DNA of 40,064 nucleotides from Chloroflexota bacterium (GTDB lineage Bacteria; Chloroflexota; UBA6077; SHYK01): contig DASRDP010000016.1 of assembly GCA_035652535.1 (NCBI GenBank), positions 1 through 40,064 of the forward strand. The letters are read 5' to 3'. Shown piece after piece: positions 1 to 40,064 of this stretch (positions within the stretch are counted from its first letter, which is position 1; each line of letters begins with the position of its first letter). The position numbers and the translations under genes were made by a program. Under the pieces are notes generated by a model that saw only the letters and a program-made list of their open reading frames with translations, ran no database searches and was not told the origin of the DNA.

Positions 1-529
1 CGATGAGCCGCTCTGCGAGGTCCTTGTTGGAGGTGACGCCGGAGACGAGCAGCTCGAGAACCTCGCGCTCCCTCTCGGTCAGCTCGTCGGAGGCGCGCTC
101 GTGCCTCGTCCCGCTGGGCCGCGCAAATTCCCCCAGCACCTTCCGCGCTAACGTCGGCGTGAGGGCCGGCTCGCCGCGCTGGACTCCCTCCAGCATGCGG
201 AACAGCTCGTCCGGCTTGAGGTCTTTGAGAAGGTAACCCTGGGCGCCCGACTTGATCGCCTCGAAGAGATCTGCTTCGTCCTCCGAAGCCGTCAGGACGA
301 CGACCTTCACGTCCGGAACATCGGAGACGATGAGGCGTGTGGCTGCCAGGCCGCCCATAACCGGCATCGAGAGATCCATGAGCACGACGTCAGGCTTGTG
401 CTCGGCGGCAAGGCCCACTGCTTCCCGACCGTTCTCGGCAAGCCCGACCACGTCAATGCCCCGGGCCTGCAACAGCCCGCGAAGGCCTTCTCGCAGCAGG
501 GCATGGTCATCGGCAATCACTACCCGCAC
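1..529 (-). CDS. NarL/LuxR-family response regulator (C-terminus cut by window edge)
   Basis: The visible 176 codons encode a receiver domain (about residues 1-120) followed by the start of a LuxR-type helix-turn-helix domain that runs off the left edge. Acidic-pocket residues D7 and D8, phospho-acceptor D52 in MDLSMP, T80 and K102 are all present, so phosphorylation by a histidine kinase is expected. The LTEREREVLELL motif marks the DNA-binding domain. I chose the GTG start at 529 because GGGGGAG lies just upstream and the receiver fold begins at once (VRVVIADDH). NarL-type regulators bind dyad sites, and this gene lies beside stress and hypoxia-type genes with repeated dyads in their promoters. 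It may therefore be the DosR-like master regulator of the island; that role is inference. Its kinase is not in the window. Confidence 0.93.
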   Translation of the reverse strand, partial: MRVVIADDHALLREGLRGLLQARGIDVVGLAENGREAVGLAAEHKPDVVLMDLSMPVMGGLAATRLIVSDVPDVKVVVLTASEDEADLFEAIKSGAQGYLLKDLKPDELFRMLEGVQRGEPALTPTLARKVLGEFARPSGTRHERASDELTEREREVLELLVSGVTSNKDLAERLI

Positions 530-588
530 GTTCTCCCCCTTCTGACGGCGCCTCGTCGTTGACCGTGTTTGCCCAAGGACCCACCAGG

Positions 589-594
589 ACTATA
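589..594 (-). promoter_or_regulatory. Candidate -10 box (TATAGT) for the response regulator
   Basis: On the minus strand TATAGT matches five of six bases of the sigma-70 -10 consensus. It would give a transcript start near 582 and a leader of about 50 bases. The dyad at 619-632 would then be centred near -43. No convincing -35 box is visible, which fits an activator-dependent promoter. The assignment is from sequence inspection only. Confidence 0.45.
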
Positions 595-618
595 TCGCTC
601 CTGCGCCAGGCATTCGAG

Positions 619-694
619 CCACCGTAGGGTGGTCGTCCACCACCTGCAGGGGTGGGACGAGAATCCCGACCGCATTGCTGAGGGTCGACCACCC
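619..694. promoter_or_regulatory. Cluster of three GGTGG-type dyad sites between the response regulator and a small gene
   Basis: Three related elements sit in the divergent promoter region: CCACC-GTAG-GGTGG (619-632), CACCT-GCAG-GGGTG (641-654) and GGGTCGACCACCC (682-694). The middle one fits the CACCC-N4-GGGTG dyad that recurs in other promoters of the island. The first is a shorter-spaced relative centred about 43 bases upstream of the predicted response-regulator start site. This suggests autoregulation of the regulator and co-regulation of the small gene at 760. Confidence 0.5.
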
Positions 695-759
695 CGGAAA
701 CCGAGGGCCGGCAGCGCCCGAACTTCGTAGGATCGGAGTGAGGCAGACCGGAGGCGGCC

Positions 760-1062
760 ATGGCGACAACCCGTCAACGGACTTTGGCTCTGTTCCCTGA
801 GGTCGCGTCGCCGATGGAGCAGCCGCATCGGCGGCGCCGGACGAGCGGCCGCGATCTCGTGCTGCACATCTATTGGTCGTCGAGTGTGGAAGCCCAGGCG
901 CTGGCTGGAGCGGCCCGGTCCGCGACCAGCGCGTCCGAACGTCGCGCCCTCGAAGCGCTCCACCAGCTCGAGCTGAGCCGGCGGGACCTCGCGCGCAGTT
1001 TGCTCGAGGAGGTGTGGGGCGTGCGGATCGCGCCGGAGCCGGCGCAGCGACACTCTGCCTAG
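760..1062 (+). CDS. Small helical hypothetical protein (100 aa)
   Basis: I do not recognise the family. The protein has a basic, proline- and arginine-rich N-terminus (residues 1-30). The rest looks alpha-helical and is rich in alanine, leucine, glutamate and arginine (residues 31-95). There is no signal peptide, membrane segment or cysteine. The ATG start is supported by GGAGG seven bases upstream (GGAGGCGGCC). It is transcribed divergently from the response regulator and shares its dyad-rich promoter region, so membership of the same stress regulon is likely but unproven. A strong hairpin follows its stop codon. Confidence 0.7.
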   Translation: MATTRQRTLALFPEVASPMEQPHRRRRTSGRDLVLHIYWSSSVEAQALAGAARSATSASERRALEALHQLELSRRDLARSLLEEVWGVRIAPEPAQRHSA

Positions 1063-1098
1063 GAGGGGGCCGGCCCCGAAGCCGCCGGCTCGTACAAC

Positions 1099-1136
1099 CC
1101 GGTGGGGCGGGGTCCGCGCGTTCCCCGCCCCACCGG
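1099..1136. terminator. Strong hairpin between convergent genes
   Basis: A perfect 14-bp inverted repeat (1099-1112 with 1123-1136) with a 10-base loop separates the plus-strand small gene from the minus-strand Rieske gene. There is no clear T-run on either side. It probably acts as a bidirectional terminator or mRNA-end stabiliser. Confidence 0.7.
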
Positions 1137-1150
1137 TCGCTCTTCCGAGC

Positions 1151-2326
1151 CTAGCGAACCTTGACGAGCTGGAGCTGGGACGAGCCGGTGAGCTTGAGCT
1201 CCTCGATCGTCTGGGCAAGCTTGGTGTCGATCATCTCATGATCCGGATCGCGGATGACGCCCTTTGGGTCGAGACCCTGCTGTACGCGCATGATCTCCCG
1301 CTTCAACATGTCGCGGAACATTACGATCCCCTTGTCGGCGGTGGCGAGCCGCTCCGTCGAGCGATCCGTGAGCGGACCCTGGGTCTCCCAGGCCATGTGG
1401 TCCTGAGCCTGAACCTCGTCCATGCGGAATCGTGCGAAGGGGTGCATGGCGTTTTGAGGAGTCTTATAGGATGGCACCTCCTCAACCGGCGGGGTGCCCT
1501 CGTCTTCGATGATGCTACCGTCCTCCGTGGGATCGAATCGCACGAAGAATATCTTGGTGTGCGTATCGTCGATGGGAACGCGAATCTGCGTCGCGTTCCC
1601 CTGACGCAGGATGTTGGGGAAGATCAAGGGGTGCTCGTCGACGAGTCCGTTCTGGTACGTCCGCTTCTTCATGATGCCGAATGGCGTCTCGTAGAACTCG
1701 AAGTTGCGAACGTCGTCCGTCAGGCCGCGCGTCGTATTCTCGATCTTCCGTCCGCCGCTAATCAGCGCCTGGTGGAGGATTTGGAGATGCGATGGATCGA
1801 CCGAGTTCTCCATGGGCTGGAGCCAGTTGCAGTCGAGCTGCGGCTGGAGGTAGAGACGGCGGCGTCCGTCCTTGCGCACCCACACATCGTAGCGCGGGAT
1901 GACTGGCGCGGGCAGGGGCCCCAGGTAGGCCCAGTACATGCCAATAAAGGACTGCACGGGGTACGCTGTGTGTTTGACGGTCAGCCTGAACAGGCTCTCG
2001 CTGGGCTCAGCCGGCGTCTCGAGGCAGTTGCCTTTCGTGTCGAATAGCCATCCATGGTACGCGCATGCGATGCCCCGCTCTTCCACCCGCCCGTACAGCA
2101 GCGAGGCGCCACGATGGGGGCATTGATCGCCCAACAGTCCCACGTTTCCGCTCTTGTCGCGGAATAGGACCAGGTTTTCCCCGAGAATTCTGACGAATAC
2201 CGTTGGATGATCGTCGGTCAGCTCGTGAAGGTAGGCGACCGGATGCCAGTATCGGCGCAGCAGCTCGCCCGCCGGCTGGGCTGGGCCCACGCGCGTGAGT
2301 AGCTCATTTTCCTCGTGTGTCAACAT
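1151..2326 (-). CDS. Rieske [2Fe-2S] aromatic-ring-hydroxylating-type oxygenase subunit
   Basis: This is a 391-residue oxygenase component of the phenylpropionate/vanillate type. A Rieske centre is visible at C69-x-H71 and C88-x2-H91 (CPHRG and CAYHGW). A downstream ENSVDPSHLQILH segment carries the two histidines expected to bind the mononuclear catalytic iron. Such enzymes insert O2 into, or demethylate, aromatic or other ring substrates using electrons from a ferredoxin or reductase. I chose the ATG at 2326 (MLTHEEN) because GGAGGGG precedes it and homologues begin this way; the open frame extends much further upstream without coding character. It is divergent from the ferredoxin at 2591, a possible but unproven electron donor. 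The substrate is unknown. Confidence 0.9.
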   Translation of the reverse strand: MLTHEENELLTRVGPAQPAGELLRRYWHPVAYLHELTDDHPTVFVRILGENLVLFRDKSGNVGLLGDQCPHRGASLLYGRVEERGIACAYHGWLFDTKGNCLETPAEPSESLFRLTVKHTAYPVQSFIGMYWAYLGPLPAPVIPRYDVWVRKDGRRRLYLQPQLDCNWLQPMENSVDPSHLQILHQALISGGRKIENTTRGLTDDVRNFEFYETPFGIMKKRTYQNGLVDEHPLIFPNILRQGNATQIRVPIDDTHTKIFFVRFDPTEDGSIIEDEGTPPVEEVPSYKTPQNAMHPFARFRMDEVQAQDHMAWETQGPLTDRSTERLATADKGIVMFRDMLKREIMRVQQGLDPKGVIRDPDHEMIDTKLAQTIEELKLTGSSQLQLVKVR

Positions 2327-2435
2327 CCGGACCCCTCCAGGTAGGCTGCGCGGCCGCGACCCTGAGATGTCGACCGCTGCTGCGGATACGGTACCGTCGC
2401 CGAAGCCCGCCAGCCCGCGTTCCGCGGGTAGTCTC

Positions 2436-2455
2436 CCCCACCCCATCGGGTGGGG
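2436..2455. promoter_or_regulatory. 20-bp perfect dyad (CCCCACCC-CATC-GGGTGGGG)
   Basis: Two 8-base arms with a 4-base spacer form a perfect palindrome midway between the Rieske gene start (2326) and the ferredoxin start (2591). Its core, 2439-2452, fits CACCC-N4-GGGTG exactly. This is the cleanest example of the recurring dyad and could control both divergent genes. Confidence 0.55.
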
Positions 2456-2590
2456 CGATCTTCTCACCTTCCTGGGTGGCGCGATTCGGCGCGCGCTCGA
2501 TTGCCGCATGGGCGTCAGGGTAGATTTACACTGCAAGAACTTTGCGGAGAGCCCGAACTCCGGGTCGATTGAGAGGAAGGGGAGCGCGCC

Positions 2591-2851
2591 GTGACCTACG
2601 TGATTTGTGAGCCGTGTATCGACGTGAAGGACCAGTCTTGTGTGGAGGCCTGCCCGGTCGACTGCATCCATCCGCATCAGTCGGATCCGGATTTCGCGGA
2701 GCATCGCCAGCTCTACATCGATCCGGACGTCTGCATCGAATGCGGCGCCTGCGAGCCCGTTTGCCCGGTCAGCGCCATCCGCCAGGATAGCGACGTCCCA
2801 GAGGAGTGGAGACAGTACATTCAGATCAACGCCGACTACTACAAGAAGTAA
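2591..2851 (+). CDS. fdxA: 7Fe-type ferredoxin (FdxA-like)
   Basis: This 86-residue soluble electron carrier has C9-x7-C17-x3-C21-x3-C25-type spacing in its first half. Its second half has a classic C-x2-C-x2-C-x3-CP motif (CIECGACEPVCP). Together these fit one [3Fe-4S] and one [4Fe-4S] cluster, as in 7Fe ferredoxins such as mycobacterial FdxA. The GTG start at 2591 follows a purine-rich GGAAGGGGAG. FdxA belongs to the DosR hypoxia regulon of mycobacteria, and here the gene lies beside an Hsp20 and a conserved dyad. It could accept electrons from the 2-oxoacid oxidoreductase encoded at 5679-8757 or feed the adjacent Rieske oxygenase; both are inferences. Confidence 0.92.
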   Translation: MTYVICEPCIDVKDQSCVEACPVDCIHPHQSDPDFAEHRQLYIDPDVCIECGACEPVCPVSAIRQDSDVPEEWRQYIQINADYYKK

Positions 2852-2882
2852 TGCGGCATTCGCTCGCGGCGCCGTGATGAAA

Positions 2883-2937
2883 GGGCCGCGGCGATGAGAA
2901 CGTGGGCCCGCCCCGTCCGTTCCCACCGCCGCGGCCC
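2883..2937. terminator. GC-rich hairpin between convergent ferredoxin and Hsp20 genes
   Basis: GGGCCGCGGCG at 2883-2893 pairs perfectly with CGCCGCGGCCC at 2927-2937 across a 33-base loop. It lies between two convergent stop codons. No T-run is present, so termination rather than RNA stabilisation is only a moderate-confidence call. Confidence 0.45.
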
Positions 2938-3008
2938 CACCGTCCCCCGGCGGGTGACCCTGTCACAGCCCGGGGACGCGTGCTGTTGCGGCATTCCACC
3001 CCGCGCGT

Positions 3009-3524
3009 CTAGCTGATGGCGATGCGCTTCGCCTTCTCCTCTGACGCGGCGGGCTTGGGAACGTGGACTTCGAGGACACCCTCGTTAAACGTCGCCTTAA
3101 TCTGCTCCTCGTGAACGCCCTCGGGCAGCGGCAGCCGCCGATAGAATGAGCCGAAGGAGCGTTCCATTCGATAGTAGTCCTTCTCCTTGACCTCGGTCTC
3201 GGCGTGGCGCTCGCCCTCGATAACCAGGTCGCCCGCGTCGATCGTGAGCCTCACGTCTTCTTTTTTCACACCGGGGATCTCCGCCTTGATAATGACCTCC
3301 CCGTTTTTTTCATACATGTCGACCGTGGGCGCCCATGCCGTCGTGAGGCCGGTCAGTCGGCTGAACGGCCGCATGAACGGGCGCGGCATGAAGGGCCATG
3401 CCTGACCCCACAGCCGCGTGAGGTCGTCATGGAGGCTATCGAACAGCGCCATGCGATCGCTCACGCGTCGTTCTGTCCCCCGCGTAATGGGAACGGGCTC
3501 CTTTTCCTTTGCCGGTTGTGCCAT
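3009..3524 (-). CDS. Hsp20 / alpha-crystallin small heat-shock protein
   Basis: The 171-residue protein has a variable N-terminus (about 1-65) and an alpha-crystallin domain (about 66-160), including IPGVKKEDVRLTI, the FGSFYRRLPLP strand region and NEGVLEVHVPK. Small heat-shock proteins form large oligomers that hold unfolding proteins without using ATP. The ATG at 3524 is preceded by an excellent AAGGAGG, so upstream extension is not needed. HspX, a member of this family, is a hallmark of the mycobacterial dormancy regulon. Here the gene shares a divergent promoter region with the BON-domain gene, with a dyad at 3629-3642. Confidence 0.95.
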   Translation of the reverse strand: MAQPAKEKEPVPITRGTERRVSDRMALFDSLHDDLTRLWGQAWPFMPRPFMRPFSRLTGLTTAWAPTVDMYEKNGEVIIKAEIPGVKKEDVRLTIDAGDLVIEGERHAETEVKEKDYYRMERSFGSFYRRLPLPEGVHEEQIKATFNEGVLEVHVPKPAASEEKAKRIAIS

Positions 3525-3628
3525 GGGGTGAACCTCCTTCGTCGCGTTGTGGGCATTCCGCGGGCCCATTTGAGCGTATCGAGGACGGATTCCCTGGCGC
3601 ATCGCCCAGCGAGATAGTTCTTGGCGAC

Positions 3629-3642
3629 AACCCAACGGGGTG
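3629..3642. promoter_or_regulatory. Dyad site AACCC-AACG-GGGTG
   Basis: This element matches the recurring CACCC-N4-GGGTG pattern with one change in the left arm. Flanking bases extend the resemblance to other sites (GGGGTGGGT is shared with 23675-23683). It lies 111 bases upstream of the Hsp20 start and about 160 bases upstream of the BON gene, so it could serve both. Confidence 0.45.
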
Positions 3643-3796
3643 GGTCCGGACGACCGTCGCGCCGCCACGAGAGCGCCGCATGGGAAACCACGGATTGAGG
3701 TAGTCGACGCCCACCTTTTTGCTCGGGGCCTTTGATCGCACCGGCGCCGAATACTTCTGTCAGTCGCCTTCGAACACCGGGCAAAGGGAGTCGATC

Positions 3797-4468
3797 ATGA
3801 CCGTGACCGAAGCACGTTCAGACGTCCAGATTCAGCACGACGTTCTCAAGGAGCTGCGCTGGGACTCGCGGGTTGACGAGACGGATGTCGGCGTAGAGGT
3901 CGACGACGCAATCGTCACGCTCACCGGAACCGTCCGCACCTACGCGGCGAGATTGGCGGCCCAGGAAGCCGCCCACCGCGTGAAGGGTGTCCTCGACGTG
4001 GTGAACGACATCGAGGTGAAGCCGATCGGGAGCCGCACGGACACCGACATCGCGGCGGACGTTCGCCTCGCTCTGGAACGTGACGTCTTCGTTCCTTCCG
4101 AGCGGATCCGCACGACCGTTTCGCACGGGCTGGTCACGCTGGAAGGCGAGGTCGACATGTACCGCGAGCTCGCGGACGCCGAGGCCGCCATCCGCAACAT
4201 CGACGGCGTCATCGGGATCCTGAACAAGCTGACCATCCGCAAGCGCGCGGTCTCACCAGGTGAGATCCGGCAGGCGATCGAAAGCGCGCTCGAGCGGCAG
4301 GCGGAGCGAGAAGCCGAACGGATCGAGGTCATTGTCCACGACGGGGACGTGACCCTCGAAGGGCAGGTCCGGTCGTGGCGTGAAAAACGGGCGATCCTCG
4401 GCACCGTGGGGCACGCGCCGGGCGTGCGCTCGGTGATCGATCATCTCGAAATCGCGCCGTACGTCTAA
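3797..4468 (+). CDS. Triple BON-domain protein
   Basis: The 223-residue protein consists of three BON domains at roughly residues 10-75, 85-150 and 155-222. Each carries the repeated GxVxxxxxxxxAExAxxxVxGVxxVxN-like pattern (for example VTLTGTVRTYAAR, VTLEGEVDMYREL and VTLEGQVRSWREK). BON domains are thought to bind membranes or phospholipid and occur in osmotic-stress proteins such as OsmY. No signal peptide is seen, so a cytoplasmic role is likely. The ATG at 3797 has GGGAG six bases upstream. It is the first gene of a long same-strand run leading into the fermentation genes, with 96 bases to the next gene. Confidence 0.88.
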   Translation: MTVTEARSDVQIQHDVLKELRWDSRVDETDVGVEVDDAIVTLTGTVRTYAARLAAQEAAHRVKGVLDVVNDIEVKPIGSRTDTDIAADVRLALERDVFVPSERIRTTVSHGLVTLEGEVDMYRELADAEAAIRNIDGVIGILNKLTIRKRAVSPGEIRQAIESALERQAEREAERIEVIVHDGDVTLEGQVRSWREKRAILGTVGHAPGVRSVIDHLEIAPYV

Positions 4469-4564
4469 GACGAGGGGCGCACACCGGCGCACGCGAGTAG
4501 CCATGAATGAGCGGAGCGGCCGCCGGTTTCCCGCAAGCACGGGCCGCGGGTTGGAGGTTGGAGG

Positions 4565-5677
4565 ATGACCGAGGCGTTCGACCTTGCCGATGAGCTGGGA
4601 CCGGCCAAGATCGTTCACGTCCACAACCCCATGCTCGGGCTCAAAGGCATCCTCGTTGTCGATAACGTCGCCGCCGGTCCCTCGATCGGCGGGCTGAGAA
4701 TGGCTCCCGACGTCTCCCTCGGGGAATGCGTGCGCCTCGCCCGCGCGATGACGCTGAAGAATTCCGCCGCTGGGTTGCCACACGGGGGCGGTAAGTCCGT
4801 CCTGGTCGGAGACCCGCGAATGCCGGTCGAGGCCAAAGAACGGCTCATCCGCGGGTTCGCCCATGCGCTGCGGCACGAGGCCGACTACATCTTTGGCCCC
4901 GACATGGGCACCGACGAGAGCTGCATGGCGTGGGTGAAGGATGAGATCGGCAGATCCGTGGGTTTGCCGCGCGAGCTGGGCGGCATTCCCCTCGACGAGA
5001 TCGGCGCCACCGGGTGGGGGCTGCGCCACGCGACCATGGTGGCGATGGAGGCCGCGGAGCTGAGCATCCGCAATGCGCGGGTGGCGGTGCAGGGGTTCGG
5101 AGCGGTGGGAAAGCACGCCGCGCGATTCCTCGGGGACGAGGGCGCAATTCTGGTCGCCGCGGCCGATTCGCTCAGCGCCATTTCTGACGCCGAAGGGCTG
5201 GACGTGATGGACCTCATCGCGTTCAAGGAATCGGGCGCGGCGATCGGCGACTATCCGCGCGGCAAGAGGATCGAGCGCGACGAGATCATCGACGTCGAGT
5301 GCGACGTCTGGATTCCGGCCGCCCGGCCTGACGTAGTGACCGAAGCAAACGTCGATCGTCTGCGTGCTCGAGTCGTCGTTGAGGGCGCCAACATCCCCCT
5401 GACCACCGGCGCCGAGCGCGCGCTCCACAGTCATGGCGTGCTCGTGGTCCCCGACTTCATCGCAAACGCGGGCGGCGTCATCTGCGCGGCGATGGAATAC
5501 CAGGGGGCGTCGCAGAGCGCGGCGCTCGCGGCAATCGCGGAGAAGGTCACGGCCAACACGGCCGAAGTCCTCCGCCGATCTCGCGATAGCGGCGTCATGC
5601 CGCGCGAGGCTGCAAATCAGCTCGCAATCGACCGCGTGAAGCGCGCGATGCGCCTGCGCCGATGGGGAATCTGCTGA
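4565..5677 (+). CDS. Glu/Leu/Phe/Val dehydrogenase family (NAD(P)-dependent amino-acid dehydrogenase)
   Basis: The 370-residue enzyme has the dimerisation/catalytic domain with the lysine-bearing KNSAAGLPHGGGKSV and FGPDMGTDE motifs, then a Rossmann nucleotide-binding domain starting at VAVQGFGAVGKHAA. The family reversibly deaminates an amino acid to a 2-oxoacid with production of NAD(P)H. The length is nearer to leucine/valine dehydrogenases than to the longer glutamate dehydrogenases, so the substrate is open. GGAGG precedes the ATG closely. The stop is one base from the next gene, which handles 2-oxoacids, so it probably supplies that enzyme with substrate during amino-acid fermentation. 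Confidence 0.9.
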   Translation: MTEAFDLADELGPAKIVHVHNPMLGLKGILVVDNVAAGPSIGGLRMAPDVSLGECVRLARAMTLKNSAAGLPHGGGKSVLVGDPRMPVEAKERLIRGFAHALRHEADYIFGPDMGTDESCMAWVKDEIGRSVGLPRELGGIPLDEIGATGWGLRHATMVAMEAAELSIRNARVAVQGFGAVGKHAARFLGDEGAILVAAADSLSAISDAEGLDVMDLIAFKESGAAIGDYPRGKRIERDEIIDVECDVWIPAARPDVVTEANVDRLRARVVVEGANIPLTTGAERALHSHGVLVVPDFIANAGGVICAAMEYQGASQSAALAAIAEKVTANTAEVLRRSRDSGVMPREAANQLAIDRVKRAMRLRRWGIC

Positions 5678-5678
5678 G

Positions 5679-6602
5679 ATGTACCGAATACGGTTCCACG
5701 GGCGAGGCGGCCAGGGCATTAAAACGGCGAGTCGCGTGCTCGGCTCCGCCCTCTTCCGCGAAGGGTTCGCGGTCCAGGACGCGCCGGTCTACGGGGCGGA
5801 ACGGCGCGGGGCCCCGATGGTCGGCTACGTGCGAGCGGCGCGGTCGCCAATCCGAGAGCGCGGGGTCATCACCAAGCCGGACCTCGTCATCGTCGCCGAC
5901 GATAGCCTGGTCTCGATTCCGGCCGCCAACGTTCTTCTCGGCGTGTCGGCGCGCACGGTCCTCCTGATGGCCACTCCCCTGCCGGCCGAGGAGTGGCGCG
6001 AACGCCTGAAGTTCGACGGTTCCATCATTCCACTCCCGCCGGGCGATGGAGCATCGGGAGAAGGGCTGAACGGCTCGGTGACCTCCCGCTGCGCGGGAGC
6101 CGCGGCGCGGCTCCTCGGGTGCATCTCCCGCGATTCGCTGACCAAAGCTTTGCGGGATGAGCTGGGGGCCCTGACGCCCCCCGCGCGCGACGCGGCCGTC
6201 CAGCACGTGTTGGGCGCGTACGATGCCGTCGGAGCCTCCGCGGGCATCGTATCCGAGGGGGAGGCGATCAGCGCGCGATCGTACGCACCGCCGGGCTGGA
6301 TCGATCTGTCGGCCGAGATCGCGCGGATCTCGGCGCCAGACATTCGCGTTCCGGCCACCAGCGTGGAGTCCCGAACCGGCGCGTGGCGCACGGTGCGGCC
6401 CGTCATCGACCGAGAACGCTGCAATCGGTGCACGTGGATCTGCTCGACCCTGTGTCCCGACAGCGCGATCCGTGTAACGCCGGGCGGCGAGCCGGAGATC
6501 GACTACGACCACTGCAAGGGTTGCCTCGTATGCGTGGCCGTGTGTCCACCCCACGCCATCGACGTGGTGGCGGAGGTCACCCAGGGGGAAATTCAACGAT
6601 GA
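5679..6602 (+). CDS. 2-oxoacid:ferredoxin oxidoreductase, fused gamma-delta subunit
   Basis: Residues 1-190 form the gamma domain (GRGGQGIKTAS near the N-terminus). The C-terminal 65 residues are a two-cluster ferredoxin (delta) domain. The second cluster motif is canonical (CKGCLVCVAVCP). The first is C-x2-C-x3-C-x3-CP (CNRCTWICSTLCP), one residue longer than the usual C-x2-C-x2-C. The complex converts a 2-oxoacid plus CoA to acyl-CoA, CO2 and reduced ferredoxin. The gene starts one base after the dehydrogenase and overlaps the alpha gene (ATGA), so these are translated as a unit. Pyruvate versus branched-chain specificity cannot be set by eye. Confidence 0.9.
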   Translation: MYRIRFHGRGGQGIKTASRVLGSALFREGFAVQDAPVYGAERRGAPMVGYVRAARSPIRERGVITKPDLVIVADDSLVSIPAANVLLGVSARTVLLMATPLPAEEWRERLKFDGSIIPLPPGDGASGEGLNGSVTSRCAGAAARLLGCISRDSLTKALRDELGALTPPARDAAVQHVLGAYDAVGASAGIVSEGEAISARSYAPPGWIDLSAEIARISAPDIRVPATSVESRTGAWRTVRPVIDRERCNRCTWICSTLCPDSAIRVTPGGEPEIDYDHCKGCLVCVAVCPPHAIDVVAEVTQGEIQR

Positions 6603-7846
6603 CCGACGCGCTCATCACGGGAAACGCGGCCGCGGCCTGGGGCGCGCGTCTCGCCACTGTGGACTACGTTCCCGCTTTCCCGATCACGCCGCAGACGGAG
6701 ATCATCGAGACTCTCGCGGACTGGTGCGTAAGCGGCGCCATGGCGGGCCGGGTCGTGATGCTCGAGTCCGAGCATTCGATGCTCACCGCCGCCGCGGCCG
6801 CCGCCGCTACCGGGGTGCGCGTATTCACCGCGACCTCAAGCCAGGGGCTTCTCTACGCGATGGAGATGCTTTACGCAGTTCCGGGCTGGCGCGTTCCCCT
6901 CGTCCTGGTGAACGTGTCGCGTGGCCTTGCTACGCCCATCACCCTCGAGTCCGATCACGACGACGTGCTCGCCGCTCGCGACACCGGCTGCGTGCATCTC
7001 GTCTGCGCCACGGTTCAGGAGATCGTCGACTCGGTTCTCATGGCCCACCGGATTTCGGAGGATCCTCGGGTTCGGCTGCCCGTCGTCGTCAATCTGGACG
7101 GGTTCATTCTCTCCTTTACGCGAGAGCCGGTGGAGATTCCCGCGCCGGAGCAAGCGCGACAGTTCCTCCCGCCCATGGAGCCGGGCGACGTGTCCTTCCG
7201 GGCGAGCCGTCCGATCAGCCAGGCGGTGGCCGTGCTCGGCGGCGGACCGTATTCGTACTTCCGCTATGAGACGCATCGTGCAAACCTGGCCGCGCTCGAC
7301 GCGTATGAGGAGATTGCGAGCGAGTTCGCGATGACCTTTGGGCGGCGGTACGGCGCCATCGAGACGTATCGGACGGACGATGCTGACCTCGTGTTCTTCA
7401 TGATGGGGGCCCTGTCGACGAAGGCGATGGATGCCGTGGATCGCCTGCGCGAGGCGGGCCAGCCGGTCGGGCTGGTCCGCCTTCGCCTGTTGCGGCCTTA
7501 TCCCGTCGATGCGATCCGCGCTGCACTGCTGGGTAGGCGGGCGGTCGCGGTGATCGACCAGGACATTTCGATGGGGATGGGCGGCGTTCTATACGGGGAG
7601 TTGGCCGCTGCGCTGTACGGAGCGTCCGGTGGCCAACCGCTCCTGCTGAGTTTTATCGGAGGCCTCGGCGGGAGGGACATCAGCGCCGAGGACTTCTATG
7701 AGATCGCGGGCGAGATGCGGCGCGCCGTCGTGGCGGGAGCCGCACCGGCGCCGCGGCTTCTCTTCTCCGAGGCGGAGCTGCGCCACGTGAGGCAGCTCCA
7801 GAGCATCGCGACGGTTGAGCGCGCCGAGATTGGAGGGCCGCAGTGA
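6599..7846 (+). CDS. porA: 2-oxoacid:ferredoxin oxidoreductase, alpha subunit
   Basis: The 415-residue protein begins with the typical alpha-subunit N-terminus (ITGNAAAAWGARL, then AFPITPQTEI), the pyrimidine-binding part of the thiamine-diphosphate site. It continues through the C-terminal transketolase-like domain (LVRLRLLRPYPVDAIR). It starts at the ATG inside an ATGA overlap with the gamma-delta gene and ends in a GTGA overlap with the beta gene. That gives a gamma-delta/alpha/beta order, common in pyruvate and valine ferredoxin oxidoreductases. A longer upstream frame exists but would overlap the ferredoxin domain and is rejected. Confidence 0.92.
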   Translation: MTDALITGNAAAAWGARLATVDYVPAFPITPQTEIIETLADWCVSGAMAGRVVMLESEHSMLTAAAAAAATGVRVFTATSSQGLLYAMEMLYAVPGWRVPLVLVNVSRGLATPITLESDHDDVLAARDTGCVHLVCATVQEIVDSVLMAHRISEDPRVRLPVVVNLDGFILSFTREPVEIPAPEQARQFLPPMEPGDVSFRASRPISQAVAVLGGGPYSYFRYETHRANLAALDAYEEIASEFAMTFGRRYGAIETYRTDDADLVFFMMGALSTKAMDAVDRLREAGQPVGLVRLRLLRPYPVDAIRAALLGRRAVAVIDQDISMGMGGVLYGELAAALYGASGGQPLLLSFIGGLGGRDISAEDFYEIAGEMRRAVVAGAAPAPRLLFSEAELRHVRQLQSIATVERAEIGGPQ

Positions 7847-8757
7847 CGAGGCAGATCCAACGGATGCGAGACCTTCCGTCTGCCCACCTCTTGGGCACCG
7901 GGACCCCGATCTGCGCGGGCTGCGGAGGCCTGCTCTCACTCCACCAGGTGTACGACATGCTCGGGACCAAGACGGTGTTCGTCAACGCCGCCGGCTGCAT
8001 GACCCTCCTCGCCAGTTATCCGTTTACGCCGTTTCGCAGCGGGTGGCTGTACACGTCTATGGCGTCCGCCGTGGCTGGAGCGCAGGGCATCCGCGACGCC
8101 CTCGACATCCTCATCGCGAGCGGGCGACTAACCGCTGACGAGGACCTCACGCCGGTCGTCCTCACTGGAGACGGCTCCGCCTACGGGATGGGGCTCTCCG
8201 TCACCTCGGCCGCAATCGATCGGAACCTTGACTTCATCTACCTCTGCTACGACAACGAGGGCTACGGGAACACTGGCCAGCAATCGTCGCCCGCGACGCC
8301 CCACGCCGCGCGAACCGCCTCGGACCGTGGCCCGCGCGGCTATCCTGGCTCGAAGAAGGACCTGTTCGCGATCTGGGCTGCCCACCGCCCGACGTACGCC
8401 GCGACGGTGATCGGCGCGGAGCCCCTCGACCTCGCCAAGAAGATTCAGAAGGCGGCAGCCTTTAAGGGGCCTCGACTGATCCTTGCGCTCGCGCCGTGCC
8501 CGCCCGGGTGGGACTTCGATCCGCGGGAGTCGGTCGAGATCGGCCGACTGGCGGTCCGAACGGGCGTGTGGCCGCTGAAGGAGTACGTGGACGGCAAAGT
8601 CGTCCACACGTGGACGCCGCGACCTCGTCTTCCCGTGGAAGAATACTTGAAAAGACAGGGACGTTTTCGCCACCTCTTCGAGCCGAGCCGGGACGACGCG
8701 ACCATTGCCGAGATCCAGCGGCAGATTGACGAGTACTGGGTGAGCGTCGAACGATGA
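7843..8757 (+). CDS. porB: 2-oxoacid:ferredoxin oxidoreductase, beta subunit
   Basis: The 304-residue beta subunit contains the thiamine-diphosphate/Mg site (GDGSAYGMGL, then a conserved CYDNEGYGNTG). It also has the cysteines that hold the catalytic [4Fe-4S] cluster: CAGCGG near the N-terminus, AAGC, and a late CPPGW. The GTG start at 7843 overlaps the alpha stop and the stop overlaps the next start, supporting strict co-translation. The full set of gamma, delta, alpha and beta domains is therefore present, and the enzyme is predicted to be active. Confidence 0.93.
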   Translation: MTRQIQRMRDLPSAHLLGTGTPICAGCGGLLSLHQVYDMLGTKTVFVNAAGCMTLLASYPFTPFRSGWLYTSMASAVAGAQGIRDALDILIASGRLTADEDLTPVVLTGDGSAYGMGLSVTSAAIDRNLDFIYLCYDNEGYGNTGQQSSPATPHAARTASDRGPRGYPGSKKDLFAIWAAHRPTYAATVIGAEPLDLAKKIQKAAAFKGPRLILALAPCPPGWDFDPRESVEIGRLAVRTGVWPLKEYVDGKVVHTWTPRPRLPVEEYLKRQGRFRHLFEPSRDDATIAEIQRQIDEYWVSVER

Positions 8758-10934
8758 TTCGCAGCCAGGTTCTTGAAGAAGACGAGCGACAACGCGCATC
8801 AGCGGTTGCCGCCCTCCACACCTTCCTCGAGCCCACGTCGATCGCCGTCGTGGGAGCGTCGCGTACCCGGGGCACCCCGGGAGGCGAGGTGTTTCACAAT
8901 CTGCTCGCGGGCGAGTTCGCCGGGCCGGTCTACCCGGTCAATCCCGCTGCGGCTGTCGTTCAAAGTGTGCTGGCCTACCCATCGGTCGAGGCGATCCCGG
9001 GGCCGGTCGATTTGGCGGTGATCGTCGTTCCGCGCGAGTGCGTCGCGGCCGTCGCGGAGGAGTGCGCGCGCAAGGGCGTGCAGGCTCTGGTAGTGGTCTC
9101 GGCCGGCTTTGCCGAAGTCGGAGCTGAGGGCCGAGCCCGCCAGGAAGAGCTGCTCCGGATCTGCCGACAGGGCGGCATGCGGCTCATCGGGCCGAACTGC
9201 ATCGGCATCGCCAACACGGACCCGAACGTGCGACTCAACGCGACCTTCGGCCCCATCCGGGCGCCGGCTGGCCCCGTCGCCTTCATGTCCCAGAGCGGCG
9301 CTCTGGGGCTCGCGGCCATGGACTACGCCGCGTCGCGAGGGATCGGTATTTCGAGCTTTTTGTCCGTCGGGAACAAGGCGGACATATCCGGGAACGACGC
9401 GCTCAGCTATTGGGAGAGCGATCCGAAGACCAAGGTCATCCTGCTTTACCTCGAGTCCTTCGGGAACCCGCGTCGCTTCGCCCGCGTCGCGCGCCGCGTG
9501 GGCAAGACGAAACCCATCGCCGTGGTGAAGAGCGGCAGGTCGGTCGCCGGCGCGCGGGCAACGTCGTCCCACACGGGCGCGATGCTGGCGGCGTCGGAGA
9601 TCACCGTCGACGCTCTGTTCCATCAGGCTGGAGTGATTCGCACCAACACCCTCGAAGAGTTGTTCGACGTCGCGTCGCTCCTCGCCAATCAGCCGCTGCC
9701 CAGCGGCCGCGGCGTGGGCATCGTGACCAATGCGGGCGGCCTGGCGATCCTGTGCGCGGACGCGTGCGAGGCCGCGGGGCTGGAGATTCCGATCCTGGCG
9801 GCGGAGACCCAGGCGCGGCTGCGCGAATTCCTCCCGCCCGTCGCCAGCGTCGGCAACCCCGTCGACATGATCGCTTCCGCCACGCCCGACTCTTACGGCC
9901 GCGCCATTCACGCCCTCGCCCAGGATCCCCGGATCCACTCCATCATTGCGCTGTTCATCTCGCCGCTTCCCACAGCCTGGAGCAAAGACGTGGCTCGCGA
10001 GATCGCCGAGGCGACGCGATCGCTCGATCGAACAAAGCCCGTGCTGGCGGTCGTCATGTCGTCTGGGGGCTCGCCGCAGGAGCTGCAGACAGCCGACGTG
10101 TGCGTCCCGTCATACGAATTTCCGGAGGCTGCCGCCGTGGCGCTGGGCCATGCGGCGCGCTATGCGGAATGGCGGCGGCTGCCGGCGCCCGTATTGCCGC
10201 GATTTGCCGACGTCCGTCGCGAAGAGGCGCTCGATCTGGTCGACCATGCCGAGAGGAGCGCGGACGGGTGGCTCAGCCCACGCGCGGTTTCGGCCCTGCT
10301 CGCGTGCTATGGACTCCCTGTTGTCGAACAGTGCTTCGCGGGAACACCGGACGAAGCCGCCGCGGCCGCGGCGAAGCTCGGCGGTGAGGTGGCGCTCAAG
10401 GGCTACGCGCCAGGCCTCGTGCACAAGTCCGAAGCCGGGCTCGTGCGGCTCGATCTGGATGGCGCGGACGACGTGCGGGCGGCGGCGCGCGCTATGGCGA
10501 GCGCCATGGCGGCGAGCGGCGCTGCGAGCCCGGAGTTCGTGGTCCAGCGTATGGCGCCCCGCGGTGTCGAGATGATCGTTGGCCTCGTTCATGACTCCCG
10601 GTTCGGACCAGTTCTGGCCTGTGGAGCAGGGGGCGTACAGGTGGAGCTGTTGAAGGATATCGCCGTGCGGCTCACGCCCCTCACCCGGGAGGACGCGTCG
10701 GAGATGCTTCGGAGCCTCAAGACATATCCGTTGCTGACCGGCTTTCGCGGGGCCCGGAGCTGCGACGTCGCGGCACTCGAGGACGTGTTGCTTCGCGTGA
10801 GCGCGATGGCGGAGGACCTGCCGCAGATCCTCGAGCTGGACTTGAACCCGGTGGTCGCGCTGGCCGCGGGCGCCATCATCCTCGACGCGCGTGTCCGCGT
10901 TGACGGAGGCGGCGTCGCCACGAGCCCTCCGTGA
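8754..10934 (+). CDS. acd: ADP-forming acetyl/acyl-CoA synthetase, fused alpha-beta
   Basis: The 726-residue protein has a CoA-binding domain (about 20-150, with VVGASRTRGTPGG), two succinyl-CoA-synthetase-like domains with the phospho-histidine H273 in SSHTGA, and a C-terminal ATP-grasp domain (about 480-715). The latter carries the second conserved histidine H557 in GLVHKSEAGLV. This enzyme turns acyl-CoA, ADP and phosphate into acid, CoA and ATP in one step, conserving energy. It overlaps the oxidoreductase beta gene by ATGA, so acyl-CoA made there is probably cleaved here. Some relatives act as protein acetyltransferases (Pat), but no GNAT domain is present. The pair is typical of peptide-fermenting archaea and some anaerobic bacteria. 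Confidence 0.92.
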   Translation: MIRSQVLEEDERQRASAVAALHTFLEPTSIAVVGASRTRGTPGGEVFHNLLAGEFAGPVYPVNPAAAVVQSVLAYPSVEAIPGPVDLAVIVVPRECVAAVAEECARKGVQALVVVSAGFAEVGAEGRARQEELLRICRQGGMRLIGPNCIGIANTDPNVRLNATFGPIRAPAGPVAFMSQSGALGLAAMDYAASRGIGISSFLSVGNKADISGNDALSYWESDPKTKVILLYLESFGNPRRFARVARRVGKTKPIAVVKSGRSVAGARATSSHTGAMLAASEITVDALFHQAGVIRTNTLEELFDVASLLANQPLPSGRGVGIVTNAGGLAILCADACEAAGLEIPILAAETQARLREFLPPVASVGNPVDMIASATPDSYGRAIHALAQDPRIHSIIALFISPLPTAWSKDVAREIAEATRSLDRTKPVLAVVMSSGGSPQELQTADVCVPSYEFPEAAAVALGHAARYAEWRRLPAPVLPRFADVRREEALDLVDHAERSADGWLSPRAVSALLACYGLPVVEQCFAGTPDEAAAAAAKLGGEVALKGYAPGLVHKSEAGLVRLDLDGADDVRAAARAMASAMAASGAASPEFVVQRMAPRGVEMIVGLVHDSRFGPVLACGAGGVQVELLKDIAVRLTPLTREDASEMLRSLKTYPLLTGFRGARSCDVAALEDVLLRVSAMAEDLPQILELDLNPVVALAAGAIILDARVRVDGGGVATSPP

Positions 10935-10935
10935 G

Positions 10936-13827
10936 ATGAACGCCACGCGCCTGGCCGTCGGAATGGACCCCGAGACTCGACCAGCGACCCTTGCATCGGT
11001 TCCCACGACCGACGTCTTCGCGACCCTAAGCACCGGCGACGATGGTCTCTCGCGGGCAGAGGCGGCTGCACGACTGCAGCGCTTCGGTCCCAACAGCATT
11101 CGCGAGGTCAGGGGGAAGAACCTCCTCGCCCGCTTCCTCGCCAATTTCACCCACCTCATGGCGCTCCTGTTATGGGTCGGGGGCGTCGTCGGATTCGCGT
11201 CCCACCAGCCGCAGCTCGGCATCGCGATCTGGCTGGTCAACGTTATCAACGGCAGCTTCAGCTTCTGGCAGGAGTATCGAGCCGAGAAGGCGACGGAGGC
11301 GCTCCGTCGGATGCTGCCGGTCACCGCGACGGTGGTGCGCGATGGAAAGGAGCAGCGCGTTCCGGCGGGCGAGCTGGTGCCCGGCGACCTTCTGGTTCTC
11401 AGCGAAGGCGATCGAATCTCGGCCGATGCGCGAATCGTGTGGGCCGCGGATCTGCGCGTCGACCAATCGACCTTCAGTGGCGAGTCGGAGCCGGTCGCCA
11501 AGACCGACGAGCGCATCAGCGGCGACGGTCTCGACTGGAGCCAGGTGTCAAACTGCGTCTTCGCCGGCTCGGCCGTCGTCAACGGCGCGGCCCGAGCCGT
11601 GGTGTTTTCAACCGGGATGGCTACGCAGCTCGGTCGGATCGCCCACCTGACCCAGAGCGTCGAGGACGAGCCCAGCTCGCTGCAGCGGGAGATGGAGCAC
11701 GTGACGCGCGCCGTGACCCTCCTCGCGGTGAGCATCGGCGCGGGATTCTTCGCCGCCGCTGTATTCATAGCCGGCGTCGATCTCGCCGCCAGCTTCATCT
11801 TCGCCATGGGGATGATCGTCGCCTTCGTGCCGGAAGGAATGCTCCCCACGGTCACGCTGTCGCTCGCCATGGGCGTGCAGCGCATGGCGCAGCGCCGGGC
11901 ATTGGTGAAACGACTATCGGCCGTCGATGCGCTCGGATGCGCAACCGTGATCTGCACCGACAAAACGGGAACGCTGACACAGAACGCGATGTCGGTGCGA
12001 CGGATGTGGCTAGCCCGGGGCGAAGCGACCGTGGGCGGCGTGGGCTACGATCCGGAGGGGGTGATCGTCGAGGAAGGCCGCGCACTTGCGCCACCGGTGA
12101 CGGGCGACCTTCGGGAGCTGCTCACCGCGGGCGCGCTGTGCAACAATTCGCGCCTTGTCCCACCGGACGAGTCCGAGGGCCGAGCGGGCTGGTCCATCGT
12201 CGGCGATCCGACGGAGGCGTCGATCCTCGTCGCCGCAAAAAAAGGTGGAATCGACGTCGACGCCCTGCCATCGCTGCTGCCACGCGTGCGTGAGCTGCCC
12301 TTCGATTCACGCAGAAAACGAATGACTACGGTCCACGTCGTCCGGCCGTGCGACGGCTCGGACGCTACCACGAGCCAGAAGGCCGACCTGGTCGCTTACG
12401 TGAAGGGGAGCCCCGCGGAGCTGCTTGCCCAGAGCGTAAGCGTGCTTCGCGCAGGGCGCGAGATCGCGCTGGACGACGCCTTGCGCAGGGAAATTCTGGC
12501 GGCCAACGACGAGTACGCGTCGACCGGATTGCGCGTTCTTGGCGTTGCGCGGCGATCGGGCGCTGCCCCGTCAGTCGCGCATGCGGCGTTGGAGGAGGGA
12601 GACTGCGAGGACGTCGAACAGGATCTGGTATTCCTTGGCCTCATCGCCATGGCGGATCCGCCGCGGCCGGAGGTGAAGAGCGCCGTCGCGAAATGCCTCC
12701 GGGCTGGCATCCGCATCATCATGGTCACGGGCGACTACGGGCTGACCGCGGAAAGCGTCGCCCGCCAGGTCGGAATCGTGGGGAGGGATCACGTCCGTAT
12801 CATCACCGGTCGCGAGCTCGACGGGACCAGCGACGCGGCGCTGAAGCAGGCGCTTCGCGAGGTGTCTATCTTCGCGCGGGTGAACCCCGAGCACAAGCTT
12901 CGGGTCGTCACAGCGCTACAGGAGATGGGCCACGTCGTGGCCGTGACCGGCGACGGCGCGAATGATGCGCCCGCCCTCAGGAAGGCGGACATCGGCGTGG
13001 CCATGGGCCTCTCTGGTACCGACGTGGCCATGGAGTCGGCCGACATGGTCCTGGCGGATGACAATTTCGCTTCCATCGTGGAGGCCGTGGAGGAAGGCCG
13101 GGCCGTTTTCGCCAACATCCGACGCTTCGCGATGTACGTGTTCAACAGCAACATGGCCGAGGCGGTCCCGTTTGTCCTGATGCTCTTCTCGCGCGGAGGG
13201 ATCCCGTTGCCACTGACGGTGATGCAGGTCCTGGCGATCGACCTCGGGACCGACATGGTCCCCGCCATCGGCCTTGGCGCTGAGCGCCCCGAGGCCGACG
13301 TCATGGACCAGCCACCGCGCCCAAAGACCGAGCGGCTGTTGACCCCCACGCTGTTGGCGCGGGCCCTGCTGTGGTACGGGGCGATCGAGTCGGTTGCCGC
13401 GATATCGGCCTATTTCTTCCTGAACTGGCTCCATGGTTGGCCAGCCGTCCCGCTGGCGTCGGAAGGAACCCGCATCTATCAGATGGCGACCACCATAACC
13501 ATGGCCGGCATCGTCGCGACGCAGGTCGGCGCCGTATTCGCCTGCCGCACCGACCGCCGCTCGGTCATCGACGCAGGTCTTTTCACGAATCGTCTCGTCC
13601 TCCTCGGTGTCGCCGTGGAGCTTCTGCTGCTCGCGGGTCTCATCTACGTGCCGCTGTTACAGGGGGTGTTCGGTACCGCGCCCGTCGGACCGGTCGAGCT
13701 GGTCTACGTCTTTGCTTGGACGCCGGTGATCTTCTTCGCCGACGAGGCGCGGAAGGCCTGGCTCCGGCGTCGTTCGACAGACCTCAGCCGCACGGCCCGC
13801 GTGGGCGATCCGAGAGGAGCCGCTTGA
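10936..13827 (+). CDS. P2-type cation-transporting ATPase
   Basis: The 963-residue transporter has the N-terminal cation ATPase domain, the actuator loop with SGES, the PEG motif in transmembrane segment 4 (VPEGMLPT), the phosphorylation motif DKTGT with D342, and the hinge TGDGANDAPAL. A C-terminal membrane domain (about 730-940) includes IDLGTDMVPAIGLGAE. The VPEGMLPTVTLSLAMGVQRMA stretch resembles Na/K- and Ca-type P2 pumps more than heavy-metal pumps, so the ion may be Na+, K+ or Ca2+. The ATG is one base after the synthetase stop, so the pump could spend ATP from that pathway. A CtpF-type P2 ATPase also belongs to the mycobacterial DosR regulon. The 3' end overlaps the convergent protease gene by 44 bases. 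Confidence 0.9.
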   Translation: MNATRLAVGMDPETRPATLASVPTTDVFATLSTGDDGLSRAEAAARLQRFGPNSIREVRGKNLLARFLANFTHLMALLLWVGGVVGFASHQPQLGIAIWLVNVINGSFSFWQEYRAEKATEALRRMLPVTATVVRDGKEQRVPAGELVPGDLLVLSEGDRISADARIVWAADLRVDQSTFSGESEPVAKTDERISGDGLDWSQVSNCVFAGSAVVNGAARAVVFSTGMATQLGRIAHLTQSVEDEPSSLQREMEHVTRAVTLLAVSIGAGFFAAAVFIAGVDLAASFIFAMGMIVAFVPEGMLPTVTLSLAMGVQRMAQRRALVKRLSAVDALGCATVICTDKTGTLTQNAMSVRRMWLARGEATVGGVGYDPEGVIVEEGRALAPPVTGDLRELLTAGALCNNSRLVPPDESEGRAGWSIVGDPTEASILVAAKKGGIDVDALPSLLPRVRELPFDSRRKRMTTVHVVRPCDGSDATTSQKADLVAYVKGSPAELLAQSVSVLRAGREIALDDALRREILAANDEYASTGLRVLGVARRSGAAPSVAHAALEEGDCEDVEQDLVFLGLIAMADPPRPEVKSAVAKCLRAGIRIIMVTGDYGLTAESVARQVGIVGRDHVRIITGRELDGTSDAALKQALREVSIFARVNPEHKLRVVTALQEMGHVVAVTGDGANDAPALRKADIGVAMGLSGTDVAMESADMVLADDNFASIVEAVEEGRAVFANIRRFAMYVFNSNMAEAVPFVLMLFSRGGIPLPLTVMQVLAIDLGTDMVPAIGLGAERPEADVMDQPPRPKTERLLTPTLLARALLWYGAIESVAAISAYFFLNWLHGWPAVPLASEGTRIYQMATTITMAGIVATQVGAVFACRTDRRSVIDAGLFTNRLVLLGVAVELLLLAGLIYVPLLQGVFGTAPVGPVELVYVFAWTPVIFFADEARKAWLRRRSTDLSRTARVGDPRGAA

Positions 13828-14269
13828 TCTGGGCGACCGCGTCCGCGACGATCGCCTCGACCGGCTCGGAGGCGCGCTCTCCGTACCGGAACGCGGCCCC
13901 GGTCGCCGTCACGGCCCAGGCTTGCGGCTGGGCGCCGTACAGCTCGCGACCGAGCCGGAGAAGCGCCATGGGCGAAAGATCGTGGCTGAACGTCGGCTCA
14001 GCGCCGCTCGCCGCTCTGACGGGCTGGCATTCGAGCAGGCCCGGCTCGTCGCCCACCCTGGCGTCGACGAAGATCGCGAGCTCTGCCGTCGCGAGGATCG
14101 GGGCAAGCTCGGGGGTGAGCTGGTGAACGGCGAGGACGTCGACGTCGCCGCGCAGTTCGTCGCGTAGTCGGTCGCAGACGAGGTGGCCGAATGCGTCGTC
14201 CTGCCGCAGCGGGTTTCCGCATCCGATCACGATGGACCTTGCGCTCCTCTGTACCCGCGGCCCTCCCAC
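13784..14269 (-). CDS. hoxW: [NiFe]-hydrogenase maturation protease
   Basis: The 161-residue endopeptidase has the signature GCGNPLRQDDAFG at its N-terminus, FVDAR mid-protein and SHDLSP later. These carry the acidic residues and histidine that sense nickel in the large subunit. It should trim the C-terminal tail of HoxH after nickel insertion. It starts with GTG at 14269, 18 bases after the hoxH stop, and is the last gene of the hydrogenase run. Its 3' end overlaps the convergent ATPase gene. Confidence 0.88.
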   Translation of the reverse strand: MGGPRVQRSARSIVIGCGNPLRQDDAFGHLVCDRLRDELRGDVDVLAVHQLTPELAPILATAELAIFVDARVGDEPGLLECQPVRAASGAEPTFSHDLSPMALLRLGRELYGAQPQAWAVTATGAAFRYGERASEPVEAIVADAVAQIKRLLSDRPRGPCG

Positions 14270-14287
14270 GTCGCCTCGCTCCGCGAG

Positions 14288-15715
14288 TCAGACGCCGCGC
14301 GAAAGCTCGTCGAGCACCGTGCCGTCCGCCGCGCGCAGCTCGATTGTGAGGGGCATCTGGCCTAGCGCGTGCGTGGAGCAGGCGAGGCAGGGGTCGAAGG
14401 TCCGGATCACGGCCTCCGCCCGGTTCAGCATCCCATCCGTGAGGTGGTCGCCCACCACGAACTCCCGCGCGGTCTGGAGCAGGCCCCGATTCATCGCGAG
14501 CGCGTTGTGGCCGGTGGCGATGACGAGGTTGACCCTCTGGATCAAGCCATCGTCGTCGATGTGGTAATGATGGATCAGCGTTCCGCGCGGAGCCTCGGCA
14601 ACGCCAATGCCTTCGTGACGGTTCGGTTGCGCGTGCGCTCGAACGTGCTCGTCCAGAATGGCCGGGTCGTCCACCAGGACCTGCATTCGTTCCAGGCAAT
14701 CCAGGATCTCCACCAGCCGCGCCTGGTGGTAGAAGAACGAGCCGAGGACAGGACCGGACGCGCGCTGGCGGAACTCCCGCCATTCGCGCTGGGCGCGCTC
14801 TCCAGGGTACCCACTCGCGATGTTCAGACGGGCCAATGGGCCAACGCGATACATCCCCTCGGCCACTCCGGCTGACTTGAGGAACGTCGGCTTCAAATAG
14901 CTTTGCGCGTCCACGGTCTCGCCAATGAGGCCTTCGTACGTATTCGGGTCCCACTGATCGGCCACAGTCGCCCCGCCAGCGTCCACAACGCGAAACGCTC
15001 CGTCGTAGTAGTCGATCTGGCCCGCCTCATCCACGAGGCCTACGAAGAAGGACGGGAAATTCGCGAACGCCCGCGCCTCATTCGAAAAACGGTCGGCGGC
15101 CGATTTGATCAGCGGGAGCGCCCGCTCCACGATGGCGATGCCGTCTGGAATCATCGCCCGGATCTCCGCGCGCTTCTCTTCCGTCAGCGGCTGGCTGACG
15201 CCTCCCGGGACCATCCAGGAGGGATGGATTCGCTTACCGGCGACCAGCTCGATGGTGCGTTGGCCGATCTGGCGGAGGCGGATCCCGTCGCGCGCGACCT
15301 CCGGGTGGGTGCGCAGGACGCCGAAGATGCTCCGGTCGGCGGGCGGGGCGTCCATTCCGAGGAGGAGGTCCGGGGATGAGAGGTGAAAGAAGCTGAGGGC
15401 GTGGGACTGGATGATCTGCGCCAGGTTCAGCACGCGCCGCAGCATGACGCCCGCGGGCGGCGCCTCCACGGCCAGCAGCGCGTCGCCAGCCTTCGACGAT
15501 GCCACCAGGTGGCTGACTGGGCAGATGCCACAGATTCGCGCCATGAGGGCCGGCATCTCGTGGAAGGGACGTCCTTCACACAGCTTCTCGAAGCCGCGAA
15601 ACTGGGTGACGTGCAAATGCGCGTCCGAAACCGCGCCGGCATCGTCGAGCTGGATGGTGATCGCGGCGTGGCCCTCAATGCGCGTGACCGGGTCGATGGT
15701 GATCTGGCGGACCAT
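14288..15715 (-). CDS. hoxH: Bidirectional [NiFe]-hydrogenase large subunit
   Basis: The 475-residue subunit has the L1 motif [10 protein letters not shown] (C62, C65) and the L2 motif DPCLACSTH (C443, C446), providing the four cysteines of the Ni-Fe site. After H449 there is a 26-residue tail, the expected substrate of the maturation protease. Sequence and partners (HoxEFUY) point to group 3d, NAD-linked, oxygen-tolerant hydrogenases. These are cytoplasmic and can evolve H2 from NADH or oxidise H2. It lies seven bases downstream of hoxY. Confidence 0.95.
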
Positions 15716-15722
15716 GCTTACC

Positions 15723-16280
15723 TCAACGGCCGAATCGCGTGATCTGCGTCAGGTCGGGCGTCTCGCCGGCCAGCACGCCAGTCAGGAGCCGATAGATGAC
15801 GTCGGCCGGCGGCGGGCAGCCGGGAAGAAAGATGTCGACCGGAACCACGAGGTGGACGGGCCGGACGCGCGGGAGGAGCGCGGGCACGCCGGCCCCGGGG
15901 AGCCGCGGTTCGAGGTCCACGTTTTCGGCGAAGGACCGCGCCAGAACGGCGTCCACCGGGAAGAGGTTTCGATAGGACGGCACGTTCCCGTTGACGGCGC
16001 AATCGCCGAACGAGACGACGATTCGGCTCCGCTCACGCACGGTCCGAATCATGGCGAGATTGTGCTCTGTCCCAACCGCTCCCTCGACGAGGGTCACGTC
16101 AACGCCGTGGGGGAACTCCTTCACGTCGATGAACGGGCTGAAGACGAGGTCGAACCCTTGCGCGACCTCGACCAGCCGCTCGTCCAGGTCGAGGAAGGAC
16201 ATGTGGCATCCGGAGCAGCCGTCGAGCCACACGGTGGCGAGGCGCGGACGGCTCGCCGGTGCCCCGGCCGAGGCCGACAT
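15723..16280 (-). CDS. hoxY: Bidirectional [NiFe]-hydrogenase small subunit
   Basis: The 185-residue small subunit carries the proximal [4Fe-4S] cluster. C22 and C25 ([10 protein letters not shown]), GDCAVNG and [10 protein letters not shown] are visible. It lacks a Tat signal peptide and the extra C-terminal cluster domain of uptake hydrogenases, consistent with a soluble group 3 enzyme. The ATG at 16280 overlaps the hoxU stop by ATGA, which fixes the start. Confidence 0.93.
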
Positions 16281-17035
16281 CAGTCGACGCCCCGCATGCG
16301 AAGGAGATTCTGAAGAAAGCCGGGCTGTCGCACCGATTCGCCGGCGCTCCGCCCCTTCACGAATAGCGCACCGGTCGGGCACACGTTCACGCACTTCCCG
16401 CAGCTCGTGCACGTCGTCGATTCGCCCCACGGCTGGTTCAAATCGGTGATCAGTCGAGCCGTCGCGCCCCGCCCCATCACGTCCCACGTGTGGGCGCCCT
16501 CGACCTCTGCGCAGGCCCTCGCGCACCGAGTGCAGAGGATGCAGCGGCTGTGGTCGATGCCGAAACGCTCGTGGGACGCGTCAACGCCGTCGCGAGCGTA
16601 CAGGTAGGGGAACCGGATGTGGTCGACGCCGTGGTGCTGGGCCAACGATTGCAGCCCGCAGTGGCCGTTGGCGATGCAGACGGAGCAGATGTGGTTGCCC
16701 TCGGCGTACAGCATCTCCAGAATCATGCGCCGGTATTCGATTAGCCGCTCGGAGGCCGTTGTCACCCGCATGCCCTCGCCGACCCGGGTGACGCACGACG
16801 CGGCGAGCTTTGGGCTGCCCTCGATTTCCACGAGACAGAGGCGGCACGCGCCCACGGCGCTCAAGCCATCCAGGTAGCAGAGGGATGGGATCATCACCCC
16901 GTTGTCCCTGGCGGCTTCGAGAATCGTTTCATCCGACGCGGCCCCCACGTCCCGGCCGTCGATGCTCAGGGTGTAGACCTGAGTCGCCGACGATGCTGGC
17001 ACTGATTGGCCAATTTGTCCTGCAGCAGCCACCAT
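16280..17035 (-). CDS. hoxU: NAD-reducing hydrogenase diaphorase subunit HoxU (NuoG-like N-terminus)
   Basis: The 251-residue electron-transfer subunit has a plant-type [2Fe-2S] domain (about 20-95, with [15 protein letters not shown] and a following cysteine). It is followed by an NuoG-type His/Cys-ligated cluster region ([10 protein letters not shown]) and a two-[4Fe-4S] ferredoxin domain ([23 protein letters not shown]). It should relay electrons between HoxFE and HoxYH. The ATG at 17035 follows GGAGG, and the gene lies 11 bases after hoxF. Confidence 0.93.
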
Positions 17036-17046
17036 GTTGTCCTCCG

Positions 17047-18648
17047 TTAGGCGGGTGGGCCGAGCCGGGCCTCGTATTCGTCGCGGAAGAAGCGCAGCGT
17101 GCTCAACACGGGGCTTGGTGCGCCCTGCCCCAACCCGCAGAGGCTGGTGGTCCGAACCATCTCGCACAGCTCTTCGAGCTGCGCAAGGTCCTCTGCCCGC
17201 GCGGAGCCCTGACTGAAGCGCTTGAGGATCTCGTGCATGTGCACCGTGCCCACTCGGCATGGTACGCACTTCCCGCACGACTCCGTCATCGAGAATTCCA
17301 TGAAGTACCGAGCGACATCGACCATGCTCGACGTCTCGTCCATCACGATCATCCCGCCCGAGCCCATGATGGTCCCCAGCCGGGTGAGCGACTCGTAATC
17401 GACGGGCGTATCGAGGTGCTGCTCCGGAATGCAGCCGCCGGACGGGCCGCCGGTCTGCACGGCCTTGAACCGCCTGCCATCGGGGATGCCCCCGCCGATA
17501 TCGAACACGATCTCACGCAGGGTGATCCCCATCGGGACCTCGATGAGCCCCGTGTGGTTCACCTGCCCGCTCAGGGCGAAGATCTTCGTCCCCTTGCTCT
17601 TCTCTGAGCCGATCGACGCAAACCACTCAGCCCCATCGCGCATAATCGGCACAATATTGGCGAGCGTCTCGACGTTGTTGATCAGCGTCGGGGAGCCCCA
17701 GAGGCCCGATTCCGCGGGGTAGGGCGGGCGGGGACGGGGTTGTCCGCGCCGTCCCTCGACCGAGGCGATGAGGGCCGTCTCCTCTCCACACACGTAGGCG
17801 CCACCGCCGAGGCGCACCTCGATGTCGAAGCTGAAGCTCGACCCGCCGATGTGCTCTCCGAGCACGCCGATCCCTTTGGCGAGCCGGATGGCGTGGTTCA
17901 GGCGGCGAACCGCCAGCGGGTACTCGGCGCGGATGTAAGCGTATCCGTGATCGGCGCCGACCGCGTACCCTGCGATGGCCATCCCCTCGAGGACCCGATG
18001 AGGGTCGCTCTCCAACACGCTCCGGTCCATAAACGCGCCGGGATCGCCCTCGTCCCCATTGCAGATGACGAACTTGCGCGCCCCGCGCGCCTTGGCGACG
18101 GTCTGCCACTTGAGCCCGGTCGGGTATCCGGCCCCGCCGCGTCCGCGGAGCCCGCTTCGGGCGATCTCGTCGATAACCTGGGCCGGCGTGCGGTCCTCGA
18201 TGATGGAGAGGAGGCTCTGGTAGCCACCCGTCGCGACGTAGTCCTCGATCCGCTCGGAGTCGATCTGACCAGCGTGCTCCAGCACGACCCGCCGCTGCCG
18301 TTGAAAGAAGGGCACGTCGGTTCGGGTCCGGATCCGGTCGACCGGACTTCCATCCAGGCTTGACACGAGGTCCGGCGCGTCCGCCGCGGTCACGTGTTCG
18401 TACAGGATGCCTTCCGGTTCCACGGAGACCATTGGACCGGCCGTGCAGAGCCCGCGGCAGCCCACGTTTTTGACCGCGCATCCATCGGCCAGTCCCCGCG
18501 CCTGCAACGTCTCGACGAGGGCGCCACGCACCTGGTCGCTGCCCGCCGAGTGGCAGGCTGTCGCCGCGCAGACGTGGATCCGATGCGGATAGCGCGCCTG
18601 ATCGCGCCGTGCCCGATCCGCCATCTGCTCCAGCTCGTCGCGCGTCAT
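17047..18648 (-). CDS. hoxF: NAD-reducing hydrogenase diaphorase subunit HoxF (NuoF-like)
   Basis: The 533-residue subunit starts with a thioredoxin-like [2Fe-2S] domain (C27, C32, C64, C68). It continues with the NuoF core: the FMN/NADH site ([13 protein letters not shown], then [19 protein letters not shown]) and a [4Fe-4S] site ([12 protein letters not shown] and TSLCGLG). It oxidises or reduces NAD(H) and passes electrons to HoxU. The ATG at 18648 overlaps the hoxE stop (ATGA). Confidence 0.95.
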
Positions 18649-19142
18649 TCTGTCACCACCCGGGTGAGGTTCTCGATAAGGCGATCAGGCTCGAGGAGGC
18701 CCAAGATCTGACCGTCCAGCAGCGCAACGGGGGCGAGGCCACAGCTTCCAACACACCGGGCGGTCAGGAGCGACAGCCGTCGATCGGACGTGGTCTCGCC
18801 TCGCCCGATGCCGTATTCCTCTTCAATCGCTTTGAGGAGCGCGGTGCTGCCTTTGATGTAGCACGCAGTGCCGGTGCAGACGATGCAGGTGTGTTTCCCC
18901 TGCGGTTTGAGGTGAAAGAAGTTATAGAAGGTCGCGACGCCGAACACCCGGCTCGGCGGCAGTTCCAGGTTGGCCCCCACGTATCGCAGCGCGGCCTCAT
19001 CGAGGAACCCGAAGGCCTCTTGCGCGGCATGGAGCGCGTCGATGAGCGCCTGGGGCTCAAATCCGTGCCGCCGCATGGCCGTGTCGACCACGCGCCAGCG
19101 CTTGTCATCCGTTGGGGGAGGGATTCGGACCGGCGCGGTCAA
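18645..19142 (-). CDS. hoxE: NAD-reducing hydrogenase subunit HoxE (NuoE-like)
   Basis: This is a thioredoxin-like [2Fe-2S] protein of about 165 residues. It has the C-x4-C (CTGTAC) and C-x3-C (CVGSC) ligand pairs and the [12 protein letters not shown] segment typical of NuoE/HoxE. I place the start at TTG 19142, which overlaps the hypA stop as TTGA and gives the usual family length. A GTG at about residue 19 is an alternative. Electron transfer partner of HoxF. Confidence 0.9.
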
Positions 19143-19483
19143 TCGCTCACCTCGATGCTGGTCAAACGGAGGTCCGCGAGGTCGGGCGGGAGAAAGCCTT
19201 CCTGCCCGCACCGTGGGCACCCCGGCGCGTCGATCGCGCCCGTATAGACCTTCGCGCACGCGAGACAGTACCGCTCCGATTCGTGCGGCTGGAACTCGAG
19301 CCTGGCCCCCTCGGCCATCGTACCGCGGCTGAGGGCAAGGAACAATGTGCCCACCGCGTCCGTCGTCACGTGGCCGCCGGGCACAATGGCGAACGTGAGG
19401 CGCTCGATGCGTGTCGCACCGGCCCCGGCCGCACGGGCGCTGGCTACGTCGATGGCGCTCAGAATGATGCCGACCTCGTGCAT
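19139..19483 (-). CDS. hypA: Hydrogenase nickel-incorporation protein HypA
   Basis: The 114-residue metallochaperone has the N-terminal MHEVG nickel site (H2, E3) and a zinc site with C73, C76, C89 and C92 (YCLAC and GCPRC). It delivers nickel to the hydrogenase large subunit. It is the first gene of the hydrogenase run, just downstream of a strong terminator-like hairpin. No HypB, C, D, E or F is encoded in the window, so those must lie elsewhere. Confidence 0.9.
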   Translation of the reverse strand: MHEVGIILSAIDVASARAAGAGATRIERLTFAIVPGGHVTTDAVGTLFLALSRGTMAEGARLEFQPHESERYCLACAKVYTGAIDAPGCPRCGQEGFLPPDLADLRLTSIEVSD

Positions 19484-19513
19484 TCGCGCTCCGGCCGACT
19501 TCGGCAGAATAAT

Positions 19514-19545
19514 CGGCCGTCCGACCCCGCCGGGTCGGACGGCCG
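19514..19545 (-). terminator. Terminator-like hairpin between doxX and hypA
   Basis: A perfect 14-bp stem (19514-19527 with 19532-19545) and a 4-base loop lie just after the doxX stop. On the minus strand the stem is followed by a short A/T stretch. It may end the doxX transcript or cause partial read-through into the hydrogenase operon. No obvious separate hydrogenase promoter is visible in the 30 bases left before hypA. Confidence 0.75.
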
Positions 19546-19550
19546 GCGGG

Positions 19551-20069
19551 TCACGCGGCCGCTGGGAGCTTGGGCCGGGGCCTCTCCGTTATGTCCGTTT
19601 GCCGCCACGGTGTCCCAAGCAACGGCAGCAGGTACCGGTCGAGGCCGATGTACCCGGCGTTCTTCCACGCCAGGATGAGCGCGACCTCGAACATGGCCAG
19701 AACCGGATTCGTGCTCGCCGAGCCAGCCAGCAGGAACGCCATGTTCATCGCCAGGCCCGCTGCCGCCGCGATCCCGACGAATGCGCCGAGGACGATCGCG
19801 ATTCCGACGGCCAGCTCGCCAAAAACGATGACCTTACTGAACCATGGAGCCGAATGGGTGTCAATGAGGAATTGGATGAAGGTCCGGTACCAGTCGTAGG
19901 TGATCGGCGGCCGTCCGCTCGCGGGAATGGCGACGGCGCGCTGCCAGTACGACAGAATGCCCTCTCCGGTCGCGCCCATCCACGCCGGATCCCGGAGCTT
20001 CTCCCATCCGGACTCGATCCACTGATAGCCGATAAAGAGCCGCGCGAGGAGCCAGACGATGGCCATCAA
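19551..20069 (-). CDS. DoxX-family membrane protein (probable 5'-truncated reading frame)
   Basis: This 172-residue stretch has DoxX-type hydrophobic segments, starting with VWLLARLFIGYQWIESGWEKL and then several membrane helices in residues 70-145. DoxX-like proteins are small quinone- or redox-linked membrane proteins. Only a TTG (20069) or ATG (20066) without a ribosome site starts this frame. A well-placed ATG with an excellent AAAGGAGG lies 90 bases upstream in the same frame, but is separated by a TAG at 20109-20111. See the separate entry. The gene may be a nonsense-interrupted pseudogene, or may be translated by re-initiation. Confidence 0.75.
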   Translation of the reverse strand: MMAIVWLLARLFIGYQWIESGWEKLRDPAWMGATGEGILSYWQRAVAIPASGRPPITYDWYRTFIQFLIDTHSAPWFSKVIVFGELAVGIAIVLGAFVGIAAAAGLAMNMAFLLAGSASTNPVLAMFEVALILAWKNAGYIGLDRYLLPLLGTPWRQTDITERPRPKLPAAA

Positions 20070-20159
20070 TCCCGTGCTCTGGAATAGGAGCCGCGCAATC
20101 GGCGGGTCCTATATGAGCACGTGCCCGTATGTGTCGGTGATCCGACGCGTCCGCGGCAT
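20070..20159 (-). other. In-frame N-terminal segment of doxX broken by an amber codon
   Basis: An ATG at 20159 with AAAGGAGG (20169-20176) opens MPRTRRITDTYGHVLI, then TAG, then in the same frame DPPIARLLFQSTG leading into the annotated DoxX protein. The DPPIARLLF segment resembles the N-terminal region I recall from DoxX proteins of high-G+C bacteria. The TAG therefore probably replaces a sense codon such as GAG or CAG. It could be a real nonsense mutation, a sequencing or assembly error, or a short leader peptide. Confidence 0.7.
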
Positions 20160-20238
20160 TGTTGGATGCCTCCTTTCGGTTGGGCAGCGCTGAGTCGCGA
20201 TGCCATGTTTCTGCGTTCCAGTTTCGCCGCCGGTGCGC

Positions 20239-20279
20239 GGGTGGGCGACACCCTGTCGGGTGGTTTCCAGGTGCCACCC
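20239..20279. promoter_or_regulatory. Clustered GGGTG/CACCC elements upstream of doxX
   Basis: The cluster contains GGGTG (20239-20243), the dyad CACCC-TGTC-GGGTG (20249-20262) and another CACCC (20275-20279). The dyad lies about 90 bases before the probable original doxX start at 20159 and downstream of the usp stop at 20322. It could drive doxX and, by read-through, the hydrogenase genes. Confidence 0.5.
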
Positions 20280-20321
20280 GTTCGGACTCCTGCGAGCGCC
20301 CGATGCTCGAGCGTCGGTGCG

Positions 20322-21170
20322 CTACCGTACGCCGGCGCGCACGAGGAGCAGCGACGCCTCGGTCTCCCGAAGCGTATGCTCCGCGACGCTTCCGTATCGA
20401 AGCCGATCGAGACCGCCGCGGCCGTGGGTCGCCATGATGACCAGGTCGACGTCCTTCGCGGCCTCAGCAATAGCCTCCCCGGGGACCCCATCGACCCGCC
20501 GTCGCTCGACGGCCACGCCGGTTCTCTCCAGTCGCGTCCCGACCTTTTCCAGGTACGCGTCGGCGGACTCGGCTGACGCAGCGTCGATCACGGTCAAGAG
20601 AACGATGCTGTTCAGCGGTCTGCACGCCAGCTCCTCGACGACCGGGAGCGCGGCCTCCGCCAGCTCCGATCCATCCAGGGGCACGAGCGCCCGCTTGAGC
20701 GCGGTGACCTGGCGACCAAAGGACCTGACCATCAGGACCGGCGCGGTGCCCTCCCGGACCATGCGATCGGCAACACTGCCCCGGGCGAAGCGGGCAAGGC
20801 CGGTCCGCCCGTGAGTCGCCATGACCACGAGATCCGGCTGGATCTCCGCCTCGTAGTCGAGCAGCGCCGCCGCCGGGCTGCCCTGAAAGAGCTGTGTGTG
20901 GACCGTGCCAGGCTCCCTACCGGCGCCGAAGAAGTCCGCGAGGCGATCGAGATTTCGTTGCGCTTCCTCCTCCATGGAGTCGAGAAACTGTTGGTAGAGG
21001 TCCGGACTCACGCTGCCATATCCACTATCGTCCATCGCGACCCAGACAGGCGGCGACACGATCTGGACCAGAAATACCTCGGCCTGCTGCGCCGAGGCGA
21101 CCTCCCTGGCGAGAGGCATCGCGGCCTCGCTCAGCGGTGAGGCGTCGGTCGGAACGAGAATTCGCTGCAT
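20322..21170 (-). CDS. Tandem-domain universal stress protein
   Basis: The 282-residue protein has two UspA domains (about 1-150 and 155-282). Each ends in a nucleotide-binding signature (THGRTGLARFARGS; THGRGGLDRLRYGS), so ATP binding is likely. Universal stress proteins accumulate in arrested or hypoxic cells and may act as ATP-linked signals. The ATG at 21170 (MQRILVPTDAS) follows AAAGGAG; a longer frame upstream runs through the promoter region and is rejected. It is divergent from the SnoaL-like gene, and the shared spacer holds dyads. Confidence 0.93.
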   Translation of the reverse strand: MQRILVPTDASPLSEAAMPLAREVASAQQAEVFLVQIVSPPVWVAMDDSGYGSVSPDLYQQFLDSMEEEAQRNLDRLADFFGAGREPGTVHTQLFQGSPAAALLDYEAEIQPDLVVMATHGRTGLARFARGSVADRMVREGTAPVLMVRSFGRQVTALKRALVPLDGSELAEAALPVVEELACRPLNSIVLLTVIDAASAESADAYLEKVGTRLERTGVAVERRRVDGVPGEAIAEAAKDVDLVIMATHGRGGLDRLRYGSVAEHTLRETEASLLLVRAGVR

Positions 21171-21241
21171 GACAGGCCACTCCTTTCGTACGCCTTCTTC
21201 ATTTTCGCCCGGATAATCCAGTATGCGGCGGAACGCTGCCC

Positions 21242-21333
21242 GACCACTCCGGGTGGTCCCGGGCCACTCCCCGATGCGCGGCTGTCCTACCCGATCGGCA
21301 GCCACCAGCTTCCGGTGACCACCCGAACGGGCG
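21242..21333. promoter_or_regulatory. Dyad sites between usp and SnoaL-like genes
   Basis: Two elements are visible. GACCACTC-C-GGGTGGTC (21242-21258) is a 17-base palindrome with one mismatch. CACCC-GAAC-GGGCG (21320-21333) is a one-mismatch fit to the recurring dyad, preceded by GGTGA so that GGTGACCACCCG is shared exactly with 23661-23672. They lie 80 and 156 bases from the usp start, and the second is 90 bases from the divergent gene. Confidence 0.45.
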
Positions 21334-21415
21334 TTGACGGCAGGCGTGATCGCACAGCATCCTCTTTCATAGGGTGCGGTCCCGCGCGAAGATCGGGCGC
21401 CGACCTGGGTGCAAA

Positions 21416-22087
21416 ATGACGATCACGCTCTTCTTTGCCAATGGCGACAAAGCGACGATCGAATCCGGCGTCTCCGTCCGGCGCGAACCGTCCGCTGCGC
21501 CGGGGTCGTCGGAGGTAGGCGCGACGGAGCTGGTGTGCCTCGATCGGGACGGAAACGAGCTGGGACGCTTTCAATACGACCGCCTGACGGGCTACAGCAC
21601 GTCGGACGTGATGATGGCGAACAAGCTCCTGATTCGTCGGCTCATCGAAGAAGTCGTAAACGGAAAGCGGCTCTCCGAGTTGATGGAGCTGTTTGCGCCA
21701 AACTTCATCGACCACGTGCCGAGCCCGGGTCGAAAAGAGGGTATCGAGGCCGTTCGAGAATCCTACGAAGCGATGCACATGGCCTTCCCAGGCGCCCACT
21801 TTTCCATCGATGCGCTGATGGCCGAGGGCGACCGCGTGGCGGTGCTGACCTCATGTGAGACGAGGCACGATGGCCCGCTCTTCGGGATACCGCCCACCGG
21901 GCACCTGGTGAAGATCGCCAGTATCGACATCTACCGCGTGGTCGACGGTCGAATTGCCGAGCACTGGGGATATGGCAACGACTTTGGGGTCGCCCAACAG
22001 ATTGGCCTCGTGCCTCGGCTGCTCCCTGAGGAACGAATGGAAATCCCAGAGCTCATATCCGGTGACGGCCGCGCCGGGCCAAGATAG
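21416..22087 (+). CDS. SnoaL-like/ester cyclase protein with extra N-terminal domain
   Basis: The 223-residue protein has two parts. Residues 75-205 form an NTF2-fold SnoaL-like domain (ELFAPNFIDHVPSP, YEAMHMAFPGAHFSIDAL, IDIYRVVDGRIAEHWGY). Residues 1-65 form a small beta-rich domain (MTITLFFANGDKATIES, then ELVCLDRDGNELGRF) that I do not recognise. SnoaL-like folds bind small hydrophobic ligands and catalyse varied reactions, so the function is open. I place the start at ATG 21416; the frame is open to 21374 and no strong ribosome site decides it. It ends before a strong terminator. Confidence 0.8.
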   Translation: MTITLFFANGDKATIESGVSVRREPSAAPGSSEVGATELVCLDRDGNELGRFQYDRLTGYSTSDVMMANKLLIRRLIEEVVNGKRLSELMELFAPNFIDHVPSPGRKEGIEAVRESYEAMHMAFPGAHFSIDALMAEGDRVAVLTSCETRHDGPLFGIPPTGHLVKIASIDIYRVVDGRIAEHWGYGNDFGVAQQIGLVPRLLPEERMEIPELISGDGRAGPR

Positions 22088-22120
22088 CGCGGCCTCGCGA
22101 GGAGCCCGGACGCACGCGCG

Positions 22121-22153
22121 GGAGGTCCCGGCGCCAGCGGCGCCGGGACCTCC
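22121..22153. terminator. Rho-independent terminator between convergent genes
   Basis: A perfect 15-bp stem (22121-22135 with 22139-22153) with a 3-base loop is followed on the plus strand by TTCTT. It ends the SnoaL-like transcript and probably also the opposing CBS/usp transcript. Confidence 0.85.
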
Positions 22154-22168
22154 TTCTTGATCCGCCGT

Positions 22169-22606
22169 TTATGCAGCGGACGAATGCCGCTTTCGCCGCG
22201 GAGCTACCCGCCTGACCATCAGGAGGATCGCGCGATCGTCGTCCCAGAGGCGCGCGATGTCGTCGACGGTGACCATTCCAACCGGGTGACCATCTTCCAC
22301 GATGGGTAGGCGCCGAATCCGGGTATCTGTGAAGACGCGCGCCGCCTCCGCGACGTCCGTGCCGGCCTCGAGGGCGATCGGAGCGGTCGACATGATCTCG
22401 TGTACCTCGGTCGCGGTGGGCGATCGCCCGGGTGCCAGCGCCCGCAACACGACGTCGCGGTCGGTCACGATCCCGACGAGCACGCCATCCTGGGTGACCG
22501 GGAGGGCCCCGACGTTGTGCGTGGCCATCATCTCGGCCGCGAATTGGACAGTCGCGGTGGTCTTGACGGATATCGCTGGGCTGCTCATGATCTCGTAGAC
22601 TTTCAT
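22169..22606 (-). CDS. Two-CBS-domain protein (hypoxic-response-protein-like)
   Basis: The 145-residue protein consists almost wholly of a CBS pair (about 5-60 and 72-125; GALPVTQDGVLVGIVTDRDVV and RRLPIVEDGHPVGMVTVDDIA). CBS pairs bind adenosine nucleotides as energy sensors. Size and layout match mycobacterial Hrp1 (Rv2626c), a DosR-regulon protein. AAAGGAG precedes the ATG, and the start overlaps the stop of the upstream usp gene by ATGA. It is therefore the second gene of a usp-CBS operon, although it lacks Hrp1's C-terminal cysteine. Confidence 0.9.
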   Translation of the reverse strand: MKVYEIMSSPAISVKTTATVQFAAEMMATHNVGALPVTQDGVLVGIVTDRDVVLRALAPGRSPTATEVHEIMSTAPIALEAGTDVAEAARVFTDTRIRRLPIVEDGHPVGMVTVDDIARLWDDDRAILLMVRRVAPRRKRHSSAA

Positions 22607-23559
22607 GACCCGACTCCTTTCGTCGTTTGCTCCGCCGCGGGCACGAGGAGCACCGGGCAGGGTGCGAGCCGCAGCACTCCCCGCAGCACTTCCCCGCTAC
22701 CACGCTGCATCGCGCTCGTTCGCACAGCGAGCACCAGATCGGCGCGCTGCCGGGCTCCGAACTCAGCAATGACCCGGGCGACTTCCGCGCGCGTGTGGAC
22801 GCCCGACGCGAAAATGTGCAGGGGCGCGTCGATGGGGAGTTGCGGGCACGACCTGCGCAGCCAGGCGGCGGCCCTGCGCTTCCATCCCGGCCACTCGTGG
22901 TGTGGCTGGTCTAGATACATCGGGCCCGCCATGTCTTCGACGCTCGACGCCCGCCCACCGGGGTGAAACACGAACAGCACGTCGAAGGAGAGATCGGCTC
23001 GCATCCTGAGACGTTCCATCAGCTCCATCGAGGGAGCGAGCGCAGCCGCAGTGGCTCGTGCCCCATCCAACGGGACGAGCACCCGCTCCACCGCATTCGT
23101 GGCGCCCCCGTGATCGGCAATCTCAGGCGGGATAAAGAGGACCGGGCGCGCCGCGCGCGCCGCGACCATGAGGGATATCGGTGACAGGATGCCCCCGTCG
23201 CGGATCTCCCCTCCGTGAGTTGTCAGGACGAGCAGCGCCACGCGCGGATCGGCGGCCGCGGCGAGCAACTGCACCGCGGGGTCGCCCTCGACGACGCGTA
23301 GGCGTACAGCGTTGGCAGAGGCGGGCGCGACATATCGCAAAGGGGACGGCTCCCGAAGCGCCGACCGATCCACGGCGACGTGCAGGGCCTCGATTTCGAG
23401 GCCGGCCTGCTTAGCGAGCGCCTCGGCGACGGGAAACGCGGCGGCGGCCGCCGGGGAGCCGTCGAGCGCGATGGTGATCGTCCCTTGGCGGATCACGGTG
23501 GAGCGTCCCGCCGGTGTCGCTGGAGCATGCTCCGTTGCTGGTCTCATCCCGGTCTGCAT
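22603..23559 (-). CDS. Tandem universal stress protein with degenerate nucleotide sites
   Basis: The 318-residue protein has two UspA-like domains (about 25-170 and 175-310), beginning with TIALDGSPAAAAA and ERVLVPLDGARATA. The usual glycine-rich ATP signature is missing in both. Domain 1 reads THGGEIRDGGILSPISL and domain 2 lacks the G-x2-G run. It may be of the non-ATP-binding class or regulated differently from its neighbours. The ATG at 23559 follows GGAGGGGG. The stop overlaps the CBS gene start. Confidence 0.88.
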   Translation of the reverse strand: MQTGMRPATEHAPATPAGRSTVIRQGTITIALDGSPAAAAAFPVAEALAKQAGLEIEALHVAVDRSALREPSPLRYVAPASANAVRLRVVEGDPAVQLLAAAADPRVALLVLTTHGGEIRDGGILSPISLMVAARAARPVLFIPPEIADHGGATNAVERVLVPLDGARATAAALAPSMELMERLRMRADLSFDVLFVFHPGGRASSVEDMAGPMYLDQPHHEWPGWKRRAAAWLRRSCPQLPIDAPLHIFASGVHTRAEVARVIAEFGARQRADLVLAVRTSAMQRGSGEVLRGVLRLAPCPVLLVPAAEQTTKGVGS

Positions 23560-23660
23560 CGGATGCCCCCTCCATGGTCGTGATCAAGCCTACTGCCAGG
23601 GTATCGTGGCCGGCCCCCACCCGCGGGGCAGTTTCTGGCGTCTGACCGGATGGTTGGGAG

Positions 23661-23735
23661 GGTGACCACCCGCCGGGGTGGGTGGGACGAGCGCCGAGGG
23701 TTCGGTTGACATCACCTCCCACCCTGCGGGGGTGG
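23661..23735. promoter_or_regulatory. Two dyads in the divergent usp/usp promoter region
   Basis: CACCC-GCCG-GGGTG (23667-23680) is an exact match to the recurring dyad, preceded by GGTGAC. CACCC-TGCGG-GGGTG (23720-23734) has a spacer one base longer. A further CACCC is at 23746-23750, inside an 8-bp repeat pair GGCTGGCG/CGCCAGCC (23734-23757). The sites lie 114 and 99 bases from the two divergent usp starts, one each. Confidence 0.55.
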
Positions 23736-23825
23736 CTGGCGAAACCACCCGCCAGCCCGTGGCCTAAGGCTCTGGCGCACCATACGCTCTACTCGGGGAG
23801 ACGCGACGAGTAACGGAAAACAGGA

Positions 23826-24737
23826 ATGATGATGAATGGAAAAGTGGTGATCCCAGTCGATGGATCAGCCGTCTCGGAGTCGGCCGTGCCGTTTGCTGGA
23901 CTCGTCGCGCGCCGCACTGGGGCGGCTGTCGTGCTGTTGCGCGTCCTCATCGAGCCCGAGGCGCGCACGTATGCATCGTTGACGGCCGCCGCGGAGAGCG
24001 AGGCGTTCATCGATTCGCAGCTTGTCGGCGTGCGCGGGATTCTTCTGCAAATGAACATCGAGCCGCGCATCGTCGTTGAGCGCGTTCCCCGGGAGGGTGG
24101 CCAACCGGCCGTGGCGATCGCGGCTGTGGCGCGAGCGGAAGGGGCGGATCTCGTCGTGATGGGGACGCATGCACGATCTGGCGCGAGCCGGATTACGCAT
24201 CCGCGGGTGGCGGAGAGCGTGGTGCAAGCGAGCCCGTGTCCCGTCCTCCTGATCCCGCCCGGCGCGCCGTTTGACTGGACGACCGCGCGTCCATTCCGGG
24301 TCGTCATCGCGCTCGATGGCTCGCCGAGTTCTGAAGAGATCCTCGGGCCCGCGCGCGAGCTGGTCCACGCACTCGGTGGCGACGTCGCCCTCGTGCGGGC
24401 GGTGCAGCCGCCCAAGTGGTGGAGCATGCGCGGCGCGAGCCGGCGAGCCAACCTCGAGGAGGCGGCGACCCAGGCGCGCACGTACCTGGTAGAGGTCGCG
24501 GACCGCTCCCTCGGTCCGGAAACCGTTGGGTCGATGGCCGTCATGGTGCAAGATCCGGCTCGGGCCATCTTGGAATCCGCGCGAAAATCCGGTGCGCGGC
24601 TCATCGCGATGGCTACGCGCTGTCGAACGGGGCTTGCGGGCATGGTCGACCGCAGCGCAGCGCGCACCGTGCTGCGCATGTCGCACACGCCGATGCTTCT
24701 GATGGGCCCTGGAAGCGCATCCCGCGTGGCAGCGTGA
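23826..24737 (+). CDS. Tandem universal stress protein heading an ABC exporter operon
   Basis: The 303-residue protein has two UspA-like domains (about 4-150 and 158-300; VVIPVDGSAVSESAV and RVVIALDGSPSSEE). The nucleotide-binding signatures are altered: GTHARSGASRITHPRV in the first has no GS pair, and TRCRTGLAGMVDRSA is in the second. ATP binding is thus doubtful. Three ATGs in a row open the frame. The stop is only six bases from the ABC permease gene, so stress protein and transporter are probably co-transcribed. Confidence 0.88.
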   Translation: MMMNGKVVIPVDGSAVSESAVPFAGLVARRTGAAVVLLRVLIEPEARTYASLTAAAESEAFIDSQLVGVRGILLQMNIEPRIVVERVPREGGQPAVAIAAVARAEGADLVVMGTHARSGASRITHPRVAESVVQASPCPVLLIPPGAPFDWTTARPFRVVIALDGSPSSEEILGPARELVHALGGDVALVRAVQPPKWWSMRGASRRANLEEAATQARTYLVEVADRSLGPETVGSMAVMVQDPARAILESARKSGARLIAMATRCRTGLAGMVDRSAARTVLRMSHTPMLLMGPGSASRVAA

Positions 24738-24743
24738 TGGGCC

Positions 24744-25976
24744 GTGTCGTTCTATACGGAGCCGCTCATTGCGGTTGATCGATTCCGGGCGTCGGCCCAG
24801 CCATACCTCCTCGCACTCCCGTTTCCCGTTCGCAGCGCCGTGCGGCGCTGGCGGGGAATGGTGGGCATGGTCGTCGGGGTGGGGGCAGCCCTCGGCCTCG
24901 TGATGGCATTGATGGGGATGATCGGCTCCGGCATGCAGCAGATCATCGGCGACTTCGACCAGTCCGGCGCAAACCTCTATATCACGGCGAACGGGGCGCA
25001 AATCATCCCAATGCAGCATGGGACGAGCCCGGGAACCATTGACCAGGCAGGCGCCATTCTCTCGAAAGTCCGCACGATTCCGGGGGTTCGTGGCGCCGTG
25101 GGCGTGCTCTCTTGGACGCTGCAGCGCCAGCGGGAGGGGAAGGCCTGGCGCAACTTTCCAACCGAGATGATCCCGACGTTCGCGGTCGACGGCGAAGCGA
25201 CCGAGATCGAGAATTTCGTCGTGATGCGAAAGGGACGGTGGTTTCAACGGGGGAACGAGGTCGTCTTGGGCCAGGGTATCGCCGGGAGCAAGTCCCTCGG
25301 CCTGGGCGACTCCCTGCGTCTCAACGGTCAGGACTTCGAGATCGTCGGCATCGGAAAGCTGCGAACCTTCGGACCGACCGGCGACAACGTCGCCTATGTC
25401 GACGCCCGGGCGCTTCGCCAGCACGGAGTCGTCGGCGACGTCCTGACATATGTCGCCGTGCAGACCTCGGCGCCGCAGCTCGTGCGGAATGTCGTGAGCG
25501 ACTTTCTGTCCATCCGGGCGCGCAGCCCGGAAGAGATCATCGACGAGACGGTCAAGTCACAGGATTATCAGGGGGCGATGGCCCTCTACTGGGTCCTCGA
25601 CGCATTCATCCTCTTCGTCGCCGTCATGTTCGTGAGCAACATGCTGGGTCGATCCGTCGCCGAGCGGCGAGTTGAGTTCGGAACGCTTCGCGCCATCGGA
25701 CTGCCCAGCCGAACGATCCTGCTCAGCGTCGCGGCCGAAGGCGTCCTGATCATGCTGGCCTCGTACGTATTCGGGTTCGTCTTGTCGATCGGCCTCGGTG
25801 AGGCGGTGAACGCGTGGATCGCCCGTCCGCTCCACTACGATCGCCTGTTCGCCGTAGACGCCACGATGTACGCGGCCATTTTCGCAGCAACGATGGGTCT
25901 GGGAATCGTCGCGGCCTACTTTCCCGCGCGCGCTGCAACGCACGTGGATCCGCTCGAAGTGCTGCGGGGAGTCTGA
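24744..25976 (+). CDS. MacB/FtsX-type ABC transporter permease
   Basis: The 410-residue membrane protein has an N-terminal helix (about 37-60), a large periplasmic or extracellular MacB-type core domain (about 70-270) and three C-terminal helices (about 280-305, 330-355, 375-395). It ends in the typical FPARAATHVDPLEVLRGV. The family works mechanically rather than through a substrate channel and exports peptides, lipoproteins or toxic compounds. It starts with GTG at 24744. The ATPase gene begins two bases after its stop. Confidence 0.9.
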   Translation: MSFYTEPLIAVDRFRASAQPYLLALPFPVRSAVRRWRGMVGMVVGVGAALGLVMALMGMIGSGMQQIIGDFDQSGANLYITANGAQIIPMQHGTSPGTIDQAGAILSKVRTIPGVRGAVGVLSWTLQRQREGKAWRNFPTEMIPTFAVDGEATEIENFVVMRKGRWFQRGNEVVLGQGIAGSKSLGLGDSLRLNGQDFEIVGIGKLRTFGPTGDNVAYVDARALRQHGVVGDVLTYVAVQTSAPQLVRNVVSDFLSIRARSPEEIIDETVKSQDYQGAMALYWVLDAFILFVAVMFVSNMLGRSVAERRVEFGTLRAIGLPSRTILLSVAAEGVLIMLASYVFGFVLSIGLGEAVNAWIARPLHYDRLFAVDATMYAAIFAATMGLGIVAAYFPARAATHVDPLEVLRGV

Positions 25977-25978
25977 CG

Positions 25979-26650
25979 ATGATGGCGCTGGAGCAGGTCT
26001 CGCGGAAATACGTGGTGGGCGACTCCGATGTGTGGGCCCTGCGCGATGCGACGCTGCGTATCGAGAAAGGAGACTTCGTCACGGTCATGGGGCCTTCTGG
26101 ATCGGGCAAGAGCACCCTGCTGCAGATCATCGGGCTGCTCGATCGGCCCACCAGCGGCCACGTGAGCTTCGAGGGCGAAGTCGTCGATCAACTCGACGAC
26201 GAGCGACGCGCACGGCTTCGGCTTCTGGCCATCGGCTTCGTGTTCCAGCGTTTCCACTTGCTGGCCAATATGACGGCCCTCGAGAACGTCGCGCTCCCCA
26301 TTGAGGCGGCCGGTGTGCCGGCGGATGCGCGCTACGACCGCGCCGCGGCTCTTCTCGACGAGGTTGGGCTGACGGACCGCGCATACTTCTTCCCATCGCA
26401 GTTATCGGGCGGCCAGCGTCAGCGCGTCGCCGTCGCACGCGCCCTCGCCAATGACCCACAGCTCATCCTGGCCGACGAGCCCACGGGCGAGCTTCACAGC
26501 GAGGACAAGGCGACGATCGTGCGGCTCTTTGTTCGCCTTCACGAGAGCGGACGGACCATCGTGGTGGTGACCCACGATCGCGAAGTGGCGGGGGCCGCGC
26601 ACCGGCACATCGAGATCCGCGATGGCCGTCTCAGGGAGGAGCCGCCATGA
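25979..26650 (+). CDS. ABC transporter ATPase of the MacB/LolD family
   Basis: The 223-residue ATPase has Walker A GPSGSGKST, Q-loop FQRFHLL, signature LSGGQRQR, Walker B LILADEP and H-loop VVTHD. The segment after Walker B reads TGELHSED where the family normally has TGNLDS, so the D-loop aspartate is a histidine. This is a visible departure that may alter coupling between the two ATP sites. The start ATG at 25979 follows GGGGAG at the end of the permease gene, and the stop overlaps the fusion-protein gene by ATGA. Confidence 0.93.
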   Translation: MMALEQVSRKYVVGDSDVWALRDATLRIEKGDFVTVMGPSGSGKSTLLQIIGLLDRPTSGHVSFEGEVVDQLDDERRARLRLLAIGFVFQRFHLLANMTALENVALPIEAAGVPADARYDRAAALLDEVGLTDRAYFFPSQLSGGQRQRVAVARALANDPQLILADEPTGELHSEDKATIVRLFVRLHESGRTIVVVTHDREVAGAAHRHIEIRDGRLREEPP

Positions 26651-27399
26651 CGGAACGACGAGGCCCTGCGAGCCCCTCGCATCGCGTGGACACGGAGGCA
26701 GCCCCATCGGTGAACGGCGCGCGACCGGGACGTGCGTTGCCGCCGAGGCCCGGTCGGACCGGAGTGAGCCAGGCGACGCGAATGCGCGCGGCCATCCTCG
26801 GCATGGTCCTGGTTGTGGCACTGGCGGGGACGGTCTGGCTGGTCATGGCGCCCGGCTCCGCTCCACCAGCAGCCCCCACGCCGGCTGCCCAGGCACTCAC
26901 GGCCCATGGGTTGGTCCAGCCGATCGCGCGCGCAACAATCGGGTCCATCAACGGCGGGGTTGTTGAGCAGCTTCCTGTCGCGGTCGGTCAGACCGTGGAA
27001 GACAAGCAGCTCGTGGCTCGTCTCAACCTTCAGGGGCAGCCAGAGCTGCTATCGGCGCCCTGGCATGGCGTCGTCACCGGCGTCAACGTCCGTCTCGGCG
27101 ATACCGTCGCCCCAGGCGCGTCGATTCTTACCATCGCGGATCTCAGCCGCTATCAGGTAGAGACCACCGATGTTGACGAGTACCTGATCGGGCACATCTA
27201 TCCCGGCCAGACCGTCACCATGTCGGTCGAGGCGCTCGATCAGGCGCAGATCGACGGAGTCGTGAAAACGGTATCGCTGCAGCAACAGCAATCTGCCAGC
27301 GGCGCCAACTACCCGATCGTCATCGACCTGGGCCATCAGCGGCCCGATCTGCGGCCGGGCATGACCGTGCGTATCACATTCCTCGAGCCGCCGAGTTAA
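26647..27399 (+). CDS. HlyD/MacA-type membrane fusion protein, short form
   Basis: The 250-residue protein has a cytoplasmic basic and proline-rich N-terminus (1-45), one membrane anchor (about 47-67), a lipoyl-like hairpin (TAHGLVQPI to SAPWHGVVTGVNVRLGDTV) and a beta-barrel domain up to the PGMTVRITFLE end. There is almost no alpha-helical hairpin between the lipoyl halves. It is thus unlikely to reach a TolC-type outer-membrane channel, which suits an organism with a single or unusual envelope. It completes a usp-permease-ATPase-fusion protein operon. Confidence 0.85.
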   Translation: MTERRGPASPSHRVDTEAAPSVNGARPGRALPPRPGRTGVSQATRMRAAILGMVLVVALAGTVWLVMAPGSAPPAAPTPAAQALTAHGLVQPIARATIGSINGGVVEQLPVAVGQTVEDKQLVARLNLQGQPELLSAPWHGVVTGVNVRLGDTVAPGASILTIADLSRYQVETTDVDEYLIGHIYPGQTVTMSVEALDQAQIDGVVKTVSLQQQQSASGANYPIVIDLGHQRPDLRPGMTVRITFLEPPS

Positions 27400-27415
27400 G
27401 ACGGGGCCGGCTCCA

Positions 27416-28747
27416 TCAGCTCGGATGCAGCCAGGAGCTCGCCGAAGCCTGGAGCACGTCGTGGATGGCGAGGATGCCGACTGGGCGATTGTTTCGAACG
27501 ACTACGACGCTCTCCACGCGTTGCTCGCGGAATAGAGCCTGCGCGTCGTCCAGGGTCGCAGAATCGTCGATCGTGATGGTCCGTGCTGGGACGAGATCCG
27601 CGATCGTGGCCTGCGCGGCCAGAACGCGGATCGTACCAGGATCGGCGGCGTCCCGAACGGCCCGATCGTGCCACGCGAGAAGGTCGCGCACGCCCAGCAC
27701 TCCGCAGAGTGCGCCGTCGCTTCCGACGACGGCCGCGGCGTGCACGCCGCGCGCCAGCATGCGCCGCGCGGCGCTGTCGACGGGCTCATCCAGCTCCAGG
27801 ATGAGGACGTCTCGATTCATCAAGTCACGGACGCGCCGACCGGCTGACCCCTGCGCCAAGAGGGCGCGACGGCTGATGAGCCCGACGGGGACAGCGCTGC
27901 CCCGGACGACCTCGCGCGCGACGCTCCCCAGGCGAAGCCGATCGAGGCCGGAGTAGCCGTGGGTCGTCATCACGATGGCATCGAGTCCGAACGATACAAC
28001 CGCCTCCCGGATTCCCTCCGCGGGGGTTCCGCGGACCACCTCACCGCGAACGTCGATGCCCTCCGCCTGTAATCGCTGGCGAACGGGTCCGAGGTACGCC
28101 TCCGCTGCGGTCACCGCCTCGTCGGTGGCGGCCTCGTCGACGTCGCGCTCCGCGAACGGGCTGGCCACCGCACGCTCGACGGGCGGGACGACTCGCAGCA
28201 GGAGAAGCTTGGCCCCAGCGCGCGCGAGATCGGCCGCGCAGGGGAGGGCGCTCTCCGCGAGCGAAGACCCGTCGAGCATCACGCCGATGGTGGACAACCG
28301 CGGGGCCGTCGCTGCGCCCTTCGCCGCGGGGACGATCCAGACGGGGACGCTGGACTCTCGCAGCACCTCTTCGGCAACGCTGCCCAGGAGGATGCGCCCA
28401 ACGGCGCCTCGGCCATGGGTGGTCATCACGATCGCCACGGCGTCCCGTTCGGCAGCAAGGTCCACGATGTTCGGGCTGGCCAACCCAGCGCGAACCTCCA
28501 TGACGACGTCAATGTGCTTCGCGCGCAGGTCGCGTTCGATCCGCGCCAGATATCGGGCAGCTTCGCGCCAGGAAGGCGAGGCCTGCGCCTGTTGAGCGTG
28601 CGGACCAAGCTCAGCGCTCGCGCGGCCCACCGCCACAACGCGCGTGAGGGTCAGCGACAATCCCAGCCTTTGGGCGAGCAGCGTGGCCCAGGGCAGCGCC
28701 GCCTCCCCAAGGCTGGAGCCATCGAGGGGAACGATGAGCGTGCGCAT
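27416..28747 (-). CDS. Universal stress protein fused to a CBS pair
   Basis: The 443-residue protein has two UspA domains (about 1-143 and 150-290) with intact signatures (THGRGAVGRILLGS and THGYSGLDRLRLGS). They are followed by a CBS pair (about 305-435; AVVGSDGALCGVLGVRDLLA and VVVVRNNRPVGILAIHDVL). Two nucleotide-sensing modules on one chain suggest an energy-status switch. GGAGGAGG precedes the ATG at 28747. It lies 74 bases downstream of another usp gene on the same strand, and faces the fusion-protein gene with 16 bases between stops. Confidence 0.93.
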   Translation of the reverse strand: MRTLIVPLDGSSLGEAALPWATLLAQRLGLSLTLTRVVAVGRASAELGPHAQQAQASPSWREAARYLARIERDLRAKHIDVVMEVRAGLASPNIVDLAAERDAVAIVMTTHGRGAVGRILLGSVAEEVLRESSVPVWIVPAAKGAATAPRLSTIGVMLDGSSLAESALPCAADLARAGAKLLLLRVVPPVERAVASPFAERDVDEAATDEAVTAAEAYLGPVRQRLQAEGIDVRGEVVRGTPAEGIREAVVSFGLDAIVMTTHGYSGLDRLRLGSVAREVVRGSAVPVGLISRRALLAQGSAGRRVRDLMNRDVLILELDEPVDSAARRMLARGVHAAAVVGSDGALCGVLGVRDLLAWHDRAVRDAADPGTIRVLAAQATIADLVPARTITIDDSATLDDAQALFREQRVESVVVVRNNRPVGILAIHDVLQASASSWLHPS

Positions 28748-28821
28748 GGCCGCCTCCTCCCCGGGCTAGAGCCCGAATCCGGTCGAACTGCTCTATTGTT
28801 GCCGCCCGGCCAGTTCCGCGA

Positions 28822-29712
28822 CTATGATCGCCCGGACGAGCTCGACGTCGCGAGGCCCTGGCCGATAGACGCGCGGGCGCTGGCGCGCACGAGCAGCACG
28901 GGCCGCGTCAGCTCGCTGAGCGCGCGGTCGGCGATGCTCCCATGGCGGAGGCGATCGAGGCCGCCGCGTCCGTGCGTCGCCATGATCACGAGGTCGCACG
29001 GTTCGGCCGCGGCAGCAATGACGTCGAATGGCCGTCCGACGGCGACGTGGATCTCGACCTCCAGCCCAGCGGAGCGCAAGCGATCCGCGACGTCACGAAG
29101 ATACGCGTCGGCCTCAATCCGATCTTCCCCGGTCGGCACGGCGCGAGCCAGGCGGACGGACCTGACCGGCTTGTTGGCGAGCGTCTCGACCGTTGGAAGG
29201 ACGTCTTCTGCGGTGGCTGAGCCATCCATCGGGACGAGCGCCTTCTCGAACCCGCGCGGCGCTTCGGCAAATGCCCGCACGAGGAGGGCCGGGGCCACTC
29301 CCTCGCGGAGTATTCGGTCGGCCACGCTTCCCAGCGCAAAGCGCGTCAACCCGGATCGGCCATGGGTTGCCATGACGACGAGGCCCGGCCGCGATTCCGC
29401 TTCGAACTCGAGGAGCTGCGCGGCGGGGCTGCCGTGCAGCAGCGCCATCTCCACCGGTACACCCCGGTCCTGGGCTCGCGCCGCCAGCGCGCGCAGGTTT
29501 TCCCGAGCGTCGTGGTCTTGCGCATCCATCATTTGCTGATAGACGTCGGCGCTCAGGTACGCCTCCGGTCCAAGGGTGAGCCATTCGAGGTACTGCACCA
29601 CCTGGACGAACGTGATACGCGCGCCCTGGGCGGCAGCCAGCTCGATCGCGGCGGGCGCAGCCGCTTCGCTCAGCTTTGATCCATCGGTCGGTACCATGAT
29701 CTTGTCTATCAT
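28822..29712 (-). CDS. Tandem-domain universal stress protein
   Basis: The 296-residue protein has two UspA domains with intact nucleotide signatures (THGRSGLTRFALGS; THGRGGLDRLRHGS). It is the closest relative in the window to the protein at 20322-21170, including the extended first domain with a YLSADVYQQMMD insertion. I chose ATG 29712 (MIDKIMVPTDGS) because the fold begins there. An in-frame ATG at 29748 overlaps the zinc-ribbon stop as ATGA and could be used instead, adding 12 residues. Confidence 0.92.
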   Translation of the reverse strand: MIDKIMVPTDGSKLSEAAAPAAIELAAAQGARITFVQVVQYLEWLTLGPEAYLSADVYQQMMDAQDHDARENLRALAARAQDRGVPVEMALLHGSPAAQLLEFEAESRPGLVVMATHGRSGLTRFALGSVADRILREGVAPALLVRAFAEAPRGFEKALVPMDGSATAEDVLPTVETLANKPVRSVRLARAVPTGEDRIEADAYLRDVADRLRSAGLEVEIHVAVGRPFDVIAAAAEPCDLVIMATHGRGGLDRLRHGSIADRALSELTRPVLLVRASARASIGQGLATSSSSGRS

Positions 29713-29744
29713 CGATGCCGCTCCATCACAGTCGTAGGCATTGG

Positions 29745-29951
29745 TCATGCCGCGTGGCGCGCGAGCTCCGCGTCCTGTCGACCTCGAGCATCGACGGCGA
29801 CTGGAATCACGAGATTCAGCGGTGGATGCGGCTGTGCCTTGAGCTGGACGCGGAACGAGCGTGCGCACATCAGGCATTCCACCCATCCGCGGTCATCGGA
29901 ATCGTGAAGGTCGCCCCCGCAGGCAGGGCAGGCTCGCATGTACCAGGCCAT
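29745..29951 (-). CDS. Small zinc-ribbon protein (68 aa)
   Basis: C8, C11, C26 and C29 (ACPACGGD and ECLMCARSF) form a four-cysteine zinc ribbon in the first half; the rest is a short proline-rich tail. GGGAGG precedes the ATG at 29951. The protein ends at the start of the following usp gene, so the two are probably co-translated. Small zinc ribbons can be redox or nucleic-acid-binding adaptors; the function here is unknown. Confidence 0.8.
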   Translation of the reverse strand: MAWYMRACPACGGDLHDSDDRGWVECLMCARSFRVQLKAQPHPPLNLVIPVAVDARGRQDAELARHAA

Positions 29952-30101
29952 TTCCGTGTCCTCCCATCCGTATGTTCTACGTCGAACGAGAAGATACGAA
30001 GTCAGGGACGAGCAAGGCCTCAGGCCCGCGGGTGGTTGGCCGGCGGGCGCCGGGGTTGGGACTTGCCGCCCGGGCGCGCGAGCGCGCGTCGGCTCGAGGC
30101 C

Positions 30102-30115
30102 CACCCGTCGGGGCG
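30102..30115. promoter_or_regulatory. Dyad site CACCC-GTCG-GGGCG
   Basis: This is a one-mismatch fit to the recurring dyad, in the spacer between the zinc-ribbon/usp operon and the amidohydrolase gene. It is centred about 42 bases upstream of the start site predicted from TACAAT at 30139-30144, the usual place for an activator overlapping the -35 region. Confidence 0.45.
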
Positions 30116-30138
30116 GGATGACGTATCGGGCGCAGAGG

Positions 30139-30144
30139 TACAAT
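30139..30144 (+). promoter_or_regulatory. Candidate -10 box (TACAAT) for the amidohydrolase gene
   Basis: TACAAT matches five of six bases of the -10 consensus and would start transcription near 30151, giving a leader of about 29 bases. The -35 position (GGATGA) is poor, consistent with activator dependence. Confidence 0.4.
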
Positions 30145-30179
30145 GCGAAACACCGCGACGTTTGAATAGAGTAGGTGCG

Positions 30180-31355
30180 ATGGCACGTACGTATCGATAT
30201 ATCTCTGGGGATTCGCATCTCGAGATCGACTCGAAGAACTGGATCGCGCGCGTACCCGCCGAGCATCGCGACCGGGCGCCTCGGCTCGTCAGGCTCCCGA
30301 ACGGCGGCGATGCCTGGCTCGTCGAAGGTGCGCCGCTGCGCCAGAACGCGGCGGACATTTATGGCGGCAAGGGGCGAGACGCCTGGCAGCCCTTCGGCCA
30401 GCGATACGAGGACACGCCGGGAACTGGACCCGGCTCACAGCGTTTGCGCGAGCAGGACGTGGATGGCATCGACGCGGAGGTCCTGTTCCCCGGTCAGCAG
30501 GCCGGTCCCCGCCTATGGCGGAATATCGCTGACGACGACGCCTACCGGGCGGTTGTGCGGGCGTACAACGATTGGCTCATCGAGGACTACTGCTCGGCCG
30601 ATCCCGAGCGCCTGATTGGGGTGGGCGTGATCCCGTGGACCGGCCTCGACGACGCCATCGACGAGCTTGTGCACTGCGCCAACAAAGGATTCAAGGCTGT
30701 CGTGCTGGGGATCTTCCCCAGTGGAAAAGGTCACCCAACGCCGGAAGACGACCGGTTCTGGGCTGCCGCGGTTGACAGCGGTCTCGCCATCACGGTGCAC
30801 GTGGAGTTCGATCGCAACGGCCCGCGCGGCGGACCCCTCTTTCGCTACCCTCGGGAGCCGAAGGATCTGCGCTCGGGGTCTGGCGTCTCCGGGCTTGTGG
30901 AGCAGGTGACGAACGCCAAATTCTGTCGCCTCGGCGCCGTCAACGCCATGCAGCTCGTGTTCGCCGGGGTGTTCGACCGCTTCCCCAGCCTTCGCATCTT
31001 CTTCGCAGAGAACCAGATCGGCTGGATTCCCTTTTTCCTCGAGATGGCCGACGTTCGATACGACCGCCACATCGCGTGGGCTGAGCGGCTTCTCGATGTC
31101 AAGCCGCTCCCCCGCCTGCCCAGCGAGTACGTGCGCGAGCACTGCTACTGGGGATTCCAGCACGACCGCGTCGGGATCGAGCTGCGCCGCCACCTCGGGG
31201 TCGACCGCATTATCTGGTCGACCGACTTCCCCCACCAGGAATCGGACTGGCCGAACTCCCTGGAAGTCTTGAGCGAGGGGTTAGCGGGCGTTCCAGAATC
31301 CGAGCAACGCAAGATCGTTGCGGAGAACTGCATCGACTTCTTCCACCTGGTGTAG
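30180..31355 (+). CDS. Amidohydrolase-2 family (ACMSD-like) metal-dependent hydrolase/decarboxylase
   Basis: The 391-residue protein is a TIM-barrel amidohydrolase of the aminocarboxymuconate-semialdehyde-decarboxylase group. It begins ISGDSHLEI, where the family motif is often D-x-H or H-x-H. It has HVEF mid-protein and STDFPHQESDWPNS near the C-terminus, with the aspartate expected at the metal site. The family hydrolyses C-N or C-C bonds or decarboxylates ring-cleavage products; the substrate is unknown. The ATG at 30180 is chosen because upstream frame lacks coding character. Nearby Rieske, LLM and cupin genes suggest aromatic or xenobiotic breakdown. Confidence 0.88.
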   Translation: MARTYRYISGDSHLEIDSKNWIARVPAEHRDRAPRLVRLPNGGDAWLVEGAPLRQNAADIYGGKGRDAWQPFGQRYEDTPGTGPGSQRLREQDVDGIDAEVLFPGQQAGPRLWRNIADDDAYRAVVRAYNDWLIEDYCSADPERLIGVGVIPWTGLDDAIDELVHCANKGFKAVVLGIFPSGKGHPTPEDDRFWAAAVDSGLAITVHVEFDRNGPRGGPLFRYPREPKDLRSGSGVSGLVEQVTNAKFCRLGAVNAMQLVFAGVFDRFPSLRIFFAENQIGWIPFFLEMADVRYDRHIAWAERLLDVKPLPRLPSEYVREHCYWGFQHDRVGIELRRHLGVDRIIWSTDFPHQESDWPNSLEVLSEGLAGVPESEQRKIVAENCIDFFHLV

Positions 31356-31417
31356 TCGCTGCGGCAAGGCGCGGATGCGGAGCGCCGGGCGCAGGTGCGT
31401 GCGTCGCGGGAGGTCAC

Positions 31418-32149
31418 ATGCCACGGATCGGCGAGCAGGGAGACGTTCTTCGCGCCCTCGGACGTTTTCTCGATGAGCAGGGAGCGGCCGAGATCGACAT
31501 CAAGCTCCAGGGACAGTCGTTCGCGGTGACGTACAAGGTTGCCGCCGAGCGCGGAGGGCAGGTTTACTACAACGACCAGGATCTTGACGCGCTCCGCGCC
31601 AAGGCTCAGTTCTTGCGAAGTGGCAACCCGGGCGTCGCGGGTGACGGGTCCCTGGCGGAACTCCTTCGTACGCTCGGTCAGGAGCTGGACGACGCCGGAG
31701 TCGAGCTGACGAGTCTGGGCCAGGACGCAGACGCCTTTCGCGTGTCCGGCCTGAAGGACGGGCTCTACCACACGCAGCCCTACTACTTTTATCAGCTCCG
31801 CGAGGCCAGCGCGGAGCGGCGCGCGGCGCGGGGGAAGGGAGGCGGGCGGACACCCGAGGAGATCGATCCCATCCTCGGCGTCACCGTCGGCGCGCCCGTC
31901 TTCACGTGGGACAACCAGCGATTGGGGAAGGTCGGCGAGGTGCGCGGCCGGGCCTTCAAGGTTGAGCCCAACTTCCTCCAGCGAGACTATTGGTTACCTG
32001 CCAGCTGCATCGCCGCGGCCAGCAAGGGCCAGCCGGTGCTCCTCGCGATCCGCAAGGTAGAGGTGGCGTCAAAGAAACGCTCGGCGCCCGCGAAATTCCC
32101 CGAGGAGCGCAACCTGCCGCCCAGGCCGACGCCCGACGCCTGGTACTGA
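31418..32149 (+). CDS. Hypothetical protein with PRC-barrel-like C-terminal region
   Basis: The 243-residue soluble protein has an N-terminal half of unknown fold with regular charged helices. Its C-terminal segment (about 150-205) contains TVGAPVFTWDNQRLGKVGEV and DYWLPASCI, resembling PRC-barrel or DUF2171-type domains that bind other proteins or RNA. GGGAGGTCAC precedes the ATG. It follows the amidohydrolase by 62 bases on the same strand. No function is claimed. Confidence 0.75.
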   Translation: MPRIGEQGDVLRALGRFLDEQGAAEIDIKLQGQSFAVTYKVAAERGGQVYYNDQDLDALRAKAQFLRSGNPGVAGDGSLAELLRTLGQELDDAGVELTSLGQDADAFRVSGLKDGLYHTQPYYFYQLREASAERRAARGKGGGRTPEEIDPILGVTVGAPVFTWDNQRLGKVGEVRGRAFKVEPNFLQRDYWLPASCIAAASKGQPVLLAIRKVEVASKKRSAPAKFPEERNLPPRPTPDAWY

Positions 32150-32216
32150 GCGACGCGAGCGCGCGCCGCGAGACCCAGAGCCCCGCGCGCGGTCGGCCCG
32201 GTGAAAGCGCGCGCCC

Positions 32217-33344
32217 TCAAACCTGGTGGAGCGTCGGCAGCACGTCCCGCGCGATGATCTCGAACTCGTCGCCGACCTCGTCGAGGGGCAGGTCGCTCAT
32301 CTCCGCGCGCAGCACCAGCACTCCCGCGTTGCAGGCCGCTTGCTGGGCGAGCACCCGCTCGGTGATGGAAGCGGGCGTGCCGACGAGAAACTGGCCGCCG
32401 GCGATCCCCTCCTCCGAACGGCCCCCCCGCATCATCGAGGTCGTCGCGGCCGGACGATAGACGTACGTCTTCGTGGCACGCACGGCGCGTCCGGTTTCCA
32501 CGAGCTGCGGCGAAGCGGCGATGTTCTCGACGATGTCCGAGCGATCGCCGTTGAGCACGCGCTCCGCGAGCCGCTTTGCCGCGCCTTCGCTGGACGCGAT
32601 GCAGATCTCGCGGGCGATGCCCACGGACTCGGGACCCGGCGCCCAGCCGCACTCGGTCTCGGCGAAGCGTCGGTAGTACTCGATCAAGCGCAGGGAATCG
32701 TCAATATTGCCCGAAGCGATGATGCCGATGTGGTTCCGCGCCGCCCACTGCAGACTCTCCGTACTGGCCGCGACGGTCCAGATCGGCGGGTGCGGATCCT
32801 GCAACGGGCGAGGAAGGATCGAGACGCACTCGTAATGGTAGTGCTCCCCGTGCCATGCAAACGGCTTGTCGTCCGTCCACGCCCGCACCATGAGGTCGAA
32901 GGCCTCGTGATAGCGAGCCCGCTCGTGCTCGGGCGCCATGCCGTACGCGTAGAGGTTCTGCGCGCCGGCGCTGATGAGGCCCACGGCCAGTCGACCGCCG
33001 GAGATGTTGTCGACCATCGCTAGTTCCTCGGCGACCCGGACCGGATGGCCGTACAGTGAGAGCACGACGCCCAGCGTCACCAGATTGACGTGCCGCGTCA
33101 CGCCGGCCGCGGCGCTGAGCATGATCAGGGGCGACGGTGTGAGGCCGCCGTTCGGTCCGAAGTGGTGCTCGGTGAAGACCAGCCCGTCAAGCCCGAGCGC
33201 GTCCATTCGCTGAACGAAGGCGAGGCGGTCCGCGTAGAGCCGCTGCCCACGCTCGCGGTCCCACATCCACCCAGGGACCGGGAAGGGCATCGGCGAGTGG
33301 TCTGGATGCATGTATGCCATTTGCTGACGGACCCACACCTTCAC
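32217..33344 (-). CDS. LLM-class flavin-dependent oxidoreductase (luciferase-like)
   Basis: The protein of about 375 residues is a bacterial-luciferase-like TIM barrel (TEHHFGPNGG, VDNISGGRLAVGL, PIWTVAASTES). Such enzymes use FMNH2 or F420H2 to oxidise small organic molecules. The start is uncertain. GTG 33344 follows GGAG at a good distance. ATG 33320 lacks a ribosome site. Conserved-looking residues upstream (RRLVWYKGSTPVGIDW) hint at a longer protein. It follows the nitronate monooxygenase-like gene on the same strand, so the two may form an operon. Confidence 0.85.
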   Translation of the reverse strand: MKVWVRQQMAYMHPDHSPMPFPVPGWMWDRERGQRLYADRLAFVQRMDALGLDGLVFTEHHFGPNGGLTPSPLIMLSAAAGVTRHVNLVTLGVVLSLYGHPVRVAEELAMVDNISGGRLAVGLISAGAQNLYAYGMAPEHERARYHEAFDLMVRAWTDDKPFAWHGEHYHYECVSILPRPLQDPHPPIWTVAASTESLQWAARNHIGIIASGNIDDSLRLIEYYRRFAETECGWAPGPESVGIAREICIASSEGAAKRLAERVLNGDRSDIVENIAASPQLVETGRAVRATKTYVYRPAATTSMMRGGRSEEGIAGGQFLVGTPASITERVLAQQAACNAGVLVLRAEMSDLPLDEVGDEFEIIARDVLPTLHQV

Positions 33345-33420
33345 GAGCGTGCTCCAATCGATCCCGACGGGGGTGCTCCCCTTGTACCAGACGAGTCGCC
33401 GGTCGGCAAACGGGGCGACC

Positions 33421-34404
33421 TCAGCGGACCGGCCCCGCGACGATCCCGCCCAGGCGGGCAAGGGTGGCCTCGGCCTCGCGGGCGATTCGGGCGACAAGTT
33501 CCCCGGCCGGCTCGATGCTGTCGATGAGCCCCGCCACCTGGCCGGTCCCCAGGGAGCCGTCCGCGACATCGCCAACCTCGCGGGCGCGGGCGAGGCGCGC
33601 CGCGATCTGCGGTCGCTGCTGGCGGACGAGCCACTCGCGGCCGATGAACTCCTCGATGAGTCGGGTGCGGAGGACGCGGTCCATCGCGCCCGGCCACACC
33701 CGGCCCTGCGCGATGTCCGGGATGTCGGTCAGCACCGAGTCCGTCCCGTCACTCGCAAGGATCGCCTGCTTGTAGTTCTCGTGAATGGGCGCCTCGACCG
33801 TCGCGAGAAACCGCGTGCCGAGGAGGACGCCGTCGGCTCCGAGGGCCAGGGCTGCGGCGAGGCCCGCGCCATCGGCGATTCCGCCCGCGGCGAGGAGCGG
33901 TCGCTCCGGCACGGCCTTGGCGCACTGCCGCACGAGGACGACGGTGCCCATTTGGCCGACGTGCCCGCCCCCCTCGGTTCCCTGCGCGACCAGAATGTCC
34001 GCGCCCGCCTCAGCCGCGCGCACCGCGTCCCCCGCCGTCGACACCATATGCATGACGAGCGCGCCGGCCTCGTGCGCGCGCGCGAAATACTCGTTGATCC
34101 GCTGGTCCGGTCGCGGCCAGGCGAACGAGAGCACGCTCGGTCGGGCTGCGAACCCGGCGGCCAGCGCCTCCTCGCCGGCAAAGGCGAGCAAGAAGTTCAG
34201 GCCGAAGGGCCGGTCCGTCGCCTCACGGATTTCCGAGACGCTCGCGCCGATGCGGCCGGCTGGAATGTGCGTCGCGCCGAGCACCCCGAGCCCGCCGGCT
34301 TGGCACACCGCGGCCGCCAGCTGGGGCGACGTGCCGACGCCCATCCCACCCAGAGCGATGGGGTGCAGAAGGTGGACGGCTTCCGTAAATCGCGTTGCAA
34401 GCAC
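33421..34404 (-). CDS. Nitronate monooxygenase / 2-nitropropane dioxygenase-like FMN enzyme
   Basis: The 327-residue FMN-binding TIM barrel starts with HPIALGGMGVGTSPQLAAAV. It has GADILVAQGTEGGGHVG, the phosphate-binding AAGGIADGAGLAAALALGADGVLLGTRF, and a C-terminal alpha region. The family oxidises nitroalkanes or acts as an enoyl reductase-like enzyme. I chose GTG 34404 because GGAGG lies five bases upstream and the family fold begins directly; the open frame continues upstream into the next gene. The pairing with an LLM oxidoreductase suggests two flavin enzymes working on one compound. Confidence 0.88.
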   Translation of the reverse strand: MLATRFTEAVHLLHPIALGGMGVGTSPQLAAAVCQAGGLGVLGATHIPAGRIGASVSEIREATDRPFGLNFLLAFAGEEALAAGFAARPSVLSFAWPRPDQRINEYFARAHEAGALVMHMVSTAGDAVRAAEAGADILVAQGTEGGGHVGQMGTVVLVRQCAKAVPERPLLAAGGIADGAGLAAALALGADGVLLGTRFLATVEAPIHENYKQAILASDGTDSVLTDIPDIAQGRVWPGAMDRVLRTRLIEEFIGREWLVRQQRPQIAARLARAREVGDVADGSLGTGQVAGLIDSIEPAGELVARIAREAEATLARLGGIVAGPVR

Positions 34405-34447
34405 CGCAACCTCCACGCCACATCCGATCGCGGATCGGGCGGCGACG

Positions 34448-34930
34448 TCACGAGAAAATGCGAGGGATCCAGCGAGGTACGCGCGCCTGGTACTCGACGT
34501 AGCGCTGGCCGAACTGGTCGCGCAGGCGCCGCTCATCTTCCTTGACGCGTTGGTTGAACCACCACGCGGTGCCCGCCGCGATCACGGCCCCGAACCACGA
34601 GCGCGCGAAGAGCGCCAGGCCAACGAGAAAGATGATGTGCCCGAGGTACATCGGATTGCGTACGACCGCGTACGGACCTGAGGTGACGAGATCTTCCGGC
34701 GGTAGGTCAATTCCCGGCCCGCCCCGGCCCAGCCGCCGCCGATACAAGCCACACAGGCGGTATTCGAGATATCCCCAGGCAAGGAGCGGCGCAAATCCCC
34801 ACGACAGTGCTGCTCTACCGTGCCCGCCGATGAGCTTCGTCCCCAGGACGACGGCCGGATACAGGACGAACGTGCGGTTCGGCGTCCGTCGCAGCAGGTC
34901 GCGCGCCCACTCCATCCGCGTTCCTTCCAT
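34448..34930 (-). CDS. Isoprenylcysteine methyltransferase-like membrane protein
   Basis: The protein of about 160 residues has three to four hydrophobic helices. It carries the hallmark C-terminal block LVTSGPYAVVRNPMYLGHIIFLVG, then EDERRLRDQFGQRYVEYQARVPRWIP, seen in ICMT/PEMT-like integral-membrane methyltransferases. Bacterial members methylate lipids or unknown thiols. ATG 34930 is listed; the internal ATG at 34915 has a better ribosome site (GGAAGGA) and may be the true start. Confidence 0.88.
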   Translation of the reverse strand: MEGTRMEWARDLLRRTPNRTFVLYPAVVLGTKLIGGHGRAALSWGFAPLLAWGYLEYRLCGLYRRRLGRGGPGIDLPPEDLVTSGPYAVVRNPMYLGHIIFLVGLALFARSWFGAVIAAGTAWWFNQRVKEDERRLRDQFGQRYVEYQARVPRWIPRIFS

Positions 34931-35129
34931 CGCGTTGGTTCGTCGATCAGCTTACCGCACCCGGCCCGCCCTCCGCCGATGGGCGAAGAAGCGCGCGCAA
35001 GAGTCCCGTCGGGCGATTCCGTGCGAGCATGCTTTTTCTTATCCTGTCCGCGCGGCTGGCTCGTCGCGGAACCCCCGCTTTCCTTGACGCGCCTAGATCG
35101 AGGCCAGCTCGCGGAAGTCAGCCAGCAAG

Positions 35130-36824
35130 CTACCGAACGTCCCAGAGGTGAGCATTCCATCCGGTTTCGGGACTCGTCATCCCTGTGATTCGGTTGGAGA
35201 CGAGGGTTGGCTGTACGTCGTAGAACAGTCCCATGACGTTGAGCACGTCCGTCATGTGATGGATCACGGCTCCCAGGGCGCGAGCGCGCTCTGCTTTCGG
35301 CACCGTGGTGAAGTACTTGTCGATGAGGGCGTCCAGATCAGGACTGTCGTAGCGCGAGTAATTGTTGCCCACCCAATGAGTCTCCGGACGCGGCGTCTGG
35401 ATCGACTGGAAGCCGCGCAGATTGGCGGCCGAGTTGGGCTGGCGCTGCATGCGAAACGCCGGGAAGTTCGCCACGTACTCGCGGTCGTTCCAGCGCTGGG
35501 GTGGGAGGACGACGGGGTTCGCGTCGACGCCAATCTGGCGCCACGCGTCTGCCGTCGCGATCATCGTCTTGGATTCGCCGCTGGCCCAGATCTCGACCCC
35601 GAGTCGCTGGCCCGTCGCGTCGCGATAGAAGCCGTCCTGGCCGCGACTGTAGCCGACTTCCTCGATCAGGCGCGCAGCCTGGCGTGGGTCATAGTCGTAG
35701 CGGACGATGTCATCTTTGATGGCCGCGTACTCGGGATCCTTGGGATTCAGGATCGCGTGGGCGACGTCCGTCACACCGGACTCGATCGTGTCCACCATCT
35801 GCTGGCGATCGAGGCCGTACATCACCGCGCGACGGAAGCGAACGTCGGCCACGGAAGCGGGGTTGGGATCGAGAAGCTGCGGGAAGATCACGACCCACGC
35901 GTTGGGCGCCATGATCTCCTGACCGTCCGGCCAGGCGTCCCGCGCCTGGAGCGCCTGGTCCAGCGCGATCCCGCGACCCATCGTCGCGTCGACCGCGCCC
36001 GAATAGACGGTCGCGAGCAGCGTCGTCGTGTCGAGAATGAACCGCACCTCGATCTCGTCGATCTTCGGCCGGCCGAGCACGTAATCGTCGAATGCCTCGA
36101 GTCCCACGCCCGTCCCCGGCGCGAACGACTTGACTCGGAACGGCCCGGTACTGACGAACTCCGAATTCCAGAACGGAAGCTGGGCGAAGCTCGCCTTGTC
36201 CGCTAGGTAGGGCGTTTCGAGGATGTGCTTGGGAAGCGGCTGCGCCAGATCCTTGGTGAAAAGCGTGTCGGCCTGGATGAACGGCTGCGACCAGGTGACC
36301 GTAATCGTGCGCGCGTCGCTCGCCTCGATCTTGTCGATCAGGGCGAAGGTCGCGTCGCGAAAGACTGGAAGCTCTCGGTCCCTTCCCAGGGTCATGGTGA
36401 ACAGGAGATCGTCCGTGGTGAAGGGCTCCCCGTCGTGCCAGCGGGCGTTCTCCCGAATGTGCCAGGTTGTCTCCATCGTTCCGTCCGGCAGGAGCTTCCA
36501 CAGCCCGTTCTCGAGAGATGGAACCGCCTCGGCCAGCTTCGCCTGGGGAACCTTGTCGTCGTCCAGATCCGCGAGCCCGTCGACCAGGAGGTCTTCGACC
36601 TCGGTCCCGCCCGGCGACGTGTAGGCGAAGACCGACCGGATGACCTTGAGGTTGAGGACTGGGAGATCGCCCGCGATGCCGATGACGATGCGCTTGGGCG
36701 TCGAGGGTCCCGGCGCCGCGCCGCTGCCCGCCTGGGCGGTATCGTTTTTTTGAGCGGGCGCGGCGCAGCCGACCTGGAGCGCGAGGACACCGATGGTCAA
36801 GGCGCGATGGATGGGCAGCATCAA
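35130..36824 (-). CDS. Oligopeptide/dipeptide-type ABC solute-binding lipoprotein
   Basis: The 564-residue protein has a lipoprotein signal (hydrophobic residues 7-19 ending LQVGC, with C19 as the lipid site) and a family-5 binding fold. The latter is shown by TTWHIRENARWHDGEPFTTDDLLFT, FVSTGPFRVKSF and DVRFRRAVMYGLDRQQM. It should bind a peptide-like or other organic ligand outside the cell for an ABC importer; no importer permease or ATPase is in view. The start ATG overlaps the cupin gene stop (ATGA), so protein and enzyme are co-expressed, suggesting the ligand is the cupin protein's substrate or its precursor. Confidence 0.92.
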   Translation of the reverse strand: MMLPIHRALTIGVLALQVGCAAPAQKNDTAQAGSGAAPGPSTPKRIVIGIAGDLPVLNLKVIRSVFAYTSPGGTEVEDLLVDGLADLDDDKVPQAKLAEAVPSLENGLWKLLPDGTMETTWHIRENARWHDGEPFTTDDLLFTMTLGRDRELPVFRDATFALIDKIEASDARTITVTWSQPFIQADTLFTKDLAQPLPKHILETPYLADKASFAQLPFWNSEFVSTGPFRVKSFAPGTGVGLEAFDDYVLGRPKIDEIEVRFILDTTTLLATVYSGAVDATMGRGIALDQALQARDAWPDGQEIMAPNAWVVIFPQLLDPNPASVADVRFRRAVMYGLDRQQMVDTIESGVTDVAHAILNPKDPEYAAIKDDIVRYDYDPRQAARLIEEVGYSRGQDGFYRDATGQRLGVEIWASGESKTMIATADAWRQIGVDANPVVLPPQRWNDREYVANFPAFRMQRQPNSAANLRGFQSIQTPRPETHWVGNNYSRYDSPDLDALIDKYFTTVPKAERARALGAVIHHMTDVLNVMGLFYDVQPTLVSNRITGMTSPETGWNAHLWDVR

Positions 36825-37933
36825 CTCGCTCCCTGCTTGACCGGCGGGAGCCGCAGCTCGATGCCGTTCCGCTCGAGCTCCGCGTAGTACGCTTCTCGGA
36901 TGCCCGGCGCCTCGTTCTCGTAGTCGATTTGAAAACCCGTGCCGTAGGGGTCCGTCGTCTGCGACGCCCCGCGCGGGTTGTACATGCTTCCGGTGCCGTA
37001 GCGCGCGCCAGAGCTCCGGAAGGCGATCTGGCGCATCGGTCCCTTTCCGGTGTTGAAGTGCTGGTGGAACTCACCGGTCTTGGGCGCGATGACTCCGTAC
37101 GGTCGTAGGGGCACGCGGCGCGGATCGTTCGCCTCTTCTTCGAAGTACATCAGCTCGTAGCCGGTCCCGCCCGTGCAGATCACGTGCGCGCCGGCCGCGT
37201 GGCGATGGGCGGTCGCGTAGGTGCCCTCTCCGACGTCGAGAATGTGCAGTCCCAGAGACGTGCTGGCCATGGAGAGCCGCGCGATGCCGGTGCGCAGACC
37301 CTTCTCCTGCCATGCGTCGACCGCGAAGGTGCGCACGTCCGGGATGAAGTTCGTCTCCCACAGGCGCAACGCCCAGTGGGTCGGCTGGTTCGTGTAGTAG
37401 TCGTCGCGCTCGGCGCTGTACCGGTCGCGGAATACGTAGGGGTTGTTGAAGATGAAATCGAGGTTGTGATAGTGGTTGATCATCTGGGCCATATTGCTGC
37501 CGACCACGAATCGGCACGGCTCGGACCCGGAGGCGTTGAACTCCTGGTGCCACGCATTCAGGGGGATCGCCAGGAGCGACCCCTCGTGCCACTCGACGGT
37601 ATGTGGGCGTTCACCCGTCTGCCAGATGTTGGTGACGCCGATCCCGCTGATCACCAGCATCGTCGCATCGTACATGTGGTGCTCGGGCTTGAGCTGCCCG
37701 CCCGGTGGGATCTCGACGATTTGGAGCGACATGACCTCTTGGTCGGCCAAGCGGGTATACGCGACCTTTCCTCCGCGACGCTCCCAATCGGTCAGCTCGA
37801 GGGCGTTGAGGTCCTCGATTGCGCTGCCCTGATAGAGGGGAGCGCCCTCGCTCTCCACGAAGCTCTGGTAGGAGCTCCGCACATACCACCGCGCGAGCTC
37901 TTCGGCAGACTTGGTCGGATACGCCTCAGCCAT
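36821..37933 (-). CDS. Two-cupin-domain protein
   Basis: The 370-residue protein has two cupin barrels. The first contains PPGGQLKPEHHMYDATMLVI and PLNAWHQEFN. The second contains THRHAAGAHVICTGGTGYELM in the form ATAHRHAAGAHV and GEFHQHFNTG. Histidine-rich motifs suggest a metal centre, as in gentisate-type dioxygenases or other bicupins, but the substrate is not clear. The ATG at 37933 follows GGAGGAAAAG. It is co-translated with the downstream binding lipoprotein. Confidence 0.85.
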   Translation of the reverse strand: MAEAYPTKSAEELARWYVRSSYQSFVESEGAPLYQGSAIEDLNALELTDWERRGGKVAYTRLADQEVMSLQIVEIPPGGQLKPEHHMYDATMLVISGIGVTNIWQTGERPHTVEWHEGSLLAIPLNAWHQEFNASGSEPCRFVVGSNMAQMINHYHNLDFIFNNPYVFRDRYSAERDDYYTNQPTHWALRLWETNFIPDVRTFAVDAWQEKGLRTGIARLSMASTSLGLHILDVGEGTYATAHRHAAGAHVICTGGTGYELMYFEEEANDPRRVPLRPYGVIAPKTGEFHQHFNTGKGPMRQIAFRSSGARYGTGSMYNPRGASQTTDPYGTGFQIDYENEAPGIREAYYAELERNGIELRLPPVKQGAS

Positions 37934-38074
37934 GGCTCTTTTCCTCCGAACCCTGGCCGCCGCCAATGGTCGATCTGCGAGATCGTATCATAGCCCGGCT
38001 GATCGGGAAGTTCCGCCCGCGCCGAGCGCCCGAATTTCTCGCGCGGCGGCTCGTGCAGCATAATGATCACGTTC

Positions 38075-38107
38075 CCGAGGCTGTTGGGCCTCGGTCAGCA
38101 GCTGACC
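38075..38107. promoter_or_regulatory. Adjacent hairpin and perfect 15-base palindrome
   Basis: CCGAGGC (38075-38081) pairs with GCCTCGG (38088-38094). It is immediately followed by GGTCAGC-A-GCTGACC (38093-38107), a perfect palindrome. The pair lies 17 bases before the GTG of the small membrane gene and in the divergent spacer with the cupin operon. It could be an operator for a local repressor or a short attenuator. Confidence 0.5.
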
Positions 38108-38123
38108 AAATGCGGGAGGCCTC

Positions 38124-38309
38124 GTGATTGGGCGACTGATCGTCGGGAGTCTGGCGGCGGCAATTCTGAGCGTCGCCGCCGTCGTCGCCGGATTCAAGGG
38201 CTACCAGGCCTATTTGCGGTGGCTGGTCGCCGAACCGCCGCGGACTGAGGACCAGGCTCCCGACGTGGATCCGAATCGCCGCGCCGGCTCGCTGTCCGAG
38301 AGCGGGTGA
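38124..38309 (+). CDS. Small membrane protein (61 aa)
   Basis: It has one predicted membrane helix at residues 6-24 (LIVGSLAAAILSVAAVVAG), a short loop with aromatic residues, and a charged tail. The GTG start at 38124 is preceded by GGGAGG. It lies 57 bases ahead of the Rieske gene on the same strand. No family is recognised; it may be an accessory subunit of the oxygenase or a leader ORF. Confidence 0.55.
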   Translation: MIGRLIVGSLAAAILSVAAVVAGFKGYQAYLRWLVAEPPRTEDQAPDVDPNRRAGSLSESG

Positions 38310-38366
38310 CGAACGTCCGGAAATTCTCCCGGCGCTGCCGCGGCGGGCGGGGGTGGAGGTGCAGCA

Positions 38367-39599
38367 GTGGCTGACGCGATCTTGAACGGAAATGGCGCCA
38401 CGACGGACGAGCCGCGCCCTCGCGGCACGAAGGGCCCGCGGTACGAGGCGGCGGCGCTCGGGTTCCGCCACTACTGGTACCCGGGCCTGCTTTCTCGCCA
38501 CCTGGGGAAAAGACCAGTGGCGATCAAGCTGCTGGGGGAGAACCTCGTCTTCCTTCGTGCTCGCGGGAAGGCGTACGCGCTGCACGATCGATGCGCCCAC
38601 AAGGGGGTCCCCTTGTCCTACGGCCGCTGCCTCGCCGAGGGCAGCCTCACCTGCGGCTACCACGGATGGACCTACGACGTGGCGTCGGGTGAGTGCGTCG
38701 CCGTGCTGACCGATGGGCCCGACTCTCCCGTAGCCGGCAGGTACGGAGTCAAGAGCTATCCGGTCGAGGAGCGCGGCGGCATCGTGTTCGTGTACATGGG
38801 CGACGACGATCCGCCGCCGTTGGAAGAGGACGTGCCGGAGGAGGCGATCCGACCGGAATGGACGCAACAGGTCGTCGTGTCCGTGTGGGACGGCAATTGG
38901 CGCGCCGCCGTCGAGAACGGCTACGACTCGGGCCACGCGCCCTACGTGCATCGTGACAGCCTGCGCTGGCGCACCGCCGGATCACTCCAGCCCGCGTGGT
39001 CTACATTCGCGGGCACCGAAATGGTGGGGCCGTATCTCCGGCAGCGACGCGGGCAGCCGGGCCCTCCGGAGGCCGACTACCCCGTCGTCGGCCATTGGCC
39101 GCGCTACGGCTGGCTGCGGCGGCTGATGGCCAGGGTCGGGAAGAAGCCCGGCCGCGAACGGCCGTACCCGAACGAGTTTCGCCTGCCATGCATCATCCAC
39201 AACAAGTACTTCTATTACACCCACATTCGGTGGGCCGTGCCCGTAGACGAGTACACGACGCGCAACTTCCAGGTCTTGGCGGGCAAATACACGGGGGTGC
39301 GGTCCGCTGCATTCTCGCTCCACTACTGGCTGTGGCACCGATGGGTCTTCCACATGATGTTCAATGGTCAGGACGAGTGGATCGTCGGAGCCCTCGACTA
39401 CAATGCGCCCGAGCGCCTCTACCGACCGGACGGCTCGATCACGGAGCTGCGCAGGTACGTGGAGGCGCACGCGCGGGGCGGCGACCCGACGCTCGGCAGC
39501 GGCCACGCAGGGGACGAGCCAGGGGTGGAGTCGGCCGCAATGGCTGAGAGCGCGGCGGTTCGTCCATCGGAACGCCGACGGCCCAGGGCGAAGCCGTAA
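38367..39599 (+). CDS. Rieske [2Fe-2S] oxygenase
   Basis: The 410-residue oxygenase subunit has the Rieske ligands C76-x-H78 and C96-x2-H99 (CAHKG and CGYHGW). The ENGYDSGHAPYVH segment holds the two histidines and aspartate of the catalytic iron site. It is not a close copy of the Rieske protein at 1151-2326. The GTG at 38367 follows GGAGGT. The last 40 residues are a low-complexity, charged tail that looks disordered. No reductase is encoded nearby. Confidence 0.9.
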   Translation: MADAILNGNGATTDEPRPRGTKGPRYEAAALGFRHYWYPGLLSRHLGKRPVAIKLLGENLVFLRARGKAYALHDRCAHKGVPLSYGRCLAEGSLTCGYHGWTYDVASGECVAVLTDGPDSPVAGRYGVKSYPVEERGGIVFVYMGDDDPPPLEEDVPEEAIRPEWTQQVVVSVWDGNWRAAVENGYDSGHAPYVHRDSLRWRTAGSLQPAWSTFAGTEMVGPYLRQRRGQPGPPEADYPVVGHWPRYGWLRRLMARVGKKPGRERPYPNEFRLPCIIHNKYFYYTHIRWAVPVDEYTTRNFQVLAGKYTGVRSAAFSLHYWLWHRWVFHMMFNGQDEWIVGALDYNAPERLYRPDGSITELRRYVEAHARGGDPTLGSGHAGDEPGVESAAMAESAAVRPSERRRPRAKP

Positions 39600-39690
39600 C
39601 CGCCGCTTCGACCGTGCGGGCTCGGGACGCGCAGCTCGTCTTTGACGGGAGCTGGCCGACCGGCACACGTTCTGAGGAGGAAGTCCGACG

Positions 39691-39822
39691 TTGAAACGCT
39701 TGTTCGTCGCGGTGCTGCTCTTCGCCGCGCTGCGGATGGTCCTGGCCCGCGTGCGACGGTTCGCTGATCCAGACCCCGGCATCTACGGGCATCCGCGCCG
39801 CCGCGACACCTGGACGCGATAG
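39691..39822 (+). CDS. Very short hydrophobic ORF (43 aa)
   Basis: A TTG at 39691 preceded by GAGGAGG opens a 43-codon frame with a hydrophobic N-terminal helix (residues 3-19) and a basic tail ending RRRDTWTR. It lies 91 bases after the Rieske gene and six bases before the next lipoprotein start. The strong ribosome site and fit between genes support it being translated; the function is unknown. Confidence 0.5.
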   Translation: MKRLFVAVLLFAALRMVLARVRRFADPDPGIYGHPRRRDTWTR

Positions 39823-39827
39823 GGATT

Positions 39828-40064
39828 GTGCAGCACAACGTTGGGCTGGTGGGGACGCTCGTGCTGCTCGCCGCCGGCTGCGGTCCGGCCGCCAGTTCGG
39901 AGCGCACCGCACTGGGAGGAACCAGCTCGTCATCCGTGCCGAAGACGTTGACCATCGGGATCCTCCAGGAGCCCACCGACTTCTACGGCTTCGGCGGGAG
40001 CGTTGGATTCGGTGGCGTCAGCCAAATACCCCCCATCGCCCTGGATACCCTCGTCGTCCAGGAA
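39828..40064 (+). CDS. ABC solute-binding lipoprotein, N-terminal part (cut by window edge)
   Basis: The frame starts at GTG 39828 and stays open for 79 codons to the right edge. It has a lipoprotein signal (LVGTLVLLAAGC, lipid site at C18), a serine-rich linker, then PKTLTIGILQEPTDF, the usual opening of family-5 peptide-binding proteins. It resembles the lipoprotein at 35130-36824 in layout. The rest, and probably the importer genes, lie outside the window. Confidence 0.8.
   Translation, partial: MQHNVGLVGTLVLLAAGCGPAASSERTALGGTSSSSVPKTLTIGILQEPTDFYGFGGSVGFGGVSQIPPIALDTLVVQE

Follow-up and report, generated by a model that had tools for sequence, protein, structure and literature searches.

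The window, a 40,064-base stretch of a draft Chloroflexota genome, carries on its minus strand a doxX gene whose reading frame is interrupted close to its 5' end. Read on that strand, the region is ACCGAAAGGAGGCATCCAACA-ATG CCG CGG ACG CGT CGG ATC ACC GAC ACA TAC GGG CAC GTG CTC ATA TAG GAC CCG CCG ATT GCG CGG CTC, and the ATG (20159 to 20157), the amber codon TAG (20111 to 20109), and the doxX TGA (19553 to 19551) share one common frame. The ribosome binding site, AAAGGAGG (20169 to 20176, minus strand), is separated from the ATG by 9 bases and forms an anti-Shine-Dalgarno duplex of -11.6 kcal/mol. It is the sole strong site, compared to -2.1 kcal/mol for a candidate restart codon TTG (20067 to 20069, minus strand), which is without a ribosome site, and -3.4 kcal/mol for a second candidate, ATG (20064 to 20066, minus strand), which has a weak one. 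An earlier note on this DNA had placed the Shine-Dalgarno sequence, ATG, and in-frame TAG at these same positions and had called the ribosome site the only good one; our reading of the minus strand and the duplex energies agree on both counts. The segment from 20159 to 20109 (minus strand) comprises the ATG, 15 further sense codons (MPRTRRITDTYGHVLI), and the TAG, and is collinear with the N-termini of five order-level homologues. The remainder (19551 to 20108, minus strand) consists of 185 codons and the TGA and belongs to the DoxX family, PF07681, at 27.3 bits against a cut-off of 23.6, with 40 to 65% identity to homologues across the phylum, the highest value being that of the nearest homologue. 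This gene differs from other family members in that the frame from the conserved start is broken by TAG at codon 17, leaving no complete open frame from that start.

We searched 60 related genomes; apart from the window's own, 33 carried homologues. Most of these match from the residue that directly follows the TAG. In the five nearest relatives the start lies 17 codons before the "DPPIA" motif (21 in L010), at or near the equivalent ATG and mostly with a good ribosome site. Three of these N-termini are MFKVEKVTDTNGRVWIQ, MFKVEKITDDKGQVWIQ, and MFRVTHITDEKGNVLIQ, each followed directly by DPPIA; in the other two, MFAVKHVTDSKGNVIIQ precedes DPPVA and a longer N-terminus ending in GLTDERGHVLLQ precedes DPPFV. 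The window has MPRTRRITDTYGHVLI, the stop, and then DPPIA. The pattern common to the five is [IVL]TD..G.V.[IL]Q followed by DPP[IVF], while the window has ITDTYGHVLI, the stop, and DPPIA. Because this pattern aligns the window TAG with the glutamine of the relatives, the amber codon sits on a conserved glutamine, encoded by CAG in four of the five and by CAA in the fifth. All 32 homologues compared have a sense codon at the position. The suggestion that a single sense codon had become TAG is thus supported at exactly that codon.

The 16 residues before the TAG gave a summed BLOSUM62 score of 137 against the N-termini of the five relatives. As a chance control, we scored 99,071 stretches of 16 codons without a stop, drawn from the window genome, and none scored above 92. 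At conserved codons the third positions differ between the window and its relatives (e.g., ATC/ATT, ACC/ACG, and GGG/GGC), as in a coding region that would be under constraint. From a match so far above chance, we take the segment before the TAG to be the original doxX N-terminus. By the earlier note, homologues beginning at the later start would have refuted its reading; when their N-termini were aligned, none of the 32 began at the equivalent of 20069 or 20066, nor did any show a leader stop followed by a conserved restart. With TAG read as Gln, searches of 16 genomes of the order and 29 of the class yielded no further homologue interrupted by a stop, and full-length homologues had no internal stops.

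This genome uses TAG as an ordinary stop. Release factor 1 (prfA) is present at 505 bits, and TAG ends 98 of 289 model genes sampled over 440 kb. We found 47 tRNAs, none of them with a CUA anticodon; since the genome is 98.3% complete, such a tRNA could still exist in the unassembled part, and this evidence of absence, though strong, is incomplete. The folding of the 80 bases 3' of the TAG is no more stable than that of shuffled sequences (z = +0.67), and neither the window nor eleven homologous loci matched an Rfam family at the gathering threshold. Counting how often a long open stretch continues in frame past TAG, TGA, or TAA told us nothing about nonsense frequency, since a following gene in that frame produces an equal signal. 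Amber recoding, as with suppressor tRNAs, pyrrolysine, or stop-to-Gln codes, resembles the present case in having an in-frame TAG at a glutamine position, but release factor 1, the use of TAG as a regular stop, and the tRNA set weigh against it.

Of the four options that the earlier note had listed, read-through and re-initiation are disfavored by these data, while recent inactivation and a consensus or strain artifact remain. Bacterial UAG read-through without a suppressor is usually low. Insertion of glutamine or another residue at the TAG, producing useful amounts of full-length DoxX, would fit the identity of the lost residue and the G that follows the TAG. In E. coli reporters, read-through falls in the order TGA, TAG, TAA, so that UAG is leakier than UAA (PMC11126739). 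Against this stand the decoding machinery described above, the lack of a stable 3' structure, and the restriction of the stop to the window, which leaves nothing conserved about the TAG, and we consider useful read-through extremely unlikely. We regard as very unlikely, though slightly less so, a 16-residue leader followed by re-initiation at TTG 20069, ATG 20066, or a weak ATT at 20099, yielding a shortened working DoxX. The first hydrophobic segment begins after 20066 and would be kept, and in Marinococcus homologues the start is only about one codon ahead of the IIRFL segment, so a shorter DoxX N-terminus is tolerated in principle. However, the codons of the leader match up with the N-terminus of intact proteins, the leader stop and the 20069 and 20066 starts occur in no homologue, the duplexes at those two codons are weak, and a start at either would delete the IA.xLF segment that nearly all homologues keep. 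An AGGA lies 7 bases upstream of the ATT at 20099 (-3.9 kcal/mol), which is the only restart that preserves IA.xLF; as ATT is a very rare start codon, we retain it as a distant option. It is hardly credible that the amber codon is used deliberately, with the leader ending at UAG and the AGGA overlapping the ATT 20099 ribosome site. Were that so, it would provide a condition-dependent, slightly shortened DoxX confined to the lineage of the window.

We conclude that doxX has probably been inactivated by a recent nonsense mutation, in which one C-to-T change converted a glutamine codon. In this account, the ancestral gene would have been one continuous frame of 202 codons from the ATG at 20159 until one such change produced the TAG at 20111 to 20109. 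Transcription and initiation would proceed as before, with ribosomes from the strong site terminating after 16 residues, and DoxX would be unmade or present at trace levels through occasional chance read-through or weak internal initiation. The case resembles a nonsense pseudogene or null allele in having one substitution, an in-frame stop, an otherwise intact conserved gene, and no rescue copy of the doxX subfamily, and we found no difference from one. The operator-like site described below, the ribosome site, the start, the codon usage, and the 185 downstream codons are all intact, which argues that the change is recent. Codon usage in those 185 codons scores like that of neighboring genes. 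Dating the lesion by branch length was tried and rejected: in a tree of 33 sequences, which places it closest to L005 and L007, the window has a terminal branch of 0.41 against a median of 0.46, with no acceleration. Since the downstream codons have evolved at a normal rate, the change is either recent or an assembly artifact.

The artifact would be an error in the consensus or a base from a minority strain, with doxX intact in the organism, and it would look identical in a draft of 168 contigs with an estimated contamination of 4.56%. A gene that is otherwise intact and evolving normally is equally expected from it. The codon preceding the TAG, ATA, is also rare (211 of the 4,536 Ile codons used for training), so two unusual codons are adjacent, which slightly favors a local sequence problem. 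On the other side, the assembly holds no second allele or differing copy of the doxX region, the contig extends about 20 kb on either side, and doxX is broken independently in other genomes of the same family. We therefore consider an artifact unlikely, though well short of negligible. We infer that the organism itself carries this base, which would be neither a consensus error nor a minority strain, and that doxX is therefore off. The inactivated doxX would most likely be ordinary gene decay with no new decoding mechanism. It would make a clean small case: one base appears to have turned the gene off, and relatives still reveal the ancestral residue. Gene-finding programs would report the short form from 20069 and so mask the loss. 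Our literature search returned nothing relevant on DoxX with premature stops or on DoxX in Chloroflexi.

The window genome has a single copy of this doxX subfamily, its two other PF07681 hits being distant relatives. We compared five genomes of the same family. One (G001) has an intact doxX, and in another (G004) we found none. In G003, the copy at about 30193 to 30600 of contig C4 (L032) has its first ~20 residues lost or unrecognizable, and its frame shifts at least once, toward the end of the first conserved block; it appears to be an older doxX pseudogene. The G002 copy (L100, contig C13, 8623 to 8830) matches over its first ~66 residues and then runs into unrelated sequence, with the 3' two-thirds lost. 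It lies ~620 bases from the contig end and could be a truncation or an assembly mis-join. The lesions differ among the window genome, G003, and G002. That doxX is broken in other ways in two genomes of the family favors a real, tolerated loss. Together with the window lesion, these copies suggest that doxX is dispensable in this bacterial family, but the evidence comes from three draft genomes and is suggestive only because the G002 copy, so near a contig end, could reflect an assembly join.

Upstream of doxX, 88 bases before the ATG, lies an operator-like palindrome, CCACCC-N4-GGGTGT (20248 to 20263, minus strand), which is also found at four relatives. At the five doxX loci that have it (the window, L005, L021, L022, and the truncated L100 of G002), it stands 67 to 106 bases upstream of the ATG, and at three of them it is paired, the two copies standing 24 to 25 bases apart. 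Allowing at most one mismatch to the 16-base CCACCC-N4-GGGTGG, we counted 41 copies in the 4.45-Mb genome. Six of these fall in the 40-kb window (16 bases each, at 640, 2438, 3628, 20248, 23666, and 30101), compared to 0.4 expected from an even spread, and two of the six exact copies in the genome are among them. A literature search for the palindrome found no paper. The palindrome looks like a candidate operator for a stress or low-energy regulon that may include doxX. Its wider interest is that doxX would lie behind a palindrome common to neighboring stress genes.

The region from 3009 to 28747 is an island of stress and fermentation genes, with Hsp20, BON, glutamate dehydrogenase, pyruvate:ferredoxin oxidoreductase (PFOR), an acyl-CoA ligase of the ADP-forming type, a P-type ATPase, a Hox-type NiFe hydrogenase (14288 to 19259), hypA, Usp, and CBS proteins. 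Elsewhere in the genome, exact copies of the palindrome at 10669 (L152) and 17625 (L153) of contig C24 lie 54 and 107 bases upstream of frames that by eye are one P-type ATPase-like and one ferritin-like. Upstream of doxX at L006, GGGAC-N4-GTCCC-like inverted repeats (GGGACAGACGTCCC and GGGACAACTGTCCC) take the place of the CCACCC palindrome; we presume a resemblance to DosR-type boxes.
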